Shown: piece after piece, positions 1 through 64,000 of the stretch
Numbering within the stretch: the stretch's first letter is position 1
Layout: every line of letters begins with the position of its first letter
DNA from: Halorussus vallis
Lineage (GTDB): Archaea; Halobacteriota; Halobacteria; Halobacteriales; Haladaptataceae
Length of the DNA stretch: 64,000 nucleotides
Direction: 5' to 3'
NCBI RefSeq assembly: GCF_024138165.1
Contig: NZ_CP100000.1
Location: 434,001-498,000 of the forward strand
The notes under the pieces: generated by a model
What the model saw: the letters and a program-made list of their open reading frames with translations, nothing else
Databases searched by the model: none
What the model was told of the DNA's origin: nothing
Made by a program: the position numbers and the translations under genes

Positions 1-657
1 TCGCAGAAAGGGCGCGAGTTCGCCTTCCTCGCGTAACGCCGAAACCTTCGGCGAGCGGAGCACCTGTACCGGAAGTTTGGTCACGTCCTCCCCGCCGTCC
101 GACCGAGAGCGCCAGGTGGTCTGTGCGGGCTTGCCGGCGCCGGCCGAACCGATGCCGTTGGTCCACGTCTCGTAGTCATCGAAGTCGTCGACGTGGAGTT
201 TCTGGCCGGGGTCGTGGTCGTTCTGCCAGTCGTAGAGTCCGGGCTTCGACCGGAGGAAGTCGTCCCGGTCGGCCTCGGGCCGCAGCGCCTCCGCGGTCTG
301 GACGCCGCAGTACTGGAACCACCGGCCCGTGTAGGTGATTCCGCCCATCTCCTGTTCGGTGACGGCGAGCGTGCTCCCGTCTTCGAGTTCCTTCTCCTTC
401 ACCTCCGGCCAGACGCCCTTCAGATACCCCTCGTCGTCGATGGTGAGCGGGACGATGGGCATCCCCCGCGGTGCGGGACCGGCGACGTTCTCGATGCCGA
501 CGAAGTCGGTCGGACCGCCCGTGCCGCCCGCGGCGGAGGTGGTCGATTCCAGCGTGGCGACGCCCGCGGTCCCGACGCCGACGAGCGCCGAGGAGGCGAC
601 GACGCCTTTCACGAAGCGGCGCCGGTCGCTCGCTTCCGGATACTTGTCGGAGGCCAT
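1..657 (-). CDS. Rieske-type iron-sulfur subunit (partial, C-terminus beyond window)
   Basis: The frame is open from the ATG at 657 to the window edge, giving 219 residues and no stop. The N-terminus carries a twin-arginine signal/anchor ('SDRRRFVKG' then a hydrophobic Ala/Val/Gly stretch), so export by Tat is expected. The following 'GITYTGRWFQYCGVQT' region resembles the N-terminal part of haloarchaeal ubiquinol-cytochrome c reductase Rieske proteins as I remember them. The 2Fe-2S cysteine/histidine motifs would lie outside the window, so the assignment rests on N-terminal resemblance only. An AT-rich TATA-like stretch (about 680-697) lies upstream. It probably heads a bc-type respiratory complex operon continuing off the left edge. 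Confidence 0.65.
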   Translation of the reverse strand, partial: MASDKYPEASDRRRFVKGVVASSALVGVGTAGVATLESTTSAAGGTGGPTDFVGIENVAGPAPRGMPIVPLTIDDEGYLKGVWPEVKEKELEDGSTLAVTEQEMGGITYTGRWFQYCGVQTAEALRPEADRDDFLRSKPGLYDWQNDHDPGQKLHVDDFDDYETWTNGIGSAGAGKPAQTTWRSRSDGGEDVTKLPVQVLRSPKVSALREEGELAPFLR

Positions 658-940
658 GGTCGGTCGAAACGTCACTCCGGAATAAATTATATATATTACA
701 CTATTCTCGGATTCCCGAAATCACCCGAAACGTTAAGATGTCGTCAGACGGATATTCCGAACGATAGCCGTGCCGTCCGGCCGCCTTGGCCGCAGAGAAC
801 GACTACGAGCCATCGGCACGTACGCTGACGGGACTCGTGACGACCTCGAAAATCCGCCGACGGCCGAGGCTCCGCTCGACGGTCGAGACGCGGGTCGCCG
901 ATTCCCGAACGTTAATCCCTCGCCCTCCCTACACCCGAAC

Positions 941-2242
941 GTGTTTCCCGACATCGAGTACCTCGACTGGATAGCGGGTCGGCCCGAGGCGGCGGAGTTC
1001 GACCTCGGTTCGAGCGACCTCCGGCGCGCGCCGCCGGAGGCGGGCGCGTTGGCACCTCCCGCACTGGCGTCGGTGCCCGACCCAGCTCCCGAGGAGACGG
1101 TCGAAACGCTGGTCGCCGAGGCGTACGGCGTCGACGCGGAGAACGTCCTCGTGACCGCGGGCGCGACCCACGCGAACTTCCTCGCGGCGGCGGCCGCGCT
1201 CCGCGCGGAGGAGTCCTCGGACGCCGACGGCGACGACGGGCCGTCTCGCCCGCGCGTGCTGGTCGAGAAGCCGGGCTACGAACCGCTGCGGGCGTCGCCG
1301 GCCGGCCTCGGCGCGAAGGTCGACCGTTTCCTCCGTAAACCGGCCGACGATTACGCGCTCGACGTCGACCGCGTCGACGGCGCGGTCACCGACGACCACG
1401 CGCTGGTGACGGTGACGAACCGGCACAACCCGTCGGGCCGGCGGGTCGGTCGCGAGACGCTCGCCGACGTGGCCGGGTCGGTCGCCACGGCGGGCGCGTC
1501 GCTGCTCGTCGACGAGGTGTACGCCTCCTTCGGGGCCGAACCGGCCGACGAGTCGCTCGGCACGGAGGAACGAACCGGTCCGTTCGGCGGACCGACCGCG
1601 GTCGGACTCCCGAACACGGTCGTCACGAACTCGCTGACGAAGTTCCTCGGGTTCGGCGGCGTCCGTATCGGCTGGCTGGTCGCCGACGAGACGTTCGTCG
1701 CGGACGCCCGCAGGGTCGCCCACCACGTCCCGGCCGTCTCGGAACCGAGTCGTCGACTGGCGCGGCGGGCGCTCGCGGCCGCCGCCGACCTCGGCGCCGA
1801 GTCGCGCGAGCGCGTCCGGACGAACCGGCGACTCCTGGCGTCGTTCGTCGACGAGCGCGACGACCTCGCGGGGACCGTCGAGGCCGGCTGTCCTTTCGGC
1901 TTCCTCGCGCACGTTGACTCGTCCGACGGCGACGAACCGCCGGCCGAGGAACGACCCCGGTCCACGGAAGCGTCTCGGACCGAGGGGAGCGCTTCGAGGG
2001 ACGGAGGGACCGCGAGCGACGGCGGGTCGGCGAGCGCGGCGGAACCGACCGAAGCCGCGGCCGACACCGGCGCGTCCGGCGACGACGTGGTCGAAGCCGC
2101 GTGGGAGCGCGAAGTGCTGGTCGTCCCCGGTCGGTTCTTCGACGACGACGACCGCTTCCGCGTCGGCGTCTGCGGCGACCCCGAGGAGATGCGGGAGGGA
2201 CTCGACCGCCTCGGGTCGGCGCTCGACGATCTCTCGGCGTAG
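941..2242 (+). CDS. PLP-dependent aminotransferase, class I/II
   Basis: Fold-type I aminotransferase of 433 residues. Visible signatures are 'NRHNPSGR' (substrate/PLP contact), 'DEVYASFG' (Asp for the pyridine nitrogen) and 'NSLTKFLG' with the probable Schiff-base lysine near residue 233. The GTG at 941 is preferred over the upstream ATG at 770 because a TATA-like 'gttaat' sits 26-31 bp before it and the extension is compositionally unlike protein. Residues about 327-385 form a low-complexity Ser/Glu/Gly/Thr insert just before the C-terminal strands, which looks like a haloarchaeal disordered insertion. Substrate is not predictable; relatives include aspartate- and histidinol-phosphate-type enzymes. 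Confidence 0.8.
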   Translation: MFPDIEYLDWIAGRPEAAEFDLGSSDLRRAPPEAGALAPPALASVPDPAPEETVETLVAEAYGVDAENVLVTAGATHANFLAAAAALRAEESSDADGDDGPSRPRVLVEKPGYEPLRASPAGLGAKVDRFLRKPADDYALDVDRVDGAVTDDHALVTVTNRHNPSGRRVGRETLADVAGSVATAGASLLVDEVYASFGAEPADESLGTEERTGPFGGPTAVGLPNTVVTNSLTKFLGFGGVRIGWLVADETFVADARRVAHHVPAVSEPSRRLARRALAAAADLGAESRERVRTNRRLLASFVDERDDLAGTVEAGCPFGFLAHVDSSDGDEPPAEERPRSTEASRTEGSASRDGGTASDGGSASAAEPTEAAADTGASGDDVVEAAWEREVLVVPGRFFDDDDRFRVGVCGDPEEMREGLDRLGSALDDLSA

Positions 2243-2243
2243 G

Positions 2244-2275
2244 CCGACGCGGCGGAAGGCCTTCCGCCGCGTCGG
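2244..2275. terminator. Perfect 32-bp palindrome after the aminotransferase
   Basis: Arms 2244-2259 and 2260-2275 are exact reverse complements with no spacer, beginning 1 nt after the stop codon. In RNA this is a very stable hairpin; a 3'-end or terminator role is inferred. No T-tract follows directly. Confidence 0.6.
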
Positions 2276-2578
2276 TGATAGTGTGCGGGACGGAGAACCT
2301 CTCGGGCACCGGGGAATTCGAAATATTCGCTCGCAAAGATAGATTTTTGAATCTCGTCGGCGTACGTTTCGATGGTGTGGCAGTGACTGTCATCCCGGGC
2401 TGGCATCCCGAACCACTGCCCCAAACTGGACTTCTCGCGAAACAGCGCCGAACGCTCGGCGAGAGCGTCTCGTCGTACTTGCACTCGCGTTTGCGTCGGG
2501 GGAACCGTCCGTAATTCTACCTATAATACTTGATATATACGGGTGGGGAGTTATATCGTTCGGGTCGGAGCCACCCGT
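2276..2578. promoter_or_regulatory. Intergenic region with promoter of the first HTH-10 gene
   Basis: About 300 bp without a convincing gene. It is AT-richer than its surroundings and contains a TATA-like 'ttatat' at 2551-2556, 23-28 bp before the ATG at 2579, fitting a leaderless haloarchaeal transcript. Nothing else recognised. Confidence 0.55.
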
Positions 2579-3238
2579 ATGAGCGTAGTCGTAGAGTTGA
2601 CCGTGGCCCCCGACGCGTTCGCGCTCGGTCGTGCGCTCGGGACCCAGGAGGGGATGCTCGTCGAACTCGAGCGCGTGGTTCCCACGCCGAACTCGGTCAT
2701 GCCGTTCCTCTGGATTCGCGGCGCAGACGCCGAACGACTCGAAGCCGACGTGAGGGAGAGCGCGTACATCGAGAACCTCACGCCGCTCGACCGAATCGGC
2801 GACGAGGTCCTCTACCGGGTCGAGTGGACCGGCGAGTACGAGGACCTCGTCGAGGGAATCGTGCGGTGCGAGGGGACGATTCTGGAGGCCGCCGGGAACG
2901 GGCAGTGGAACTTCCAGTTGCGGTTCCTTGACCACGAACACGTCGCCGACTTCTACAACTACTGCACCGACCACGATATCACGATTCACGTCGACCGCGT
3001 GTACACGCTGACCGAGGAGAGCTTTCGCAGCCGAGTGTTCGACCTGACGCCCGAGCAGCGCGAGGCGCTCGTCCTCGGCCTCCGGCGTGGGTACTTCTCG
3101 ACGCCGCGGGAGGTGGCGATGGAGGAACTGGCCGACGAGATGGGCATCTCCCAGCAGGCGTTCTCCGACCGGCTCCGGCGGGGCAACGAGAAGGTGTTGA
3201 CCAACGTGCTGCTCCCGCGACTCGCCCGGTCGGAGTAA
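2579..3238 (+). CDS. HTH-10 family (bacterio-opsin activator-like) regulator
   Basis: Predicted transcription factor of 219 residues. The N-terminal two thirds is the beta-rich domain typical of bacterio-opsin-activator-like proteins; the C-terminus holds the HTH-10 helix-turn-helix, with 'LTPEQREALVLGLRRGYF' followed by 'MGISQQAFSDRLRRG' near residues 160-210. The ATG at 2579 is preferred over 2543 because of the TATA box 23-28 bp upstream. A second family member follows 180 bp downstream on the same strand, probably an ancient duplication. The target gene and signal are unknown; no bacteriorhodopsin gene is in the window. Confidence 0.85.
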   Translation: MSVVVELTVAPDAFALGRALGTQEGMLVELERVVPTPNSVMPFLWIRGADAERLEADVRESAYIENLTPLDRIGDEVLYRVEWTGEYEDLVEGIVRCEGTILEAAGNGQWNFQLRFLDHEHVADFYNYCTDHDITIHVDRVYTLTEESFRSRVFDLTPEQREALVLGLRRGYFSTPREVAMEELADEMGISQQAFSDRLRRGNEKVLTNVLLPRLARSE

Positions 3239-3418
3239 CGCGCTCGAATTTTCGTCTCGCCGACAGCTCCGACATAAAAGGCTTGTAGATACAACCCCTT
3301 CGAGTTTCCTCCCGGAACGCGACCAAGTAGGTAGCGAATCGGCCCGCCCTCCCACTACCCGCCCACCGAGGGTCCCGAGGCCGCGACGCCGAACGATACG
3401 ACTGCTCTGGACTGACAC

Positions 3419-4081
3419 ATGATCTCCATCGAGTTCAATCTGGACCACCCGACGCTCGCCGACGCGTTCGCCGCGGCTCCGGAGACGCGAATCGATTGGG
3501 AGCGCTCGGACGTCGTCGAGGACGACCGGCTCTGTCTGCTGGTCTGGGTCACCGGCGGGAGCGTCGACCGGTTCGAGCGCGGACTCGACGCCGACGAGAG
3601 CGTCGCCTCCCACGAGCGACTGGCGGAGAACGCCAACCGGTCGCTCTACCGCATCGAACTCTCGGCGGCGGGGACCCGAGAGAGCGTCTATCCGGTCCTC
3701 GTCGACGAGGGGGTGTTGGTCGACCAGTTGACCATCTCCGCCGACGGGTGGGAGTTCCAGACGACGTTCCCCGACTGGGAGTCGTTCGAGCGCTTCCGGG
3801 ACTTCTGTCGCGCCCGCGACTTCGACATCGACGTCCACCGGCTGTCGTCTGACTCGGCCGCGAAGGCGGCCGACGGCGCCGGGTCGGCACTGACCGAGCG
3901 ACAGCACGAACTGCTCGTGGCCGTCCTCGACACCGGCTATCTCGAGATTCCGCGGGACTCGTCGGTCGCCGAACTCGGCGAGCACCTCAACGTCTCGGCC
4001 AACTCCGCCTCGCAACTGTTCCGGCGGGCGGTGAAGTCACTGATCGAACAGAGCGTCCGGGGGAGTCGGCGAGGGTCGTAG
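3419..4081 (+). CDS. HTH-10 family (bacterio-opsin activator-like) regulator, second copy
   Basis: Predicted DNA-binding regulator of 220 residues with the same architecture as the gene at 2579: N-terminal beta-rich domain, then an HTH-10 motif ('LTERQHELLVAVLDTGYLE' and 'LNVSANSASQLFRRAVK', residues about 160-210). The two proteins are clearly divergent, so the duplication is old. It has its own upstream spacer (180 bp) and is followed by a 17-bp inverted repeat, so it is probably monocistronic. No sensor domain such as PAS or GAF is visible, so any signal would be read by the N-terminal domain. Confidence 0.82.
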   Translation: MISIEFNLDHPTLADAFAAAPETRIDWERSDVVEDDRLCLLVWVTGGSVDRFERGLDADESVASHERLAENANRSLYRIELSAAGTRESVYPVLVDEGVLVDQLTISADGWEFQTTFPDWESFERFRDFCRARDFDIDVHRLSSDSAAKAADGAGSALTERQHELLVAVLDTGYLEIPRDSSVAELGEHLNVSANSASQLFRRAVKSLIEQSVRGSRRGS

Positions 4082-4113
4082 GCGGGTCGCCCGCGCCGTC
4101 GACTCGGGCCGCG

Positions 4114-4148
4114 GCGGTGGCGGTCGCTCGTCGAGCGACCGCCACCGC
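4114..4148. terminator. 17-bp perfect inverted repeat, 1-nt spacer
   Basis: Arms 4114-4130 and 4132-4148 are exact complements around T4131, starting 33 nt after the stop of the second HTH-10 gene. It is a GC-rich stem without a following T-run; a terminator or 3'-end stabiliser is inferred. Confidence 0.55.
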
Positions 4149-4215
4149 GACGATTCGTTCGGATTCCTTTCGAGTCTGCCAAAAGTTAAGACCCACCAAC
4201 GCAATCGGTGTCTAC

Positions 4216-4512
4216 ATGGACGCAACACCGCAGGAAATAACGACGCTCGTCGGTCGGGAGGTGTACTCCAACAACGGCGTCTTCGTCGGGGAGATAGAAG
4301 ACGTGCGACTGAACGTCGACGCGTGCGCCGTGACCGGAATCGCGCTCGGCGAAGTGAACGACGAACTGTTCTCGGGGGTCGTCGACGGGGGCAACGGCGT
4401 GATGCTCCCCTACCGCTGGGTCCGCGCCGTCGGCGACGTCGTACTCATCAACGACATCATCGAACGCCTCCAGCGCCCCGAACAGGACGAAACCGAAGAA
4501 GTCGCCGTCTGA
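4216..4512 (+). CDS. PRC-barrel domain protein
   Basis: Small 98-residue protein made of a single PRC-barrel fold: 'LVGREVYSNNGVFVGEIED' opens the domain, followed by short beta-strands and 'VMLPYRWVRAVGDVVLI'. PRC barrels occur in the RimM ribosome-maturation protein and photosynthetic reaction centre H subunit; archaeal stand-alone versions have been linked to RNA and cell-division processes, but the role of this one is not set by sequence. The ATG at 4216 follows an A/T-rich 'aaaagttaag' about 25-30 bp upstream. The C-terminal tail is acidic, as usual in haloarchaea. Confidence 0.85.
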   Translation: MDATPQEITTLVGREVYSNNGVFVGEIEDVRLNVDACAVTGIALGEVNDELFSGVVDGGNGVMLPYRWVRAVGDVVLINDIIERLQRPEQDETEEVAV

Positions 4513-4548
4513 GAACTCGAACCGCCTTTTCCTCGTTTCGACTCGGGT

Positions 4549-6000
4549 CTAACTTCCGTTGCTACCCTCGCCGCTCTCGACGCCCATCGCGTCGAACAGC
4601 TTTCGCTTGACGGCTTCCTCGGTCAGCGACAGCAGCGTGTCGCGGTTGTCGTCGGTCGTCTCGATGCCGGTGAAGATGCCGAGCGGAATCTCGACGCTGG
4701 CCTGCGTCGAGTGGCCCGCCGCCTCGCCGATGCCGCCGAAGGCGTCCTGAAGCACCTTGCCGATGTTCATCCGGATGTCCTTCGAGCGGGCCGCGAGGTA
4801 GATGGTCTCCTCGGCGATGCCGAAGACGGCGGTGGTGGTGATTCCCTCCAGGTTGAGCAGGTGGGAGGCCGCCTGGGTGAGGGCGTCGCGGTCGCGGATG
4901 AACCCCGCGTTGCTCACGAGGTGGCTCCCCTGGACCTCGCGGTTGGTGATGGCCTCCGCGAGCACGTCGAGCGTCTCGGGCGACATCGAGGGCGATTCGA
5001 CCTGCTCGAGGGTGTCGTGGTTGGCGAACGGGTAGAGGAACGCCGCCGCGGTGAGGTCGGCGGGGGTGGTGTCGCGCTTGAAGTCCAGCGTCTCAGCGCG
5101 GATGCCGTACAGCAGCGCGGTGGCGACCTCCTCGCCGACGTTGATGTCGAACTCCTGGATGTACTTGGTGAGGATGGTCGAGGTCGAACTCACGCTCGGG
5201 CGGACGTCGACGAACTCGGCCTCGTACTCCTCGTCGGGTTCGAAGTGGTCGATGAAGATGTCCACCGGACCGTCGAAGCCAGCTTCGGTGGCCTTGGCGT
5301 GGTCGACCAGCGCCACGGTGTCGTACTCCTCCAGGTTCGCCTCGTCGTACGAGAGCAGTTCGATGCCCAGGAGGTTGACGAACGCGCGGTTCTCCTGGTG
5401 GCCGATGTCGCCGATGTAGAGGATGTCGGCCTCCACGCCGAGGTCCTCGGCGATGGCCTTGAGCGCGACTGCGCTGGCGATGGAGTCGGGGTCGGGGTTG
5501 TCGTGGGTGACGATGGCGATGCGGTCGTCGGTCTCCTCGATGACGGCCGCGAGCTGCTGGGCCTTGTACTCCAGTTCGCCCGTTTCGAGCGCCCGGAGCG
5601 CCGAGTCGGAGATGACCGTCGAGGGGTTGATGACCACGTCGGCGCCGAGGTCGGTCAGTTCGTCCTCGGAAACGGGGTCGCTCGCGCGCACGACGATGAA
5701 CTGCTCACCGCCGTTCTCGCGGATGTTCCGCACCGCGTCCTTGTTGGCCTCCACGTCCGAGGAGAGGATGAGGATGACCTCGTTGTCGGCGACGGCCTCG
5801 ACGATGGCGTCGTCGCGGATGTCGGCGGTCCGGGCGTTGAGATCCTGGTCGCGCAGGGCCTCGACGCGGTCCTCGTCGCGGTCGATGATGAGAACGTCCT
5901 TGCCCTGCTCGACCAGTTCCTCGGCGACCGCGTGCCCGACGCTCCCGCAACCCAAGATAGCGTAGTCGGACATCGAGGAGATGGTAATCCCGGCGCTCAT
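4549..6000 (-). CDS. TrkA-N / DHH / DHHA1 phosphoesterase-family protein
   Basis: A 483-residue multidomain cytoplasmic protein. Residues about 10-130 form a Rossmann nucleotide-binding TrkA-N domain ('AILGCGSVGHAVAEEL'), as in K+ channel regulators. Residues about 155-300 form a DHH phosphoesterase domain with metal ligands in 'HDNPDPDSIASA' and 'VDHAKAT'. The C-terminus is DHHA1-like, with 'GHSTQASVEIP'. DHH enzymes cleave small nucleotides (c-di-AMP, pApA, nanoRNA) or inorganic pyrophosphate; the fusion to TrkA-N suggests ligand-gated hydrolysis, possibly linking nucleotide signalling to ion homeostasis (inference). The start at 6000 has a 'ttaag' TATA-like element about 28 bp upstream; the internal ATG at residue 10 is an alternative. 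Confidence 0.85.
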   Translation of the reverse strand: MSAGITISSMSDYAILGCGSVGHAVAEELVEQGKDVLIIDRDEDRVEALRDQDLNARTADIRDDAIVEAVADNEVILILSSDVEANKDAVRNIRENGGEQFIVVRASDPVSEDELTDLGADVVINPSTVISDSALRALETGELEYKAQQLAAVIEETDDRIAIVTHDNPDPDSIASAVALKAIAEDLGVEADILYIGDIGHQENRAFVNLLGIELLSYDEANLEEYDTVALVDHAKATEAGFDGPVDIFIDHFEPDEEYEAEFVDVRPSVSSTSTILTKYIQEFDINVGEEVATALLYGIRAETLDFKRDTTPADLTAAAFLYPFANHDTLEQVESPSMSPETLDVLAEAITNREVQGSHLVSNAGFIRDRDALTQAASHLLNLEGITTTAVFGIAEETIYLAARSKDIRMNIGKVLQDAFGGIGEAAGHSTQASVEIPLGIFTGIETTDDNRDTLLSLTEEAVKRKLFDAMGVESGEGSNGS

Positions 6001-6258
6001 GATACTCAGGCGTAGCTTGGGACCACACTTAACACTCCCGGAGCGTTTCGCCGTTCCCGGCGATTCGCCCGCCGTCTCCCAACTTTCCGACCGCGTCGAG
6101 GCTGTCGAAACCGACGGGGTCGGATGCGTCGCAGTTCCGCCGCGCGGAGAGGTCGTCGCAACGTCGCAGTCTCTCGGTTTCGCCGGGAATCGAAAGGGGT
6201 AACAGTCCGACGAAACGGAAACGTATTTACGTCACACCCGGCAAGTTGAGAATGCGTT

Positions 6259-6332
6259 GGGCCGGTAGCTCAGTTAGGCAGAGCGTCTGACTCTTAATCA
6301 GACGGTCGCGTGTTCAAATCGCGCCCGGCCCG
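6259..6332 (+). tRNA. tRNA-Lys (CTT anticodon)
   Basis: A 74-nt cloverleaf reads AAG codons. The acceptor arms 6259-6265 and 6325-6331 pair perfectly with discriminator G6332. The anticodon stem 'TCTGA/TCAGA' encloses the loop CTCTTAA, giving anticodon CTT. The T-loop is 'ttcaaat'. CCA is not encoded. No intron. A TATA-like 'gtatttacg' lies about 30 bp upstream. Confidence 0.95.
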
Positions 6333-6350
6333 TACTTCTGCGACGAATTA

Positions 6351-6383
6351 ATCGACGAGCGACGCGTCGCGTCGCTCGTCGAT
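6351..6383. terminator. 16-bp perfect inverted repeat downstream of tRNA-Lys
   Basis: Arms 6351-6366 and 6368-6383 are exact complements around T6367, beginning 19 nt after the tRNA. Probable 3'-end structure of the tRNA transcript, or a cruciform-forming palindrome. Confidence 0.5.
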
Positions 6384-6661
6384 TCGACTCGAATACCGAC
6401 TCGTGAGCGATTCTGACTAGCGAAACCGAGAGCCGCCACGCTCTCGAACGTTCGTCTCGGCGGAAATCGCGAATCCGAAGAAGAGATACTGCCCCACCGA
6501 ACCGGTGGGTGCAGTCCTGCACAAACCCGGAGGCCCAGTGGCGAAACGAACGCACACGCCCTCGCGGAATCGGCGGTGGTAGCTGGCTGAATCGGCGCTC
6601 TCGCGCCGCTACCGTCTACCGCGTCCACCGACGAAACGATTCGGCTGAAATCGGCCATCGT
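6384..6661. other. Intergenic, no gene supported
   Basis: Together with the palindrome this makes a gap of about 330 bp. Open frames here overlap in several phases and none has a promoter and protein-like composition. The right end should contain only the 3' end of the convergent kinase gene. Confidence 0.4.
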
Positions 6662-7123
6662 TTAAGTTTCCTGGCCCCAAGTCGAAACGTACCGAACCAG
6701 GGCGTCGGCCGCCTCATCCGCCGAAAGCCGGTCGGTGTCGAGGACGAGGTCGGGATTGTGCGGAACGTCGAACTCGGCGTGGACTACCCGGACGCCCGTC
6801 TCGGATATCGGGTCGTCGCGGCGGTGGTTGCGCGCCAGGCACGTCTCCAGCGAGGCAGTCACGAAGACGAGGTGGGTGTCCGGGAGCGCGTGAAACCGTT
6901 CTTGCCACTCGCGTCGGTAGAAAGTACCGTCGAGAATCCAGTCGGCGTCCGGGTCGGCGTCGTCTCCGGCGACCTCGTCGTACAGGCGGTCGTACGTGTT
7001 CCGCGAGTAGTCGTCGGAGTGGAGCAGTCGGAAGTCGTACCCGGCCGCCGCGAGGCCCTCGCGGAGTCGCTCGGCGACGGTAGTCTTGCCCGCGCCGGGC
7101 GGGCCACAGAGCAGGAGTTTCAC
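6662..7123 (-). CDS. Small P-loop kinase (AAA/adenylylsulfate-kinase-like)
   Basis: A 153-residue nucleotide kinase-like protein. The Walker A motif 'GPPGAGKTTVAERL' sits at residues 7-20, with 'DWILDGTFYRREW' as a Walker-B/acceptor region and the Arg-rich lid 'CLARNHRRDDP' near residue 100. The size and fold match the chloramphenicol-phosphotransferase / adenylylsulfate-kinase / PSTK-like group of P-loop kinases. Substrate cannot be told. It lies just downstream of the GNAT gene on the same strand (58 bp gap), so the two may be cotranscribed. Confidence 0.75.
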   Translation of the reverse strand: MKLLLCGPPGAGKTTVAERLREGLAAAGYDFRLLHSDDYSRNTYDRLYDEVAGDDADPDADWILDGTFYRREWQERFHALPDTHLVFVTASLETCLARNHRRDDPISETGVRVVHAEFDVPHNPDLVLDTDRLSADEAADALVRYVSTWGQET

Positions 7124-7181
7124 GGGGTCGGGCGAGTCAGCGTCGACCCGCGAGGGCCGGCGGGCACTTCTCGGCGGACGT

Positions 7182-7646
7182 TCACGACAGCGACTTCTCC
7201 ATCTCGACGTGGGGGATTCCGGCCTCCTCGAAGACGTCGCTCGTCGTCTCGTAGCCGAGTTCTCGGTAGAACCCCTCGACGGGCGTCTGGGCGTGCATCA
7301 CGAGCGTCGAGAACCCCCGCGCTTCGGCCGTGGCTTCGAGTTCGTCCATCGTCGCTCGGCCCCAGCCTTCGCCGCGCCGGGACTCAACGACCGCGATGCG
7401 CTCGACCTTGCCCACGCCGTCGTCGACCGCTCGGAGGCGACCCGCCGCGACCGGGACGCGCGAGTCCTCGCCCGACGCGTCGGCACGGTCGTCGGCGTAC
7501 CCGACGAAGTGAATCGCCTCGTCGTCCCGGCCGTCGACCTCCAGCTCCTCGGGCACGCCCTGCTCTTCGACGAACACCTCGCGACGGACGCGGAGGGCGT
7601 CCTCGCGCTCGGCGTCGGTTTCGGCTCGGCGGACCTCTGGCGTCAT
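7182..7646 (-). CDS. GNAT family N-acetyltransferase
   Basis: A 154-residue GCN5-related acetyltransferase. The acetyl-CoA pyrophosphate-binding motif A is visible as 'RRGEGWGRATMDELEATAEA' (residues about 90-110), preceded by the beta-strand 'VERIAVVES' and followed by 'TLVMHAQTPVEGFYRELGY', the C-terminal signature. The region 'VEEQGVPEELEVDGRDDEAI' near residue 30 is characteristic of the ElaA/YjcF-like GNAT group. The acceptor is unknown. It precedes the small P-loop kinase on the same strand. Confidence 0.85.
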   Translation of the reverse strand: MTPEVRRAETDAEREDALRVRREVFVEEQGVPEELEVDGRDDEAIHFVGYADDRADASGEDSRVPVAAGRLRAVDDGVGKVERIAVVESRRGEGWGRATMDELEATAEARGFSTLVMHAQTPVEGFYRELGYETTSDVFEEAGIPHVEMEKSLS

Positions 7647-7725
7647 CGGTCGTCGTTGCCTCCGGAGTGACCTGAACGTTTGGAAAGGAGAGAAGGAAGT
7701 CGGGCGTCGCTACTCGTCTACCTGC

Positions 7726-9261
7726 CTACTCGCCGGGGCTGTAGTTGGGCGCCTCGTCGGTGATCATCACGTCGTGGGCGTGGCCCTCGGTCTGACCGGC
7801 CGCCGAGACGCGCACGAACTCCGAGCGCTCCTTGAACGTGGGAATCGTCTCCGCGCCGACGTAGCCCATCCCGGATTTCATCCCGCCGACGAGCTGGTGG
7901 AGTTCACCTTCGAGCGTGCCCGTGTAGGGCTTGGCCGCCTCGACGCCCTCGGGGACGTACTCCTCCTCGTCGTCGGGTTCGTCCTTGAGGTAGCGGTCGC
8001 CGTCGCCGGATTTCATCGCGCCGACCGAACCCATGCCGCGGTACTGCTTGTACTTCTTGCCGTCGATGGTGATGACCCGGCCGGGCGCCTCGTCGGTGCC
8101 CGCGAAGTACGACCCGAGCATCACCGCGTCGGCGCCCGCCGCGATGGCCTTGATGGCGTCGCCGGAGTAGCGGATGCCCCCGTCGGCGATGACCGGCACG
8201 TCGTGGTCGACCGCCACGTCGGCGACCTGCGAGACGGCCGTAATTTGGGGCATGCCCGACCCGGAGACGACTCGCGTGGTGCAGATGGAACCCGGACCGA
8301 TGCCGACCTTCAGCCCGTCGGCGAAGTCGACGATGTCCTCGGCCGCCTCCCGAGTACCGATGTTGCCGACGACCACGTCGGCCGCGACCGACTCCGCGAT
8401 TTCGCGCGCGCCGTCGATGACGTTGAGGTTGTGGGCGTGGGCGCAGTCGATGAACAGCACGTCGGCGCCCGCCTCGTCGGCCGCTACCGCGCGGTCGGTC
8501 TCGAAGGGACCGACCGCGACGCCGCAGCGCAGGCGACCGTCGTCGTCGCGGGCGGCGTTGCCGTACTCGCGGCGCTGGAGGATACCCTGCATCGTGACCA
8601 GGCCAGTGAGTCGCTCGTCGTCGTCGACGACCGGGACGCGCTCTATCTTGTGCTCGTACATCAGTTCGAGCGCCTCGCGGGCGGTGACGTCCTCGGTGGC
8701 CGTGATGACCTCGTCGGTCATGGCCTCCCGGACCTCGTCGCGCTCGCCGACTTCGAGGTACGGCCGGATGTCGGTGCCCGAGATGATGCCGAGGACGCGG
8801 CCGCCGACGACTTCGTCGTCGTCTCGCTCGTCCGAGGCGTCGTCGACGGGGTCGACCACGGGCGCGCCCGAGACGCCCTCGCGGTCCATCATCTCGTCGA
8901 CCTCCTGGACCGTCTGGTCGGGGCTGGCGGTGACCACGTCGCGGATGATGAGTTCGTCGGCGCGCTTGACCCGCTCTATCTCCTCGACCATCACGTCGAC
9001 GTCCATGTTGCGGTGGAGGACGCCCAGGCCGCCGTGGCGGGCCATCGCGATGGCCATTCCGCTCTCGGTCACGGTGTCCATCGCGGCCGAGAGGACGGGG
9101 ACGTTCAGTTCGACGTTGGTCGAAACCCGGGTCGAGACGTCGGCCTCGTCGGGTTCGACGCGGCTCTCCTTCGGGCGCAACAGCACGTCGTCGAACGTGA
9201 GCGCCTCGGGGACGCGGAGCTTGTCCGTGAACTTCCCGTCGGGTCGAGAATTCTTCTCCAT
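7726..9261 (-). CDS. guaB: Inosine-5'-monophosphate dehydrogenase
   Basis: Converts IMP to XMP with NAD+, the committed step of GMP synthesis. The 511-residue length is normal for the family. Domains in order: N-terminal part of the TIM barrel ('LTFDDVLLRP'), a two-CBS regulatory insert (residues about 115-240), then the barrel with the catalytic cysteine in 'GPGSICTTRVV' and the flap 'GMGSVGAM'. The ATG at 9261 ('MEKNSRPDGKF') is chosen because homology begins there; the longer frame to 9570 is Arg/Pro/Thr-rich and not protein-like. The gene stands alone between a GNAT gene and a long noncoding stretch. Confidence 0.97.
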   Translation of the reverse strand: MEKNSRPDGKFTDKLRVPEALTFDDVLLRPKESRVEPDEADVSTRVSTNVELNVPVLSAAMDTVTESGMAIAMARHGGLGVLHRNMDVDVMVEEIERVKRADELIIRDVVTASPDQTVQEVDEMMDREGVSGAPVVDPVDDASDERDDDEVVGGRVLGIISGTDIRPYLEVGERDEVREAMTDEVITATEDVTAREALELMYEHKIERVPVVDDDERLTGLVTMQGILQRREYGNAARDDDGRLRCGVAVGPFETDRAVAADEAGADVLFIDCAHAHNLNVIDGAREIAESVAADVVVGNIGTREAAEDIVDFADGLKVGIGPGSICTTRVVSGSGMPQITAVSQVADVAVDHDVPVIADGGIRYSGDAIKAIAAGADAVMLGSYFAGTDEAPGRVITIDGKKYKQYRGMGSVGAMKSGDGDRYLKDEPDDEEEYVPEGVEAAKPYTGTLEGELHQLVGGMKSGMGYVGAETIPTFKERSEFVRVSAAGQTEGHAHDVMITDEAPNYSPGE

Positions 9262-9602
9262 ATAAGCCGCACGCACCGACCTCTCAAAAACGTTGCGAGA
9301 TACTGCCCGTTTGACGGACGATGGCAGCCAGGATGTGCACGGGCGTGCATCACCCCGATAGTCGAGCGCGGTCGCGTGTCGGCCGGTCCCGGGTCGAGCA
9401 TCGGTCGAACGCGGCCGGACGCCGGTCGGACATCGGACGGGCACCGGTCGAACGACGCCGGAATTTCCCTTCGAGGATTCCCAGATTTCCGCCGCCGAAT
9501 CTGAGGATTTCCAGTTCTGATTGAAGTACGTAAACGGATACGCTGTCGATTGAGGTTCTCTCTCACGCAACGTTTATACTCGAAACGGCATTCCAAACGA
9601 GT
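9262..9602. promoter_or_regulatory. Intergenic between guaB and the DUF5794 leader
   Basis: About 340 bp. The left edge should hold the guaB promoter (minus strand). Positions about 9380-9460 are built of short related units around 'cggtcgaacg', giving an Arg/Thr/Pro-rich pseudo-reading frame. The right edge has a clear TATA box 'gtttatac' at 9569-9576, read to the right, predicting transcription from about 9600. No gene is supported. Confidence 0.5.
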
Positions 9603-9836
9603 ATGGACTCTACCAGTCCCTTCGCTGTACGCATTGCCGGTCAGCCGAGCGCCGACTCCGGCAGCTTCTTCAAACCGCTCTTTACGGGCGGAACGCTCAC
9701 ACTGGTAGAGAATATTTCCGTGGGACGACGGTGGAATCTCGGATTCTGCGGCGGCCGCTGCGACGACGGCCTCCACCACCGTAGGTACCGCGACTATCAT
9801 CACCGTTCGGCCGCAGGGTACGGCCGCGCCAGCTAG
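9603..9836 (+). CDS. Possible small ORF in the DUF5794 leader (77 codons)
   Basis: The ATG at 9603 lies 27-34 bp after the 'gtttatac' box, exactly where a leaderless start would be, and the frame runs 77 codons to 6 nt before the DUF5794 ATG. Against coding: the composition (His/Arg-rich second half, 'HHRRYRDYHHR') is unlike haloarchaeal proteins and I know no homologue. The same stretch folds well as RNA (see the structured leader). It may be a real small protein, a regulatory upstream ORF, or chance. Confidence 0.3.
   Translation: MDSTSPFAVRIAGQPSADSGSFFKPLFTGGTLTLVENISVGRRWNLGFCGGRCDDGLHHRRYRDYHHRSAAGYGRAS
9608..9710 (+). promoter_or_regulatory. Candidate structured 5' leader of DUF5794 (multi-branch RNA)
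   Basis: Three nested or adjacent helices can be read directly. P1 is a perfect 10-bp pairing of 9608-9617 with 9701-9710. P2 is 9635-9640 with 9658-9663. P3 is 9675-9678 with 9688-9691. P1 encloses P2 and P3, a three-way-junction layout. A TATA box at 9569-9576 predicts that the RNA starts near 9600, so the DUF5794 mRNA would have a leader of about 240 nt, unusual for haloarchaea. A riboswitch-like or protein-bound leader is inferred; no known family was recognised. Confidence 0.4.
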
Positions 9837-9842
9837 TGCGCC

Positions 9843-10838
9843 ATGAGTAGCTCCGAACACCCGGTCGCACTCAGTCTGGAGCGACAGGTAGGCGGCGCGA
9901 CGAAGTTGCTGGCCACCGTCATGGGCCTTCCGCTGGTCGACGGTATCTTCCCCGCGCTCGTGTTGGCGGGCGCGCTCGACTCGACCGTCGGCATGGTCCA
10001 GGTCGGCCTGCTGGTCTTCGGCGGGAGCGCCACCGTGGCGGTCATCCTCGCCGAGATGGACGGCAGTCGCCGGGAGCAGATTACGTCGGTGCTGCTGGTC
10101 GGCGTCGGCCTAGTCGCACTGGCCAGCGTCGAGGCGTGGCTCGCGCCGACCATCGAGAGCGCACTCGACCCGAAGTTCAAGCGCTTCGCCGCACTGGTCA
10201 TCGCAGCCATCGCCGCCAAGACCGCCAGTTCGCGCATCGGGGAGATACTCCCCCGGCCTGCGGTCATCGTCGGCCTGGGCTTCGTCGCCTGCCTCCAGCC
10301 CGCAGGCTTCCACATCGGGACCGTCGATTACGAACTCGTGTGGCGTGCGGCCGCGGCCGCCGGCTCGGGCGTCGCGTTCGCGCTGGCCGTCGCGATGGCC
10401 GGCCCGCACCTCCGGGGCGTCGTCGACATCGACCGCTTCCGGTTCGGTAGCTCCGTCGCGCTGGGCCTGCTGGCGCTGACGGTGGTGTTCCCGATGCCGG
10501 GCCACGCTCCGCTGGCCGTGCTGGTCGTGACCGCCCTACTGGCGTTCGACCCCGGCTCCGCCGATGCGGACCTCGCCGAGACGGACGACGACAACGCGTC
10601 CGAGGCGGCCGCGACCGCGGCCGCCGACTCGACGGTCGACCCGTCGGCCGAGGACGTGAGTGCCCGCGCAGACGCCGGAGATGCGGGCGCGGACGGAACG
10701 TCCGTCGGACGACTGGCCAAGCGCAAGGCCGCGAAGGCCCGGACGATGGCCACCGACGGCGCCGGCGACGAGTCGGATTCGCCGGGGTACGGCTACCCCG
10801 GCGAGGAGTCGACCGACGAGCGCGAACCGTGGCTGTGA
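9843..10838 (+). CDS. DUF5794 family polytopic membrane protein
   Basis: A 331-residue haloarchaeal protein. Residues about 15-235 contain some seven hydrophobic helices rich in Ala, Val and Gly (for example 'TSVLLVGVGLVALASV' and 'LLALTVVFPM'). Residues about 240-331 form a hydrophilic Ala/Asp/Ser-rich cytoplasmic tail. I match it to DUF5794, whose function is unknown. It begins 6 nt after the small leader ORF, and DUF5795 follows 126 bp downstream on the same strand, a neighbour relation that may be conserved. Its long leader suggests post-transcriptional control. Confidence 0.75.
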   Translation: MSSSEHPVALSLERQVGGATKLLATVMGLPLVDGIFPALVLAGALDSTVGMVQVGLLVFGGSATVAVILAEMDGSRREQITSVLLVGVGLVALASVEAWLAPTIESALDPKFKRFAALVIAAIAAKTASSRIGEILPRPAVIVGLGFVACLQPAGFHIGTVDYELVWRAAAAAGSGVAFALAVAMAGPHLRGVVDIDRFRFGSSVALGLLALTVVFPMPGHAPLAVLVVTALLAFDPGSADADLAETDDDNASEAAATAAADSTVDPSAEDVSARADAGDAGADGTSVGRLAKRKAAKARTMATDGAGDESDSPGYGYPGEESTDEREPWL

Positions 10839-10964
10839 CCGGTCGGTAGCCCGACCGCGGACTTCGGCGGCCCAGTTCTTCTGCGGAATCCCAGTCGACA
10901 GCGATGCGAGCGCAGGCTTTCGGAGACGGGAATACTTACCCGTCCGGGGCGCTTTCGTCGGCCT

Positions 10965-11192
10965 ATGAGCGATACCCGCGTCGTGCAGGGTCGGATGGTC
11001 ACGCCGAAGGCGCTCGCCGAACTCATCGAGGGCGAGGACGTGATGGAAGCCGAAGCCATCGAGGACGCAGACCGCGAGTGCCCCGAGTGCGGCGGCGACG
11101 TCCTGGAGGTCGGCTACATGCCCAGCGTCACCTCGTTCGTGACCGGTTGGAAGTGCCAGGAGTGCGACTGGGCCGAGTCCGACGAGTCGTAG
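10965..11192 (+). CDS. DUF5795 family zinc-ribbon-like protein
   Basis: A 75-residue protein with two CxxC pairs, 'CPECGGD' and 'CQECDW', about 31 residues apart, forming a likely zinc ribbon. The N-terminal half is helical and acidic ('ALAELIEGEDVMEAEAIE'). I match it to the haloarchaeal family DUF5795, of unknown role. The TATA-like 'aatactta' sits about 30 bp before the ATG, so it is probably a leaderless transcript of its own. The tRNA-Trp gene follows 44 bp downstream on the same strand. Confidence 0.8.
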   Translation: MSDTRVVQGRMVTPKALAELIEGEDVMEAEAIEDADRECPECGGDVLEVGYMPSVTSFVTGWKCQECDWAESDES

Positions 11193-11236
11193 CGAATCGA
11201 AATCCCTTTAGGGCGGTTGGACCAACGGAAACCTGC

Positions 11237-11416
11237 GGGGTCGTGGCCAAGCCAGGGATGGCGACTGACTCCAGAGGCCACGCGCCCGGGACGAGACTCC
11301 AGCTGATATACCGAGCGAACCGACTGATCATCGGATCGCGACGACGACCCTCTGGAGTTCCGAGGCGCAACACCGGAGATATCAGTCGATCGGGGGTTCA
11401 AATCCCTCCGACCCCA
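11237..11416 (+). tRNA. tRNA-Trp (CCA) with a 106-nt intron
   Basis: Exon 1 is 11237-11274 and exon 2 is 11381-11416. The acceptor arms 11237-11243 and 11409-11415 pair perfectly, discriminator A11416. After splicing, the anticodon loop is CTCCAGA, closed by 'ACTGA/TCAGT', giving anticodon CCA. The intron lies between positions 37 and 38, the canonical archaeal site, and the flanks pair ('actccagagg' 11268-11277 with 'cctctggagt' 11349-11358) to present the splice sites to the endonuclease. A TATA-like 'tttaggg' lies about 26 bp upstream. Confidence 0.95.
11275..11380 (+). ncRNA. tRNA-Trp intron acting as C/D-type 2'-O-methylation guide
   Basis: In Haloferax volcanii this intron guides 2'-O-methylation of C34 and U39 of its own precursor. 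The same logic can be read here. A D-type box CCGA at 11360-11363 is preceded by a guide whose fifth nucleotide (G11355) pairs with C34 (C11271). A second CCGA at 11311-11314 is preceded by a guide (11302-11309) whose fifth nucleotide (A11306) pairs with U39 (T11382), and which also pairs with the last two intron bases, so it acts before splicing. 'ctgatca' at 11324-11330 is a possible C'-like box. Box variants and the C boxes are uncertain. Confidence 0.75.
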
Positions 11417-11514
11417 CTACCTTTTCGCGACGCAATGCGACGAATAATAGGCCGAGCCACTTCCAAAGCGCCGGACCAGCCCGTGTCTCGATACTACGTC
11501 TTAGACTGGACTCG

Positions 11515-12078
11515 CTACTCCTCGCCCGACCGCTGTACCTCGTAGGTAAGAACAGCAAAGACGTCTCCCTGTTTTTTCACGTCGGTCAGCTTCAGCGGCG
11601 GGGAGGTAATCGTGCGCGGCAGTAATGGCGCGCCCGAGGCGAGCGTGACGGGAGCGACGCTGAGAATGAGTTCGTCAAGCAGTTCTCGGTCGTGGAATTG
11701 TCCGACGAGGTCGCCACCACCGACGAGCCAGACGTTCTTGCCGTCTGCGGCCTCCACCATGTCCGCGTGGACGGGCGCGACGTCCCCCTGCACGAAGCGA
11801 ACGTCGGCACCCGCCACCACCGGTAACTCCCGAGTGCTAAACACCCACGCCGGAACGTCGTACGGCCACTCTTCCGGATTCTCTAGAAGGTCCTCGTGCT
11901 CGAGTATCCACTCGTAGGTCGTCGAGCCCATCGCCAATGCACCTACTTGGTCGATGAACTGCGGGTAGTCGTCCTGCACGCCCTCGATGTCTCCGAACTG
12001 GAAGAGCCAGTCGAGCGAGTTGTCCTCGTCTGCGAGATACCCGTTGATGGTCGTCGCTGTGTAGTATTGGGTCTTCAT
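11515..12078 (-). CDS. Dihydrofolate reductase family protein (RibD C-terminal-like)
   Basis: A 187-residue NADPH-dependent reductase-like protein. It starts 'YYTATTINGYLADEDNSLDW', the typical first strand and substrate loop, and has 'GSTTYEWILEH' (cofactor loop) and 'VWLVGGGDLVGQFHDRELLD', the NADPH-binding Gly motif. This is the RibD_C / YyaP-YwjB group of stand-alone reductases, often of unknown substrate, rather than a canonical folate enzyme. It marks the left edge of a more AT-rich accessory region. Its promoter faces the decayed membrane-protein remnant at 12146. Confidence 0.85.
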   Translation of the reverse strand: MKTQYYTATTINGYLADEDNSLDWLFQFGDIEGVQDDYPQFIDQVGALAMGSTTYEWILEHEDLLENPEEWPYDVPAWVFSTRELPVVAGADVRFVQGDVAPVHADMVEAADGKNVWLVGGGDLVGQFHDRELLDELILSVAPVTLASGAPLLPRTITSPPLKLTDVKKQGDVFAVLTYEVQRSGEE

Positions 12079-12145
12079 CTGTTCGACCGCTACTCAGGAA
12101 GCGTTCTAGCGGTATAGTGATTTTCACCAGCGTTGCCGTGAGGTG

Positions 12146-12493
12146 CCGCTTTGGCCGGTCGTGAGCGCGCTATTCTAGTTCGGACTGGGCGGCGTGCTCT
12201 GGCGCGTCTTCGCCTACACGACAAGCCTCTGGGCGGTCCCGTTTGTGTTACTGCCGGTGGTCGCTGCGGCGTGGTGGCTTCGGCGCGTCGAGGCGACCTA
12301 CGGACTCGGAGAGGGACTGCGAGCTAGTGGCTGGCTTCGCGGGCGGCCGGTGGCAATCTGTCTGCTGTGGTTGGGGAGCGTGCTGGCGGTGTGGGGTGTC
12401 CAGAGTCTGTTGGCGTTTCCGCCGTTCGGGGGAGGGACGAATACGTTGTCGCACATCGTGGGGGTCGTAGCGAGGCCTGGAATGTTCACATGA
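12146..12493 (+). pseudogene. Decayed membrane-protein gene, copy 1
   Basis: The frame encodes a hydrophobic protein fragment: 'PLWPVVSALF', then an in-frame TAG at 12176-12178, then 'FGLGGVLWRVFAYTTSLWA' and two further membrane-like segments to 12493. Copy 2 at 13282 has TGG (Trp) where this copy has the stop, so the stop is a nonsense change. The part 12373-12404 is the dispersed repeat also found at 14003 and 19471. The parent family was not recognised; it looks like the N-terminal end of a polytopic protein. Confidence 0.5.
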
Positions 12494-12734
12494 TAATCCA
12501 CGGAGGGGTGCTCCGTTTGACCAGGGAGGTTCCTTCAGATACCGGAACTTCTTCAGGTCAGGGTATGGCCCTCATCCTCTCGTGCAGTTCCTCCAAAACG
12601 GTTCTACACTCTCGGTACTGACCGTCAAGAATAATCTTTCGGAGCTACTATTCCCTAGTTCCATTGTTAACCCAATATAATGAGTGAAGCAATGAGAGGA
12701 AAACCGGTCAAGATTTCGATCGCGGTGTGCTAAG

Positions 12735-13247
12735 ATGAATCGTTTACTTCCAATCCTCGGTTTTGTTATTTTTCTAGCTCTAGCAGGTTGTACAGTTCCC
12801 TCGTTGAATGGAGGATCTGGTCAAGAAACACCGGTAAGAGTACTTGTAAACAATTCCGATAATGTCTCCTACACGTTTGAAATATCCGTCGTGGAATTAC
12901 CTGCGCAGATTACGGTCCGGAGAAGTGATGGTCTGGAGACATCAGCCAAAATCAGTCAAGGGCTAAGCGGCCACGAGTCCGGTGATTATCATACCTTCAC
13001 AGGAGTTCAATTACCTGACTCAGCCAAGCTCACATCTACCCACACTCTCGAACCAGGGAATGAAACTCAAAGTACCATCAAAGAGTTCCCTCAGAACTTT
13101 GCTGTGGTGGTCGTCGTTCAAAAGGAAGAAAACGAAATCATCTCTTGGATAAGTGCGAACTGTGACGACTCTCCCTTAGTTGGTCTTCGAGTCAGGACGC
13201 GACCTAGTTCAGAAGGTGGTACCAGCGCAACGTATTCCTGTCATTAG
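12735..13247 (+). CDS. Hypothetical haloarchaeal lipoprotein
   Basis: A 170-residue secreted protein with a signal peptide ending in the lipobox 'LALAGC' (Cys at residue 19), so it is probably lipid-anchored on the outer face of the membrane. The mature part starts with a Ser/Gly/Thr linker and then a predicted beta-sandwich ('VRVLVNNSDNVSYTFEISV'). No catalytic motif is seen. Codon use is clearly more AT-rich than flanking housekeeping genes, as is the 240 bp upstream, suggesting recent transfer. It lies between the two decayed copies of the same membrane gene. Confidence 0.65.
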   Translation: MNRLLPILGFVIFLALAGCTVPSLNGGSGQETPVRVLVNNSDNVSYTFEISVVELPAQITVRRSDGLETSAKISQGLSGHESGDYHTFTGVQLPDSAKLTSTHTLEPGNETQSTIKEFPQNFAVVVVVQKEENEIISWISANCDDSPLVGLRVRTRPSSEGGTSATYSCH

Positions 13248-13281
13248 CCCATCGCGGTCGTAGGCCTCCTTCGGAGCACGA

Positions 13282-13400
13282 GCGACCGTGATGCGTCACT
13301 GTGGCCGGTCGTGAACGTACTGTTCTGGCTCGGGCTGGCCGGCGGGTTTCCACACGTCTTTGCCTTGAACACGAGCTGGGCGAGCGAGGTGGAATTCTAA
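13282..13400 (+). pseudogene. Decayed membrane-protein gene, copy 2 (5' part)
   Basis: Reads 'LWPVVNVLFWLGLAGG' and 'FALNTSWASEVEF' before TAA at 13398. It matches copy 1 (12146-12230) in sequence and order, then loses similarity near 13380. The corresponding downstream part reappears at 13980-14034, beyond the PH-domain gene, so this copy looks interrupted by about 600 bp. Confidence 0.45.
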
Positions 13401-13492
13401 TCAAGCCGTCGGGTGAAGAGACAGTTGGAGAACAAGAGTGAAAAATAAATGTGACCATACATTATAAACAGTGTTGATGTGACTACGAACTG

Positions 13493-13924
13493 ATGGCAAC
13501 AGCTGAGAAAATGATGAGCACGGCAGGCAATGAAATCAGCGACTACCTGATGAAGGGTGAGGAGATCGCGTACTCCTTCAAACACCGCCCTACTGGGCTA
13601 ATACCGTGGTTGAAATCCCTGCTCGGATATGGAGAGAGCCACTGGTACGTTACGGACGACCGGCTCATCAAGTACGACAAGATGGCGGGCGGCTTCGGCT
13701 TCCGAGAAGTCCCCCTCGATAACATCACGTCAGTCGAGTACGGCCGACAAATCGACTTTCAAGCGTTGGTGCTCGGAGTTATCACGATACCGATTCTCAT
13801 CGGTATCCTCATCATTCTCGTCGCACTCTTCCAGCGACCACAGGTTCTCGAGTTACACGTCTCTGGCGGATCGAACCTCAAAGTGGAAATCTCGAAGGGG
13901 ACCGACATCGAGGAGGTTCTCTGA
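13493..13924 (+). CDS. PH-domain (bPH) protein with membrane helix
   Basis: A 143-residue protein. Residues about 20-85 form a bacterial-type PH domain ('GESHWYVTDDRLIKYDKM', 'REVPLDNITSVEYGR'). Residues about 92-115 form one hydrophobic helix ('ITIPILIGILIILVALF') inserted before the last strand ('LELHVSGGSNLKVEI'). Such proteins are membrane-anchored and of unknown role. It sits between the two halves of decayed copy 2, as if it had been inserted there. An AT-rich stretch with 'attataaac' lies about 30 bp upstream of the ATG. Confidence 0.7.
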   Translation: MATAEKMMSTAGNEISDYLMKGEEIAYSFKHRPTGLIPWLKSLLGYGESHWYVTDDRLIKYDKMAGGFGFREVPLDNITSVEYGRQIDFQALVLGVITIPILIGILIILVALFQRPQVLELHVSGGSNLKVEISKGTDIEEVL

Positions 13925-13979
13925 TACCTGCCCGCCCAGCGGAAGATCGACTCGGCGAAGCACCGAGTGTAACTAGCAT

Positions 13980-14034
13980 CCGGCGATCTATCTGCTTTGG
14001 TTGGGGAGCGTCGTGACGGTGTGGAGCGTCCAGG
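13980..14034 (+). pseudogene. Decayed membrane-protein gene, copy 2 (3' part)
   Basis: The stretch matches copy 1 (about 12350-12404) over some 50 bp: 'tctgctttggttggggagcg' and on to 'gtgtggagcgtcc'. It is separated from the 5' part (13282-13400) by the PH-domain gene. No start codon or reading-frame continuity remains. Confidence 0.45.
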
Positions 14035-14092
14035 GAAGAGATGGTACACGGAACTCTCCTGATCGCGACCCCACCCCGACGGTCGATAGCGG

Positions 14093-15676
14093 CTATTCAA
14101 CGCGAGTCCTGCTCTGCTCACGCATGAACTGCTGGAGGTACCAGTAGCCGCCGGCAAACTTGCCGGTCGTCCCGGAGAACTTCCAGCCGCCGAAGGGCTG
14201 GGCCTGCACGAGCGCTCCCGTGGTTGCGCTCTGGGTTCGGTTGGCGTAACACATTCCGGACTCGACCTCGTCGAACCAGCGCTCGACCTCCTCGTCGTCC
14301 TCCGAAAAGATGCCCGCACAGAGGCCGTAATCGCTGTCGTTGGACTTCTCGATGCCCTCCCGCAAGCCAGACACGGGATGAACGGTCACGAACGGGAGGA
14401 AGTGCTCCTCTCGAGCGAGGTCGTGCTCGTGGGGGATGTCGGTAACGACGGTGGGTTCGACGTATCGCCCCTCAGGCAGGTCATCGTCGTCGACGACGGA
14501 CCCGCCCGTCCGGACCGTCCCGTCGGTCCGTGCCTGTTCGGTGATTCGCCGATATCGTTCGAGCGCACCGTCGTCGATGACGGGATTGACGACGGTTTCG
14601 AGTTTCTCACTGCGACCGATCCCCAACTGCTCGGTCGCGTCCACCAGTCGATCGGTGAACTCGTCGAAGATGTCCTCGTAGACGTACACGCGAGAGGTCG
14701 CCGAACACTTCTGGCCGCTGAACGAGAACGCGCCCTTCGTGACCCCTTCGACCGCACCGTCGAGGTCGGCCTCGTCGCTGACGATGACCGGATTCTTCCC
14801 CCCGAGTTCGGCGATGACGGGCCCGCGCTTGCCCCGCTCCCGGAACGTCCGCTCGATATCGAGGCCGACTTCGCGCGATCCCGTGAACGCCACACCCGCG
14901 ACGTCCTCGTGTTCGGTGAGGGGTTGGCCGACCTCCCGACCGCCTCCCGTGACCAAGTTGCACACCCCGTCGGGAATCCCCGCGTCGGTGAGAATGTCGA
15001 CGTACTTGTGAGCGATCAACGGCGTCGCGCTCGCGGGTTTGGCGACGATGGTGTTTCCGGTGACCATCGCACCGGTAGTCATTCCGACGAGGATGGCCAA
15101 CGGGAAGTTGAATGGAGCGACGACCGCAAAGACGCCGTACGGGCGTAGCAGGTTCGTGGTGTGCTGGTGCGGCGTCGGTTGGCCGGTATCGAACCGATAG
15201 CCGTCGGAGCGCTCCAGTTCCCGGCTATAGAACCGGAGGAAGTCGATAGCCTCGTCGACGTCGGCCATCGCTTCGGTCCGATTCTTCCCGTTTTCGAGGG
15301 ACATCGTCGCCGCCAACTCGAACTTACGGTCACGCATGCGGTCGGCGGCGGTCCGGAACACCTCGGTGCGCGCGTCGACATCGCGACGCTCCCACTCGGG
15401 GAACGCCGCCTTGGCGGCGCTCACCGCGGCGTTGACCTCCGATTCGCCGCCCGCGGCGAACTCGCCGATCTCGAGGTCGAAGTCCCCCGGACTCGTCACT
15501 TCGAATCGGTCGTCTGTATCGACGTTACTGCCGTCGATGTGTAGCCCGTGGTACGCTCCCAGATCAGCCTTCACGGACTCCACCGCTGTCTCGTAGGCCT
15601 CGTGGAACTCGTCCTCGTCTCCGTTCTGTTGATAGGTGAGAAGCGTCAGTTCGTTCTCGAACTCTTCGGGGTGCAC
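14093..15676 (-). CDS. Aldehyde dehydrogenase, 1-pyrroline-5-carboxylate dehydrogenase type
   Basis: A 527-residue NAD(P)-dependent aldehyde dehydrogenase. 'APFNFPLAILVGMTTGAM' is the cofactor region, 'AELGGKNPVIV' carries the general-base Glu, and 'FSFSGQKCSATSRVYV' carries the catalytic Cys; the 'SGQKCSA' form is typical of P5C dehydrogenases, which oxidise glutamate semialdehyde to glutamate in proline breakdown. No proline dehydrogenase is adjacent, so the substrate is inferred. The GTG at 15676 is supported by 'catataaac' 23-31 bp upstream (15699-15707). It lies within the accessory region but has ordinary codon use. Confidence 0.85.
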   Translation of the reverse strand: MHPEEFENELTLLTYQQNGDEDEFHEAYETAVESVKADLGAYHGLHIDGSNVDTDDRFEVTSPGDFDLEIGEFAAGGESEVNAAVSAAKAAFPEWERRDVDARTEVFRTAADRMRDRKFELAATMSLENGKNRTEAMADVDEAIDFLRFYSRELERSDGYRFDTGQPTPHQHTTNLLRPYGVFAVVAPFNFPLAILVGMTTGAMVTGNTIVAKPASATPLIAHKYVDILTDAGIPDGVCNLVTGGGREVGQPLTEHEDVAGVAFTGSREVGLDIERTFRERGKRGPVIAELGGKNPVIVSDEADLDGAVEGVTKGAFSFSGQKCSATSRVYVYEDIFDEFTDRLVDATEQLGIGRSEKLETVVNPVIDDGALERYRRITEQARTDGTVRTGGSVVDDDDLPEGRYVEPTVVTDIPHEHDLAREEHFLPFVTVHPVSGLREGIEKSNDSDYGLCAGIFSEDDEEVERWFDEVESGMCYANRTQSATTGALVQAQPFGGWKFSGTTGKFAGGYWYLQQFMREQSRTRVE

Positions 15677-15925
15677 GGGCCTATAAGGCCCTTGGCGTGT
15701 TTATATGTTCGTCTCACTATACTGGTGGATTCCACGTTTGCCCACCATATTCCCGCTCGAAGTCGGAACTTGCGTGTTTGAGCCTCAGTATAGGTGTTAT
15801 CTGACGCTCCGAATCGGCTATTGACGGGGTGAGTGAGCTTAACCGAATACCACTCGAGGTGCTTCGAGGAGGTCACACCGAGGAGTGACCACACCGTTAT
15901 CCGTATCGGTCGCCTACTGAGAAGG

Positions 15926-16258
15926 ATGCCAGATGACAAACAGGGCCGAGATGAGAACGCGGATGACGAAGAGGGACGCCAGCCAGAGCGGGAGCAGGAG
16001 GAAGTACGTGACCGCGCCCATGAAGACCAAGCGAAGCTTGGCGACCCTAGTGGCCAGCTCGGTGACCTCGATGAAGCGCTCGAAGCACAGGAGTATCCAA
16101 CCACGACGAACGAATTGGTCGAGGCCTACGGCGACTACGAGATCGAAACTCAGCGAGGGACGGAATCCCTCGAAGAAGTACTTGCTTCGACTGAGAACCA
16201 AACGTTCGACTCTGCCGATGACGTTCGAAGTCGGATACTGGGACTGATACACCGCTAG
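15926..16258 (+). CDS. Small acidic DUF5789/DUF2795-like protein
   Basis: A 110-residue acidic protein. The N-terminal third is a charged, low-complexity Glu/Asp/Arg/Gln stretch; the C-terminal 60 residues have the compact helical pattern 'YPTTTNELVEAYGDYEIE', 'SLEEVLAS' and 'DDVRSRILGLIHR' seen in haloarchaeal DUF5789/DUF2795-like proteins. Function unknown. The ATG at 15926 is chosen because the upstream frame (from 15833) is not protein-like. The opposite strand also has a long open frame here, considered a shadow. Confidence 0.6.
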   Translation: MPDDKQGRDENADDEEGRQPEREQEEVRDRAHEDQAKLGDPSGQLGDLDEALEAQEYPTTTNELVEAYGDYEIETQRGTESLEEVLASTENQTFDSADDVRSRILGLIHR

Positions 16259-16455
16259 TGAACGCGGCCCAATCACCCCCGTCTCGCTAATCGGGACATC
16301 CCTGAATTTGAGACGTGTATTACTCTGTATACAGCCCGGCGGATACCAAGCTCTCTCGTGTGACTGTGGGGCGTACTGACCCGACGTACCGCGATGGTAT
16401 TCAGCAGGTTCCCACGAAGGAAATGCTTTTCCTACTCAGGTACGGAGAAGGGGCA

Positions 16456-18486
16456 ATGAGTTCTGGGGGCATCACTCTCGACGAAGTACTCGCCGCCTGT
16501 GAGCGAGTGGGGAAGGTCTGCGACCCGGTAACCGCCAGCGAAGTCGGAGAGGAGCTCGGATGTACGCGTCGTGCCGCCCTCAACAAACTCGACGAACTGG
16601 CCGAGCGTGGTGACATCGAAAGTAAGACGGTCGGCGCTCGGAGCCGCGTGTGGTGGCGGCCCCCCGACCGTAGCTCTGCTTACGAGCAAGCCGATACCGA
16701 CGACGCTCCCGCGCCCAGTTCCGTCACAGTCGATGAATCACTCGATGAGATCGACAAACGCCTAGAAGCCGAACTCGACAAGGTGTTCGGTCGGATTTCG
16801 GAAGGATTCTACGCACTCGACAACCAGTGGAAATTTACGTATGTCAGCGAACGCGCGAAGGAGCTAATCGACGCCCAGGATATGGATCTCGTCGAAGAGA
16901 GTTTCTGGGAGGTGTTCGACGACGAGGCCGACACTGCGTTCTCCGAGAATTATCGGACCGCTATGGAGACGCAGGAACCGACCTTCTTCGAGGTCTACGA
17001 CGAGACGCTCGACGCGTGGTACGAGGTCCACGCCTACCCCTCCGAGTCGGGCCTGTCGGTCTACTTAAGGGACGTAACCAACCTCGTCGAGCGCGAGCGC
17101 GAACTCGAGCAGTCCGAGCGCCGGTACCGGGCACTCGTCGAGCACTTTCCGAACGGCGCGGTCGCCCTGGTCGACGAGGACCTCCACTACCGGACTGTCG
17201 GGGGCAACCCCCTCGACGTTGCCGACGTCACTGTCGAGGCCATCGAGAATCGTCCGGTTCGAGAGGCGCTACCACCGAAGTTGGCCGACGAACTCGTCCC
17301 GCGCTACGAAGCCGCCATGGAGGGCGAGTCCAACTCGTTCGAGGCCGAGTACGACGACCGCACCTTCGAGTTCCACATCGTGCCGGTCCGGGACGATGAC
17401 GGCAACGTCTTCGCTGCCTTGGGGATGTCCCAGGACGTCACCAAGCGGAAGGAGAGCGAGCGCGAGCTCGAACGGGCACTCGACCTGCTCGAACGGACTG
17501 AGCGAATCGCGGACGTCGGCGGCTGGGAAATCGACGTGGATACCCAGGACGTGTTCTGGACCGACCACATCTTCGAACTCCTGGAGGTGGACGCTGACGA
17601 GGAACCGCCGCTGGACGAGGCCCTCAACATGTACCACGAAGAGGACCAGCCAATCGTCGAGGCCGCCGTCGAGGACGCACTCGCCTCCGGCGACTCGTTC
17701 GACATCGAGGTGCGGATTCATACGGATCACAGCGGGATACGATGGCTGCGGCTCCAAGGCGTTCCTGAAACCGTCGACGGTGACGTCGTGTCGTTCCGCG
17801 GGGCAGCCCAGGACATCACCGAACAAAAAGAGCGTGAGCGGGAACTCCAGGAGCGCAACGACCGCCTCGACAGTTTCGCCAGTATGCTCGCGCACGAACT
17901 GCGCAATCCCGTCACCATCGGTCAGATCTACAGCCAGCAATTGCCCGACGAGACGGAGTCAGATGCGGTCGAGTACGTCACGGAGGCGTTCGACCGCATC
18001 GAGGATATGATCGATGTCTTGTTGGTGTTGACCCAAGGCCGCGAGGCGATTGGCGAGAGAACCCCAATTCACCTTGCGGACGCCGCACGCGAAGCGTGGG
18101 ATAAAGTCGAAGCGCCGGAGGCGACGCTGAACATCGAATTTGATTACACGACTCAGGCCGACAAGACGTACGTCCAGCACCTGTTCCGGAATCTCTTCGA
18201 GAATGCTGTGGAGCACGGTGGTAGCGACGTCACGATTACGGTCGGCGGTCTCCCGACCGGGTTCTTCGTGGCCGACGATGGCCACGGAATCCCAGCGGGA
18301 GAACGAGACGGCGTATTCGAAGCAGGCTACACGACTGCCGCCGACCAAGGCGGCACTGGATTGGGATTGGCGTACGTAAAGGAGTTAGCCGAAGTGTACG
18401 AGTGGGAGTATACGGTGACCGAAAGCTCAACCGGGGGTGCACGGGTGGAGTTCACGAACGTAGACCAGGCCGCACCCAGTAACTGA
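16456..18486 (+). CDS. PAS-domain sensor histidine kinase with N-terminal winged helix
   Basis: A 676-residue cytoplasmic histidine kinase. Residues about 1-65 look like a winged-helix domain ('SEVGEELGCTRRAALNKLDE', 'GDIESKTVGARSRVWWRP'). Three PAS-type domains follow (about 105-215, 225-330, 345-460). The HisKA segment has the phosphorylated His in 'MLAHELRNPVTIGQ' (about 480), and the HATPase has 'LFENAVEHGG', 'DDGHGIP' and 'GTGLGLAYVKE'. No transmembrane segment, so it senses an internal signal. The start at 16456 is preferred; an in-frame ATG at 16315 would add 47 residues. No receiver gene is adjacent, though a HalOD1 protein lies 0.6 kb downstream. Confidence 0.9.
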   Translation: MSSGGITLDEVLAACERVGKVCDPVTASEVGEELGCTRRAALNKLDELAERGDIESKTVGARSRVWWRPPDRSSAYEQADTDDAPAPSSVTVDESLDEIDKRLEAELDKVFGRISEGFYALDNQWKFTYVSERAKELIDAQDMDLVEESFWEVFDDEADTAFSENYRTAMETQEPTFFEVYDETLDAWYEVHAYPSESGLSVYLRDVTNLVERERELEQSERRYRALVEHFPNGAVALVDEDLHYRTVGGNPLDVADVTVEAIENRPVREALPPKLADELVPRYEAAMEGESNSFEAEYDDRTFEFHIVPVRDDDGNVFAALGMSQDVTKRKESERELERALDLLERTERIADVGGWEIDVDTQDVFWTDHIFELLEVDADEEPPLDEALNMYHEEDQPIVEAAVEDALASGDSFDIEVRIHTDHSGIRWLRLQGVPETVDGDVVSFRGAAQDITEQKERERELQERNDRLDSFASMLAHELRNPVTIGQIYSQQLPDETESDAVEYVTEAFDRIEDMIDVLLVLTQGREAIGERTPIHLADAAREAWDKVEAPEATLNIEFDYTTQADKTYVQHLFRNLFENAVEHGGSDVTITVGGLPTGFFVADDGHGIPAGERDGVFEAGYTTAADQGGTGLGLAYVKELAEVYEWEYTVTESSTGGARVEFTNVDQAAPSN

Positions 18487-18548
18487 GGACTGTCGGAGCA
18501 ATGGGGAATCACGCTAGACCTAAGTATTGATGGTTCCCTGAGCGAGGT

Positions 18549-18704
18549 ATGGGGGATGCCATGCGAGAAGCGAACAAAGCCGACCAAGGCGCTGTTCAAC
18601 ATCTGTACCGAGCACTAGAGAACTGCGATTCTAACGAAAAAGACTACCACGTCCGCCAGGCATTGCAACTACTAGGCGTTGCATCTGGCGATCAGAAGCA
18701 GTAA
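18549..18704 (+). CDS. Small conserved-looking protein, 51 residues
   Basis: ATG at 18549, TAA at 18702-18704. The peptide starts 'MGDAMREANKADQGAVQHLY', continues 'RALENCDSNEKDYHVRQALQ' and is predicted helical throughout. A TATA-like 'taagtatt' lies about 26 bp before the ATG, the expected spacing for a leaderless mRNA. I have an impression of similar short proteins in other haloarchaea but cannot name a family. It follows the histidine kinase by 62 bp. Confidence 0.5.
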   Translation: MGDAMREANKADQGAVQHLYRALENCDSNEKDYHVRQALQLLGVASGDQKQ

Positions 18705-18825
18705 AGTTCGATTCTGTGACCTAGACCGTCTCCGATGCAGTCATTTCGGCTATCGCACCCACCAGAGGTGTGAACCCCGCACATCGTCTGTCGTACCGAG
18801 AGGGAACTTTCGTCTCATCAACTAG

Positions 18826-19044
18826 AAGTGCTCGTCCAGTGAAATCGGCCGGACTGTCGTCCCCCATCACGACGACAGCCACGAGGGATACTACGACGAG
18901 TTGCGCAAGAAGAGCCTCGAAGAACTCGTCAACCAACTCGATAGTTCACGTCCAGCGTTCGCTGATCGCCTTCGATACGGTACCCGAAATCTTCTCGAAA
19001 GCACTATCGCTTACCACGTACCCTCGGACGACGTTGACGAGTAG
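18826..19044 (+). pseudogene. Possible gene remnant (72 codons, no start)
   Basis: An open frame without a usable start codon encodes 'VVPHHDDSHEGYYDELRKKS' and 'LEELVNQLDSSRPAFADRLR', which is protein-like and helical, ending at TAG 19042-19044. An in-frame stop at 18823-18825 cuts it off upstream. It reads like the C-terminal end of a lost gene. Family not recognised; the call is tentative. Confidence 0.3.
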
Positions 19045-19111
19045 GCGGTAGTTTATAAACGTGTTCCATAATGAATGGTAAGCGGCAACCTCGTACTACG
19101 CGAAGGGATGA

Positions 19112-19468
19112 GTGAGAATGTGCGAAGAGTCTCCTACTGACGGAGCGATCGGCACCGAGAACGTCAATCTCGAATATCACATTAGCAAAGGTGAGACGGT
19201 GGTCGATGGGGTTCTCAATGCAGTAGAGAAGGCAAACAGCAATTCGGCTCAGTTGGAGGACGACTCGACAATTACCGACAGTGTGGGTGATTCGCTTCCG
19301 CCTCTTTTCGACGCAGTGGAACCGGTCGCTCTCAACAACCTCATTCTGACCTCATCCGGCCAAAATTTGGAAATCTCGTTCCCGTTTGCGGGATATGAAA
19401 TCGTAGTCACCTGCCCCAATACCATACGAGTGCACGAGCATCCGTCAGCCGCAAGCGCGACAGAATGA
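19112..19468 (+). CDS. HalOD1 output-domain protein
   Basis: A 118-residue protein consisting of a HalOD1 domain, a haloarchaeal module usually found at the output end of signalling proteins. Diagnostic parts are 'LPPLFDAVEPVALNNLI' and 'LEISFPFAGYEIVVT'. A stand-alone HalOD1 near a soluble histidine kinase (16456) could act as its downstream partner, but the two are separated by two uncertain small genes and no phosphoacceptor domain is seen. A GTG at 19112 or ATG at 19118 could start it; 'tttataaac' at 19052-19060 is a likely TATA box. The repeat at 19471 follows immediately. Confidence 0.7.
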   Translation: MRMCEESPTDGAIGTENVNLEYHISKGETVVDGVLNAVEKANSNSAQLEDDSTITDSVGDSLPPLFDAVEPVALNNLILTSSGQNLEISFPFAGYEIVVTCPNTIRVHEHPSAASATE

Positions 19469-19470
19469 GA

Positions 19471-19502
19471 GGGGAGCGTCGTGGCGGTGTGGAGTGTCCG
19501 GG
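19471..19502 (+). repeat. Dispersed repeat, third copy
   Basis: The 32-bp segment 'ggggagcgtcgtggcggtgt' and following 'ggagtgtcc' matches 14003-14034 with about three differences, and 12373-12404 more distantly. It begins 3 nt after the HalOD1 stop. In the other two places the repeat belongs to a decayed membrane-protein gene; here only this piece remains. Confidence 0.5.
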
Positions 19503-19678
19503 GGTTAGAGGAGAATACGGTATAGAAGAACATCACCGGCCCGTGCAAGAGGCAGATACCGTAATCGTACTCGTTTTGTAGAATATAGATAAGCGCATCA
19601 GCACTGCTTCCATCTTCGAGTGTTGCTTGTGTGACTACCCGTTCGTAGTCTTCACCTTCAAATTCCGCTTATTTGGGA

Positions 19679-20482
19679 TTATTTGCTAAAATCGGCCAGT
19701 TCCTGGTTGAGTTTCTCCTTTTCCTCGTAGAAGAGTGCATGTCCACTCTCCTCGAAGCGAACGAGTTCCGTGTCTTCGATTCCGTCGTGGAGCTTCTCTG
19801 CCGTCAGCTCGAACGGACAGGCCTGATCGTGGACACCGTGACAGATGAGCGTCGGCACAGAGATGTCCGCGAGGTCGGAACGGAGATCCATCTCGCCGAC
19901 CGCTTCGATCGAATCGGCCATGGCTTGCGGCGACGATTCCATGCTCATGTTCTGGAACCAATCTTTCAGCTCTGGACTCGGTGCGGAGTGAAACATCGAA
20001 TCGGCGAAGTCACTACTTACCTTCGCCCGGTCCTCGTAGCATCCCCTGGCAAGGTCCATGAACGCGGCTTCATCGGCGCCTTCCGGAAAGTCGGGTTTCT
20101 TGGCCAAAACGGGGCTCGCGGCACCGAGAAGCGCCAATTTTGCCACGTGTTCTTCGTTGTGGCGGCTCATATAGTGGGTGACGACTCCCCCACCCATCGA
20201 AAAGCCCGCGAGCGTAACGTTCTCGACATCGAGTTCGTCGAGAACCGCTTTGAGGTCGTCAGCGAACATATCGAAGTCGTATTCACTCCACGGTTTACTC
20301 GACTGCCCGTAGCCACGGAGGTCGACACCGATACACCTGATATCGTCTCTCGGGAGTTGGATGTACTGATATTCGAACATCCGATGGCTTAGTGGCCATC
20401 CGTGAATAAACACGATCGGTGTCCCCGATCCCCAGTCCTGAACGAACAGCTCGACCCCCTGTTCGACTTCTATTCGGGTCAT
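19679..20482 (-). CDS. Alpha/beta hydrolase (non-heme haloperoxidase/esterase type)
   Basis: A 267-residue hydrolase. 'IVFIHGWPLSHRMFEYQ' is the oxyanion-hole region, 'LAGFSMGGGVVTHYMS' carries the nucleophile Ser in GxSxG form, 'CHGVHDQACPFE' carries the acid Asp and 'EESGHALFYEE' the catalytic His. The overall match is to non-heme chloroperoxidase-like alpha/beta hydrolases, most of which act as esterases. ATG 20482 is chosen over a TTG at 20497 because 'tttataac' lies about 30 bp upstream (centre near 20512), predicting a leaderless start. It closes the accessory region. Confidence 0.88.
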   Translation of the reverse strand: MTRIEVEQGVELFVQDWGSGTPIVFIHGWPLSHRMFEYQYIQLPRDDIRCIGVDLRGYGQSSKPWSEYDFDMFADDLKAVLDELDVENVTLAGFSMGGGVVTHYMSRHNEEHVAKLALLGAASPVLAKKPDFPEGADEAAFMDLARGCYEDRAKVSSDFADSMFHSAPSPELKDWFQNMSMESSPQAMADSIEAVGEMDLRSDLADISVPTLICHGVHDQACPFELTAEKLHDGIEDTELVRFEESGHALFYEEKEKLNQELADFSK

Positions 20483-20918
20483 GTTGACCACGCTCAAAAT
20501 TGAGACTGTTATAAATAGTTATTTGCTGCGGTGATTCGGAGTACCGGTTATTACTCGTCAAGTGCGGTTGAACACCCCTGAGTAGCGTGAACGGCCAGGG
20601 TCCTGTCTGTTCGTCTACCGGTCAGGTGAAGTGTGACTGATGCCCGACCAAGTCGACGTAATTCGGATTGCATGCTACGTAAGCGGTGCGTCCTACCTCG
20701 CCAATCGCCGTCTCGGTCGTGGATGGCCGGAGCGGTATCGCACCATGTACGACGATTCACGGGTTTTCAAGACACCCGACCCGACGAGGGGAATCAGTCG
20801 AAACAACCCTCATCGTCTCGTCTCCGCCCGACGACACCCACTCTGCCAACACTCGCTAACTTAACCTGCATTACCTCCTCGCCACAACAATCACCCTGTT
20901 CCGGACCCACCTTCCCAC
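20483..20918. other. Intergenic, about 430 bp, no gene supported
   Basis: Contains the hydrolase promoter at the left and, at about 20850-20870, A/T-rich 'gctaacttaacctg' that may serve the gene at 20919. The short frames inside (for instance an ATG at 20640, 74 codons) have Arg/Pro-rich, non-haloarchaeal composition and no TATA box at the right distance, so none is reported as a gene. Confidence 0.4.
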
Positions 20919-21575
20919 ATGACCAAAGAAGCCGCCCTCTCGTGGTTGCTGGAGCACGGTAGCGTCCCGACCGCGGTCCTGAAACCCGTCGCGACGAAAC
21001 TCGGCATCTCGACCAACTACCTTGGCGCGGCGCTGTTCGCGGGCCAGGTCGTCTACGAGAACCAGGAAACCATCGTCACCTACGCCAACAAAGGCGGCAT
21101 CACGGTGGGGCAGTTCCTCTACGAGCGCTCGCGAGAGCGCTACGGCGAGGACCACCCGTTGACCCGCCACCTGAAGGGGGACGTCGACGCGATTACCGAA
21201 GCGTTCGAGGGGACCGAGGAGGAAGCCCGCACCTTCGCGGCGTTCTACCGGCGATACCGCGCGGTGGACCGCCGGCACCGACTCACCGACGAGGTGGACC
21301 TCGACGCGTTCGAGTCGCTCGCGGAAAACGTGTCCGACGTCCGGGGGACGATGCCTGGTCTTTGGGAAACGACATCGGGGCTTCGGGAGACAACGTCGGG
21401 CCTCAGAGGGGCGACGTCGGACCTTCGGGAGACGGTCCCGGACCTCCGAGAGACGACGTCGGACCTTCGAGGAACGATGCCCGACGTCCGTGAGACGGTA
21501 CCCGGCATCCGGAGAGACGCCCGAGACACAGATTCCGAGGAGTCGGTCGATATCCCCGTCACCGAACCCGAGTGA
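20919..21575 (+). CDS. Hypothetical protein with eight tandem heptapeptides
   Basis: A 218-residue protein. Residues 1-140 are a globular helical domain ('EAALSWLLEHGSVPTAVLKP', 'GQFLYERSRERYGEDHP'). Residues 143-198 are eight consecutive seven-residue units of the form x-T-x-[S/P]-[G/D]-[L/V/I]-[R/W] (for example 'ETTSGLR', 'ETVPDLR', 'GTMPDVR'), encoded by eight 21-bp repeats at 21345-21512. The tail is acidic. Function unknown; the first domain may be a small haloarchaeal family. The repeat number is likely to vary between strains. Confidence 0.7.
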   Translation: MTKEAALSWLLEHGSVPTAVLKPVATKLGISTNYLGAALFAGQVVYENQETIVTYANKGGITVGQFLYERSRERYGEDHPLTRHLKGDVDAITEAFEGTEEEARTFAAFYRRYRAVDRRHRLTDEVDLDAFESLAENVSDVRGTMPGLWETTSGLRETTSGLRGATSDLRETVPDLRETTSDLRGTMPDVRETVPGIRRDARDTDSEESVDIPVTEPE

Positions 21576-21693
21576 GGCCGGACCGACGACGGCGACGCGT
21601 CGAGTTCGAAGCCGGGACGGTGGTGGGAATCGCGCGCTTTCACTTCCGCCGCGGAGGGACACTACTTTACCCCCGCTTCGAAACGACTCCCGC

Positions 21694-22059
21694 ATGGCGA
21701 GTCGAACTGCGACGACGGACGGCGACGAAGTCTTCGACCGGTTCTGCGACGCGCTCACCCGCGAGAAGGGCGGTAGCCACGTCTACCTCAAGGCCGCCCA
21801 CGTCCTCGGGCGGAGCGTCGGCGACTGCTCGCTCGTCGGCCTCGTCGAGGGCGGCGACCGAGTCGCGTACCACTGGACGACCGACGAGGCGTTCGTCTCG
21901 GTCGTTCCGTTCGACGAAACCGGCGTCCACGCCAGCCGGGGAACGACGTTCGAACTTGAAGCCGACGTCGCGTCCGGAGCGAGCGTCGGGTCGGCGCTGG
22001 CCGACGTCGAGTTCGCGTGGCTCCACCCGGCCTACCGGGAACTGCTCGCTTCGGCGTAG
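21694..22059 (+). CDS. Hypothetical haloarchaeal protein, 121 residues
   Basis: Compact acidic protein beginning 'MASRTATTDGDEVFDRFCDA' with a conserved-looking core 'GGSHVYLKAAHVLGRSVGD' and 'VEFAWLHPAYRELLAS' at the end. No catalytic motif or membrane segment. The ATG at 21694 has a TATA-like 'actttac' about 27 bp upstream; the longer frame from 21490 overlaps the previous gene and is not chosen. I believe similar single-domain proteins are found only in haloarchaea; the function is unknown. Confidence 0.65.
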   Translation: MASRTATTDGDEVFDRFCDALTREKGGSHVYLKAAHVLGRSVGDCSLVGLVEGGDRVAYHWTTDEAFVSVVPFDETGVHASRGTTFELEADVASGASVGSALADVEFAWLHPAYRELLASA

Positions 22060-22160
22060 CGCCCCCCCGACTACCGGGTGACGGGGACCGGCCGGTGTAC
22101 TCGACAGGACCCAACTGTCACGGGGGAACATCCATAACCGTCCCGACCGTCAGTAGTGGT

Positions 22161-22535
22161 ATGAGTTCTACCGACAGGCCGACCGCCCGAGACGTGATGT
22201 CGAGTCCGCTGGAAACCATCTCGAAAGACGCCACGGTGATGGACGCCGCGAAGCGGATGCGCGAGAAGGACATCAGCGCGCTGGTCGTCACGACCACGCC
22301 GCGGGCGATAATCAGCAGTACCGACGTGATCGAGGCCGTCGCCGACGGTCGCGACACGTCTGAGCTACAGGTGGCCGACGTGATGACCTCGAACGTCGAG
22401 ACGGTCACGCCCGACCTCTACATGGAGGAGATCGCCGCGATGATGACGACCTACGGCATCAAGCACCTCCCGGTCGTCGACGACGAGTACCTCGGCATGG
22501 TCTCCTCGACCGACGTCACTGCCCACCTGTCGTAG
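22161..22535 (+). CDS. Two-CBS-domain protein
   Basis: A 124-residue protein made of a tandem CBS (Bateman) module. First CBS: 'TARDVMSSPLETISKDATVM' to 'GRAIISSTDVIEAVADG'-like strand/helix; second: 'VADVMTSNVETVTPDLYMEE' to 'HLPVVDDEYLGMVSSTDVT'. Bateman modules bind adenosyl ligands such as AMP, ATP or SAM and regulate partner proteins. With no fused effector domain, this one probably works as a separate sensor or by association with another protein. The gene is monocistronic, with its ATG at 22161. Confidence 0.9.
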   Translation: MSSTDRPTARDVMSSPLETISKDATVMDAAKRMREKDISALVVTTTPRAIISSTDVIEAVADGRDTSELQVADVMTSNVETVTPDLYMEEIAAMMTTYGIKHLPVVDDEYLGMVSSTDVTAHLS

Positions 22536-22585
22536 GTGGCCGCCGAACCGTCCGTCGAGGGCGACGCCGCCGTCGCCACGCGCGG

Positions 22586-23278
22586 TCAACTCGCGCCGAA
22601 TTCGTCGAAGCCGACCTGTTCGCCGATGTCAATCTCTTCGATGATATCGGGCGAGTCGTTCGCCGGGTCGTTCACCCGCTTCGAGACGGGGTACGCCCGG
22701 AGGTCGTCGTCCGGGTAGGGGTCCAGCACCGACTGCAAGCGAGTTTCGTCGGTGGCGGTCAGCCACGTCCGCTCGTCGGCCCGGTCGAGTATCACCGGCA
22801 TCCGGTCGTGGACGTCCGCGACGGTTTCGTTCGCCTCGGTCGTGACGATGGTCGCGGTTTCTCGGACTCCGTCGGGTCCCTCCCACGTCTCCCACAGTCC
22901 GGCGAACGCGAACGGCTGGTCGTCGCGACGCGTGATTCGGTAGGGCTGTTTGGACCCTCGCCGACCCTTCCACTCGTAGAACCCGTCGGCGAGGACGAGA
23001 CACCGGCGTTGCTCGAACGCCTCGCGGAACATCGGCTTCTCGACGACGGTTTCGGCCCGCGCGTTGATCGGCCGCGGCGAATCGTCGGGGTCGTCGACCC
23101 AGGACGGAATCAGCCCCCATTCGAACTGGTCGATTTCGTCGACGACGTCGTTCCGGACGGTCGCGAGGTCGTCGCCCGGCGCGACGTTGTACCGCGGGGT
23201 AATCGATTCGACCGCAGTCGCGTCGAAACGCTCTTCGAGGACCGACTGCGGGACGAAGAGCGAGGTTCGTCCGCACAT
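22586..23278 (-). CDS. SRAP peptidase (HMCES/YedK family)
   Basis: A 230-residue SOS-response-associated peptidase. The hallmark 'MCGRTSLF' places the catalytic Cys at position 2, which forms a thiazolidine with abasic sites in single-stranded DNA after Met removal. Also visible are 'NARAETVVEKPMFREAF' (active-site Asn/Glu), 'CLVLADGFYEWKG' and 'HDRMPVIL' (active-site His). It shields abasic sites at replication forks. The start is fixed by the need for Cys2, so the longer frame to 23305 is rejected. It faces the CBS gene convergently. Confidence 0.93.
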   Translation of the reverse strand: MCGRTSLFVPQSVLEERFDATAVESITPRYNVAPGDDLATVRNDVVDEIDQFEWGLIPSWVDDPDDSPRPINARAETVVEKPMFREAFEQRRCLVLADGFYEWKGRRGSKQPYRITRRDDQPFAFAGLWETWEGPDGVRETATIVTTEANETVADVHDRMPVILDRADERTWLTATDETRLQSVLDPYPDDDLRAYPVSKRVNDPANDSPDIIEEIDIGEQVGFDEFGAS

Positions 23279-23447
23279 ACCACCGACTACGCGCGCCGGG
23301 AGCATAACGCCCCGGTTCGGCGACGGAGCGAGTCGCCAGTCCCCCGGAGTCTCACCCCCACGTTATCCGACGAGGCACCCCGGCGAGGAACCCCAGCGAG
23401 ATTCCGTAACAGTTGAGTCGCCTCGGTGAACAGCGTCGCCAACTCCG

Positions 23448-23912
23448 ATGCAATCCGTCGTCCAGTGGCTCGCGCCGGGTGCGGTCCTCCTCGCCACGCT
23501 GGTGCTGGGAGTCTGCGCCCACGAACTCCTGCACCTCGTCCCGCTCCGCCTCGCGAACGCCTCCTACACCGTGACCCTCCTCCCGGCGAACGACGTCGCC
23601 GACTCGTCGACCGCCTGGACCTCGCTCCAGAACGCTTTCGCCGGCGGACTCGTCCGAGTCGAGGTGACCCACGTGCCGCCGAGCGCGCCAGACTGGGCCG
23701 TTCGAATCGCCGCCATCCTCCCCGTCGCGCTGGCGCTCCCGCTCCTGCTGGTCGCGGCCGGCGTCCTCCCGAACCCCCTCGCGGCCGGCGACAGGGTCGC
23801 GACCGCGGCGCTCCTCGGCGCGACGGCCTGCGGCCTCCCCAGTCCCGCCGACTGGTCGGTCGTCTGGTACGGCGCCGACCGCCGTCTCGACGCCTCGACG
23901 CCCGAGGAGTGA
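23448..23912 (+). CDS. Membrane protein with HExxH motif (DUF3267-like)
   Basis: A 154-residue protein. A hydrophobic helix (residues about 8-24) contains or abuts 'GVCAHELLHLVPLRL', an HExxH zinc-protease-like motif at the membrane boundary. Two more hydrophobic segments follow ('IAAILPVALALPLLLVAAG' and 'AALLGATACGLPSPADW'), the last with a possible third zinc ligand Asp. This arrangement recalls short M50/DUF3267-type membrane metalloproteases. Proteolytic activity is only inferred. The next gene, also a membrane protein with His/Asp motifs, follows after 67 bp on the same strand. Confidence 0.6.
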   Translation: MQSVVQWLAPGAVLLATLVLGVCAHELLHLVPLRLANASYTVTLLPANDVADSSTAWTSLQNAFAGGLVRVEVTHVPPSAPDWAVRIAAILPVALALPLLLVAAGVLPNPLAAGDRVATAALLGATACGLPSPADWSVVWYGADRRLDASTPEE

Positions 23913-23979
23913 CGGTGTCGCCGACCGCGCCGTCCGAACCCCATCGAACTAACACCCTCCGTTTCGAACCGTCCCGCAG

Positions 23980-24393
23980 ATGAAGTCCCACGAACACGCC
24001 GCGCTCGGGGCCGTCGCCTCCGGCGCGCTCGTTCTTGCGCTTCCCGACATCTCCCTCCCCGTCGAAGCTGGCGTCCTCTTCGCGTACGGCGTCATGCTGA
24101 GCGTCTTCGTCGACCTCGACCACTTCGTCGCGGCCAGGCTCCACGCCGGGGACTGGTCGCACCTCCGGCGGTGCGTGACCGACCCCGTGTTCGCGTTCAC
24201 GCGCCAGGAGGAGGTGTTCGAGGGCGTGGACACGAACCGGCTCGAAACCCACCGCCTGCTCAGCCACGCGCTCGTCGGCGGTCTGCTCGTCGCCGCGGCG
24301 GCGTTCCTGGCGCCGGTCTACGCACTGTTCACCGCGGTCGTCCTCTACGTGCACGTCGTCGCCGACCTCCTGCGCGACGGCAGTATCGCCTGA
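23980..24393 (+). CDS. Small membrane protein with conserved His/Asp motifs
   Basis: A 137-residue protein with about four hydrophobic segments. It starts 'MKSHEHAALGAVASGALVLA' and contains 'VFVDLDHFVAARLHAGDW', 'THRLLSHALVGGLLVAAAA' and 'YVHVVADLLRDGS'. The His/Asp pairs in and between helices resemble the YdjM/YfhO-like membrane-bound metal-dependent hydrolase group, but the protein is short and activity is not shown. It probably forms a two-gene unit with the HExxH gene upstream. Confidence 0.6.
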   Translation: MKSHEHAALGAVASGALVLALPDISLPVEAGVLFAYGVMLSVFVDLDHFVAARLHAGDWSHLRRCVTDPVFAFTRQEEVFEGVDTNRLETHRLLSHALVGGLLVAAAAFLAPVYALFTAVVLYVHVVADLLRDGSIA

Positions 24394-24627
24394 TTTCGCT
24401 CCTCTGCGCTCGCCGTCGGTCGGTTCGCCGCCTCGAATGCCGAGAATCGCCGCCCCCGGTCCGCGTCGGTATCTGTCGGTTCGCCTGCCGGAAAGCTCGC
24501 GTTTCGGACGAAGACTCGCGAACCGTTCACGCTCAGTCGATTCCTACTTTGGCGTGAACGAACGCCCGAGGGCGTGAACGTAATGAACGGGCAACCGAAT
24601 TACTACCGTCAACGACGGACGCGACGT

Positions 24628-24807
24628 ATGCGCTCACTGCGACGGCACCTTCCCTGGAGAACGCCCGACGACGAACCTTCGGTCGACGAGTCTCGTCCCG
24701 GCGAACCCCCGGTCGCCGCGGTCACCGTCGACGAACTCCCGATTGTCGAGGCCCCGACCACCGAAACCCCGAGCGACGTGAGGGCGACCGCCGGGAGGGG
24801 TCGATAG
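24628..24807 (+). CDS. Possible small protein upstream of the PP-loop gene
   Basis: ATG at 24628, 59 codons, TAG ending 1 nt before the GTG of the next gene. The N-terminus is basic ('MRSLRRHLPWRTPDDEPS'), the rest Pro/Glu/Thr/Val-rich and probably unstructured. A TATA-like 'aattacta' lies about 24-31 bp upstream, so it could be the first cistron of the PP-loop transcript. Composition is not decisive; the frame extends to an ATG at 24574. Confidence 0.4.
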   Translation: MRSLRRHLPWRTPDDEPSVDESRPGEPPVAAVTVDELPIVEAPTTETPSDVRATAGRGR

Positions 24808-24808
24808 C

Positions 24809-26227
24809 GTGTCCGAAATCGTCGTCGGAGACGTGCGCGCCGAAGGCGAGCGCGTGACCTACGAGTACGCCTGTTCGCCGGACCTGCGGCGGTTCTTCGC
24901 AGACGACTTCTTCGTCGAGTACGACGTGGACGTCAGCGACGTCCCCGAGAGCCTCCTCGCCGTCCCGCTGGTGGCGAACCTCTGTCCGGTCGCGTGGGCG
25001 ACCGGCGCGGACGTGTACGTCCCGACCGTCGACGCGACGTTCTTCCGCTCGCTTCGGAAGGTTCGTCGGGGGTTCGAGCGCATCCACCCCGAACTCGCTA
25101 CCGAGGGCGGTCTCGGCGAGGTGTACGCGCGCAATCCGGTCGCGACTCGACGGGAACGCGACCTCGAACCGGACCGCGGGAGCGCGATGCTGTTCAGCGG
25201 CGGGGTCGACTCGGTCACGACCTACCTGCGCCACCGCGAGGAGGACCCGACGCTGGTCAGCGTCCACGGCTTCGACATCGGCCTCGACCAGAACGACCGC
25301 TGGACCGAGCGCCAACCCCACCTGCGCGAGTTCGCCCGGCGCCGCGACCTCGACAACCGCTTCGTCCGGACGAACATGCAGCAGTTCCTCGACCTCGTGA
25401 TGCTCAACGCCCACTTCGGTCGGCACTACGACGACAACTGGATCACGTCGGTCCACCACGGCCTGGGCCTGCTCGGGGCGTGCGCGCCGCTGTCGGTCAC
25501 CGAGGGGTTCGACACGCTGTACATCGCGGCGACTCACTCGGAGGGCTTCGAGTACGCCTGGGGCTCGCATCCGGCGACCGACGACGAGGTCGCCTGGGCC
25601 GACACGACGGTCGAACACGACGCCTACGAACTGACCCGCCAGCAGAAGCTCTACCGCATCGCCGACTACGTCCGGGTGGAGGCGCCCGACCTCGAACTAC
25701 GGACCTGCTCGCTCGACAGCGAGAACTGCGGCGAGTGCGAGAAGTGCGTCCGGACCGAGGTCGGGTTGTTGCTGGCCGGACTCGACCCGGTCGACCACGG
25801 CTACCCGTTCGAGGGAAAGACGCTCGAACGCGCCCGCGACCACTTCGAGGAGGGTGACTGGCACCTCGGCGCCGACGAGCGGTTCATGTGGCGCGACGTT
25901 CAGACCCACGCCGAGCGAATTCCCCAGGACGACGACGCCGAAACGCCCGCCACCGGAATGCCTACCGCCGGAGCACCCGACACCGAAACGCCCGACTCCG
26001 ACGTCGCGTGCCCCGTCGCCGAGTTCCCCTACCCCGAGGCGGCGGCGTTCTTCGAGTGGCTTCGCGACGCCGACATCGACGCGCTGGCCGCGCGGTCGTC
26101 GAACCCCGACTCGACCGATTCGCCCCGCAATCGGGCGGTGTACGCCGTCGCGCGGCGGACGCCCTACCCCGTCTACGCCGGCCTCGCGACGGCGTACTCG
26201 CACCTTGCCGAACTGCTGGCGGCGTGA
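24809..26227 (+). CDS. PP-loop ATPase-family protein with CGxCxxC zinc site
   Basis: A 472-residue protein. An N-terminal mixed domain (1-120) is followed by a PP-loop (N-type ATP pyrophosphatase) motif 'AMLFSGGVDSVTTYLRH' near residue 130, which adenylates or thiolates substrates in relatives. 'CSLDSENCGECEKCVRTEVG' near residue 300 is a four-cysteine cluster like that of QueC (7-cyano-7-deazaguanine synthase). A Pro/Thr-rich linker (about 370-395) leads to a C-terminal helical domain. Not QueC itself: length, N-terminus and surroundings differ, and no other queuosine/archaeosine gene is nearby. Substrate unknown. GTG start; the coding sequence begins 1 nt after a small ORF. Confidence 0.75.
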   Translation: MSEIVVGDVRAEGERVTYEYACSPDLRRFFADDFFVEYDVDVSDVPESLLAVPLVANLCPVAWATGADVYVPTVDATFFRSLRKVRRGFERIHPELATEGGLGEVYARNPVATRRERDLEPDRGSAMLFSGGVDSVTTYLRHREEDPTLVSVHGFDIGLDQNDRWTERQPHLREFARRRDLDNRFVRTNMQQFLDLVMLNAHFGRHYDDNWITSVHHGLGLLGACAPLSVTEGFDTLYIAATHSEGFEYAWGSHPATDDEVAWADTTVEHDAYELTRQQKLYRIADYVRVEAPDLELRTCSLDSENCGECEKCVRTEVGLLLAGLDPVDHGYPFEGKTLERARDHFEEGDWHLGADERFMWRDVQTHAERIPQDDDAETPATGMPTAGAPDTETPDSDVACPVAEFPYPEAAAFFEWLRDADIDALAARSSNPDSTDSPRNRAVYAVARRTPYPVYAGLATAYSHLAELLAA

Positions 26228-26325
26228 TCGGCCGCCGGCGGCGACCGCTCGACGATGGCGATGACGTCCGACCGCCCGCCTGCGGTCCAGATGATTTATC
26301 GGGGAGTGGGTCCGAACCCCCGACA

Positions 26326-27801
26326 ATGGCCGAGGGAGGCCCGCGACTGCCCGGGACGCCCGACGAGGAGGGAGGCGACGCCATCGTGCTCCACGTGGAC
26401 ATGGACTGCTTCTACGCCTCTTGCGAGCGCCGCCGCGAACCCGAACTCCGCGGCGAACCGGTCGTCGTCGGCATGGGCTACGAGGACGGCGAGAACCACG
26501 GCGCGGTCGCCACCGCGAGCTACGAGGCCCGGGAGTTCGGCGTCGAGAGCGCCCAGGCCATCGGGCAGGCGCTCGAACGCCTGCCCCGGAAGGTCGACGC
26601 CGAGAACGACCCCGAAATCGATCCCGACGAAGCGGGCCACTACCGCCCGGTCGACATGGACTACTACCAGGAGGTGAGCGCGGAGGTCAAGGACATCCTC
26701 CACGACGCCGCCGACGTGGTCCGGGAGGTCAGCATCGACGAAGCCTACCTCGACGTGACCGACCGGACCGCCTGGGAGGTCGCCGAGGGGTTCGCCCGCC
26801 ACGTCAAGAACCGCATCGACCGTGAGGTCGGCGTGACCGCGAGCGTCGGCGTCGCGCCGAACATGTCGGCCGCCAAGATCGCCAGCGACCACGACAAGCC
26901 CGACGGCCTCGTGGTGGTCGAACCCGGCGAGGTCAGGTCGTTTCTCGCGCCGCTCGACGTGGCCGAGATTCACGGCGTCGGTCCGGTCACGGCCCGAAAG
27001 CTCCGGGAGATGGACGTTGAAACCGCGGGCGACCTCGCGACTGCCGACCGCCGCGCGCTGGTCGCCCGCTTCGGCGAGCGCGGCGCGGAGATGCACCGCC
27101 GGGCGCGCGGCGAGGACGACCGCGAGGTGACCCCGCGCGGCCGGCCCAAGAGCCTCTCGCGCGAGTCGGCGTTCGTCGACCCCACCGACGACGAAGGGAA
27201 GAAACGCGAGCGGGTCCGGACGCTCGCGGCGGCCGTCGCCGACCGCGCGACCCGGAAGGGCGCGCTCTACCGGACCATCGGCATCAAAGCCGTGACGCCG
27301 CCCTACGACGTGAACACCCGCTCGAAGTCGCTGTCGGGGCCGGTCGACGACCCCGAACTGGTCGAGGAGGTCGCGCTCGAACTGCTGGAGGAGTTCGCCG
27401 ACGACCGCGTCCGGAAGGTCGGCGTCCGGGTGTCGAACCTCGAGTTCTCGGAGGGCGAGCAGGCGAGCCTCGGCGACGGGTGGGACGACGCCGACCCGTC
27501 GGACGCCGAGGAGGTGACGGCGTCCGGCGAGTCGGGCGAATCCGACGAGACGACCGAATCCGACGAGACGACCGAATCCGACGAGGCGACCGAGTCCCGC
27601 GAATCCCGCGAGTCGAGCGAGTCCGGCGAACCGTCCGACTCTGACCCGACCGCCGAGGAGGGCGTCGCGCGCCCCGACGGAAGCCCGGACCTGCGCAACT
27701 TCGCCGGCGCGGGCGACGCCGACGCCGGCGACGACCGCGGAGAAGACGATACCGAGGGCGACGCCGACCCCCGGGGACAGTCGTCGCTGACCGACTTCTG
27801 A
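26326..27801 (+). CDS. dinB: DNA polymerase IV (Y-family translesion polymerase)
   Basis: A 491-residue lesion-bypass DNA polymerase. 'VLHVDMDCFYASCERRREPE' gives the first metal-binding Asp and steric gate, 'VSIDEAYLDVT' the catalytic Asp-Glu pair, and 'GVTASVGVAPNMSAAKIASD' the palm signature; 'IHGVGPVTARKLREM' is the thumb helix-hairpin-helix. Residues about 380-480 are a long Ser/Glu/Asp/Thr tail with repeated 'ESDETT' units, and the last residues 'QSSLTDF' form a PIP box for binding the PCNA clamp. A TATA-like 'tttatc' is about 30 bp upstream of the ATG. Confidence 0.96.
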   Translation: MAEGGPRLPGTPDEEGGDAIVLHVDMDCFYASCERRREPELRGEPVVVGMGYEDGENHGAVATASYEAREFGVESAQAIGQALERLPRKVDAENDPEIDPDEAGHYRPVDMDYYQEVSAEVKDILHDAADVVREVSIDEAYLDVTDRTAWEVAEGFARHVKNRIDREVGVTASVGVAPNMSAAKIASDHDKPDGLVVVEPGEVRSFLAPLDVAEIHGVGPVTARKLREMDVETAGDLATADRRALVARFGERGAEMHRRARGEDDREVTPRGRPKSLSRESAFVDPTDDEGKKRERVRTLAAAVADRATRKGALYRTIGIKAVTPPYDVNTRSKSLSGPVDDPELVEEVALELLEEFADDRVRKVGVRVSNLEFSEGEQASLGDGWDDADPSDAEEVTASGESGESDETTESDETTESDEATESRESRESSESGEPSDSDPTAEEGVARPDGSPDLRNFAGAGDADAGDDRGEDDTEGDADPRGQSSLTDF

Positions 27802-27980
27802 GCGCCGCGCCGCACCGCACGTCCTGCCGATTCAACCAGACTCAAGAGCGCCGACGAGAAGACCCACTTGTGACCAAGTGTGAACCGGACGAGTCGTGAC
27901 GCGCGGAGACGCGACGCCGAACGGTCCCGGGCGGGCGAACGCCGCCTCGCGCCCCGGCCGGCGCCGGGGGCGGTGAGTCG

Positions 27981-29213
27981 ATGAATCACAACGACCGCTC
28001 CATCGTGGGGCTGGTGATGGTCGCCCACGCGATGGTCCACACCTACGAGCTGTCGGTGCCGATTCTCGTGACCATCTGGCTCGACCGGTTCGGCGTGTCC
28101 GCCGGGACGATGGGGCTGGTCGTCTCCGCGGGATACGCGCTGTTCGGCCTCGGGGCGCTCCCCGGTGGCCTGCTCGCCGACGCCTACGGGTCGCGCCGGC
28201 TCATCATCGCCTGCCTCGCCGGGATGGGCGGGTCGTTCGCCCTGCTCAGCGTCGCGCCGAGCGTGCCGGTTATCGCGCTGGCGCTGGTGCTCTGGGGGCT
28301 GGCCGCGAGCGTCTACCACCCCTCGGGGCTGTCGCTCATCAGCACGGGCGTCTCCCGGCAGGGTACCGCGTTCGCCTACCACGGGATGGCCGGCAATCTC
28401 GGCATCGCGCTCGGCCCGCTCTCGACCGCGGTACTCCTGCTGTTCTTCGACTGGCGCGCGGTGGTCGCCCTGCTGGCGGTTCCGGCGGCGCTCGCGCTCC
28501 TGTTCGCGTTCACCGTCGAGTTCGACGAGACGGCCGGCGTCGACGAGTCCACCGCGACGGGCGGCGACGCCCGCGCCGACGGCGGCGTCTCGTCGCTCCC
28601 GGAGTTCGTCCGCGACACGAAGACCCTCTTCTCGGGCGCGTTCGTCCTGGTGTTCGTCGTGGTGATGTGCTCGGGGCTGTACTACCGCGGCGTGCTGACC
28701 TTCCTGCCGGAGATGCTGGCGAACCAGCCGCTGTTCGACCCCGTTTCCGTCGGGAGCCGCGAGATTCAACCCTCGCGGTACATCTACGCCGGCCTCCTGA
28801 TGATCGGCATCGGCGGGCAGTACGTCGGCGGGAAACTAACCGACCGCATCCGGGTCGAGCGCGGCATCACCGGGGCGTTCGCGGCGCTCGCGGTCATCGC
28901 CGTCCTCTACCTGCCCGCACTGAACGCCGGCCTCGTCCCCCTGCTCGCGGCGAGCGCGGTCCTCGGGTTCGCGCTGTTCGTCGTCCAGCCGCTGTATCAG
29001 GCGGCGGTCGCGGAGTACACCCCCGCCGGGACCCGGGGGCTCTCCTACGGGTTCACCTACCTCGGCGTGTTCGGCGTCGGCGCGCTCGGCGCGGGCATCG
29101 CCGGATACGTCCTCGAACTGTTCTCGCCGACGGCGCTGTTCCTCGTGCTCTGCGGCTTCGCGCTCACGGCGACCGCGTTCGGGGCCATCCTCTCGATGCG
29201 GGTGCGCGCGTAG
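27981..29213 (+). CDS. Major facilitator superfamily transporter
   Basis: A 410-residue integral membrane protein with about 12 predicted helices in two halves, divided by a hydrophilic loop near residues 180-215 ('FDETAGVDESTATGGDARAD'). It starts 'DRSIVGLVMVAHAMVHTYEL' and shows the MFS loop 2-3 pattern around 'GGLLADAYGSRRLI', and 'GGKLTDRIRVERG' as the equivalent between helices 8 and 9. Substrate not predictable; this haloarchaeal MFS type is often annotated only as permease. It converges on the EamA transporter gene with a 12-bp gap. Confidence 0.88.
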   Translation: MNHNDRSIVGLVMVAHAMVHTYELSVPILVTIWLDRFGVSAGTMGLVVSAGYALFGLGALPGGLLADAYGSRRLIIACLAGMGGSFALLSVAPSVPVIALALVLWGLAASVYHPSGLSLISTGVSRQGTAFAYHGMAGNLGIALGPLSTAVLLLFFDWRAVVALLAVPAALALLFAFTVEFDETAGVDESTATGGDARADGGVSSLPEFVRDTKTLFSGAFVLVFVVVMCSGLYYRGVLTFLPEMLANQPLFDPVSVGSREIQPSRYIYAGLLMIGIGGQYVGGKLTDRIRVERGITGAFAALAVIAVLYLPALNAGLVPLLAASAVLGFALFVVQPLYQAAVAEYTPAGTRGLSYGFTYLGVFGVGALGAGIAGYVLELFSPTALFLVLCGFALTATAFGAILSMRVRA

Positions 29214-29225
29214 CGTCCGACCCCT

Positions 29226-30137
29226 TCACCGGCCCGCACCGCGGTACTTCGCCAGTTCGGCTGCGAGGTCCTTCTCCTTCAGCAGCAGGAAACCCGCGAC
29301 GATGACGCCGAAGCCGACCAGGGTGGTCGCGGTGACCGGTTCGTCGAGGAACGCCCACCCCAGTGCGACCGAAACCACCGGGACGACGTAGGAGACGAGG
29401 TTGACCTCCAGCGGGCCGAACCGTTCGAGCAGGCCGAAGTAGATGACGAAGCCGACGCCGCTGGCGAGCACCGCGAGGTAGGCCACCGCCAGCGCGCCGA
29501 GGAGGGTGACGCGGACTCCGGCGGTAGACTCGCCCGCCGCGACGCTGGCGCCGTACTGGATGGCCGCGCCGACGAGCATCGCCCACCCGGTGAGGCCCAC
29601 CACCGACATCTCGGGGTGGCTCCGCCGGACCAGCACCGTCCCGACGGTGACGCTCAGGGCGGCCAGGAAGACGAGCAGTCCGCCGACCAGTCCCGCCCGG
29701 AGGTCGACGGTCGTCGGGTCGACGACAACGGCGACGCCGAGGAACCCCACCAGCAGTCCGAGCAGTCCCCGCCGCGAGAGGTGCTGGTCGGGCAGTAGCG
29801 CCCACCCGACGACCACCGTGAGCACCGGAATCGCGCTGAAGATGACCGCGGCGACCCCGGCGGTCGTGAACTGCTGGCCGACGAACGTGAAGGCGGTGCC
29901 GCCGATGAACAGGACGCCGCCAGCGACGACCGCGCTCCAGTCGCCGCGCGAGCGGGGGAGCCACCGGTCGGTTCTCGCGGCCGCGTAGCCGAGGAGCAAG
30001 AGCGCGGAGGTGCCGTAGCGAATCGTCGCCAGCAGCAGCGGCGGCAGAATCCGGAGGCCGACCTCGATGGCCGGGAACGCCCCGCCGAACAGCAGCGTCA
30101 TGAGCAGGAAACTGCTGACGTCTCGCGCGCGGGTCAC
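29226..30137 (-). CDS. EamA/DMT family transporter
   Basis: A 303-residue membrane protein with ten predicted helices arranged as two EamA repeats: 'FLLMTLLFGGAFPAIEVGLR' opens the first and 'LTGWAMLVGAAIQYGASVA' the second; 'IYFGLLERFGPLEVNLVSYV' and 'EPVTATTLVGFGVIVAGFLL' close it. DMT transporters move metabolites or amino acids; the substrate is unknown. The GTG at 30137 gives 'VTRARDVSSFLL' before the first helix; the frame extending to 31253 is antisense to the HerA gene and not real. It is divergent from the HerA/DUF87 gene. Confidence 0.88.
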   Translation of the reverse strand: MTRARDVSSFLLMTLLFGGAFPAIEVGLRILPPLLLATIRYGTSALLLLGYAAARTDRWLPRSRGDWSAVVAGGVLFIGGTAFTFVGQQFTTAGVAAVIFSAIPVLTVVVGWALLPDQHLSRRGLLGLLVGFLGVAVVVDPTTVDLRAGLVGGLLVFLAALSVTVGTVLVRRSHPEMSVVGLTGWAMLVGAAIQYGASVAAGESTAGVRVTLLGALAVAYLAVLASGVGFVIYFGLLERFGPLEVNLVSYVVPVVSVALGWAFLDEPVTATTLVGFGVIVAGFLLLKEKDLAAELAKYRGAGR

Positions 30138-30275
30138 GTGCGGTTCACGTCGCCGGATACGTTGCTCCGACGGAAAGACGGTGGGGCCGTGCGGGTGGCG
30201 TCGTCGGGCACCCCAACCGCTCGCGAGCCCCGACAGTTTATGAGGGTCGGGCGAAAGGAGACGAGCAACGAACAC

Positions 30276-31838
30276 ATGTCCGAAGAGACGATCGAAGTCG
30301 CGGAGGTGAGCGCCGGGGTAGGGGGCGACGCCGGCGAACCGGGCGACCCCGTCGAGTTGCCCGTCGTGGAGGTCCTGACCGGTCGCGCGTTCGTCACCGG
30401 CAAGTCCGGCAGCGGGAAGTCCAACACTGCGTCGGTCATCGCCGAGAAGTTGCTCGACGGCGGCTACCCCGTGATGCTGGTCGACACCGACGGCGAGTAC
30501 TACGGGCTGAAAGAGGAGTACGAACTGCTCCACGCCGGCGCCGACGACGAGTGCGACATCCAGGTCAACCCCGAGCACGCCGGCAAACTGGCGAAGCTCG
30601 CGCTGGAGGACAACGTCCCCATCATCCTCGACGTCTCGGGTTACCTCGACGAGGACGAGGGCAAGGAACTGCTGAAGGCGGTGGCCCAGCAGCTGTTCGC
30701 CAAGGAGAAGAAGCTGAAGAAGCCGTTCTTGATGGTGGTCGAGGAGGTCCACGAGTACATCCCGGAGGGCGGCGGGATGGACGAGTGCGGCCGGATGCTC
30801 ATCAAGATCGGCAAGCGCGGGCGCAAGCACGGCCTGGGCATCGCGGGCATCAGCCAGCGCCCCGCCGACGTGAAGAAGGACTTCATCACCCAGTGCGACT
30901 GGCTGGTCTGGCACCGCCTCACCTGGAACAACGACACCAACGTGGTCGGGCGCATCCTCGGCAACGACTACGCCGAGGCCATCGAGGACATGGGCGACGG
31001 CGAGGCGTTCATGACCACCGACTGGTCCGAGGAGACGCGCCGGGTCCAGTTCCACCGCAAGCAGACGTTTGACGCGGGCGCGACGCCCGGCCTGGAGGAC
31101 TTCGAGCGCCCCGACCTCAAGTCGGTGAGCGACGACCTGGTTTCGGACCTCAAGGACATCAGCAAGGAGGAACGGCGCAAGGAGGACGAACTCGAGGAGC
31201 TTCGGATGGAACTGCGCGAGCGCGAGAACCAGATAGAGGACCTCGAACGCCAACTCAAGGAGGCCCGCGAGATGGAGGAGGTCGCCGACAAGTTCGCCAA
31301 GGCGATGCTCGACACCTCCCAGAACCGGCGGGCGAACCCGTACATCGATACGGGCCAGCAGGCTAGCCTCGGGAACTACGACCGGAACGCCGGTGCCGAC
31401 GGCGGCGCGGGCCAGACCGCGAGTCCCGCGGGGTCGGCCGCCGCGGCGGCCGACTCCGCCGACGACGGCGGGGCGGTCGCCGAGTCAGACGACAACTCCG
31501 AAGAGTCGTCAACCGACCGCGACCCCCTGGAGGCCATCCGCGAGGAACTCGACGCGCTCGAACCGGTCGAGCGCGGGATGCTCGCCCACTACCTCCGGGA
31601 CGGCCCCTCCTCGCCGGACGCCGCACACGTCGTCGCCGGCGGTCCCGACGACCGCGAAATCGCGTACAACCACAACCGGACGCTCCGCCAGCGCGGCTTC
31701 GTCCAGCACGCGGGCGGCGGCGAGTACGTCGCCGCGCTTCCGAGCCTCCTCGCGGCCCTCACCGACGGCGAACTCGACGACGACGACCGCAGGAAGGCGC
31801 TGGCTCAGGTGGCCGAGGATCTCCCGGACCTCGATTGA
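30276..31838 (+). CDS. HerA/DUF87-type ATPase with coiled coil and C-terminal domain
   Basis: A 520-residue P-loop ATPase. The Walker A motif is 'FVTGKSGSGKSNTASVIAEK' (about 40-58), Walker B 'FLMVVEEVHEYIPEGG' (about 150), and an Arg-finger-like segment is in 'KIGKRGRKHGLGIAGISQRP'. Residues about 285-350 are a charged coiled coil, then a Ser/Ala/Asp-rich linker (370-415), then a small winged-helix-like domain ending 'AQVAEDLPDLD'. HerA-type ATPases pump DNA and often partner with nucleases such as NurA, but none is adjacent. The ATG at 30276 has a purine-rich 'aaaggag' about 20 nt upstream and 'tttatga' farther up. Confidence 0.85.
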   Translation: MSEETIEVAEVSAGVGGDAGEPGDPVELPVVEVLTGRAFVTGKSGSGKSNTASVIAEKLLDGGYPVMLVDTDGEYYGLKEEYELLHAGADDECDIQVNPEHAGKLAKLALEDNVPIILDVSGYLDEDEGKELLKAVAQQLFAKEKKLKKPFLMVVEEVHEYIPEGGGMDECGRMLIKIGKRGRKHGLGIAGISQRPADVKKDFITQCDWLVWHRLTWNNDTNVVGRILGNDYAEAIEDMGDGEAFMTTDWSEETRRVQFHRKQTFDAGATPGLEDFERPDLKSVSDDLVSDLKDISKEERRKEDELEELRMELRERENQIEDLERQLKEAREMEEVADKFAKAMLDTSQNRRANPYIDTGQQASLGNYDRNAGADGGAGQTASPAGSAAAAADSADDGGAVAESDDNSEESSTDRDPLEAIREELDALEPVERGMLAHYLRDGPSSPDAAHVVAGGPDDREIAYNHNRTLRQRGFVQHAGGGEYVAALPSLLAALTDGELDDDDRRKALAQVAEDLPDLD

Positions 31839-31976
31839 GACGACGGCTACTGGATTTTCGACGGCGTAAGCTCGGTCGACTATGCTATCGGAGGCGCTTC
31901 ACGACACGAACCATCGGTAGCGCCCGGTGAACCGTCCGCCGACGTGCGCCAGCCTGACCGACCGAGGGGCGGGACT

Positions 31977-32091
31977 GAAAGGGGCCGCCCGCTCGCGTTT
32001 ACTTGGTCGTCTGCGCGAGCAATTATTCGGGGAGGGCCGCAGGCCCGACTCGAATATCTCGCGCAGCGACCGCGAGCGGGCGGGGGCTTTC
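31977..32091. ncRNA. Candidate structured element (multi-stem, 115 nt)
   Basis: Read directly from the sequence: an outer helix pairs 31977-31981 with 32087-32091 and, across a symmetric GGG/GGG internal loop, 31985-31997 with 32071-32083 (13 bp, perfect). Inside are 32024-32029 with 32051-32056 and 32034-32038 with 32042-32046. An alternative pairing, 31991-31997 with 32014-32020, competes with the outer helix. It lies in a gap of 392 bp between the HerA gene and 32232. It could be a small RNA, a palindromic mobile repeat or a 3'/5' regulatory structure; strand is undetermined. The translations of both strands recall fragments I have seen in other haloarchaeal annotations. Confidence 0.45.
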
Positions 32092-32231
32092 GAAGTGTTC
32101 TCCGCTGCTGTCGTCCGTGATAAGTTGGGGTTTTCACAGTGGTCGCGGTCCCAAGCAACTATGGCCTAACTCCCGAAAACTGCATTCCAAACGACGAGAC
32201 ACTTTTACAGCGCCTCCGAGTACCACGACGC

Positions 32232-32504
32232 ATGAACACCCTGGCCCCGGCGGGCGAGAACCGCTGGAAGCTCCCCCAGCACGCTCACGTGGTCGTCTAC
32301 GACGAGCGCGAGCGGGAGTTGCTCACTATCTACGACTGCGGGGCCGCCCAGAAACCGCCGTCGGCGCAGGTGCTCGGCAACCTCGTGCGCGTGCGGGCCG
32401 ACCACGAGTTGGAGCGCACGCCCACCGGCTACGTGGTCCGGATGCGCGAGGCGGCGGTGCTGGAGCGCCAGGACGACGACCACTACGTGATTCGGAACGA
32501 GTGA
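32232..32504 (+). CDS. Hypothetical haloarchaeal protein, 90 residues
   Basis: Small beta-rich protein beginning 'MNTLAPAGENRWKLPQHAHV' with 'VVYDERERELLTIYDCGA' and 'TGYVVRMREAAVLERQDDD'. It has no recognised motif; the strand pattern suggests a single small barrel or sandwich. The ATG at 32232 lies about 28 bp after a TATA-like 'cttttaca', so a leaderless mRNA is likely. It converges on the universal stress protein gene. I think it belongs to a family confined to haloarchaea but cannot name it. Confidence 0.65.
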   Translation: MNTLAPAGENRWKLPQHAHVVVYDERERELLTIYDCGAAQKPPSAQVLGNLVRVRADHELERTPTGYVVRMREAAVLERQDDDHYVIRNE

Positions 32505-32553
32505 TCGCCGCTCGTCGAGGCTCCGACGACCGCGAGTTCGGACCTTCGCACCC

Positions 32554-32949
32554 CTATCCGGTCGCGAGCGGGACCGCGACGACCGGTCGGGTCGTGTTCT
32601 TCAGCACCTCCTGGGCCGTGCTGCCGAAGACGATGCGCTCGGTCACGCCGTGCTGGCGGAGTCCGACCACTATCTTGTCGGCGTCGACCTCGTTGGCGGT
32701 TATCAACAGCTCCCGGGACGGCGGCGTGCTACGGATGGGGTGGTGGAGTTCGACGGCCGCCTCGCGGCCGAATCGGTCGGTGAAGACCGCGAGGGCCTCC
32801 TCGCCGCGGTCGATGTCCTCCTGGCTGGGATTCGCCCCGAGCGCGTACAGGGCGTGGACCGTATCGCCCTCCGCGACCTCGTCGTCGAGATACTCGCCGA
32901 GACGCGTGCTCGTCCGGACGCCGTCCGTCCCTGCGAGGTACGTTACCAT
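32554..32949 (-). CDS. Universal stress protein (UspA family)
   Basis: A 131-residue single-domain Usp. The fold is recognisable from the first strand 'MVTYLAGTDGVRTSTRLGEY', the middle 'ELLITANEVDADKIVVGLRQ' and the C-terminal nucleotide-loop 'VFGSTAQEVLKNTTRPVVAV', which matches the G-x2-G-x9-G-S/T signature in part; the first Gly is replaced ('GLRQHG'), so ATP binding is uncertain. Haloarchaea carry dozens of these proteins. Single-gene unit upstream of tpiA on the same strand. Confidence 0.85.
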   Translation of the reverse strand: MVTYLAGTDGVRTSTRLGEYLDDEVAEGDTVHALYALGANPSQEDIDRGEEALAVFTDRFGREAAVELHHPIRSTPPSRELLITANEVDADKIVVGLRQHGVTERIVFGSTAQEVLKNTTRPVVAVPLATG

Positions 32950-33039
32950 AGTTCAAGGGTACTCCGATGGTTCACATAACTCCACCGGGAGCTGTCGAAT
33001 CGGATACCGTTAGAAAGGTGACGTGACGCGAATCCTCGC

Positions 33040-33684
33040 TCAGAGCGGCGCGACCAGGTCCTCCAGCGCCGCCCTCGGGTCGTCCGCCTTCGCCACACCG
33101 CTGGCCAGCAGGACGCCCTCCGCGCCCAGGTCGCCGGCGGCTTCGAGGTCCTCGCCGGTCGAGATGCCCGCGCCGCAGTAGACGTCGACCGAGTCGTCGA
33201 CCGCCTCGGCGGCCGCCACGGCGTCGGTGACGACGTCCGGGTCGGCCTTGCTGACCGGCGTGCCCGTGCCGATGAGTTCGGGCGGTTCGACCGCCACGGC
33301 GTCCGGGCCGAGGTTCGCCGCCGCGCCGATTTGCTCGGGGTTGTTCGCGCAGACGCAGGTGTCGAGGTCGGCGCGCTCGGCGGCGTCGAGCGCGGCGTCG
33401 ATGTCGGCGAGTTTGAGGCGACGCTCGGAGTGGTTGAGCAGGGTGCCGGTCGCGCCCGCGTCGGCGGCGGCCTCCGCGAGCGTCGAACCGGTGTGACTGC
33501 CGTGGTCGACCGGACTGACATGCTGGGCCCACGTCTCGACGCCCGTCTCGGCGACGCGCTGGAGGTGCGCGGCCTGCGGGGCGACGGCGACGCGGACGCC
33601 CGAGTCGTCGGCGACGTCCGCGGCGGCCGCGGCGACTTCGACGGGGTCGCAGGGGTACGCCTTCAGATTGACGAGAACGAACAT
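33040..33684 (-). CDS. tpiA: Triosephosphate isomerase
   Basis: Interconverts dihydroxyacetone phosphate and glyceraldehyde 3-phosphate. The 214-residue length is typical of the short archaeal form. Catalytic residues are visible: Lys in 'LVNLKAYP' (residue 8), His in 'TLLNHSERR' and Glu in '[11 protein letters not shown]', and the phosphate loop '[11 protein letters not shown]'. The ATG at 33684 ('[11 protein letters not shown]') is preferred over the in-frame ATG at 33756, which would add 24 residues not found in the family and would run into the next gene's 3' end. Confidence 0.96.
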
Positions 33685-33748
33685 ACCGAAAGGTCCGGCG
33701 GGCGGGACAAATAGGTTGCGAGAGACGCCGATACTTACGCGGGGAGCG

Positions 33749-34408
33749 TCACTCACTGCCGTTCGAGTTGCTCGACAGGTAGTCGTCGACGACCGACTTG
33801 TGGGCGCGGCGCAGGCGCTCGGAGGCGGCCTGTCGGGAGATATCCAGTTGGTTGGCGACCGCCTCCAGGGTCGTCTCCCGGGGGACGTCGTAGTGTCCCA
33901 TCTCGTGGGCGATGTTCAGAATCTCGTACTGTTCGGCGGTGAGTCCCCGGGGGCTTCCCGAGTCGATGTCGAGTCGGTGGATGTCGTACAGCGACGGCCG
34001 AAAGTCGTACTCCTCGAACTTGTCGTAGGCGTCGGCGAAGTCCGTGCGCTCGGGGAATCGGAGTAGCAACCGCCACGTCGAGTCGCTCCCCGCCACTTCG
34101 AGGATGGTGCCGTCGTGCTCGAAGATGATCTCCGAGAGGATGTGCATCCCGTCGACGAAGGTGACCTTGTAGAGGTACGATTCGTCCTGTTCGTCGACCT
34201 TCCGTACGTCCGTCGCGGTCGGGTCCTCGCGCAGCGCCGCCTCGACGTCCTCGCCGGCGACGCCGGACACCCAGACGAAGGGCATCACCTCCCCTTGTTC
34301 GGTCCCGACGACGTGCTCCATCCGGACCTCGATGTCGGGGAACCGCTCGAACGTATCCGCGAGAACCGTCGTCTCCGCGGGCACTTCCACCTCCGCGATA
34401 GTCGTCAT
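33749..34408 (-). CDS. HTH-10 family (bacterio-opsin activator-like) regulator
   Basis: Third member of this regulator family in the window, 219 residues. The N-terminal domain has the usual '[19 protein letters not shown]' pattern; the HTH-10 motif is '[20 protein letters not shown]' with '[19 protein letters not shown]' (residues about 155-210). It is not closely similar to the pair at 2579/3419. A TATA-like 'ttaaat' is about 25-30 bp upstream of the ATG. It precedes tpiA on the same strand with a 64-bp gap between coding sequences, so it might be near a glycolytic target, but no evidence ties them. Confidence 0.85.
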
Positions 34409-34470
34409 CGTTCCGCAGATAGCGTGCGGGTCGATTTAATTCTATTTCTTCGGCGGACGCCGTCGACGAG

Positions 34471-35001
34471 TCAGTCCTTGCGCTTTACCACGTCGCCCAG
34501 CGTGTACTCGCCGGTCGAACTGCCGCCGCTCCACTCCTCGTCGTCGGTCGAACCGCCTGCCGTCAGCGAGATGTCGAGTTTGCGCTCGAGCTTCTGCTGA
34601 ACCTCGTCGCTCGGCAAGATGTCGCCCCGCTCCAGTTTCCGGATGAGGCTCGCCTTCTCGTTGAGTTCGTTCGCGAGGTCCTCCTGGCTGAGTCCCGCGT
34701 TCTCGCGGGCCCGCCGGATGCGGTCGTCGTAGTCCTGGGCGACCTCGTCCATGTCGTCGAACATGTCGTTGCGCCGGGAGCGCGACGACCCGCCCGAGGT
34801 CGACCCCGACGAGGCGGAGGAGGAACTGCTCGACGACGAGGACGACGTCGAGTACTTGGTGGACGTGGACCCGGAATCGCTCTGGGTCTTCACCTCGGTG
34901 CCGAAGTCGGCACAGTTGTCGCAGACGTCCAACTCGGCTCCCTCGACCTTGATGGTCTTGGGCGAGCCCGTCTCGGCACCGCACATCTCACACTGAACCA
35001 T
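34471..35001 (-). CDS. Multiprotein-bridging-factor-like protein (aMBF1)
   Basis: A 176-residue archaeal MBF1 homologue. The N-terminal zinc ribbon has 'CEMCGAE' and 'CDNCADFG'; the C-terminal Cro-type helix-turn-helix has 'RRARENAGLSQEDLANELNE' and 'LIRKLERGDILPSDEV'. MBF1 associates with ribosomes and/or transcription factors. Between the two domains is a haloarchaeal linker with a run of ten serines. The ATG at 35001 ('MVQCEMCGAE') is chosen because the ribbon starts there; upstream residues to 35037 are not conserved-looking. Confidence 0.9.
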   Translation of the reverse strand: MVQCEMCGAETGSPKTIKVEGAELDVCDNCADFGTEVKTQSDSGSTSTKYSTSSSSSSSSSSASSGSTSGGSSRSRRNDMFDDMDEVAQDYDDRIRRARENAGLSQEDLANELNEKASLIRKLERGDILPSDEVQQKLERKLDISLTAGGSTDDEEWSGGSSTGEYTLGDVVKRKD

Positions 35002-35081
35002 ACCCGTCGGTAGTCGCGCGGTACTCTTAAACTCCACGACGAGGATTCACACGACCGGACCTCCGATTCGGTCGGTCGCCA

Positions 35082-35111
35082 CGAGCGTCGACGGCGCGCC
35101 GTCGACGCTCG
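35082..35111. terminator. Perfect 30-bp palindrome
   Basis: Arms 35082-35096 and 35097-35111 are exact reverse complements with no spacer. It lies between the start of the aMBF1 gene and the stop of the gene at 35206, both on the minus strand, so it is probably a 3'-end structure for the latter. Confidence 0.5.
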
Positions 35112-35205
35112 CGGCGACTGTCGGGTCGAACGTTTCGCCGGACCGGACGTTCCGTCGGCCGGACGTTTGACCGAAACCCCGAACAGAACGTTCCGCCGGG
35201 GACCG

Positions 35206-35469
35206 TCACGGCAGGAGTTCGTCGTTGCGCTGGTCGCGGATGAACCCGAAGCCCTGCTTGACCTCGTCGTCGCGTTCGAAGTACTGGAGCAGTCGCCGAC
35301 ACGTCCCGCGGGGCAGGCGGGTTTCGCGGCTCAACTCGAACAGCGAGTCGACTCGCTCCGCGATTTCAAGGAACTCCTCGGCCGTGATGTGGCTGTTATC
35401 CGGCAATAGCTCGTCGAGGCCCACGCTGATGCCGGAGTCGCCGGGTCGTTGGTCGCTCAACGTTTTCAC
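35206..35469 (-). CDS. Small hypothetical protein, 87 residues
   Basis: A helical, charged protein starting 'MKTLSDQRPGDSGISVGLDE' with 'TAEEFLEIAERVDSLFELSR' and 'LPRGTCRRLLQYFERDDEVK'. The last two segments could form a helix-turn-helix-like unit, which would make it a small regulator, but this is only a guess. An A/T-rich 'ttaactttttca' stretch about 40 bp upstream contains its likely promoter. Not recognised as a named family. Confidence 0.6.
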   Translation of the reverse strand: MKTLSDQRPGDSGISVGLDELLPDNSHITAEEFLEIAERVDSLFELSRETRLPRGTCRRLLQYFERDDEVKQGFGFIRDQRNDELLP

Positions 35470-35554
35470 CTACCGATTGATTTCGACTACTCGCGAATTG
35501 AAAAAGTTAACTAATCGAAGGTGTGAGAGGCGGTGGCTCGGCGGTGAGAGCCGG

Positions 35555-36157
35555 TCACGCGAGGGCGCGCCAGGCGTAGTAGAACCGCTGGAGTGCGGTG
35601 ACGTGTCCGACGACCGCGAAGACGACGAGGAGCCACCCGACCGGCGGGAGCCCCGCCACGGACTCGGTCACCACCGCCGCGAGGACGCCGGTCGCGCCCA
35701 TCAGCGCGAGGCGGTCGGCCCGGCCCAGCAGGCCGCCGTAGACCCGGTCGAGGTCGACCGCCTGGGCCTGTGTGCCGAGATACGAGGTCATCAGCACGCC
35801 CGTCACGGCCGCGAGGCCGAGGGCGTACCGGTCGATTCCGGCGGCAAGACCCGCGATGACGACGATGTCGGCGTACCGGTCGAGCACGTGGTCGAGCAGG
35901 TCGCCGGCCTTCGAGTCGGTGCCGAGTTCGCGGGCGAGCGCGCCGTCGAGCAGGTCGAGCCATCCGTTCAGGAAAACCAGCACCGCGCCCGCGAGGTAGG
36001 CGGCGGGGGTCGCGACGTAGAAGGCCGCGCCCGCGCCGACCGCCAGCGCGAACGCGACGACGCTCACCGCGTCGGGGGTCAGGCCGAGCCTCGTCGAGAC
36101 GCTGACGAACGGCCGGAGCAGGCGGTCCGCGACCGGGCGGAGTTGATCGAGGGTCAT
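35555..36157 (-). CDS. CDP-alcohol phosphatidyltransferase family protein
   Basis: A 200-residue membrane enzyme. The family signature D-x2-DG-x2-AR-x8-G-x3-D-x3-D is complete in 'DLLDGALARELGTDSKAGDL' and 'LDHVLD', giving the metal-binding aspartates. About six hydrophobic helices. In Archaea such enzymes attach polar head groups (glycerol phosphate, inositol phosphate, serine) to CDP-archaeol; which one is not clear. Its ATG overlaps the stop of the kinase gene (ATGA, 36154-36157), so it is translated from the hisC operon. Confidence 0.88.
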   Translation of the reverse strand: MTLDQLRPVADRLLRPFVSVSTRLGLTPDAVSVVAFALAVGAGAAFYVATPAAYLAGAVLVFLNGWLDLLDGALARELGTDSKAGDLLDHVLDRYADIVVIAGLAAGIDRYALGLAAVTGVLMTSYLGTQAQAVDLDRVYGGLLGRADRLALMGATGVLAAVVTESVAGLPPVGWLLVVFAVVGHVTALQRFYYAWRALA

Positions 36158-36696
36158 AGGTAGTCGAGGTAGTCGACCGTCCCGGCGCTCGGTTCGCGCT
36201 CGCCGGCGAGGACCGCCGCGATCTCCTCGGCGACCGCCTCCGGCGACCGGTCGGTCGTCTCCACCTCGTAGACGCGGTCGACGCCGTGAGCGTCGACGGC
36301 CTCCGAGAGAATCACGTCGAGCGCCTCGCTCTCTGCGTTCTCCCGCGCCTTGGCCTCGGATTCGCCGCGGTCGGTGAGTCGCCGCTCCAGTTCATCCGGG
36401 CGACAGCGGAGCACGACGACTTTGTCCGCGTCGAGGTGGTGGGCGAGGTGCGACTCCACGAGCACGCCGTCGCGGTCGGCGAGTCGCTCGCCGACCGCGT
36501 CGAGGTCGGCGACGAGGCTGTCGCGCTCGGCGTCGCGTTCGTCCCACAGCCCCTCCTCGCGAATCAGGTCGTTGAGGTGGACGACCGAGAAGTCGGGGCC
36601 GAGCGCCGATTCGAGGTCGTCGCCGAACTCGGCTTCGAGGCGCTCGACCGCGGTGGTCTTGCCCGTGCCGGGCGTGCCGGTGACGACGACCCTCAC
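36154..36696 (-). CDS. Adenylate kinase-like NTPase (AK6/Fap7 type)
   Basis: A 180-residue P-loop kinase of the archaeal AK6/Fap7 family, which phosphorylates AMP/dAMP and in eukaryotes acts in small-subunit ribosome assembly. Walker A 'VVTGTPGTGKTTAVERL' lies at residues 4-20, the acceptor region is 'VVHLNDLIREEGLWDERD', and the lid arginines are in 'LRCRPDELERRLTDRG'. The GTG at 36696 overlaps the hisC stop by 4 nt, and its own stop overlaps the next ATG by 4 nt, making a tightly coupled three-gene operon. Confidence 0.9.
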   Translation of the reverse strand: MRVVVTGTPGTGKTTAVERLEAEFGDDLESALGPDFSVVHLNDLIREEGLWDERDAERDSLVADLDAVGERLADRDGVLVESHLAHHLDADKVVVLRCRPDELERRLTDRGESEAKARENAESEALDVILSEAVDAHGVDRVYEVETTDRSPEAVAEEIAAVLAGEREPSAGTVDYLDYL

Positions 36697-37820
36697 GACG
36701 ACAGCACCTCGTTGAGTTCGGCGACCGCCTTCCTCGTCTCGACCTCGGTGCCGCAGGTGATGCGAACGCACTCCGGCAGGCCGAAACTGGTGCAGTCGCG
36801 GACGATGACCCCGCGGCGCTGGAGTTCGTCGGCGACGCCCGCGGCGTCGCCGACCTCCGCGAGCACGAAGTTTCCGTGGCTCTGCCAAGTTGGGGCGTCG
36901 AGGTGCTCGTAGATGTACTCGCGCGCCCATTCGGCGGTTTCGACGGTCTTCCGGGCGTGCTCGTCGTCGTCGAGCGCCGCGAGGCCCGCTCGACAGGCGA
37001 TCTCGCTCGCGGCGAACGGCGTGTTCACGCGGGCGTAGGCGTCGGCCCACTCCGCGGGGACGATGCCGTATCCGAGGCGGACGCCCGCGAGGCCGTACAC
37101 CTTCGAGAAGGTACGCAGGACCGCGACGTCGTCGCGGTCCCGCGCGAGTTCGACCGCGCTCGGCCCGTCGGCGAACTCGCCGTACGCTTCGTCGACCAGC
37201 ACCAGCGTCCGCTCGTCGGTTTCCTCGGCGATCGATTCGACCGCGTCGAGGTCGAACCGGCCGCCGGAGGGGTTGTGGGGGCTCGTCAGGTAGACGATTC
37301 GCTCGCCACCGTCGGACTCAGCCGAAGTCCGACGAGGTCGAGAATCGTCCGATTCTCGACCGCCGTAGGCCGAGAGCACCGTCTCGGCGTCGAGCGCGAA
37401 GTCGTCGCCCTTCGAGAGTTCGTACTCGGCGACCTCGCCGTGGTGGAAGCGCGCGCTCATCCCGTAGTAGGCGAACCCGGGCGTCGGCACGAGCACCCGG
37501 TCGCCCGGTTCGAGCATCGCGCGGGCGAGGTAGTCGAGGACGCCGTCGCCGCCGTTGGCCAGCCAGACCTGCTCGGGCGCGACGTCCCAGCGGTCGGCGA
37601 GCTTCGCGGTCAGGTCGGTGTGAGAGGACTTCGGGTAGGAGTGGGCCGACCCGGCCGCCTCCCGGATGGCCTTGACCGCCGCCGGCGAGGGACCGAACGG
37701 GTTCTCGTTCGAGGCGAGTTTCACGAGGTCGTCGGGGTCCACCCCGAGTTCGCGGGCGACCTCCTCGATGCCCCGCCCGGCCTGGTACACCGCGTGCGCG
37801 GAGAGGTCCCGTGGTTCCAT
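36693..37820 (-). CDS. hisC: Histidinol-phosphate aminotransferase
   Basis: A 375-residue PLP enzyme of histidine synthesis (imidazole acetol-phosphate to histidinol phosphate). 'LVKLASNENPFGPSPAAVKA' is the diagnostic N-terminus, 'YLTSPHNPSGG' and 'LVDEAYGEFA' contact PLP, and 'LRTFSKVYGLAGVRLGYG' holds the Schiff-base Lys. Between 'VLSAYGG' and 'RIVYLTSPH' there is an extra charged loop encoded over a perfect 12-bp inverted repeat (37336-37361). The ATG at 37820 is chosen by homology; the frame to 38933 is antisense to the Gln-rich gene. First gene of the hisC/kinase/phosphotransferase operon. Confidence 0.95.
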   Translation of the reverse strand: MEPRDLSAHAVYQAGRGIEEVARELGVDPDDLVKLASNENPFGPSPAAVKAIREAAGSAHSYPKSSHTDLTAKLADRWDVAPEQVWLANGGDGVLDYLARAMLEPGDRVLVPTPGFAYYGMSARFHHGEVAEYELSKGDDFALDAETVLSAYGGRESDDSRPRRTSAESDGGERIVYLTSPHNPSGGRFDLDAVESIAEETDERTLVLVDEAYGEFADGPSAVELARDRDDVAVLRTFSKVYGLAGVRLGYGIVPAEWADAYARVNTPFAASEIACRAGLAALDDDEHARKTVETAEWAREYIYEHLDAPTWQSHGNFVLAEVGDAAGVADELQRRGVIVRDCTSFGLPECVRITCGTEVETRKAVAELNEVLSS

Positions 37821-37967
37821 GTGCGAGAGGTGTGGGCCGCGCGCCTTAAGCGTGCTCACCTGCACCAGCGGCGGGTTCGTCGCGCCGCCCTCTAGCGATT
37901 GTCGTGTCAGTCGCTGGCCAGCACACATAAGGAAAACACTGGCGAGACATCTTACGGGGGATTCACT

Positions 37968-38948
37968 ATGGCACGACAGAACGAAGATCACTGGGGGAAC
38001 AGCGAGCACGAGCGGCGACGCGGGCAGGCTCACTCCGACGAACACGAACGAAGCGGCCGATACTCGTCGGGCGGTCGAGAGATGGGCCAGCAGGACCAGT
38101 ACGGCCAGCAGGGTCAGCATCAGCAGACCGGCCAGCAGGGCCAACACCAGATGGGTGGCCGTGACATGCAGGGGCAGGGCCGCTATCAGGAACAACAGAC
38201 CGGCCGACACCAGCAGTCCGGACAGCATCACCAGCAGGGTCAGCACCAGCAAACCGGTCAGCAGACCGGTCAGCAGCAGCAGACCGGCCAGCGCCAGACC
38301 GGTCAGCAGGGCCAACACCAACAGTCCGGACGACAGAACCGATACGGCCAGCGACGGAGTCAGCAGTCCGGCCAGCACCAACAGACCGGTCAGCGCCAGC
38401 AGGGCCAACATCAGCAGGACCGCCAGAGCCGCGGCGGCGACGTCCACGAGATGAGCCAGCACGGCGGTCAGGGCGGCCAGTACACCAGCCAATCCGACCA
38501 GCGACACGGCGTGGACCAGAACCAGGGCTGGGGCCAGTCCGGTCAGCAGGGCCAACAGGGCCAGCATCAGCAGTCCGGACAGCATCACCAGCAGGGCCAG
38601 CACCAGCAAACCGGCCAGCAGCAGACCGGTCAGCACCAACAGGGCCAGCACCAGCAAGGTGACCGATACGGCCAGCACCAGCAGTCCGGTCGTCACCAGC
38701 AGGGCCAGCGCGACCAAGGCCATAATCAGTACGGCGGTAGCTCCGAGAATCAGTTCAGCCCCGTCCAGCAGACGGCGATGCAGGGCCAGACCCGCCACGG
38801 TCGCCAGAGCGTCGACCGCTACGGCGGCGAAGGCACCGACCGACAGAGCCAGCAGGGTCGTCACGGCCAGCAGGGCGGCCAGGACCAGTACGGCGGTCGG
38901 CAGGACGAGAACCGCCGCGGGCACGAGCGCCACCAGACGCCGTACTGA
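37968..38948 (+). CDS. Gln/Gly/His-rich low-complexity repeat protein
   Basis: A 326-residue protein whose residues about 35-250 consist almost entirely of Gln, Gly, His, Thr, Ser and Arg, in units such as 'GQHQQTGQ', 'GQHQQSGQ' and 'HHQQGQHQQ'. The N-terminus ('MARQNEDHWGNSEHERRRGQ') and C-terminus ('GRQDENRRGHERHQTPY') are charged. No hydrophobic segment, fold or motif is seen; it should be disordered and prion-like. Haloarchaeal proteins are normally acidic and poor in Gln, so this is exceptional. DNA-level repeats are long (38211-38264 and 38568-38621 differ at two sites), so the array probably expands and contracts. Function unknown. Confidence 0.75.
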   Translation: MARQNEDHWGNSEHERRRGQAHSDEHERSGRYSSGGREMGQQDQYGQQGQHQQTGQQGQHQMGGRDMQGQGRYQEQQTGRHQQSGQHHQQGQHQQTGQQTGQQQQTGQRQTGQQGQHQQSGRQNRYGQRRSQQSGQHQQTGQRQQGQHQQDRQSRGGDVHEMSQHGGQGGQYTSQSDQRHGVDQNQGWGQSGQQGQQGQHQQSGQHHQQGQHQQTGQQQTGQHQQGQHQQGDRYGQHQQSGRHQQGQRDQGHNQYGGSSENQFSPVQQTAMQGQTRHGRQSVDRYGGEGTDRQSQQGRHGQQGGQDQYGGRQDENRRGHERHQTPY

Positions 38949-39113
38949 CCGCCGCGCTCGCGTCGCACGAGTCGCGCTTTTTTCGCGGGAGTCCGCGACG
39001 GTATCGGCAGGTAGTTCTATGGCGGTTCGTCCGCTAGAGACGGTTGGGTGGGGAGTGTTCGCTACGACCGGCGAGAAGCGGCGCTACCCTCGATTCCTCC
39101 GAGATTGATACGT

Positions 39114-40793
39114 ATGAGCGAGACACGCAAATCCGACATCGACGCGGGCGTCGACGCCCGACCGGAACTCGAGCGAGGGGAAGCGGACGCCATCGAGGAG
39201 CTCCTCGGCGACCGGGTGGTCCGGCGCGAGAGCCACCTCAACACCGAAGGGTTCGTGATTCGGCCGGACGAGGTGGAGGAGGTCCTGCGGACCCTCCGCG
39301 ACGATGCGGGCTTCGACCTCCTGTCGACGATCACGGCCCAGGAGTACCGCGACCGCTACGAGAGCATCTATCACCTGAGCAAGTACGACGACCGGACGCA
39401 GGAGGTCAGCGTGATCGTACCCGCCGACCCGGAGAATCCGGTGAGCGAGTCGGCCGCGGACGTCTACAAGACCGCCGAGTGGCACGAGCGGGAGGCCTAC
39501 GACCTGGTGGGCATCGAGTACGACGGTCATCCGGACCTGCGGCGCATCCTGCTGCCGGAGACGTGGCAGGGCCACCCGCTCGCGCTCGATTACAATCAGG
39601 ACAAGCCCCAGGTCGTCACGCTCAGAGAGCACGTCAATCCCCTCGCCGAGAGCGCCAAGGACAGCCAGTCCGACACGATGTTCCTGAACATCGGGCCGCA
39701 CCACCCGGCGACCCACGGCGTGCTCCACTTGAAGACCGTCCTCGACGGCGAGCAGGTCGCGAACGTCGAACCCGACATCGGCTACCTCCACCGCTGTGAG
39801 GAGCAGATGTGCCAGACCAAGAACTACCGCCACCAGATCATGCCGTACCCCGACCGGTGGGACTACGCGGCGAACATGACCAACGAGTGGGCGTACGCGC
39901 GGGTGGCCGAGGACCTGAACGACATCGAGGTGCCCGAGTACGCCAAAATCCTCCGGACGCTGGGGGTCGAACTCTCGCGCATCATGGGTCACATGCTCGC
40001 GGTCGGCACCTTCGGCCTCGACATCTACGGGGACTTCACGGCGATCTTCATGTACGCGATGCGCGACCGCGAGATCGTCCAGAACATCCTCGAAGACCTC
40101 ACCGGCCAGCGGATGATGTTCAACTACTTCCGACTCGGCGGCGTGGTCTGGGACCTGCCCGAACCCCGCGAGGAGTTCTTCGAGAAGATACGGAACTTCC
40201 TCGACGGCCTCCCCGAGCACGTCGAGGAGTACCACGACCTGATGACGAGCAACGAGATCTTCCAGGAGCGGACGGTCGACACCGGCGTCATCGACGCCGA
40301 GACGGCCAAGCAGTACGGCTGTACCGGGCCGGTCGCCCGCGCATCGGGCATCGACTACGACGTCCGGCGCGACGACCCCTACGGCTACTACGACGAACTC
40401 GACTGGGACGTCATCACCGAATCCTACGGCGACAACTACGCCCGGTTCCTCGTCCGGATGCAGGAAGTCGAGGAGTCGGCGAAGATGATCGGCCAGTGCG
40501 TCGACCTGCTCGAAGACTGGCCGGAAGACGAGCGCGAGATTCAGAGCAACGTGCCCCGAACGCTCAAGCCCGAACCCGACACCGAGGTCTACCGCGCCGT
40601 CGAGGCCGCGAAGGGCGAACTCGGCATCTACATCCGAAGCGACGGGACCTCCCAACCGGCGCGGTTCAAGATTCGGAGTCCGTGCTTCTGCAACCTCCAC
40701 GCGCTGGAGGCGATGTCGGAGGGCGAATACGTCCCCGACCTCATCGCGTCGCTGGGAAGCCTCGACATCGTGCTCGGGTCGGTGGACCGCTGA
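39114..40793 (+). CDS. nuoCD: Fused NADH-quinone oxidoreductase subunits C and D
   Basis: A 559-residue fusion. Residues about 20-165 are NuoC, with the signature 'KTAEWHEREAYDLVGIEYDG' and 'DLRRILLPETWQGHPL'. Residues about 185-559 are NuoD, opening 'MFLNIGPHHPATHGVLHLK' and ending 'LGSLDIVLGSVDR'. In complex I these form part of the peripheral arm around the quinone pocket; haloarchaea normally carry the fusion inside a nuoABCDHIJKLMN cluster. Here no other nuo gene flanks it: the neighbours are the Gln-rich gene and an F420-type oxidoreductase. It may be a displaced gene or a second copy. Confidence 0.93.
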   Translation: MSETRKSDIDAGVDARPELERGEADAIEELLGDRVVRRESHLNTEGFVIRPDEVEEVLRTLRDDAGFDLLSTITAQEYRDRYESIYHLSKYDDRTQEVSVIVPADPENPVSESAADVYKTAEWHEREAYDLVGIEYDGHPDLRRILLPETWQGHPLALDYNQDKPQVVTLREHVNPLAESAKDSQSDTMFLNIGPHHPATHGVLHLKTVLDGEQVANVEPDIGYLHRCEEQMCQTKNYRHQIMPYPDRWDYAANMTNEWAYARVAEDLNDIEVPEYAKILRTLGVELSRIMGHMLAVGTFGLDIYGDFTAIFMYAMRDREIVQNILEDLTGQRMMFNYFRLGGVVWDLPEPREEFFEKIRNFLDGLPEHVEEYHDLMTSNEIFQERTVDTGVIDAETAKQYGCTGPVARASGIDYDVRRDDPYGYYDELDWDVITESYGDNYARFLVRMQEVEESAKMIGQCVDLLEDWPEDEREIQSNVPRTLKPEPDTEVYRAVEAAKGELGIYIRSDGTSQPARFKIRSPCFCNLHALEAMSEGEYVPDLIASLGSLDIVLGSVDR

Positions 40794-40886
40794 GACGGCC
40801 GGTCCTTCGAACACGCAAGTCGTCCGGACGAGTCGGGGCTCTGCATCGGCCACAGCCCTCTTTGTCGCGTCCGGCGTGTCCCACCT

Positions 40887-41849
40887 ATGGTCGAGTTCGG
40901 TTACACCCTGTCCAGCGAGGAGCACGCACCAAACGACCTCGTCGACCACGCCGTCCGGGCCGAAGAGGTCGGCTTCGACTTCGTCTCCATCTCGGACCAC
41001 TACCACCCGTGGATCAGCCAGCAGGGCCACGCGCCGTACGTCTGGACGACCCTCGGCGGCGTCGCGAACGCGACCGACGAGGTGGACGTGGGCGTCGGGG
41101 TCACCTGTCCCATCATCCGCTACGAACCGGCCATCCTCGCGCAGGCGACGGCGACGGTCGCCTCGATGCTCCAGGACCAGGGCCGGGAGTTCTTCTGGGG
41201 CGTCGGGACGGGCGAGAACTTGAACGAGCACGTGACCGGCCAGAAGTGGCCGCCCCACCACGTCCGACTGGAGATGCTGGAGGAGGCGGTCGACGTGGTC
41301 CGGAAGCTCTGGACCGGCGACGTGGTCAACCACGAGGGGAAACACTACACCGTCGAACGGGCCCAACTGTACACGACCCCCGACGAAGCGCCGCCGGTGG
41401 TCGTCTCGGCCTACGGCGAACACGCCGCGCAGGCGGCCGCCGACCTCGGCGACGGCTTCTGGTCGGTCGGACCTCAGGACGTGGTGAGCACCTTCGAGGA
41501 GGCCGGCGGCGAGGGCCACAAGTTCAGCCAACTGACGGTCTGCTACGCCGAGGACGAGGACGAGGCGGTCGAGACGGCCCACGAGTACTGGCCCAACAGC
41601 CTCGTCCCGGGCGAACTCAGCTCCGAACTCGCCATCCCGAAGTACTTCGAACAGGCCAGCCAGCAGGTCACGAAGGAGGACGTCCGGGAGGCCGACAGCA
41701 TCGTCACCGACCCCGACCCGCAGACCCACATCGACAACGTCCAGAAGTTCGTCGACGCGGGCTACGACCACGTCTACGTCCACCAGATCGGCCCGGACCA
41801 GGAGAAGTTCTTCGACTTCTACAAGGACGAAATCGTGCCGGAGTTCTGA
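40887..41849 (+). CDS. F420-dependent LLM-class oxidoreductase (TIGR03557-like)
   Basis: A 320-residue luciferase-like TIM-barrel oxidoreductase. 'VEFGYTLSSEEHAPNDLVDH' starts the barrel, 'DFVSISDHYHPWISQQGHAP' and 'GVGTGENLNEHVTGQKWPP' are typical of the F420-dependent glucose-6-phosphate dehydrogenase-like subgroup (TIGR03557). It is expected to transfer hydride between coenzyme F420 and an unknown alcohol or aldehyde. The length is normal. Gene of its own, 93 bp after nuoCD. Confidence 0.88.
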   Translation: MVEFGYTLSSEEHAPNDLVDHAVRAEEVGFDFVSISDHYHPWISQQGHAPYVWTTLGGVANATDEVDVGVGVTCPIIRYEPAILAQATATVASMLQDQGREFFWGVGTGENLNEHVTGQKWPPHHVRLEMLEEAVDVVRKLWTGDVVNHEGKHYTVERAQLYTTPDEAPPVVVSAYGEHAAQAAADLGDGFWSVGPQDVVSTFEEAGGEGHKFSQLTVCYAEDEDEAVETAHEYWPNSLVPGELSSELAIPKYFEQASQQVTKEDVREADSIVTDPDPQTHIDNVQKFVDAGYDHVYVHQIGPDQEKFFDFYKDEIVPEF

Positions 41850-41974
41850 ACTCTCGTCCACTTTCCGGCCGCGGAGTCGCGCCTGAAATCGCGGAACGTC
41901 ACAGTTTTCCGTGGGAATCCCCACGTTTCGACCGAACCCGGGCCGCCCGCCTCCCGTGCGGCCCGACCGAAACG

Positions 41975-42382
41975 ATGTCGGAGAAACGTCTCACACCCTC
42001 GACCGACGAACCGTCGAGAGCACCGCCGACCCCCAGCGAAGCGTTCGACGCGCTCGCCGACTCGAGGCGACGGCGGGTCTGTCGGCTCCTCCTCGAACAC
42101 CAATCGGCGCTCGCGCTGAGCGACGTCGCCGACGAGGTCGCCGCGGCAGAGCACGACGGGCGCTTCGCCGACATCCCCGAAACCGCGGTTGCCCGGACGT
42201 ACACGTCGCTGTACCACACCGAAATTCCGCGGCTCGCGGACGCCGGCCTGCTCGAATACGACCAGGAGGTGGACGCTGTCGCGCCCACCGGGCACCTCGA
42301 ATCGGTCGCTCCGTTGCTCGACCGCGCCCGGGAGTACGAGAAGCAAGCGTCCGAGCGCGACGGTGCGTCCGAGCGGAAGTGA
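41975..42382 (+). CDS. Winged-helix domain protein (DUF7344-like)
   Basis: A 135-residue protein with a winged-helix core: 'EAFDALADSRRRRVCRLLLE', 'LALSDVADEVAAAE', 'TSLYHTEIPRLADAGLLEYD' and 'VDAVAPTGHLESVAPLLDRA'. This is the pattern of the haloarchaeal DUF7344 group of DNA-binding-like proteins. It converges with the membrane protein gene at 42395. Target unknown. Confidence 0.8.
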   Translation: MSEKRLTPSTDEPSRAPPTPSEAFDALADSRRRRVCRLLLEHQSALALSDVADEVAAAEHDGRFADIPETAVARTYTSLYHTEIPRLADAGLLEYDQEVDAVAPTGHLESVAPLLDRAREYEKQASERDGASERK

Positions 42383-42394
42383 TACGGAGACCGG

Positions 42395-42991
42395 TCACTC
42401 GACCGGACAGCCGCGAATCTCGCCGCCGCGCATCCCGTCGGCGACCCAGAAGACCGAGAGCACGAGCGTCGCCAGCGCGAGCACCGAGAACTCCAGGCCC
42501 TCCAGCGGCAGGAACGTCCCGGCGCCCGCCGCGCCGAACAGCGAGAGGACGCCGGCGAGGACCGCCGACCCGCAGGCGGCACAGCCGGCGCCGAGCGCGC
42601 CGAGGGCAAGTCCGACCGCGCTCCCGCCGCTCTCGCGGGCGCCGAAGCCGTGCTCCCTGAAGTGGTAGACGACCATCGCGGCGTCGACGCCCGCGAGCGC
42701 GGCGACGCAGACGAGCGCGGCCCCGGTGACTGGCCCGTAGCTCGTCCCCAGAAACGGGTACACTCCCGCGAGAATCGAAATCCGGTCGTCGAGCGCGAGC
42801 GGACCGACGAGGGCGAACCGGGCGAGTTCGAAGTTCTGGGCGACCACGAACGCCGAGAGCGCGACGATGCTCGTCGCCAGCGCCCCGACGGCGTACGTCG
42901 GGACTCCGAGGACGAGACGGACGGTTCGGCCCATCAGTCGCCAGTCGCCCCGGCGAGTCGGCAGTCGCGGGCGAAGTCGCCGGGCGCTCAT
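42395..42991 (-). CDS. Membrane protein with intramembrane CxxC
   Basis: A 198-residue protein with about five hydrophobic helices. A helix carries 'LGALGAGCAACGSAVLAGVL', a CxxC within or at the edge of the membrane. Its ATG overlaps the stop of the DsbA-like gene (ATGA, 42988-42991), so the two are cotranslated. A redox-active CxxC in a membrane protein next to an exported thiol oxidoreductase suggests a DsbB- or VKOR-like electron exchange, though no quinone-binding motif is recognised. A final Cys lies in 'IRGCPVE' at the C-terminus. Confidence 0.7.
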   Translation of the reverse strand: MSARRLRPRLPTRRGDWRLMGRTVRLVLGVPTYAVGALATSIVALSAFVVAQNFELARFALVGPLALDDRISILAGVYPFLGTSYGPVTGAALVCVAALAGVDAAMVVYHFREHGFGARESGGSAVGLALGALGAGCAACGSAVLAGVLSLFGAAGAGTFLPLEGLEFSVLALATLVLSVFWVADGMRGGEIRGCPVE

Positions 42992-43908
42992 AGCCCGAGC
43001 GCGCTCGTGATCACGTCAAAACTGACGCTCCCCTTCGCGCTGGTCCGGAACTCGCCGTCGCGGAACAGGAACACCGTCGGTGTCGTCGACCCGGCGCCCG
43101 CCTCCTCGCCGGCAGAGAGGTCGGCCTGCACGGCGTCGTCGTGTTTCTTGGCCGCTGCGTCGGCCACCACGGCGTCGGCGTCGAGGTCGGTTTCCGTCGC
43201 GAGGAATTCTCGGGTCAGGTCGAGGACGTTGCCCTCGTCGAAGCGCGACTGGTTCTCGAAGTAGTGGCGAATCAGCTTCCAGGTCGCCACCGACCCCTGT
43301 TCGGCCCCGTACCGCGCGCCGCCGGTCGTCGTCTCGTCGGCCATCGTCGTCCCCGACTCGTTCATCGTCGTTCCGTCGCTCATCTCCTTCCCGGACCCCA
43401 TCGACCCGACCTCGCGGGCGAACGCCGACTCGATGGCCTGGCTGGCGGGTTTCCCCCAGGGGTACACCACCGGGTAGCACCAGAACACCACCGAGACGCG
43501 GTCGGGGTGTCGCTCGCGAAGCTTCGACACGGTCCGTCTCTCGAACGCCGCACACCGGGGACAAGAGGGGTCCTCGAACGCGACGACGACGCCCTCGGCG
43601 TCGGTCGGCGCGGGGCCGAGTCGGGGCTGAGCGTCGAGCATCGTAGCCGCAGGGTGGCCGCCGAGAAGTGCGCCGGCGTCTTCCGTGGTCGCGGTGCTAC
43701 CGGGTCCGTTTCCGGCGTTTTCGCCGGTCGTTCTTGCGGTCGTCCCGCCGGAGCCGCTTTCGTCCTGCGTTCCGGTACAGCCAGCGACGGTTCCGAGCGC
43801 CGCCGCGCCGCCGACGGCCAACAGGCGACGACGCGTCAAGGCCCGCGCGGACTCGCCGGAGAACTCCGGCGAGTCGGCGCGAGCGTCGCGTGAACGTTCG
43901 CGTGACAT
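42988..43908 (-). CDS. DsbA-like thioredoxin-fold Tat lipoprotein
   Basis: A 306-residue exported protein. Tat signal 'LTRRRLLAVGGAAALGTVAG' ends in a lipobox Cys ('AGCTG'), so it should be folded before export and then lipid-anchored. A Thr/Gly/Ser linker follows, then a thioredoxin fold with the active site 'FEDPSCPRCAAFERRTVSKL' (CPRC) and the cis-Pro in 'TTPTVFLF'. The middle holds a Thr/Met/Ser-rich insert (about residues 170-200). The ATG at 43908 is supported by 'ctttgat' about 26 bp upstream. Likely role: oxidation or reduction of exported protein thiols with the downstream CxxC membrane protein. Confidence 0.88.
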   Translation of the reverse strand: MSRERSRDARADSPEFSGESARALTRRRLLAVGGAAALGTVAGCTGTQDESGSGGTTARTTGENAGNGPGSTATTEDAGALLGGHPAATMLDAQPRLGPAPTDAEGVVVAFEDPSCPRCAAFERRTVSKLRERHPDRVSVVFWCYPVVYPWGKPASQAIESAFAREVGSMGSGKEMSDGTTMNESGTTMADETTTGGARYGAEQGSVATWKLIRHYFENQSRFDEGNVLDLTREFLATETDLDADAVVADAAAKKHDDAVQADLSAGEEAGAGSTTPTVFLFRDGEFRTSAKGSVSFDVITSALGL

Positions 43909-44104
43909 ATCGGTTCGGTCGACCGACGGTATCAAAGGCGTTTTTCCAATTCCGGGGTGATTGTTTCCTGATTGGTTCCGGATTCGGTGCCGAAACGTCC
44001 CCGGCCGGACGGCCGAGTCGGCCCCCGGACCGCCCTCGTTCGTGAGTGAAACGCCGGTTTCACCCTTCCGCGCACTTATGTCGGCTCGGTGTGACGAGCC
44101 GCGT

Positions 44105-44989
44105 ATGCCGATGTCAAAGCGTCGATGGGCGCTCGCGCTCGCGGTGGCCGCGCTCGTCGTCCTCGCCGGATGCTCGGGGAGCAGCGGCGACGCCGGGTCG
44201 ATGAGCGGGGGCGGCGCGCCCCAGACTGCGAGCGCCGACGCGGGTTCGAATTCGAAAGCGACGGGCTCGAACGGCGAACGGGCGTTTCAGAGCCAGAACC
44301 TCGTCCTCCAGCAGCGCACGTTGATACGAACCGGCAGGGTCGACCTGCGAGTCGACGACTTCGAGGCGTCGCGCCGGAACCTCACCCGTGAGGTGCGAGC
44401 GCTCGGCGGGTTCGTCAGCGACTCGTCGGTCCAAGTTCGGGGCACCGAGAACCGGTCGTGGCGGACCGGTCGTGTCGTCTTCCGCGTGCCGAAGGAGAAC
44501 TTCTCAACGTTCCTCTCCCGGGCGAAGGCCGAGGGTCGCGTCGAGCAGTCGAACACGAAGTCCGAGGACGTGACCGAGAAACTGGTCGACCTCGAAGCAC
44601 GGCTGAAGAACCTGCGCGCCCAGCGCGAGCGACTCCGGGCGCTCTACCAGGACGCCAACGATACCAGTACCGTCCTCGAAGTCCAACAGCGCCTCTCGGA
44701 GGTCCAGTCGGAGATCGAACGGATCGAAGCCCGGCGCAAGTCCCTGCGCCAGCGGGTCGCCTATTCGACGGTCACCGTGAACTTGCGCGAGTCGTCGCCC
44801 GACGCCCCGTACGCCGAACACCGGTCGTGGTACGAGACGGGACTGCTGGCGGCGTTCCTCGAATCGGTGAACGGCGTCGGCGTCGTCCTCCGCGGGCTGG
44901 CGGTCGGAACGGCCTACGCCGCGCCGTACGTGCTGGCGTTCGGCGTCCCGGTCGGTGGCGTTCTGGCGGCGTGGCGTCGATTCGGATAG
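44105..44989 (+). CDS. DUF4349 lipoprotein with coiled coil
   Basis: A 294-residue protein. Signal peptide with lipobox 'VVLAGCSGS' (Cys near 23), then a DUF4349 domain: 'RTLIRTGRVDLRVDDFEASR', 'GRVVFRVPKENFSTFLSRAK', a long helical coiled-coil hairpin ('LVDLEARLKNLRAQRERLRA' onward), 'YSTVTVNLRESSP', and a C-terminal transmembrane helix ('VGTAYAAPYVLAFGVPVGG'). The family is widespread in bacteria and archaea, function unknown. 'cttatg' 27-32 bp upstream supports 44105; ATG 44111 is equally possible. Confidence 0.88.
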   Translation: MPMSKRRWALALAVAALVVLAGCSGSSGDAGSMSGGGAPQTASADAGSNSKATGSNGERAFQSQNLVLQQRTLIRTGRVDLRVDDFEASRRNLTREVRALGGFVSDSSVQVRGTENRSWRTGRVVFRVPKENFSTFLSRAKAEGRVEQSNTKSEDVTEKLVDLEARLKNLRAQRERLRALYQDANDTSTVLEVQQRLSEVQSEIERIEARRKSLRQRVAYSTVTVNLRESSPDAPYAEHRSWYETGLLAAFLESVNGVGVVLRGLAVGTAYAAPYVLAFGVPVGGVLAAWRRFG

Positions 44990-45063
44990 CGAGTTCGAGG
45001 GCAATTCCAACACAACCGCAACGCCCTTGCTCGAACGCGGTCACTCTTCTCGTGTATCCGCTG

Positions 45064-46047
45064 ATGGACGAACGGCTCGCTGCGGCGCTCGACGCCGCGT
45101 TCACCGACCGCGAAGTCACCGAGTTGGGGTCGACCGGCCCCTCCTGGAACGACCATAATCGGACGGTCCGGGTCGAGTTCGCCGACGGACGGGCGGCGTA
45201 CCTGAAGTACGCGACCGACGGAGACGGCTCGCGAGTCGCGCGCGAGCGGGCGGTGCTGGAGTACGTCGGCGCGAACTCCGAGGTCCCCGTGCCGACGGTG
45301 CTCGCGAGCGACGCCGATGGGACGCCGCTCGAAAGAGGCGACGGGGCAGTCCCGTACCTCTCGACGGCCCCGGTTCGGGGAGCGAATCTTCTCGACCGCT
45401 GGTCCGGCGCGAGTCCGGACGAACGAGCGGCGCTGGCCTGGGAGGTCGGCGCGGCCCTCGCGGGCGTCCACGAACGACGCTTCGACGGTCACGGCCACGT
45501 CGTCGGCGGCGGAGCCGGCGGCCTCGAACTCAGGACGGGACCGTGGACCGGCGTCCTCGTGGACAAAATCGGGGAGATGCGCGCGATGGCACCCGCCGAC
45601 CGCTTCGACCACCACTTCGACGAGGTGGCCGCGGCCGTCGAGGCGAACCGCGACCTGCTGGACGACGCCCCCGCGGCGTTGCTCCACGGCGACACCGCCC
45701 AGCCGAACTGCTTTCGCGGCGAGTCGGGCGTCGGCTTCCTCGACTGGGAGATCGCCCACGTCGGCGACCCTGCCAGGGACCTCCACCGGGCGTGCGACCA
45801 GCAGTTCGGTTCACTCCGCGGCGACGCCCCCGAGGAGCTAACGTCCGCGTTGTACGAGGGCTACCGCGAGCGGGCGGGCGGCCTGCCGGACGGCTACGAA
45901 GACAGGCGACCGGTCTACGAGGCGGTCCGGTTCTTGGGCACCTCGGGATACGTTGAGAAGGTCGCCGAGTACGCCGACGAACCGGTCGAGGAACTCGCGG
46001 CGTGGGTCGACGAGGAGATGGACCGGCGACTCGCCGCGATTCGGTGA
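45064..46047 (+). CDS. Aminoglycoside-phosphotransferase (APH) family kinase
   Basis: A 327-residue protein of the APH/choline kinase fold. The N-lobe has 'VRVEFADGRAAYLKYAT' (ATP-binding Lys); the catalytic loop is 'LLHGDTAQPNCF' (HGD-x4-N) and the metal-binding segment 'FLDWEIAHVGDPARDLHRAC' (DWE in place of the usual DFE/DWE). In haloarchaea these kinases probably phosphorylate a small metabolite, not antibiotics. The ATG at 45064 is preferred; an in-frame upstream extension overlaps the DUF4349 gene. Confidence 0.88.
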   Translation: MDERLAAALDAAFTDREVTELGSTGPSWNDHNRTVRVEFADGRAAYLKYATDGDGSRVARERAVLEYVGANSEVPVPTVLASDADGTPLERGDGAVPYLSTAPVRGANLLDRWSGASPDERAALAWEVGAALAGVHERRFDGHGHVVGGGAGGLELRTGPWTGVLVDKIGEMRAMAPADRFDHHFDEVAAAVEANRDLLDDAPAALLHGDTAQPNCFRGESGVGFLDWEIAHVGDPARDLHRACDQQFGSLRGDAPEELTSALYEGYRERAGGLPDGYEDRRPVYEAVRFLGTSGYVEKVAEYADEPVEELAAWVDEEMDRRLAAIR

Positions 46048-46128
46048 GCCGTCGGCCGCACGGGACCGCGAACGCGTCGTCTCGGGCCAACATCATTTAA
46101 GTGTAAACCGGTGGTATCTCGTCGTGCA

Positions 46129-46866
46129 ATGAAACTCACCTGGTACGGCCACTCGACGTGGCACGTCGAAGTCGGCGACACGGAACTTCTCATCGACCCG
46201 TTCTTCGACAACCCCAAGACCGACACCGACCCCGAGGAACTCGACCCCGACTACCTCCTGCTCACCCACGGCCACGCCGACCACATCGGAGACGTGGACC
46301 GCTACGAGGGGACCGAACTCGTCGCGACCCCCGAGGTCGTCGAGTACTGCCGCGACGAGTACGGCGACTTCGACGCGGTCGCCGGGACGGGGATGAACCT
46401 CGGCGGCACCGTCGAGTGCGACGACGCCTTCGTGACGATGGTCCGGGCCGACCACACCAACGGCCTGGACACCAGTTACGGCACCTCCGGGGGCGTGCCC
46501 GCCGGCTTCGTCATCAGTGACACCAAGCCCACGCAGGTCTCCGACGAGGAGAGCCAGACGTTCTACCACGCGGGCGACACCAGCCTCCAGACCGAGATGC
46601 GCGACGTCATCGGCCCGTTCCTCGAACCCGACGCCATGGCGGTGCCCATCGGCGACCACTTCACCATGGGGCCGTGGCAGGCGGCCGTCGCGGTCGACTG
46701 GGTCGACCCCGACGTGGCGTTCCCGATGCACTACGACACCTTCCCGCCGATAGAGCAGGACCCCGAGGACTTCGCCGAAGAGGTGAAGGCCGCCGGGAGC
46801 GACGTCGAGGTTCGCGTCCTCGAAGGCGACGAGACGTACGACCTCGAAGAGGAACTCGGCTACTGA
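46129..46866 (+). CDS. UPF0173/UlaG-like metal-dependent hydrolase
   Basis: A 245-residue metallo-beta-lactamase-fold enzyme. '[20 protein letters not shown]' is the UlaG-like start, '[16 protein letters not shown]' the HxHxDH zinc motif, 'VRADHTNG', '[10 protein letters not shown]' and '[10 protein letters not shown]' the remaining ligands. Matches the UPF0173 family in length and motif order. Substrate unknown. 'atttaagtg' about 28-35 bp upstream of the ATG fits a leaderless promoter. Confidence 0.92.
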
Positions 46867-46950
46867 GTCGGTCCGATTCCGCTTTTTATCGGTTGCGTTT
46901 CCCGCCGGAGAAGCAATACTTAGGAGTCTGGCGAGTGACGGTGAACCCGT

Positions 46951-47346
46951 ATGCCCAAGGAAGCCACCACCGTCTCCGAGGAGGGGTACGCGAGCGAGAA
47001 CGACATCCGAGACTTCTCGATCACCATCGACGCGACGGGCGAGGACGCGCCCGACACGCTCGAAGCGCTGATCGCGTCCTACGGCTCGTGTTACGTCCCC
47101 GCGCTCCGCGTGGCCGCCGAACAGCGCGACGTTGGCGACCTCGGTCGCGTCGAAATCGACGCGCGCGGCTCCCTCAACGACGACGACAAGCTCGACGCTG
47201 TCGCGTTCACCGTCCGGACCGAGGCGGAGATGGACGACGACCAGTCCCAACAGGTCGTCGAGCGCGCCAACGAACTCTGCAAGGTCCACGACGCGCTGAA
47301 GAGCGACCTCGAAGCTGACGTCACGGTCGAAGGCGGCGCGTTCTGA
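46951..47346 (+). CDS. OsmC family protein
   Basis: A 131-residue thiol peroxidase-like protein. The peroxidatic Cys lies in 'ASYGSCYVPALRVAAEQ' and the second in 'VERANELCKVHDALKSD', at the spacing normal for OsmC/Ohr. It would reduce organic hydroperoxides or act on electrophiles, with a dithiol reductant. Length and strand order are standard. The promoter region contains 'caatacttagg' about 35 bp upstream. Convergent to the doxX gene. Confidence 0.92.
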   Translation: MPKEATTVSEEGYASENDIRDFSITIDATGEDAPDTLEALIASYGSCYVPALRVAAEQRDVGDLGRVEIDARGSLNDDDKLDAVAFTVRTEAEMDDDQSQQVVERANELCKVHDALKSDLEADVTVEGGAF

Positions 47347-47424
47347 CGGTCGGGAAGCGTCCACCGAGTCAGCTTTTTTTGTCGGTCGACGAACCGAGAA
47401 CGAGAAATCGGAGTCCGACGGCGC

Positions 47425-47841
47425 CTACGTGAGTCCGATGCCGAGACCGAGCGCCCAGCCCTGAAGACCGAGCGCCGCGATGGCGAGTGCGCCGCCGGCC
47501 ATCGCGACGTTCTTCAGGAACTGGTTCATCTCGTCCTGCTGCTGGTCCTCGGGGACGGCCCAGAAGTCGTGCATCAGGAGCGCCGAGACGACGAGGAAGA
47601 CACCGACGGCGAGCGCGGAGACGACGGGGAAAGCGCCCACGAAGATGCCGATACCGCCCAGCACCAGCAACGCGCCGGAACCCAGCACCGACAGCTTCGG
47701 GGCCGGGAGTCCCTTGTGCCGTGCGTAGCCCGTCATCCCCTCGGTCTGCGTGAAGTGGTTCAGTCCGGTGAAGGCGACAACCGCGCCGAAGAGAACGCGG
47801 GCGGCCACGAGGAGGACGGTTTCGAGGCCGGCGAGCGACAT
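47425..47841 (-). CDS. DoxX family membrane protein
   Basis: A 138-residue protein with four hydrophobic helices, starting 'MSLAGLETVLLVAARVLFGA' with the family signature 'FTGLNHFTQTEGMTGYARHK' and 'GFPVVSALAVG'-like helix 3. DoxX proteins are membrane redox-associated proteins of varied role. The ATG overlaps the TGA of a 27-codon ORF (TGATG) whose end includes 'ggaggtga', a good Shine-Dalgarno site for doxX 8-15 nt upstream. Divergent from the HxlR-type regulator, which probably controls it. Confidence 0.88.
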   Translation of the reverse strand: MSLAGLETVLLVAARVLFGAVVAFTGLNHFTQTEGMTGYARHKGLPAPKLSVLGSGALLVLGGIGIFVGAFPVVSALAVGVFLVVSALLMHDFWAVPEDQQQDEMNQFLKNVAMAGGALAIAALGLQGWALGLGIGLT

Positions 47842-47924
47842 CAGGCGCTCACCTCCCGGGACGGACTGGACTGTTCGACGGTCGGTGCGTCTGCGTCGGT
47901 GTCGTTTTGGAACTGCAGTTTCAC
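47841..47924 (-). CDS. 27-residue ORF coupled to doxX
   Basis: GTG at 47924, TGA at 47843-47841 overlapping the doxX ATG. The peptide starts 'MKLQFQNDTDADAPTVEQSS' and is acidic and uncharged at its end. The GTG lies about 30 bp after the TATA box centred near 47954, the leaderless spacing, so this ORF is in the right place to be translated first and to pass ribosomes to doxX by overlap. Whether the peptide itself has a function is unknown. Confidence 0.5.
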   Translation of the reverse strand: MKLQFQNDTDADAPTVEQSSPSREVSA

Positions 47925-47927
47925 AAC

Positions 47928-47988
47928 GTTACCTACTGCGGAACCGAACCTATATATCCGTTCGGCGACAACGACGTCAGTAGATAAC
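47928..47988. promoter_or_regulatory. Nested dyads around a shared TATA box between doxX and hxlR
   Basis: Outer dyad: 'gttacctactg' (47928-47938) and 'cagtagataac' (47978-47988), complementary at 10 of 11 positions. Inner dyad: 'ccgaac' (47944-47949) and 'gttcgg' (47960-47965), perfect, placed around 'ctatatatcc' (47950-47959). The symmetrical arrangement over a divergent promoter suggests an operator for the HxlR-type protein encoded next door, regulating itself and doxX. Confidence 0.55.
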
Positions 47989-47992
47989 CCCC

Positions 47993-48331
47993 GTGTCGTC
48001 CACACATAATTCATCCGAAACGACGGTCGAACAGCAAAACGCCGACGCCTGCTCTGTCGTCGAGGCCATCGAACAGATCGGGTCGCAGTGGCGACTCGTC
48101 GTGCTCCACGACCTCGACGACGGCGAGAAGCGATTCAACGAACTCAAGCGCTCGACCGGCGCGAGTTCCCGCACGCTCTCGCGCGTCCTCGACGACCTCC
48201 AGGACGCCGACCTCGTCGCTCGGCGGGTCGAGGAGAAGCCCATCGCGACCTACTACAGCCTCACCGAGAAGGGCGCGGCGCTCTGTCCGGTCTTCTCGGA
48301 CCTCGAAGCCTGGGCCGACGAGTGGATGTAG
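47993..48331 (+). CDS. HxlR family transcriptional regulator
   Basis: A 112-residue winged-helix regulator. 'CSVVEAIEQIGSQWRLVVLH' is the HxlR start with a conserved Cys that in relatives can sense electrophiles or oxidants; 'LKRSTGASSRTLSRVLDDLQ' is the recognition region and 'EKPIATYYSLTEKGAALCPV' the wing. GTG start at 47993. Autoregulation and control of doxX are inferred from divergence and the dyads between them. Followed by a long perfect hairpin. Confidence 0.9.
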   Translation: MSSTHNSSETTVEQQNADACSVVEAIEQIGSQWRLVVLHDLDDGEKRFNELKRSTGASSRTLSRVLDDLQDADLVARRVEEKPIATYYSLTEKGAALCPVFSDLEAWADEWM

Positions 48332-48338
48332 CGTAGTG

Positions 48339-48380
48339 GGGAATGCGCCTCGGCGTGCGTACACGCCGAGGCGCATTCCC
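48339..48380. terminator. 19-bp perfect inverted repeat, 4-nt loop
   Basis: Arms 48339-48357 and 48362-48380 are exact complements around 'cgta', beginning 8 nt after the HxlR gene stop. It is the longest short-loop hairpin seen in the window. A terminator or RNA 3'-end function is inferred; no T-run follows. Confidence 0.6.
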
Positions 48381-48502
48381 GACCGGCCGCGGAACTGGGC
48401 CGACCGCAGAACTGGGACGGCCGTACGACCGGGTCGACCGCACGGCCGACCCGGCGTCGAGTAGGAAAACTCTCATACCGATTCCGACGGAAGGTACCAT
48501 CC

Positions 48503-48964
48503 ATGAGCAGCAGAGATTGGCAGGACATGATCGTCGGCGACCGGATGGCCGTCGACCGGGAGTTCGCCCAGCGCGTCTCGGACTCGGACTTCTCCCGTCA
48601 GGAGTGGGGTCTCGTCATGACCGCGGTCGAGTTCGAAATCGAGAACGCCGCCGACGACGAGCGGGCCCGCATCGTCGCCGACACCTCGAAGGTCGAGCAG
48701 GTGATGCCCGAGATGGAGAACATCCGCTCGCAGATGAACGCCATGGGCGGCGGTGGCGGCGGAGGCGGGAAGAAGAAGAAGGGCGGCGGCGGCATCTTCG
48801 GCTCGGTCAAGGACGCGCTCGGCCTCGGCGGTGGCGGTGGCGGCACCGACCAGCAACGAATCCAGGAGGCCGACCGACTCGCCCAGGAGTACGCCGACGA
48901 ACTCCAGCAGCGACTCGAATCGCAGGGCAAGTGGGACCAGGTTCGCGAGGCCGCGCGGACGTGA
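48503..48964 (+). CDS. DUF5799 family protein
   Basis: A 153-residue haloarchaeal protein. Residues 1-75 are helical and acidic ('RDWQDMIVGDRMAVDREFAQ', 'FSRQEWGLVMTAVEFEIENA'). A Gly/Lys-rich linker with a run of eight Gly and then Lys lies near 80-100, with another Gly run at about 110, and a helical C-terminus ends 'QGKWDQVREAART'. I match it to DUF5799, unknown function. Its stop overlaps the GTG of the phosphatidylserine decarboxylase gene by 4 nt (48961-48964), so the two are cotranslated. Confidence 0.85.
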   Translation: MSSRDWQDMIVGDRMAVDREFAQRVSDSDFSRQEWGLVMTAVEFEIENAADDERARIVADTSKVEQVMPEMENIRSQMNAMGGGGGGGGKKKKGGGGIFGSVKDALGLGGGGGGTDQQRIQEADRLAQEYADELQQRLESQGKWDQVREAART

Positions 48965-49608
48965 CGGCCGACGCGACGCGTCGGCCGTCCGACGAAGAAA
49001 GTGGGAAGTTCGCACCCGGCGCGTGGCGCTACGCCGCGGTTCCGCTCGTGCTGGCGCTCCCCGCGGCGGTGCTCTCGCCGCTCGGGAGCCTCGCGGCGCT
49101 GGTACTCGCGGCGGCGGTCCTGCACTTCCACCGGAACCCCGAGCGGACGCCGCCGGAGTCGGGCGTCGTCTCGCCCGCCGACGGTCGAGTCTCCGTGATT
49201 CGCCGGGAGGGTGACCGGGTCCGGGTGGGCGTGTTCATGAACGTCACCGACGTCCACGTCAACCGCGCGCCGCTGGGCGGGCGCGTCGAGGAGGTCGTCC
49301 ACGAACCCGGCAAGCATCGGCCGGCGTTCTCGAAGGAGTCGGACAACAACGAGAAACTCCACCTCCGATTTTCGGACCACGAGGTGACGCTCATCGCAGG
49401 CGCGTTCGCCCGGCGCATCCACCCCTACGTCGAACCGGGCGCGGAACTCCGGCGGGGCGAGCGACTGGGCCACATCTCGTTCGGCAGTCGCGCCGACGTG
49501 CTCCTGCCCCCGGAGTTCGAACTCGCCGACGTGGCCGTCGAGCGCGGCGAGCGGGTCCGTGCGGGAGAGTCGATAGTCGCACAATCGGTGGCCTCGACCG
49601 ACCGGTAG
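48961..49608 (+). CDS. Phosphatidylserine (archaetidylserine) decarboxylase
   Basis: A 215-residue proenzyme of the short, archaeal/rhizobial type. 'FHRNPERTPPESGVVSPADG' and 'NVTDVHVNRAPLGGRVEEVV' are family blocks; 'HISFGSRADVLLPPEF' contains the Gly-Ser self-cleavage site that yields the pyruvoyl cofactor. It makes archaetidylethanolamine from archaetidylserine. A hydrophobic segment near residues 25-50 anchors it to the membrane. GTG start overlapping the DUF5799 stop. Confidence 0.92.
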   Translation: MTADATRRPSDEESGKFAPGAWRYAAVPLVLALPAAVLSPLGSLAALVLAAAVLHFHRNPERTPPESGVVSPADGRVSVIRREGDRVRVGVFMNVTDVHVNRAPLGGRVEEVVHEPGKHRPAFSKESDNNEKLHLRFSDHEVTLIAGAFARRIHPYVEPGAELRRGERLGHISFGSRADVLLPPEFELADVAVERGERVRAGESIVAQSVASTDR

Positions 49609-49662
49609 TCGACCGAAACCACCCAGGAGTCCTTCGAGAGAACGACGTGGCGCGACTCGAAC

Positions 49663-49812
49663 TCAGTACTCGTCGGGACCGTGGAACAGCGTCAGTTCCT
49701 CGGCCTCGTAGATGTTGATGAGCTCGTTGATGAGTTCGTCGTAGGACTCGTCCTCGGTCTGGAGGGAGTCCAGGCGGTCGATCGTCTCTTCATTGAGGTC
49801 TACTTTCGGCAT
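49663..49812 (-). CDS. Small DUF7557-like protein, 49 residues
   Basis: ATG at 49812, TGA at 49665-49663. The peptide begins 'MPKVDLNEETIDRLDSLQTE' and continues 'DESYDELINELINIYEAEEL', a short ribbon-helix-helix-like or coiled acidic protein. This type (DUF7557) is common in haloarchaea and annotated in many genomes. Function unknown; the shape resembles antitoxin-like RHH proteins, but no toxin gene is next to it. Confidence 0.7.
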   Translation of the reverse strand: MPKVDLNEETIDRLDSLQTEDESYDELINELINIYEAEELTLFHGPDEY

Positions 49813-50143
49813 GGGCGGAGGTACGTCCTCGTTCCGCATAAACGACGGGGGCGAGCGCTCACCGAGTCGGCGGCCGACCCCTTCGGCTCCCGGCGGTCGG
49901 AGGTCCGACCGCCGAAAACGATGTCGGAACGCGGACTCCCCGGTTCGTAATCCTCGAAGTCCGGAGGACCATCGCCATTCTCGTTCACCTTATTTAAATT
50001 AGTGGGTCGGTTCCGCAATTAATCGTCCGGCGGTACGCGCGTAACATTCGGTTACCAGGCCTGGTAGCGGCGGATTACGGGGGCGTAGGTACTGGATAAC
50101 AAAGTGCCTCTGGTGGTGTGTAATTATCGCTGAGGAGGCAGGC
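49813..50143. other. Divergent intergenic region
   Basis: About 330 bp. Holds an 11-bp perfect inverted repeat (49891-49901 with 49904-49914), an A/T-rich 'cttatttaaatta' at 49988-50000 and, before the next gene, 'taattatcg' and a purine-rich 'gaggaggcagg' close to the ATG at 50144. No gene is supported. Confidence 0.4.
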
Positions 50144-50377
50144 ATGACCACTACCGACGACAGACTCACCACGGGGAACGACACGATGGCGGAGAATCGA
50201 TGCCAGAGCTGCGGTTCGTTCGTGACGCGCGACTTCGCTCGCGTGTTCGGGAACAACAAAAACGAGGTCTTCGGCTGTCTGGAGTGCATGACGGCTACAG
50301 AGGTCAAGAAGGGCGGTGCGCGCGCCGAAACCGTCGATACGACCAATCTCATCGGCGGGCGCGAACCGCTCCGATAG
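50144..50377 (+). CDS. Small zinc-finger protein (DUF7563-like)
   Basis: A 77-residue protein with two CxxC pairs, 'CQSCGSF' and 'CLECMTA', about 28 residues apart and joined by 'VTRDFARVFGNNKNEVFG', matching the small haloarchaeal zinc-finger group DUF7563. The ATG at 50144 has a strong purine-rich site 'gaggagg' 6-12 nt upstream; an internal ATG at 50186 ('MAENRCQSCG') would leave just the finger. Function unknown. Confidence 0.7.
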   Translation: MTTTDDRLTTGNDTMAENRCQSCGSFVTRDFARVFGNNKNEVFGCLECMTATEVKKGGARAETVDTTNLIGGREPLR

Positions 50378-50507
50378 CGCCGCCGCCACGTCAAGGTAGC
50401 GTCGTTCGGGTGGGGACCCGGCAGAAGACAGGACTTCTCGTCTCGTTCTACGACTTCGACAGCGCCGCAGTCGCGTCTTTGGCGGGCGACGGTGACCGCG
50501 CGTCGGC

Positions 50508-51488
50508 CTACAACCGCGACAGCACCGCGTCGGTCACGTCGCTCGTGGTCGCCTCGCCGCCGAGGTCCGGCGTCCGGGGGCCGGACTCCAGCGTCTCGGT
50601 GACGGCCGCGCGGACGCGCCGACCGGCGTCGTCGTACTCGAAGTACTCCAGCAGCATCGCGGCCGACAGCATCGCCGCGGTCGGGTTGGCGACGCCCTCG
50701 CCCGCGATGTCGGGCGCGGTGCCGTGGACCGGTTCGAACAGCGCGCGCTCGTGGCCGACGTTGGCGCTCGGCAGCAGGCCGAGACCGCCGACGAGGCCGG
50801 CCGCGAGGTCCGAGAGCACGTCGCCCGCCAGGTTCGGACAGACGACGACCTCGAAGTCCTCGGGGCGCTGGACGAGGTACATCGCCAGCGCGTCCATCAG
50901 CGCGTCGTCGTAGTCGACGTCGTACTCGGCCGCGACTTCGCGCGCAGTGTCCAGGAACAGGCCGTCGGTGACGCGCATCACGTTCGCCTTGTGAGCGATT
51001 GTCACGCGCTTTCCGCGTTCGGCGGCGTATTCGAAGCCGTAACGGGCGATTTCCCGGGAGGCCGCCTCGGTAACCACCCGTGTCAGGGTGGTTACGCCCG
51101 GCGCAATCTCGGCCTCGTGGCCGGCGTAGACGCCTTCCGTGTTCTCACGGACGAAGACGAGGTCGGTTTCGGGGTGCGGGGCGTCGGTGCCGGGGTAGGC
51201 TTTGACCGGTCGGACGTTGGCGAACGAGTCGACCGCGCTCCGGAGGGGGAGGATGACGTCGGCCGCCGTCTCGCCCGCCGCGCCGAACAGCGTCGCGTCG
51301 GCGTTCGCCGCCAGGTCGCGAGTCTCCTCGGGAAGCGCTTCGCCCGTTTCCTCTTTCACGTGGTCGCCCGCGTCCGCCTCGACGAACTCGAAGTCGGCCG
51401 CCGAGACGGCCTCCAGTACCTCGCGGGCCGCCGGGACGACCTCCCGCCCGATTCCGTCACCCGGAATCACGGCTATCTCGTGGGTCAT
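50508..51488 (-). CDS. leuB: 3-isopropylmalate dehydrogenase
   Basis: Third step of leucine synthesis: oxidation and decarboxylation of 3-isopropylmalate. The protein has 326 residues. '[20 protein letters not shown]' starts it; '[17 protein letters not shown]' holds the substrate/phosphate-like loop and '[20 protein letters not shown]' the metal-binding aspartates; '[20 protein letters not shown]' is the NAD site. It is last in the leu/ilv block but separated from leuD by 248 bp, and 'ctctttttacc' about 28 bp upstream suggests its own promoter as well. Confidence 0.95.
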
Positions 51489-51736
51489 GCGTGGAATTCG
51501 CTCGCGCGGTAAAAAGAGGGTGTCGATGTGACTGCCGGCGGCCGGTCACCCGACTCGGCGACGATGGGGGATGGCCTATTGCAAGAACGGTGAATCCCCT
51601 GAGTCCCTCTCCAAGGACGGGGCGTTATGTAGAATCGTATGCGAGCGTCGAAAGCGAGCGAGGGTCTGCGAATCGATACTCGCGGAACGCTAGGACAGAA
51701 TCGGAATCAAACTGGTGGTGCGAACCGGCGACGGAG

Positions 51737-52357
51737 TCAGTCCGAGCGCGATTTCTCGACGTAGGGCAACTCGGCAGCCGTCTCGGCGACCGCCTCGGCG
51801 TTCGACTTCAGGAGCGCGGTCGTGTCCCAGACGCCCTCGACGAGCGCCTTGCGCTGGGCGTCGTCGACCGTCGCGTCGATCTCCGTGTCGTCGTAGCGGA
51901 CCGTCTCGTCAGCCACGTCGACCTCGATTTCGGCGTCGGGGTTGTCGTCGACGTAGTCCTGGAGCGCCTCGATGTCCTCCTGGTCGGCGGTGACCGTCGG
52001 CACGCCGAGCGCGAGGCAGTTGCCCGCGAAGATCTCGGCGAAGCTCTCGCCGACGACGGCGTCGATGCCCCAGCGCTTGAGCGCCTGCGGCGCGTGCTCG
52101 CGCGAGGACCCGCAGCCGAAATTGGCGTTGACGACCAGCACCGAGGCGTCCCGGAACTGGTCCTCGTTGAACGGGTGGTCCTTGGGTTCGTCCTCGTCGT
52201 CGAACCGCTGGTCGTGGAACGCGAACTGGCCCAGGCCGTCGAAGGTGACGACCTTCATGAACCGCGCGGGGATGATCTGGTCGGTGTCGATGTCGTTTCC
52301 GCGTACGGGCACGCCCGCGCCCGCGACGTGTTCGACGGTCTCGATGTCGTCGTTCAC
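51737..52357 (-). CDS. leuD: 3-isopropylmalate dehydratase small subunit
   Basis: The 206-residue swivelling-domain subunit that, with LeuC, isomerises 2- to 3-isopropylmalate. '[20 protein letters not shown]' and '[19 protein letters not shown]' are the substrate-binding signatures. The GTG at 52357 overlaps the leuC stop by 4 nt (GTGA). The long in-frame extension upstream is antisense-like and not real. Followed by a 248-bp gap before leuB. Confidence 0.95.
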
Positions 52358-53793
52358 GCCTTCGTCACCTCCGAGTCGGGGAGGTCGGTTTCCTCGAGTT
52401 CGCGCACGTCGGTGACCTCCCCGCGAATCGCGGCCGCGGCGACCATCCGGGGGTTCATCAGCACGGTCTTGCCGTCCTTGCTCCCCTGTCGCCCGACGAA
52501 GTTGCGGTTCGACGAGGAGGCGCAGGCCTCGTCGCCCTCCAGTTGGTCGGGGTTCATCCCCAGACACATCGAACAGCCGGCTCCGCGCCAGTCGAAACCG
52601 GCCTCTTCGAAGACCTCGTCCAGCCCTTCGGCCTCTGCGGCGGCCTTCACGCGCTGGCTGCCGGGGACCACCATCGCGCGCACGTCGTCGTGAACCTCCC
52701 GGCCGGCGACGACGCGCGCCGCCCGACGCAGGTCGGGCAGACGCGCGTTCGTGCAGGAACCCAGGAACGCGACCTGGATGGGGTAGCCCTCCATCGTGTC
52801 GCCGGGTTCGACGCCCATGTGCTCCTGGGCGCGCCGGGCGGTGTCCTGCTTCTCGGCGGGTAGTTCTTCGGGGTCGGGAATCGGCTCGGTGACGCCGACG
52901 CCCTGGCCGGGCGTGGTGCCCCAGGTCACCGTCGGTTCGAGTTCGGAGCCGTCGATGACGACCTCGTCGTCGTACTCGGCGTCGGGGTCGGACCTGACGG
53001 ACTCCCAGTAGGGTTTGAGCTTCTCGAACTTCTCGGGGTCGTCGCGGAACGCGTCGGTGTCGGCCAGCCACTCGTAGGTCTTCTCGTCGGGGTTGACGTA
53101 GCCCGCGCGGGCGCCGCCCTCGATGGACATGTTGCAGATGCTCATCCGCCCCTCGACGTCGAGGCTCTCGATGGCCTCGCCGGCGTACTCGTAGACGTGG
53201 CCGACGCCGCCGTCGGTGCCGAGTCGGCGGATGACCTCCAGGATGATGTCCTTGGCCTCGACGCCCTCGCCGAGTTCGCCCGTCACGCGGATGCGCCGGA
53301 CCTTCTGTTTCTCCATCGCGACGGTGCCGGTCGCGAGTACGTCCCGAATCTGGGAGGTGCCGATGCCGAACGCCAGCGCGCCGAACGCGCCGTGGGTCGA
53401 GGTGTGACTGTCGCCGCAGACCACGGTCATCCCCGGCTGGGTCAGCCCCTGCTCCGGGCCGATGACGTGGACGATGCCCTGGTCGCCGGTGTCCGGACTG
53501 GAGAAGTCGATGCCCGCCTCGCGGACGTTCTCCTCCAGTTCGGCCATCATCTCCTCGGCCGCGCCCTCGTAGGGCCGATCGCGGTCCTCGGTCGGGACGA
53601 TGTGGTCGACGGTGGCGTGGGTGCGCTCGGGGTAGGCGACCTCCAGGTCGCGCTCCCGGAGCATGCCGAACGCCTGGGGGCTGGTGACTTCGTGGACGAG
53701 GTGGAGGCCAACGAACAACTGGGTCTGGCCGGTCGGGAGTTCGGTCACCTTGTGGCGGTCCCACACCTTGTCGTACAGGGTGCCCTCGCTCAT
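52354..53793 (-). CDS. leuC: 3-isopropylmalate dehydratase large subunit
   Basis: Aconitase-family Fe-S subunit, 479 residues. '4Fe-4S' ligands are in '[16 protein letters not shown]' and '[16 protein letters not shown]'; '[20 protein letters not shown]' is the active-site loop. The ATG at 53793 ('[14 protein letters not shown]') is chosen over 53802 by family alignment. Preceded by the small duplicated-motif gene and overlapping leuD by 4 nt. Confidence 0.96.
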
Positions 53794-53886
53794 GCTGACC
53801 ACCGGGTGTTCACTACGGCGGAATACCCCGCACTATGCGTCTCTACGTCCGAAAATGCGCGTACGAAGTTCATCGTGGGCTCCCGG

Positions 53887-54102
53887 TTACTCCTCTACCG
53901 CCTCGTTTTCCGCGCCGCGCTGGAAGACTCGATTCGCACCCTCGCCGTAGGGCGGCGTGTGGTCGACGTCCTCCATGGTGGCCGAACCCGCTGGTTCGGC
54001 CTCCGGGCGTCCGCCGTCGGCGGCCACGACCGGGCCGCGCTCGAACGGCCGGTTGATGGCCCCGCGGGCGGTGTACGGGTGGGTGTGGTTGACGTCGCTC
54101 AT
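53887..54102 (-). CDS. Small protein with internally duplicated motif between ilvC and leuC
   Basis: A 71-residue protein built from two related halves: 'MSDVNHTHPYTARG' with '...RPFERG' and, 40 residues on, 'MEDVDHTPPYGEG' with '...RVFQRG'. The second half looks like a duplication of the first. An in-frame ATG at 54153 would add 17 residues and place the start 6 nt after the ilvC stop. I recall comparable short genes at this spot in other haloarchaea, so it is probably a real, conserved cistron of the operon, but no function is known. Confidence 0.65.
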   Translation of the reverse strand: MSDVNHTHPYTARGAINRPFERGPVVAADGGRPEAEPAGSATMEDVDHTPPYGEGANRVFQRGAENEAVEE

Positions 54103-54158
54103 GGTTCGGTCGGTCGATTCTCGCGTCGCGTCGGGTCGGTCGGTTCGGTTCATCGGTT

Positions 54159-55223
54159 TCAGTCGTCGGCTTGCACTCGCGTCTTCTCGGACTCGTCGTC
54201 CTCGTTCGATTCCTCGGCCTGCTCGTCGGCCCACGCGAAGAGGTCGCGCAGGCGCGCGCCCACGTCCTCGATGTCGTGGTTGACGTCGGCCTCCTTGTGC
54301 TGACGGTAGACCGGCCGGCCGGTCTGGTTCTCGGCGATCCACTCGCGGGCGAACTCGCCGTTCTGGACCTGTTCGAGCGCCTCCTCCATGTTCTCGCGGA
54401 CGCCCTCGTCGACGATGGCGGGGCCGCGGGTCAATCCGCCGTACTCTGCGGTGTCCGAGACGGAGTCCCACATCTCGCGCATCCCGCCCTCGTACATCAG
54501 GTCGACGATGAGCTTCATCTCGTTCAGGCACTCGAAGTAGGCCATCTCGGGGCTGTAGCCGGCGTCGACCAGCGTCTCGTAGCCCACTTTGATGAGTTCG
54601 GTGATACCGCCACAGAGCACCGCCTGCTCGCCGAACAGGTCGGTCTCGGTCTCCTCGCGGAACGAGGTTTCCACGACGCCCGCGCGGGCACAGCCGATGG
54701 CCTGCCCGTAAGCGAGCGCCTCCTGCTTGGCGTCGCCGGTCGCGTCCTGGTAGACCGCCAACAGGCCGGGCGTCCCCTCGCCGTTCTCGTAGTTCCGCCG
54801 GACGAGGTGGCCCGGCGACTTCGGCGCAATCATCGTCACGTCGACGTCCTCCGGGGGCTCTATCTGGCCGTAGTGGATGTTGAACCCGTGGGCGAACTGG
54901 AGCGTGTCGCCCGCCTCCAGGTTCTCCTTGATGTCCTCGTACACCGCGGACTGGACCGTGTCGGGCACCAGCACCGAGACGATGTCGGCGTCGGCGGCGG
55001 CCTCCTTCGGGGTCGTCACCCGCAGACCGTCGGCCTCCGCGGCGTCCCGCGACGAGGAGTCCTCGCGCAGACCCACGATCACGTCCACGCCGCTGTCGGC
55101 GAGGTTCTGGGCGTGTGCGTGGCCCTGGCTGCCGTAGCCGAGTACGGCCACGGTCTTGCCTTCGATGTGCGAGCTATCGGCGTCGTCGTCGTAGTACACT
55201 GTCGTGTCGAATTCGTCAGTCAT
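54159..55223 (-). CDS. ilvC: Ketol-acid reductoisomerase
   Basis: Class I enzyme of 354 residues, second step of valine and isoleucine synthesis. '[20 protein letters not shown]' is the NAD(P)H-binding Rossmann loop, '[13 protein letters not shown]' and '[20 protein letters not shown]' carry the Mg2+-binding acidic residues. The C-terminus ends in an acidic, Glu/Ser-rich tail. ATG at 55223 overlaps the ilvN stop by 8 nt. Confidence 0.97.
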
Positions 55224-55890
55224 CGTCTGAAGTCTCCTTCTGTATCTGCAGGTCGGTCTGGTTGACGGTGCTCTCGGCCGACGCGGCGGGTGATTCGCCC
55301 GGGGTGGTCGGCGTGTCGCCCCGCGAGAGGGCGGTCTGGCCGGTCCGGGCGATTTCGATGATGCCGAACTGCCGGAACGCGTCGACCGCGTCGTCGATCT
55401 TCTGGTGGTCGCCGGTGATCTGGACCGTGATGGTCCGCGGGCCGGCGTCCAGCGTCTGGCCCTCGTACATTTGGGTGATGGCGTGGACCTTGTCGGGTTC
55501 CTCGCCACGGACCTTCAGCAGGACGAGTTCGGCCCGGACCGCGTCGTCGTCGAGTTCGCCGACGGCGATGACGGGCACGAGCTTCTCGACCTGCTTCTTT
55601 ATCTGGTCGATGCCGGCGTCGGTTTCCTCGACGACCAGGGTGATGCGGGCGTGGCCCTCGACCGTGGTCGAGCCGACGGTGAGGCTCTCGATGTTGAACT
55701 GGCGCCGGGAGAAGAGTCCCGACACCTTCGCCAGCACGCCCGGTTCGTGCTCGACCAGCGCCGAGACGACCGCTTTCCGGGTGTCCTGTTCAGCGTGGGC
55801 CTCAGGGTCGATGCGCTCGCCCTGGGCATTGCGCCGACCCGTCGGTTGGGGGCGCTCCTCGGGCGCGGGCCCTTGCAGTCCCCCGGTCAC
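55216..55890 (-). CDS. ilvN: Acetolactate synthase small (regulatory) subunit
   Basis: A 224-residue regulatory subunit. An ACT domain with '[20 protein letters not shown]' and '[20 protein letters not shown]' binds the feedback effector (valine in relatives); the C-terminal dimerisation domain contains '[20 protein letters not shown]'. The N-terminal 35 residues and the last 35 are low-complexity extensions. GTG at 55890 overlaps the ilvB stop by 4 nt. Confidence 0.94.
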
Positions 55891-57689
55891 AGCTGACCCT
55901 CCTCCAGCGCGAACTCGCCGTTGGCGCCGCCCGAGGGGACCATCGGGTAGACGTTCGCGTCGGGGTCGATGCGGAAGTCGATGACCGACGGACCGTCGTA
56001 TGCCATCGCGGCCTCGACGGCGTCGGCGACCTCGTCGTAGTCCGAAACCGCGAAGCCCTGCGCGCCGAACGCCTCGGCGATCTTGTCGAACTCGGGGCAC
56101 CAGTCGTACTCGGAGGCCGAGTGGCGGCCCTCGAAGAAGGCGTCCTGCCACTGGCGGACCATCCCGATGTACTCGTTGTTGAGCACCGCGACCGTGATGT
56201 CGAGGTTCTCGCGGACCGCGACCGCGAGTTCCTGGAGCGTCATCAGGAACGAGCCGTCACCTTCGACGGCGACGACCTGTTGGTCGGGCGCGGCCAGTTT
56301 CGCGCCGATGGCCGCGGGCAGGCCGTAGCCCATCGTCCCCAGGCCGTGGCTCGAAACCCACGTCCGGGGCTGGGTGAACGTCCAGTACTGGACCGCCCAC
56401 ATCTGGTGCTGGCCGACGCCGGTCGTGACGATGGCGTCGTCGTCGGTGGCCTCGTCCAGCGCCTCGACGACGAACTGCGGTTTCAGCGGTTCGTCGTCGG
56501 GCGTCTGATAGTCCATCGGGTATTCGGCCTTCCACTCGCGGCACTGCTCGCGCCACGCCTCGGCGTCCGGGGCGCGCTCCATCTCGGCGCCGACCTGTTC
56601 GAGGACGGTGCCGGCGTCGCCGACGACCGCCACGTCGGCCTTGACGTTCTTCGAGATCTCGGCGGGGTCGATGTCGACGTGGACGACCTCGGCCTCGGGC
56701 GCGAACGTCTCGACGCCGCCGGTGAGTCGGTCGTCGAACCGACAGCCGATGGCGAACAGCACGTCGCAGTGGGTCGTCGCCATGTTGGCGTAGCCGGTGC
56801 CGTGCATCCCGACCATCTCCATCGCGAGTTCGTCGTCCTCGGGGTAGACGCCCACGGCGGGCATCGAGGTGGCGACCGGAATGCCGTACTCGCGGGCGAA
56901 CGCCCGCAGTTCCTCGCTGGCGTCCCCCTTGACGACGCCGCCGCCCGCCAGGATGACGGGCTTCTCCGCGCGTTCGAGCGTGCGCGCGGCCGCGGCGACC
57001 GACTCGGCGTCGGCCTCGGTCGCGGGGTTGTACGTCTCGGGCGTCGCGGGTTCACCCGGGTCGGCCGCCGTCTGGGCGTTGGTCACGTCCTTCGGCAGGT
57101 CGACCAGCGTCGGCCCGGGTCGCCCTTCGGCGGCCAGTTCGAAGGCCTCGCCCACCGTCGGCCCCGCCTCGTCGGCGGTCTGGGCGAAGTAGTTGTGTTT
57201 GGTGATGGGCGCGGTCATCCCGGTGGTGTCCGTCTCCTGGAAGGCGTCGCTCCCGACGAAGTTCGTCGGGACCTGGCCGGTCAGCGCGACCATCGGGTCC
57301 GAGTCCATGCTGGCGTCGGCGAGGCCGGTCGCGAGGTTGGTCGCGCCCGGTCCCGACGTCGCCAGGCAGACGCCGGGCGTACCCGAGACGATGCCGTAGG
57401 CGTCGGCGGCGTGGGCGGCCGCCTGCTCGTGGGCCATCATCACGTGGCGCAGTTCCGAGTCGTACAGCGCGTCGTAGACGGGCATGATGGCTCCGCCCTG
57501 GACGCCGAACAGCGTCTCGGCGCCCGCGCGTTCGAGCGCGGCGATGACGGCCTGAGCGCCCGTCCGAACGGGATTCGGCTCGGCTGCGCCGTCTTCGGAC
57601 GCGGCGTCCGCGGATTCGGACTCGTCGGCGTCGGCGGACTCGGCGTCCGCCTCGTCCTCGGTCCGTCGCGGCGACGCGGACTCACTCAC
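55887..57689 (-). CDS. ilvB: Acetolactate synthase large (catalytic) subunit
   Basis: TPP-dependent enzyme of 600 residues that condenses pyruvate with pyruvate or 2-oxobutyrate. The catalytic Glu is in 'VMMAHEQAAAHAADAYG', FAD/central domain in 'GMHGTGYANMATTHCDV', and the TPP motif 'GDGSFLMTLQELAVAVREN' to 'LNNEYIGM'. The first 40 residues are an acidic, Ala/Asp/Glu/Ser-rich extension. GTG start with a Shine-Dalgarno 'ggagg' about 12 nt upstream, at the end of a 235-nt leader that encodes a Val/Ile-containing peptide. Confidence 0.97.
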   Translation of the reverse strand: MSESASPRRTEDEADAESADADESESADAASEDGAAEPNPVRTGAQAVIAALERAGAETLFGVQGGAIMPVYDALYDSELRHVMMAHEQAAAHAADAYGIVSGTPGVCLATSGPGATNLATGLADASMDSDPMVALTGQVPTNFVGSDAFQETDTTGMTAPITKHNYFAQTADEAGPTVGEAFELAAEGRPGPTLVDLPKDVTNAQTAADPGEPATPETYNPATEADAESVAAAARTLERAEKPVILAGGGVVKGDASEELRAFAREYGIPVATSMPAVGVYPEDDELAMEMVGMHGTGYANMATTHCDVLFAIGCRFDDRLTGGVETFAPEAEVVHVDIDPAEISKNVKADVAVVGDAGTVLEQVGAEMERAPDAEAWREQCREWKAEYPMDYQTPDDEPLKPQFVVEALDEATDDDAIVTTGVGQHQMWAVQYWTFTQPRTWVSSHGLGTMGYGLPAAIGAKLAAPDQQVVAVEGDGSFLMTLQELAVAVRENLDITVAVLNNEYIGMVRQWQDAFFEGRHSASEYDWCPEFDKIAEAFGAQGFAVSDYDEVADAVEAAMAYDGPSVIDFRIDPDANVYPMVPSGGANGEFALEEGQL

Positions 57690-57757
57690 GGGTGGTCCCT
57701 CCGTTGGTCGGGGTTCGATACTGCTGTCGTGTCTGTGTGGTATTTCGTGTCACGTTC

Positions 57758-57865
57758 GGCGGTCGAGCGCGCGCTGGCTCTGGAGACGATGCAAACTGGA
57801 AACCGATTCGGAGGAGAGGTGTAGTAGGGGCTCAGGCCCCTACAATAATCACGCGCTCGACGGCC
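57758..57865 (-). promoter_or_regulatory. Long-range helix and hairpin in the ilvB leader
   Basis: On the RNA, 57865-57852 (within the leader-peptide codons for Ala-Val-Glu-Arg, just before Val-Ile-Ile-Val) can pair with 57771-57758 at 13 of 14 positions. Enclosed between them is a perfect 8-bp hairpin with a 4-nt loop (57824-57831 with 57836-57843). In addition 'cctccg' at about 57808-57813 can pair with the ilvB Shine-Dalgarno region 'cggagg'. A ribosome stalled on the Val/Ile codons would cover the first arm of the long helix and the hairpin, so the folding is coupled to translation of the peptide. Confidence 0.55.
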
Positions 57866-57918
57866 GCGACGCTCTCGGTCTGCGAGGGCGTCTGCGGAGC
57901 GTACGGCGACCGTCGCAT
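57832..57918 (-). CDS. Candidate ilv leader peptide (28 residues)
   Basis: ATG at 57918, TGA at 57834-57832. The peptide reads 'MRRSPYAPQTPSQTESV' and ends 'AAVERVIIVGA'. The run Val-Ile-Ile-Val is encoded by GTG ATT ATT GTA; ATT and GTA are uncommon in this GC-rich genome, which otherwise uses ATC and GTC. The stop codon lies exactly in the loop of the hairpin at 57824-57843. The ATG is 5-8 nt after the predicted transcription start from the TATA box at 57946-57956. It precedes ilvB by 142 nt. A regulatory role as in bacterial ilv leaders is inferred. Confidence 0.6.
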   Translation of the reverse strand: MRRSPYAPQTPSQTESVAAVERVIIVGA

Positions 57919-57945
57919 CGTTATGGACAGTGTACCGTGCCGGAA

Positions 57946-57956
57946 GGTTATAACCC
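57946..57956 (-). promoter_or_regulatory. TATA box of the ilv operon
   Basis: 'ggttataaccc' is the only strong TATA-like element in the 358-bp gap between leuA and ilvB. Its centre, near 57951, predicts transcription from about 57924, 235 nt before the ilvB start, leaving leuA in a separate transcript. Confidence 0.6.
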
Positions 57957-58047
57957 TTACTCGCCGGGCAACGATTGCGCGAACCGGCCGACCCTGTCAC
58001 GCCCGCCGCGCGCGGCTGGCGGGTCGGGGCGAACGCCGGAACGGGCA

Positions 58048-59275
58048 TTACGCGCTCGCCTCCCGTTCCTTCCGTGAGACGCCGACCTCGCGGGCGAACC
58101 GCTCCAGGTCGGCGACCGTGACGCGGTTCTTCTCCGCGCCGTGGTCCTTGACCCGGCGCGTGACCTCCCGGACCTCGTCGTCGGTCGGCGAGAAGCCCCG
58201 CTCGTCCAGGCGCTTGCGCACCGAGTTGGTGCCGGTGTGCTTGCCCAGCACGAACTCCCGCTGGGCGCCGACCATCTCGGGGGTCATGCAGCCCGGCTCG
58301 AAGGTGTCGCTGTTCTCGATGACGCCCGCCGCGTGGATGCCGCTCTCGTGGGCGAAGGCGTTGTCGCCGATGACCGGCTTGTTGGCCGGCACCGGCACGT
58401 CGCTGTAGGTTTCGACCATCGAGGAGATCTCGGCGATGCGAGTCGTCTCGATGCCGGTGTCGACGCCGTAGACGGCCTCGGCGGCCATCACGACCTCCTC
58501 GTAGGCCGCGTTGCCCGCGCGCTCGCCGATACCGTTGATCGAAACCTGGGCCTGGTCGGCCCCGGCCTCGAAGCCGGCCAGCGCGTTGGCCGACGCCAAC
58601 CCGAAGTCGTCGTGGGTGTGGACGTCGATGCGCGCGTCGGTGTGCTCTTTGACCGTCTTCACCAGGTCGGCGAAGCGCGTCGGCGTGGCGACCCCGCAGG
58701 TGTCGGGGATGTTGATCCACTCGACGCCCGCCTCGGAGACGGCCTCGACCATCTCGACGAGGAACGCCTCGTCGGTCCGAGTGGCGTCCATCGGCGAGAA
58801 CATCGGCGTCGCGCCCGACTCCGCGACGCGTTCGACGGCGCTCACGGAGCGTTCCTTGACCTCTTCGCGCGTAGCGTGCATCGAATCCTCGATCTGGACG
58901 TCGCTGGTCGACGCGAAGACGTGGACCATCTCGACGCCGGAGTCGATGGCCGCTTCGACGTCCTTGTCGACGACGCGCGCCAGCCCGCAGGTCGTCGCCG
59001 ACGTGCTCGCGGCGATGTCGCTGACGGCCTCGAACTCGGCGTCCGAGTTGACCGGGAACCCGGCTTCGATGACGTGGGTGCCCATCTCGTCGAGCGCGGC
59101 CGCGATGGCGCGTTTCTCGTCGTAGGAGAAGGATGTACGCGGTGCCTGTTCGCCGTCGCGCAGGGTGGTGTCGAAGACCCGTACAGACTCGAACTCAGTA
59201 GTGGTAGCTAACGTACCCTCGAAGAACTCGACCCCCCCGACTGGTGTCGGAGGAGTGCATGTCGTGATCTGACAT
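58048..59275 (-). CDS. leuA: 2-isopropylmalate synthase, frame broken near the N-terminus
   Basis: First committed enzyme of leucine synthesis, a DRE-TIM metallolyase. The N-terminal catalytic signature 'RVFDTTLRDGEQAPRTSFSY' is encoded at about 59120-59185, upstream of the first in-frame ATG (59085); 'HTHDDFGLASANALAGFEAG' and 'GERAGNAAYEEVV' hold the metal ligands. The promoter-proximal ATG at 59275 ('MSDHDMHSSDTSRGG') is in another frame and meets a stop at 59195; switching +1 at or near the G7 tract (59232-59238) joins it to 'VEFFEGTLATTTEFES' and LeuA. It may be a sequencing error, a slipped-strand mutation, phase variation or frameshifting. Without the N-terminus the enzyme would lack its active-site Arg. 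Confidence 0.85.
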
Positions 59276-59300
59276 TGTACTCTGACGTGGGGCCATTCTC

Positions 59301-59310
59301 CTATTTAAGG
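59301..59310 (-). promoter_or_regulatory. TATA box of leuA
   Basis: 'ctatttaagg' (reads 'ccttaaatag' on the transcribed strand), centre about 31 bp before the ATG at 59275. This supports 59275 as the physiological start and hence the frame problem in leuA. Confidence 0.55.
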
Positions 59311-59673
59311 CTACCGCTGAGACAGGTGCGGTCGGGCGCGAGACAGGTCCGGACGGACACCGGACAGACAAAACCGCAAGCAAGCAACGACCTGATACTG
59401 TGGATACGTCTTTATACATCCTAATACGCCTGCGTCGGATAGCTGACTTAAGGTGGAGTCCGGCGCGGGATTCGGACGGACGTCACGGGTTCGCGCAGTG
59501 GCGCGCGACTCGCGTGCCACTGCGGAGCGACGGTCGGGGTACTACTCGCACAACGTCGGGCCACTTCGAGCCACGGTCCGGCACCTACCGACGCCCACTG
59601 CCCGGTCGTACTCGAAACGGCGCTTTCCGGGGGGCCACACGCCTAAGTGTGGGGGCGTCGTAGCTCCGATGCT
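59311..59673. other. Intergenic between leuA and the ferritin-like gene
   Basis: About 360 bp without a supported gene. A second TATA-like element, 'ctttatac' (59408-59415), stands alone with no reading frame placed for it. At the right edge 'gcctaagtgtg' lies 24-34 bp before the ATG at 59674 and should be that gene's promoter. Confidence 0.4.
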
Positions 59674-60123
59674 ATGGCGAACGAGGAAGTTACCGACCTG
59701 CTGAAGAAGGCTTACGCCGACGAGATCGAGACAGTGATGAACTACCTGACCAACTCCATCGTCCTCGACGGCGTGAGCGCCGAAGAGGTCAAGGAGAGCC
59801 TCGAAGCCGACATCCAGGAGGAGCTCGGCCACGCCGAATTGCTCGGCCAGCGGCTCAAGCAACTCGACGAGCGCCCGCCGGCCTCCTACGACTTCGAGGC
59901 CCGGCAGGAGAGCCTCCAACCGCCGGAGAACAGCACCGACGTGCTGTCGGTCATCAATGGCGTGCTCGACGCCGAGGAGGACGCCATCGAAACCTACCGG
60001 TCACTCATCACGGCCGCGGGCGACGAGGACCCCGTGACCGAGGACATCGCGGTCACCATCCTGGCCGACGAGGAGGCCCACCGGACGGAGTTCCGCGGCT
60101 TCAAGCGCGAGTACGAGAGTTAG
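59674..60123 (+). CDS. Ferritin-like diiron-domain protein
   Basis: A 149-residue four-helix-bundle protein. Iron ligands are visible as ExxH pairs: 'ADEIETVMNYL', 'IQEELGHAELLGQRLK', 'AEEDAIETYRSLI' and 'LADEEAHRTEFRGFK'. The pattern matches the rubrerythrin/bacterioferritin-like group found in archaea (Dps-related ferritin-like protein). Likely role: iron handling or protection from peroxide. ATG at 59674, leaderless from 'gcctaagtgtg'. Confidence 0.88.
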   Translation: MANEEVTDLLKKAYADEIETVMNYLTNSIVLDGVSAEEVKESLEADIQEELGHAELLGQRLKQLDERPPASYDFEARQESLQPPENSTDVLSVINGVLDAEEDAIETYRSLITAAGDEDPVTEDIAVTILADEEAHRTEFRGFKREYES

Positions 60124-60345
60124 TAACGTCGCGACAGCATCGAGTCGCGCTTCACACGGCCGCGGCCGAGCGAGCGACGGCGAAATTTTATCGGCGTTCC
60201 GCGGACGCTTCGACGGGCGATGTTTCGGGGAAACCGACGTTCTCCCGAGCGCCCGACCTGACCCGAAACTCCGAGCGATATTAGCAAACGTTCCGACATT
60301 TCAGCAGGGGCAAGGATTTTGCCGGGGGAGTGCGAGCGACCGCGT

Positions 60346-60654
60346 ATGACTAGTGGTTTCGACCTCGACCTCCAGACGGTCGAGCAGGAGATACAGCCCG
60401 AAAGCGACGAGGAGACGCCCGGAGAACGCCGAATCGTCCTCGGCGTGCTCGACGCGACGAGCGACCAGCGCGAGTGGTTCGACGTCGTGGACCGCGGCGA
60501 CGTGCTCGTCCTCTCGGTCGACGGCGACCTGAGCGACCTGGCCGGCGACCTCGCGCCGATGGTCAAAGAGCGCGGCGGCAACGTCGTGCACTTCCGACAG
60601 TTCCTCATCGTCTCGCCGGCCGACGTGAGCATCGACGCCGACCGACTCCGATAG
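60346..60654 (+). CDS. DUF5779 family protein
   Basis: A 102-residue haloarchaeal protein starting 'MTSGFDLDLQTVEQEIQPES' with 'RRIVLGVLDATSDQREWFDV' and 'ERGGNVVHFRQFLIVSPADV'. The middle and end look like a small alternating alpha/beta fold. I match it to DUF5779, unknown function. A 'gattttgcc' element about 30 bp upstream may be the promoter. An imperfect 10-bp hairpin (60670-60691) follows the stop by 16 nt. Confidence 0.8.
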   Translation: MTSGFDLDLQTVEQEIQPESDEETPGERRIVLGVLDATSDQREWFDVVDRGDVLVLSVDGDLSDLAGDLAPMVKERGGNVVHFRQFLIVSPADVSIDADRLR

Positions 60655-60964
60655 CCGGCCGAGTCGCATCCCACCGCCGGTCGGCGGCGGGACGCAAATC
60701 GGACGTATAGCAGCCGTCGGTAGCATGGTTTCTTTATTCATAACTGTCCGTGTAACCGTCGCTCAATACAGAGCGTGTGTCTATCACTGCCACCGACGAC
60801 TTGACCTACAGTTGTTAGAAACAGCGTGCTGAATAGAGGGCGCGTATCTCGCAAGAGATGGTCCAAAGCTTGCTACTGGAATCGTTCGATACAGAGGGTG
60901 AGTGTAGCATAGGAGTACGTTCGATTCGGCATGGACGATCGAAACAGGCGATAGGTACGTTCTA
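60655..60964. repeat. Intergenic with three imperfect repeats
   Basis: About 310 bp. Three related units of some 20 bp, 'caatacagagcgtgtgtcta' (about 60763), 'gaatagagggcgcgtatctc' (about 60831) and 'cgatacagagggtgagtgta' (about 60889), recur every 58-68 bp. The minus-strand translation repeats a pattern like 'LYRTIPVASFGPSLARYAPS', which I have the impression of having seen in other haloarchaeal annotations, so this may be a dispersed repeat element rather than a gene. Confidence 0.4.
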
Positions 60965-61609
60965 TTAGCCCGTGTGCGCTTTACTATCGCCACGAGCGTC
61001 GAGCCAGAGTGTCGCCGTCCCAGTTATCACGACGAGGCCTGCATTTACGACGAGTAAGAGCAGGCCGCCACTGGCCTTGGCAGGCGCTCGTGACAGTAAT
61101 GTTATTCCCCCAGCAGCTGCGGCCGGGACGAGTGCGAGGGCAGCGACGACGCCGACTAGCGTGTCTGTCCGATCTTCGTCGGTCGCTATCCCCGCCGCGA
61201 TACCCGCCGCGGCAGCAGCAACGACGCTGTACCAGCCGACCGTAACGCGTTCCTCGAGTAGTGGTTTCTCGATGAGGTTCGCCTCAGGTGGGAGAACTCC
61301 TGTCGTGTTCAGTATCATCGTCGTGACGATAGCCCCAGCAGTCGCAGCCAAAAGACCGACGAACGCGACCAAGACCCCGAATCCGGCTCGATTCAACCGG
61401 TTGGCAGCAAGGCCAGCGGAAACGAGTTCCAAAGGCGTCAACGCCGGGGCAACGACCATCGCGCCGATGAGGATTGGAATCGAGTTGGTTAGGAGAGCCA
61501 CGCCAGCAAGCACACCGGACATCGTCATCAAAACAAGATACGACGTATCAAGGCCGACCTGTTCGTTGAGGTTCTCACACTTTTCGACGAGTGAGACTCC
61601 GGGAGACAT
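60965..61609 (-). CDS. DUF389 family membrane protein
   Basis: A 214-residue protein with about six hydrophobic helices. 'LDTSYLVLMTMSGVLAGVAL' and 'NSIPILIGAMVVAPALTPLE' are the DUF389 (TIGR00341-like) signature. Function unknown; possibly transport. The ATG at 61609 ('MSPGVSLVEKCENL') is chosen; an in-frame ATG at 61642 would add 11 residues. The gene has a somewhat lower G+C than its neighbours. Confidence 0.85.
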   Translation of the reverse strand: MSPGVSLVEKCENLNEQVGLDTSYLVLMTMSGVLAGVALLTNSIPILIGAMVVAPALTPLELVSAGLAANRLNRAGFGVLVAFVGLLAATAGAIVTTMILNTTGVLPPEANLIEKPLLEERVTVGWYSVVAAAAAGIAAGIATDEDRTDTLVGVVAALALVPAAAAGGITLLSRAPAKASGGLLLLVVNAGLVVITGTATLWLDARGDSKAHTG

Positions 61610-61903
61610 ATCGAAGAAACACGGGCGTGTCGGTTGAAACAATTGCGACTATGCGAGAGTGTCTAATGATGGAACTCCTGCCGTACTATTGCACTCTTCT
61701 TCGCCCCATCTACCCTCTGTGTTCAGCACGCACCCCGCAATACCATCTGTAACTGACATAATTCTCATGGTCAATTCGCACCACACATTGATCAAAACCA
61801 TCGGATTAGCTACGGACTCGAAACTGGGCAAAGAAACCGTGCTACAAGCTACTGATAGGCGTCTTCTCAGGAAACCCGGGCGACTCCCTCGAAACGCAGA
61901 GCG

Positions 61904-62587
61904 TCACCGAAACGTCAGGTAGTGGCCGTCGGGGTCGCGCACGCGGACGCCGCCGTCGCCGTCCAGTTCCTCGACCGCGCACGCCCGGTCGGCGACGGCG
62001 TCGGCCGCCGCGTCGGGGTCGTCGGCCGAGAACCCAACGTCCACGTGGAGTCCACCGCGGGCGTCGGCGATGCCGCGCTGGGGTTCCCAGAGTTCGAGGT
62101 CGACCGGGCCGGCGAGTCGGACCCGACGTCGCTCGTCACCCCGGTCGACCGCCTCGAAGCCGAGCGCCCGATAGAACGACTCGGCGCGCGCGAGGTCCTC
62201 GACCTCCAGGACGATCTCGAACACGCCGGAGATGGCGTCCTCGCCCGACCCGACGCTCCCGATTTCGACGCAGTTCCCGTCGGGGTCGTAGAAGTACAGC
62301 GACCGCGACCCGCCGAAGTCGAACTCCGAGAGGTCGAACTCGGCGTCGAGGCGGTCGCGCCACGACTCGTAGCGGTCCGGCGGCGCGGCGAAGGCGTAGT
62401 GGGTGTGGACGCCGCCTCGCGGCACCGGGCCCGGTTCGCGAAGCCGTAGCTCCGTCTCCCCCGCCGAGAGCGCCACTTCGCCGTCGGTTTCGTCGACGAC
62501 CGGTAAGTCGAGGTGGTCCTCGTAGAACGCGCGGGCGCGGTCGAGATCCTTCGCTTCGAGCGCCAGCCAGCGCAACCCCGAGAGCAT
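61904..62587 (-). CDS. VOC (glyoxalase-fold) protein with two domains
   Basis: A 227-residue protein with two vicinal-oxygen-chelate modules. The first starts 'LRWLALEAKDLDRARAFYED' and ends 'SRSLYFYDPDGNCVEIGS'; the second starts 'FEIVLEVEDLARAESFYRAL' and ends 'GVRVRDPDGHYLTFR'. Both closing strands keep a potential metal-binding Glu (first) or lack it (second). Such proteins include dioxygenases and glyoxalases; substrate unknown. About 290 bp of AT-richer DNA separates it from DUF389, with no gene seen. Confidence 0.88.
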   Translation of the reverse strand: MLSGLRWLALEAKDLDRARAFYEDHLDLPVVDETDGEVALSAGETELRLREPGPVPRGGVHTHYAFAAPPDRYESWRDRLDAEFDLSEFDFGGSRSLYFYDPDGNCVEIGSVGSGEDAISGVFEIVLEVEDLARAESFYRALGFEAVDRGDERRRVRLAGPVDLELWEPQRGIADARGGLHVDVGFSADDPDAAADAVADRACAVEELDGDGGVRVRDPDGHYLTFR

Positions 62588-62664
62588 CGCTCGGGAGGTA
62601 CGCGAGCCGTGCGCTTAAACCGTCGGGAACGGGGTCTTTGTAGGTCGAGTCCGTAGCCGCCGAC

Positions 62665-63342
62665 ATGCCACTCAAACGGAGCAACCCGGCGACCGACTTC
62701 GAGGAGATAGACCGCTGGGACGGCGGCGTCGGCTGGATCGCCCACCCCGACGAGTCGATGGAGCGCGCCAGCCACGCGCTCGCCGTCGACGGTGCGGTGT
62801 GGGTGGTCGACCCGGTGGACGCGCCGGACGTGGACGACCTCGTCGGCGAGTTCGGCGAGGTCGAAGGCGTCGTCGTCCTGCTGAACCGCCACTACCGGGA
62901 CGCCGACCGAATCGCGCGGCGTCACGACGTTCCCGTCTACGTCCCCTCGTGGTTCGACCGACCGGACGACGTGACCGCCCCGGTTCGGGGGTTCGAGAAC
63001 GGACTCCCCGAGTCGGACTACCGCCTGCTGAAGGTCGTCGACTCGTTCGGCTGGCAGGAGGCCGCCCTCTACGACGGCGAAACCGGGACGCTCGTCGTTC
63101 CGGAGGCGGTCGGGACCGCCCCGTTCTTCCGCGCGAAGGGCGAACGCCTCGGTGTCCACCCGATGCTCAGGCTGACCCCGCCGCGCGTGCTCCGCGGTTT
63201 CCGACCCGAGCGCGTGCTGGTCGGGCACGGCCGGGGCATCCTCGACGGCGCCGGCGACGCGCTGTCGACGGCGCTCGGCGGCGCGCGCCGCCGAGCGCCC
63301 GGCCTGTTCGTGCGGACGGTCCGGGCGCTCCTGACGAACTGA
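62665..63342 (+). CDS. Hypothetical protein, degenerate metallo-beta-lactamase-like
   Basis: A 225-residue haloarchaeal protein. 'HALAVDGAVWVVDPVDAPDV', 'VVVLLNRHYRDADRIARRHD' and 'PERVLVGHGRGILDGAGDAL' follow the strand order of metallo-beta-lactamase-fold proteins, but the HxHxDH motif is reduced to 'NRHYRDAD', so zinc chemistry is doubtful. ATG at 62665. Divergent from the VOC gene. The fold call is inference from pattern. Confidence 0.6.
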   Translation: MPLKRSNPATDFEEIDRWDGGVGWIAHPDESMERASHALAVDGAVWVVDPVDAPDVDDLVGEFGEVEGVVVLLNRHYRDADRIARRHDVPVYVPSWFDRPDDVTAPVRGFENGLPESDYRLLKVVDSFGWQEAALYDGETGTLVVPEAVGTAPFFRAKGERLGVHPMLRLTPPRVLRGFRPERVLVGHGRGILDGAGDALSTALGGARRRAPGLFVRTVRALLTN

Positions 63343-63495
63343 CTCGCGGGGTTCCGGTCGAACGATTCGACGGAAACCACTCTCCCGACGGAAACTACTC
63401 CTTGCGGGCGGTAAATTTTTGTCGCCATCGGCTCAAATCCCCACCGTGAGCATCGTCCGAGGGGTACGAGCGGGGAGTCTCGGAGGAGGCGGCCG

Positions 63496-64000
63496 GTGAC
63501 CGTCTCGTTCGAATCGCTGGCCCGGCCGCCGGGCGTCGAGATACGCGACCGCATCGAGCGTCGGTCGTTCGCGCTCCACACCTCCGGGCGTCCGGACCCG
63601 CGACCGGTCGCGACCGACGACTTCGCGTTCCCCGTGGACGCCGCCGTCGCCGTGACCACCGACCGCGTCGTCCTGCCGCAGGTCGTCGTGGGCTACGTCC
63701 GGGACGACGAGGGGTCGATGGAACAGGAGATCGTCAACGGGACCAGCCGCGAGCTTCCGCCGGGGAGGTACGACGTGGAACTGTGCGCCCCGATGAAGGT
63801 CTACCTCCGGGTCGAGAGCGGAATCTCGGTCGCGGCCGACCGCGACCGCGTCCGACTCGACTTCGCCCCCGAAACCGAGGTGCGGGTCGGCGCTCGCTCC
63901 CACCACGAGCGCCCCGAAGCGACGGTGACGACCACCGCCGACCCGCGGGACGTGATGAAGGCCGTCTCGACGTTCGGGTCGGCGCTCAAGACCACCTCGC
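63496..64000 (+). CDS. Hypothetical haloarchaeal protein (partial, runs off window)
   Basis: The frame is open from GTG 63496 to the edge (168 residues). It starts 'VTVSFESLARPPGVEIRDRI' and shows a beta-rich domain ('LPPGRYDVELCAPMKVYLRV'). A purine-rich 'ggaggagg' sits 6-13 nt upstream. A 17-codon ORF (GTG 63446, stop overlapping this GTG as GTGA), preceded by 'aaatttttg', may be translated first and coupled to it. Family not recognised. Confidence 0.65.
   Translation, partial: MTVSFESLARPPGVEIRDRIERRSFALHTSGRPDPRPVATDDFAFPVDAAVAVTTDRVVLPQVVVGYVRDDEGSMEQEIVNGTSRELPPGRYDVELCAPMKVYLRVESGISVAADRDRVRLDFAPETEVRVGARSHHERPEATVTTTADPRDVMKAVSTFGSALKTTS

Follow-up and report, generated by a model that had tools for sequence, protein, structure and literature searches.

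Proteins that set Arg and Tyr stickers along a Gln- and Gly-rich spacer chain follow a grammar of the condensing kind, and FUS is built on a similar one. Most of what is proposed about condensates assumes ordinary physiological salt; the haloarchaeal cytoplasm contains molar KCl, which screens charge attraction. A high-salt, nonionic condensation regime has been demonstrated in the test tube (PMC7889641, PMC9705477). FUS is reported to reenter a phase-separated state once KCl exceeds 1.5 M (PMC7889641), and the Arg-rich protamine is reported to phase-separate near 2.75 to 3 M salt, which poly-lysine does not (PMC9705477). Hydrophilins are described as highest in Asn and Gln (PMC4190154), and the Gln-rich domain of yeast SNF5, which contains histidines, is described as a pH sensor (PMC8890752). 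Among titles and abstract openings, drawn from a literature with few subscription papers, we recognized nothing describing the Q-rich protein analyzed here. Here, we analyzed a 64,000-nucleotide stretch of Halorussus vallis DNA (the window), in which one open reading frame encodes a Gln-rich protein of 326 amino acids (Table 1).

The glutamine-rich gene and its genomic slot

The Q/G/H-rich, low-complexity repeat frame reported in a preliminary description of the window is real. The protein contains 107 Gln, 63 Gly, 31 Arg, 29 His, 21 Ser, and 14 Thr residues (32.8, 19.3, 9.5, 8.9, and 6.4% for the first five), and Lys, Leu, Ile, and Cys are absent; the window's long acidic frames average 2.7% Gln and about 19% Asp plus Glu. 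Of its 10 Tyr residues, 5 lie in RY[GSQ] and 4 in QY[GST]. Pfam and NCBIfam searches with this protein and its relatives gave no match. A single-sequence AlphaFold2 run, of a type that is often poor, returned a mean pLDDT of 44.6 with neither helix nor strand, and from this and the composition the protein is predicted to be intrinsically disordered. By eye, the sequence has no hydrophobic stretch that could serve as a signal peptide or membrane anchor. The N terminus, MARQNEDHWGNSEHERRRG, likewise has no hydrophobic signal stretch, which makes the surface location once suggested unlikely.

Table 1. Features of the locus (window coordinates)
Feature	Position	Strand	Remarks
hisC-like aminotransferase, class I/II, divergent neighbor	36693..37820	-	Pfam Aminotran_1_2
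Promoter-like element, GGCCAGCACACATAAGGAAA in the window, GCCCAGTACACATAAGGAAA as the Halorussus form	37916..37935	+	About 30 to 50 bp before the ATG
Q/G/R/H-rich protein, predicted disordered, 326 aa	37968..38948	+	ATG to TGA, open; no Pfam/NCBIfam match
N-terminal motif GRYSSGGRE	38055..38081	+	RY-x-G-R pattern
Repeat-rich body	38088..38711	+	GQHQQTGQ and HQQSGQ units; RYG and QYG as putative stickers
54-bp repeat, copy 1	38211..38264	+	52/54 bases identical to copy 2
54-bp repeat, copy 2	38568..38621	+	52/54 bases identical to copy 1
C-terminal core motif HNQYGGSSENQFSPVQQTAMQG	38712..38792	+	Common to short acidic proteins of other haloarchaeal families
Stand-alone second NuoCD-like protein, downstream neighbor	39114..40793	+	Complex1_30kDa and Complex1_49kDa
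Luciferase-like (LLM) protein, conserved neighbor that follows in the slot	40887..41849	+	Pfam match in window

The near identity of the two 54-bp repeats, also noted in the preliminary description, was confirmed. When whole codons were shuffled (n = 200), the best 54-mer self-match averaged 37.4 with a maximum of 44, and when synonymous codons were shuffled with the protein unchanged, it averaged 47.8 with a maximum of 52. Gln is encoded by CAG 94 times and by CAA 13 times. Because the synonymous shuffles reach 52/54, the DNA identity comes largely from the protein repeat and the CAG bias, and a recent duplication of the 54-bp unit is therefore not proven. On the opposite strand, a Leu/Ala/Val-rich open frame of 746 amino acids (36693-38933) runs continuously with hisC. 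We do not count it as a gene and regard it as a by-product of the CAG/CTG-rich sequence.

We then looked for relatives among genomes sampled at one per species. A single-sequence protein search found them in 10 of the 18 Halorussus genomes, the window's own included, and missed 8. A full-length profile built from these 10 (A1) reached 13 of the 28 genomes of the window's family, all of them Halorussus (13/18, with 5 missed). A profile restricted to the last 36 residues (A2) matched 17 of the 18 Halorussus genomes at E < 1e-7 and 4 of the 10 other family genomes, and in the 7 family genomes still without a match, the region upstream of hisC contains a Q-rich reading frame in every case. Full coverage of the family was reached only by the C-cap profile together with synteny. 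All 28 genomes, from Halorussus, Haladaptatus, and a third genus, have a Q-rich frame near hisC, and 27 copies are intact; the copy in G025 was counted apart because its N- and C-terminal parts lie in different frames. The apparent frameshift in that copy, a Haladaptatus ortholog (L114), could be a sequencing error. Six matches at the level of the order (L058 to L061, L063, and L064; E values of 0.016 to 0.047) had no matching motif in a plausible gene and were ascribed to chance, and inspection of the weak matches at the level of the genus (L065 to L074) revealed no motif protein.

The Q-rich gene is directly divergent from hisC, which we take to be the name of the class I/II aminotransferase gene, in 26 of the 27 intact cases, with a gap of 89 to 361 bp; in the exception, G027, a luciferase-like gene stands between the two. 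Downstream lies either the luciferase-like gene directly or a NuoCD-like gene first (15/27, all Halorussus), in which case the luciferase-like gene comes next wherever it was found in the stretch examined. Because the window's genome has two NuoCD copies, the one in this slot is an additional copy that stands alone. We considered whether this neighbor ties the Q-rich protein to complex I and did not adopt the idea, since 12 of the 27 genomes have the Q-rich gene with no NuoCD gene in the slot.

The preliminary description had recognized no homolog and had supposed that the gene was possibly recent. The first statement was wrong, as orthologs occur across the whole family, and the second does not hold for a gene that is common to three genera and keeps to the same slot in 26 of its 27 intact copies. 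Loss of the frame in close relatives, which it had named as grounds for giving up the idea, was not seen in 27 of the 28 genomes, and its suggestion of a variable length was borne out, with 119 to 429 amino acids between species.

Conserved features and selection

Next, we compared the 27 intact orthologs. All lack Cys and carry a net positive charge (+2 to +37), and GRAVY values run from -2.04 to -2.79. Gln varies from 16.4 to 42.9% and Arg from 7.7 to 28.8%, and Tyr is sparse, at 3 to 11 residues per protein. The 8 intact Haladaptatus copies contain 17 to 29% Arg, and the Halorussus copies are only mildly basic, at +2 to +29 over 194 to 429 amino acids. Three Halorussus orthologs (L004, L006, and L008, in genomes G011, G017, and G002) have runs of about 9 to 10 consecutive His residues, which are possibly metal binding.

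Each end of the protein carries a short motif. An RY-x-G-R pattern occurs within the first 80 residues of 26 of the 27 orthologs (G006 is the exception), and an SPVQQT-type motif, [SD]-x-V-[EQ]-[QRE]-T, occurs toward the C terminus in 22; it is missing in G006, G018, G019, and G021, and G005 has the variant SATEQTAMR. Shuffling (2,000 times per protein) gave expectations of 0.15 proteins for the N-terminal motif and 0.0005 for the C-terminal motif, both for regular expressions that were composed after the alignments had been seen. Given that G006 has neither motif and three further orthologs have no C-terminal one, the end motifs are not indispensable. In an alignment of the 150 bp upstream of the 27 genes, TAA is present in all and TAAG in 26 (TAAA in G023). 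We predict that this conserved, promoter-like element is a promoter footprint.

For the 16 most similar ortholog pairs (NG86, MAFFT pairs), dN/dS was 0.14 to 0.34, and it was 0.158 for the closest pair (92% identical), values that an identity-maximizing alignment of repeats may have biased downward. The C-cap alone gave 0 to 0.43 over 7 hand-chosen pairs with few changes; the window's cap is among the more divergent (0.43 against G012 and 0.41 against G013). Relatives thus retain the gene at almost the same site, with its makeup and its terminal motifs, and together with the charge, the promoter element, and the signs of purifying selection this identifies a real, conserved protein. The alignments suggest that the chain may vary freely in length and in the order of its spacers and that composition, stickers, and end motifs are mostly constrained.

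The QYGG-VEQT motif in short acidic proteins

The core of the C-terminal motif, [NT]QYGG-x(4-6)-[SD][PA]V[EQ]QT-xx-R, also occurs in short proteins of three other haloarchaeal families (f4, f5, and f7) and of Haladaptatus. These proteins are strongly acidic, have no Gln repeats, and are encoded elsewhere in the genome. Profile A2, made from Halorussus caps only, matched acidic f5 proteins at E values of 1.8e-4, 9.4e-4, and 0.028, which, as per-genome values from a search of 392 genomes, makes the single matches marginal. In the other direction, a profile made from acidic proteins only (A3) matched the Q-rich protein of G016 (E = 2.2e-4), f7 proteins of about 55 to 60 amino acids (4.0e-6 to 5.3e-7), and an f4 protein (3.4e-4). 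A joint profile (A5) matched 33 of the 392 genomes at E ≤ 0.05 and 28 at 1e-5 or better, the latter being 20 from the window's family and 8 from outside it (f4, 2; f5, 3; f7, 3). Many of the matched genomes had themselves supplied rows to A5; G371 (2.1e-8) and the second gene of G020 (5.9e-6) had not. Weak A5 matches in G390, G190, G286, G232, and G215 (0.0096 to 0.041) were left out of our counts, and a second match in G024 (0.011) is a short acidic motif protein. Both forms are thus present in G024 and in G020 (Haladaptatus halobius). From these profile matches, it is probable that the core motif of the Q-rich and short acidic proteins is homologous, the alternative being convergence on a short linear motif. 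The link that it makes between them has no database name.

In f5, the acidic motif gene lies near PCNA and Mn-catalase genes (Pfam confirmed in L096 only). At two of the three f5 loci inspected, an additional small acidic gene encodes SPVEQTMM and no QYGG (L096, 5714-6034; L097, 7105-7407); it is arranged in tandem with the QYGG-VEQT gene, and PCNA and Mn-catalase genes lie on either side. Locus L121 carries a similar SLIEQTMM. In genus g9 of f7, two NuoCD copies are present in each of the three genomes that carry the acidic motif gene (G060, G070, and G099), and a single copy is present in G033 and G106, where the motif search found nothing; at locus L168 of the same family, one NuoCD copy lies within about 3 kb of the acidic motif gene. 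A plasmid search with an acidic relative and a search of viral contigs with the core profile found nothing, and three weak PDB matches to the core profile (best E, 0.056) were disregarded.

The window's genome encodes a second Gln-rich protein (L172; contig 1, 537948-538601). Between two low-complexity tails of Q/G/S/Y composition, in which QQSQYGGQ occurs, it has a Cys-containing, four-helix-like domain with a weak resemblance to Csp1 copper storage proteins (E = 0.02, well short of the cutoff). A relative of this protein adjoins the acidic motif gene in f7 (L168, 6386-7192).

Possible roles and known counterparts

The reading that we favor, with a probability of roughly 40%, is that the Q-rich protein is a cytoplasmic, disordered sticker-and-spacer protein that serves as a condensate scaffold at molar KCl and has docking motifs at its ends. 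We adopted it because this grammar is of a condensing kind, because FUS and protamine condense at molar salt, and because the haloarchaeal cytoplasm is at molar KCl. Arg and Tyr in RYG and QYG would be the stickers, and the Gln/Gly/His/Ser chain would be the spacers; the protein is basic, unlike the acidic proteome around it, and bears a short motif close to either end. With charge attraction screened and Arg/Tyr/Gln contacts strengthened, the protein could self-associate into condensates and bind polyanions, whether RNA, DNA, or acidic proteins, and the QYGG...SPVQQTxMR motif might recruit or anchor a partner that is shared with the small acidic proteins carrying it. A scaffold, one of the roles first suggested for this protein, fits the sequence. 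However, Tyr is sparse, and most conserved positions lie in short motifs of a kind that a plain linker or a protectant could have as well. A more specific version, which we hold to be doubtful, would place the phase boundary inside the cytoplasmic KCl range, so that osmotic shifts assemble or dissolve a compartment whose clients, perhaps small acidic proteins or the partners of these among them, use QYGG-SPVQQT for docking. If true, haloarchaea would have an equivalent of stress granules in a high-salt, nonionic regime.

Close behind the condensate scaffold comes its main rival, a hydrophilin- or LEA-like protectant, which would be a soluble, unstructured Gly/Gln-rich shield in salt downshift, desiccation, or oxidative stress and would act by hydration and crowding, not by condensation. 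This is a possible role, in favor of which we counted the low-salt tolerance of Haladaptatus and an f5 acidic motif relative about 0.85 kb from Mn-catalase (Pfam in L096). Gly content (19.3%, above 6%) and GRAVY (-2.32, below -1) are also those of hydrophilins (PMC4190154). However, mean hydrophilicity, which should exceed 1, was 0.41 and did so in only 4 of the 27 orthologs on a Hopp-Woods scale that may not be that of the paper, and conserved end motifs with a positive charge exceed what a bulk protectant needs. That charge, positive overall in every one of the 27 orthologs, with Arg greatly outnumbering Lys and making up 17 to 29% of the intact Haladaptatus copies, would suit a protamine-like architectural protein that coats DNA or RNA without a separate phase. 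We find this unlikely, since the Halorussus copies are only mildly basic and charge attraction is weak at molar salt.

A His-based pH or metal sensor, by analogy with the SNF5 domain, or a metal store would account for the 8.9% His of the window's protein and for the His runs of G011, G017, and G002; His falls to 2.4 to 4.6% in 6 of the 27 orthologs and is less conserved than Gln, Gly, and Arg, and for this reason we judge such a role quite improbable. The amyloid-forming, prion-like element of the preliminary description had Gln-rich low complexity in its favor and is less probable again. Yeast-type prion domains are Q/N-rich and charge-poor and score above about 0.05 in PAPA; the 326-amino-acid protein has 2.1% Asn and 57 Arg, Asp, or Glu residues, and its maximum smoothed PAPA score was -0.015. 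Repeats that turn over fast and the frameshifted copy in G025 might suggest a drifting, nonfunctional repeat frame, but synteny, end motifs, promoter element, and dN/dS all speak against this, and we give it the least credence. Compared with the preliminary description, the analysis adds a conserved family, end motifs, and a wider motif link, and it weakens the claims of prion character and recency.

A family that lets its sequence drift and maintains its composition, charge, and end motifs, within an acidic proteome, offers a natural test of the contacts behind assembly at molar KCl, with 27 natural variants of the Q-rich protein. It also points to a motif without a name that connects basic Gln-rich proteins and short acidic ones, both disordered, across haloarchaea.

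Among known systems, FUS/FET and RGG proteins resemble the Q-rich protein in their Q/G/S spacers, Tyr and Arg stickers, and disorder, and FUS is reported to condense once more at molar KCl (PMC7889641). The Q-rich protein has such a low-complexity chain with both stickers; it has no folded RNA-binding domain by Pfam match or confident fold. It also differs in being haloarchaeal and stand-alone, with about 33% Gln, few Tyr residues, and no homology. Hydrophilins of the GsiB/LEA-like kind are likewise Gly-rich, very hydrophilic, disordered, and repetitive, whereas the Q-rich protein is Arg/Gln-based, has conserved end motifs, and falls short in mean hydrophilicity. Protamine is Arg-rich, basic, and disordered and is reported to phase-separate at high salt (PMC9705477), but Gln, Gly, and His dominate here. 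The short acidic haloarchaeal proteins share the core motif itself and differ in being 46 to 105 amino acids long, strongly acidic, free of Gln repeats, and encoded at other loci.

Follow-up and report, generated by a model that had tools for sequence, protein, structure and literature searches.

Leader-peptide attenuation is a textbook mechanism in bacteria, and the question raised by the locus described here is whether a haloarchaeal operon for branched-chain amino acid (BCAA) synthesis is also controlled through a leader that is read by the ribosome. The window, by which we mean the whole 64,000-nucleotide stretch of Halorussus vallis DNA that was analysed, carries this leader on its minus strand between a gene of the 2-isopropylmalate synthase family (leuA) and an operon whose products are the large and small subunits of acetolactate synthase, ketol-acid reductoisomerase and the large subunit of isopropylmalate dehydratase (Table 1). 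We consider it probable (about 0.7) that the leader is a ribosome-read Ile/Val sensor placed before ilvB-ilvN-ilvC-leuC, acting through stalling on a first upstream ORF, uORF1, and relay by a second, uORF2. A first-pass annotation of the sequence had described a TATA box, a 28-codon ORF with the codons ATT ATT GTA and a stop codon within a perfect 8 bp hairpin, and all of these are present as described; uORF2 had been missed.

Table 1. Features of the leader and operon. Coordinates refer to the window unless another sequence is named.
Feature	Position	Strand	Basis
Leader promoter TATA box (TTATAA)	57953-57948	minus	sequence; TTWT box also upstream of uORF1 in relatives
Predicted transcription start	at or beside the uORF1 ATG	minus	promoter spacing
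uORF1, 28 codons, MRRSPYAPQTPSQTESVAAVERVIIVGA then stop, C-terminal VIIVGA	57918-57832	minus	conservation, frame control, promoter spacing
Region 1, 5' strand of long-range helix, within uORF1 just before the Ile codons	57866-57850	minus	locus-specific complementarity, predicted fold
ATT ATT GTA, Ile-Ile-Val putative regulatory codons	57849-57841	minus	codon conservation and operon codon usage
Core hairpin GTAGGGGC-CTGA-GCCCCTAC, perfect 8 bp	57843-57824	minus	pairing conserved, some compensated changes
uORF1 stop TGA in hairpin loop	57834-57832	minus	sequence
GCAYCG motif, T-rich stretch after	57787..57792	minus	motif count, alignment
Region 4, 3' strand of long-range helix, ends 3 nt before uORF2 start	57773-57757	minus	locus-specific complementarity, predicted fold
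uORF2, 23 codons, GTG start, TGA stop overlapping ilvB start	57753-57682	minus	frame control, low Ile+Leu+Val
ilvB, acetolactate synthase large subunit, putative controlled gene	55887..57689	minus	TIGR00118, 731 bits
ilvN, ilvC, small ORF, leuC (remainder of downstream operon)	52354..55896	minus	NCBIfam matches for ilvN, ilvC, leuC
Second element copy	L181 ~1310-1140; G123:C2 near 397923	minus	uORF1 and hairpin match

Conservation of uORF1 upstream of ilvB

The comparison set comprised 110 fetched haloarchaeal ilvB loci and the window (111 loci). uORF1 and the hairpin were found upstream of ilvB in 110 of these, always in one reading frame, and the core sequence AT[T/C]GTAGGGG followed by a C-run was likewise present in 110; the one exception (L073) reads Val-Val-Val-Gly instead. 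The first-pass annotation had looked to conservation of a Val/Ile ORF for confirmation of its reading, and this ORF proved to be class-wide and frame-locked. An ATG with an open frame to the core was present in the Ile-Val-Gly frame in all 105 unique loci, as against 0 and 14 for the other two frames, and when only ATGs preceded at 22-42 nt by a TTWT-like box were counted, they were distributed 99:2:1 over the frames, the Ile-Val-Gly frame first. Conserved in this manner, the leader layout is far beyond what chance would give. The uORF1 stop lies no more than 21 nt from the start of the core in 96 of the 105 loci. In nine Natrialbaceae (L012, L018, L020, L028, L029, L036, L037, L074 and L107) uORF1 reads through the whole hairpin, which is retained, to a stop a few codons past it (e.g. 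IVGASSPHL and stop).

The distance from the TTWT box to the uORF1 ATG is 29-35 nt in relatives, with a mode of 32. Because its start lies about 32 nt behind the TATA box, uORF1 is probably translated as a leaderless ORF; leaderless messages make up 72% of the coding transcripts of Haloferax volcanii (PMC4983044), which also makes it most likely that uORF1 is one. Locked to both frame and promoter, uORF1 would stand, like the short ORFs of trp- and ilvB-type attenuators, near the transcript start.

By whole-genome pattern search, the ATT form of the core motif was found in 292 of 391 haloarchaeal genomes. A search for the ATC form, covering 80 of the 99 genomes without the ATT form, recovered it in 64 of the 80, so that the exact core motif is present in at least 356 of the 391, at about one site per genome and with few control hits. 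Haloferax species carry the element. The leader is absent from four genomes of two divergent families (f6 and f11), in which leuA runs almost straight into ilvB.

Putative regulatory codons and the core hairpin

Every one of the 121 unique loci uses GTA for Val (for 105 of them the search had left the third position open), and in 113 the codon preceding it encodes Ile. Within the operon's own genes ATT accounts for 6.5% of Ile codons and GTA for 1.0% of Val codons; which synonymous codons are used is known to help set how sensitive an attenuator is (PMC1183508). In nearly all loci the codons at the hairpin include ones for amino acids that the operon makes, Ile or another BCAA together with Val. 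The universal codons are one Ile and one Val only, fewer than in most bacterial attenuators.

The four central pairs of the hairpin form in at least 97% of the 121 unique loci, with variable loops and a few compensated changes, and the uORF1 stop usually lies inside the loop. A search with the Rfam 15 covariance models gave no match up to E = 1 in positions 57500-58100 of the window. Pairing mostly survives where the hairpin sequence has drifted, and in such loci the residues after Val are altered, as in SPIVGPA (L114), GIVRAR (L130) and SIRVRAAMAH (L120 and L122). Elsewhere Ile is swapped for another branched-chain residue: LVLVGAL (L133), VVVGA (L073 and L112), RVVVGAA (L134) and AVVGA (L111). 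Exceptions to the [Ile/Val/Leu]-Val pattern are AIIGRVGAP (L131) and the VFVGAA of a paralogous copy (L119). The genome harbouring the latter (G069) has two ilvB-like genes, the second of which has a leader with VFVGAA directly before the stop, a rewritten hairpin and a Phe codon at the position of Ile in other loci.

These variants bear on the possibility of an arrest peptide, in which a nascent chain ending IVGA would stall the ribosome on a metabolite, with no need for codons that sense charged tRNA. I-V-G-A/V is indeed nearly invariant in most genera and is followed immediately by the stop, as an arrest peptide might be. However, Gly-Ala shifts with the sequence of the hairpin (IVGP, IVRA, RVRAA) and hence mostly tracks the RNA, and the upstream residues of uORF1 vary freely; conservation of the peptide independently of the RNA, as in TnaC-type leaders, was not seen, the residues after Val following the hairpin sequence. 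Selection would appear to keep mainly [Ile/Val/Leu] and then Val, with Gly-Ala mostly a by-product of the hairpin arm. As pairing and [Ile/Val/Leu]-Val mostly persist while later residues change, codon sensing is favoured; the retained pair of residues would fit charged-tRNA sensing better than an arrest peptide, which we regard as unlikely.

A second leader ORF overlapping ilvB

In 96 of 104 loci the uORF1 stop is followed, before ilvB, by a second ORF, uORF2, whose stop overlaps the ilvB start, as in termination-reinitiation pairs; these counts, like those that follow for uORF2, come from related loci and are not independent events. The overlap is mostly ATGA or GTGA, with TGA at +1 of the ilvB start in 90 loci, and the eight loci in which uORF2 is missing are mostly Halorubrum relatives. 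Overlapping gene pairs have been tested in H. volcanii and E. coli, and 13 of the 14 cases showed strict coupling (PMC6728339).

The first ATG between the uORF1 stop and ilvB falls in the uORF2 frame in 84 of 87 loci, and all ATGs in this span are divided 95:3:7 among the frames. From the first ATG to ilvB there are no stops in the uORF2 frame, compared with 44 and 66 in the other two. This frame bias of ATGs and stops rules out uORF2 as a chance effect of the ATGA start. Thr, Arg, Pro and Ala are abundant in the peptides encoded by uORF2, and Ile+Leu+Val make up only 3.2% of their residues; the other frames give 11.8% and 8.0%, the body of uORF1 gives 18%, and 7.4% would be expected from composition alone; in the window there is no Ile, Leu or Val past the start codon. 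Having almost no codons for these residues, uORF2 could be translated during their shortage.

The conservation of two reading frames is also informative for two further explanations. The inverted repeat is strongly conserved in sequence and occurs once per genome, and could on that account be a DNA site for a transcription factor, the ORFs being incidental. Its spacer is variable in length, however, the repeat lies far inside the transcript, and both ORFs are frame-locked (uORF1 in 105/105 loci, uORF2 in 84/87); the operator reading was rejected on the variable spacer and the frame-locking, and we hold it to be highly improbable. Alternatively the two ORFs, both being conserved as ORFs, might encode small functional proteins that act elsewhere in the cell. 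Outside the end of uORF1, however, the two peptides differ greatly between loci in both sequence and length, and the part that is conserved is the part under the hairpin; to this explanation we give the least credence of all.

A long-range helix in front of uORF2

The first-pass annotation had claimed a 13-of-14 long-range pairing, and in the window 57865-57852 does pair with 57771-57758 at 13 of 14 positions. This pairing is part of the predicted fold along with the core hairpin: the minimum-free-energy structure of the window leader (-89.8 kcal/mol, z -2.1 against dinucleotide shuffles) contains both helices, nested. When the two strands of each locus were compared, ungapped, with strands taken from different loci, own-locus complementarity had a z of 6.5 and none of 2000 permutations was as good, whereas a neighbouring segment of uORF1 used as a control gave a z of only 1.6, and control comparisons with the uORF2 body, the Shine-Dalgarno and the start region revealed no locus-specific complementarity. 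A gapped duplex test was not specific (p about 0.07), so the long-range helix result depends on the scoring. The previously proposed pairing of the ilvB Shine-Dalgarno with a segment that follows the hairpin did not hold up, the complementarity within loci being no better than between loci (z 0.6).

From genus to genus the two strands of the long-range helix change in sequence but keep their complementarity, as in Halorussus (GTCGAGCGCGTG/CACGCGCTCGAC), a Halalkalicoccus relative (GTAGCGCGCG/CGCGCGCTAC), Halonotius (TGCTGTCGG/CCGACAGCA) and Halohasta (GCTGTCGAC/GTCGACAGC). The helix is clear in Halorussus, Halalkalicoccus and Halonotius and weak in Natrialbaceae (z 1.9), and it was not found in Haloferax. 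Of the covariation that had been sought in both helices, that of the hairpin (its pairing kept) was recovered and that of the long-range helix likewise, but the latter only in some genera.

Of the 24 loci with a strong helix, 16 have its 3' strand ending no more than 6 nt from the uORF2 start, and this start is likely to be the helix's first target. The modelled cost of opening the uORF2 start of the window fell from 12.4 to 8.2 kcal/mol with a ribosome on the Ile codon; a ribosome on the uORF1 stop also opened it in part in the model (9.8 kcal/mol). Opening of uORF2 by a stalled ribosome was not seen in the models of Natrialbaceae. A helix that would close the uORF2 start, with modelled opening by a leader ribosome, was seen in Halorussus, Halalkalicoccus and Halonotius and was weak or absent elsewhere.

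Proposed mechanism and a transcriptional alternative

Comparison shows conservation of uORF1 and uORF2, of the putative regulatory codons, of the core hairpin and of the uORF2/ilvB overlap, and in several genera of the long-range helix as well; as an architecture, a BCAA-sensing leader peptide is well supported by these sequence comparisons. From this architecture we infer translation of uORF1, stalling, a structural switch and its direction, with ilvB expression as the output. Transcription would begin at the uORF1 start codon or next to it, and translation of this ORF would be leaderless. With sufficient Ile-tRNA and Val-tRNA, the ribosome would pass the rare ATT and GTA codons, terminate in the hairpin loop and leave, whereupon the core hairpin would form, together with the long-range helix around it in loci that have one, and the uORF2 start would be closed. 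If Ile or Val were scarce, the ribosome would stall on ATT/GTA and cover the 5' strands of both helices, opening uORF2, and the overlap of its stop with the ilvB start would hand ribosomes on to ilvB. Where the long-range helix exists, we infer that the main output is translation of ilvB through uORF2; in genera without this helix the hairpin must act otherwise, possibly on transcription.

The span between the two ORFs has features of its own. A G-poor stretch (4% G) follows the hairpin at 57787-57820 in the window and at the same place in most loci. GCAYCG occurs in 78 of the 104 loci, against about 13% expected, and TTTT between uORF1 and uORF2 in 45 of the 104, against 29 expected, being missing from more than half of them. 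GCAYCG-TTTTC as an internal promoter for uORF2 was dropped because its distance to the uORF2 start varies (~27 to >40 nt) while the spacing of the uORF1 promoter is nearly fixed at ~32 nt.

In transcription attenuation, completion of uORF1 would leave untranslated, G-poor RNA and permit FttA-type termination near the U-rich GCAYCG-TTTTC; a ribosome stalled for Ile or Val would prevent termination, and translation of uORF2 would protect the transcript further. The drop in G just past the uORF1 stop and the excess of TTTT and GCAYCG are consistent with this, these features are found also where the long-range helix is not, and FttA has been credited with archaeal polarity (PMC12548453). The first-pass annotation was right, however, that no T-rich terminator directly follows the hairpin: there is no T-run at this place, the many loci lacking TTTT in the span argue in the same direction, and a stalled ribosome would leave the G-poor stretch uncovered, so that the direction of control is ambiguous. 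Mutually exclusive antiterminator and terminator helices with a U-run were also not found in the leader, its helices being nested. Since the hairpin, the G-poor stretch and GCAYCG are general, a transcriptional output, perhaps FttA-type polarity, is the strongest rival to the uORF2 route and may coexist with it, although on its own account we consider it possible but doubtful.

Comparison with known systems

In the translation attenuation of erm and cat genes, a leader ribosome stalled in response to an antibiotic uncovers the start site of the following ORF, which a helix otherwise encloses. The Ile/Val sensor proposed here would work likewise; unlike erm and cat, it would respond to a lack of amino acids and would expose the start of a relay ORF coupled to ilvB, and the helix is present only in some genera. 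In yeast GCN4, serial uORFs with eIF2 kinase logic decide translation of the main gene during starvation. The haloarchaeal leader would similarly set main-gene translation in starvation by two ORFs in series, but without eIF2 kinase logic, its sensor being codon-specific stalling. The ATGA or GTGA overlap of uORF2 and ilvB is like that of the start/stop overlapping pairs of H. volcanii (PMC6728339), although here the first of the pair is no enzyme gene but a short leader ORF poor in BCAA codons.

Bacterial counterparts are the uORF of Corynebacterium ilvBNC (PMC10272879, PMC11857589) and E. coli ivbL. Shared with these ilvB/ilvBNC attenuators are a short ORF with branched-chain codons, its place in the leader of the same operon and the adjoining RNA hairpins. 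The haloarchaeal leader differs in its probably leaderless sensor ORF, few regulatory codons and stop within the hairpin loop, in helices that are nested rather than mutually exclusive, without a terminator directly after the hairpin, and in a second, BCAA-poor ORF that overlaps ilvB. In open-access full text only bacterial cases and no published archaeal amino-acid-sensing leader were found; coming from open-access text alone, this is no proof of novelty.

Leader ORFs in another family and a second copy of the element

An outgroup survey covered the sequence upstream of ilvB in further families of the haloarchaeal phylum. In family f15, which we take to be probably Archaeoglobaceae, short ORFs with Val/Ile/Leu runs end just before ilvB (e.g. 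MLANCGIRNLELFSVIIVVVQ, MQENFPVVVVGLVILF and MNATPFSEKIGVSFLGVVILVGIIVVLL). Six or more Ile, Leu or Val in the last ten codons were found in 16 of 23 f15 loci, a level reached by none of the 37 loci from the remaining outgroups and by 2% of shuffled sequences; the four f15 loci that scored zero do carry a Val/Ile/Leu-run ORF under a looser listing. Nearly every ilvB in f15 has such an ORF within ~100 nt upstream (L161, L166, L171, L173, L174 and L182-L199), and some of these are then followed by a hairpin and a T-run (e.g. L188 and L194). By sequence, the f15 ORFs look more like classical leader peptides.

We see an even chance that the whole picture is correct, that is, a two-ORF archaeal attenuator in nearly all haloarchaea, comprising a leaderless Ile/Val sensor and a BCAA-poor relay coupled to ilvB, and a separate leader ORF with a Val/Ile/Leu run in another family. 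If so, at least two forms of ribosome-sensed amino-acid control would be present in Archaea, and archaea too would gauge amino-acid supply via the translating ribosome, from a leaderless ORF. Leaderless translation would then be closely coupled with folding of the leader or with the polymerase, two conserved small ORFs would be explained, and archaeal genetics would gain a native Ile/Val-responsive switch.

Most of the extra matches to the core motif were duplicate counts of one site or arose by chance, and one is a real second copy. It lies in a genome of the window's family (G123), where a second uORF1 ending RLIVGV before its stop and a hairpin, GTAGGGGT-ctgac-ACCCCTAC, precede a small gene; a C-G pair of the stem is replaced by T-A with pairing kept. 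A portable second copy argues for a regulatory cassette.

Upstream of the leader, the leuA frame of the window lacks the usual N-terminus and breaks at a run of seven G (~59230-59300, minus strand), which could reflect a mistake in the assembly or a genuine frameshift. Neither the G123 gene behind the second copy (MTENRR...DVDHTPPHEAPGANRVFERG) nor the unannotated small ORF that lies in the window between ilvC and leuC (53887-54158, minus strand) had a match in Pfam. By eye the product of the former resembles the latter, which contains a repeated motif (VNHTHPYTARGAINRPFERG, VDHTPPYGEGANRVFQRG).
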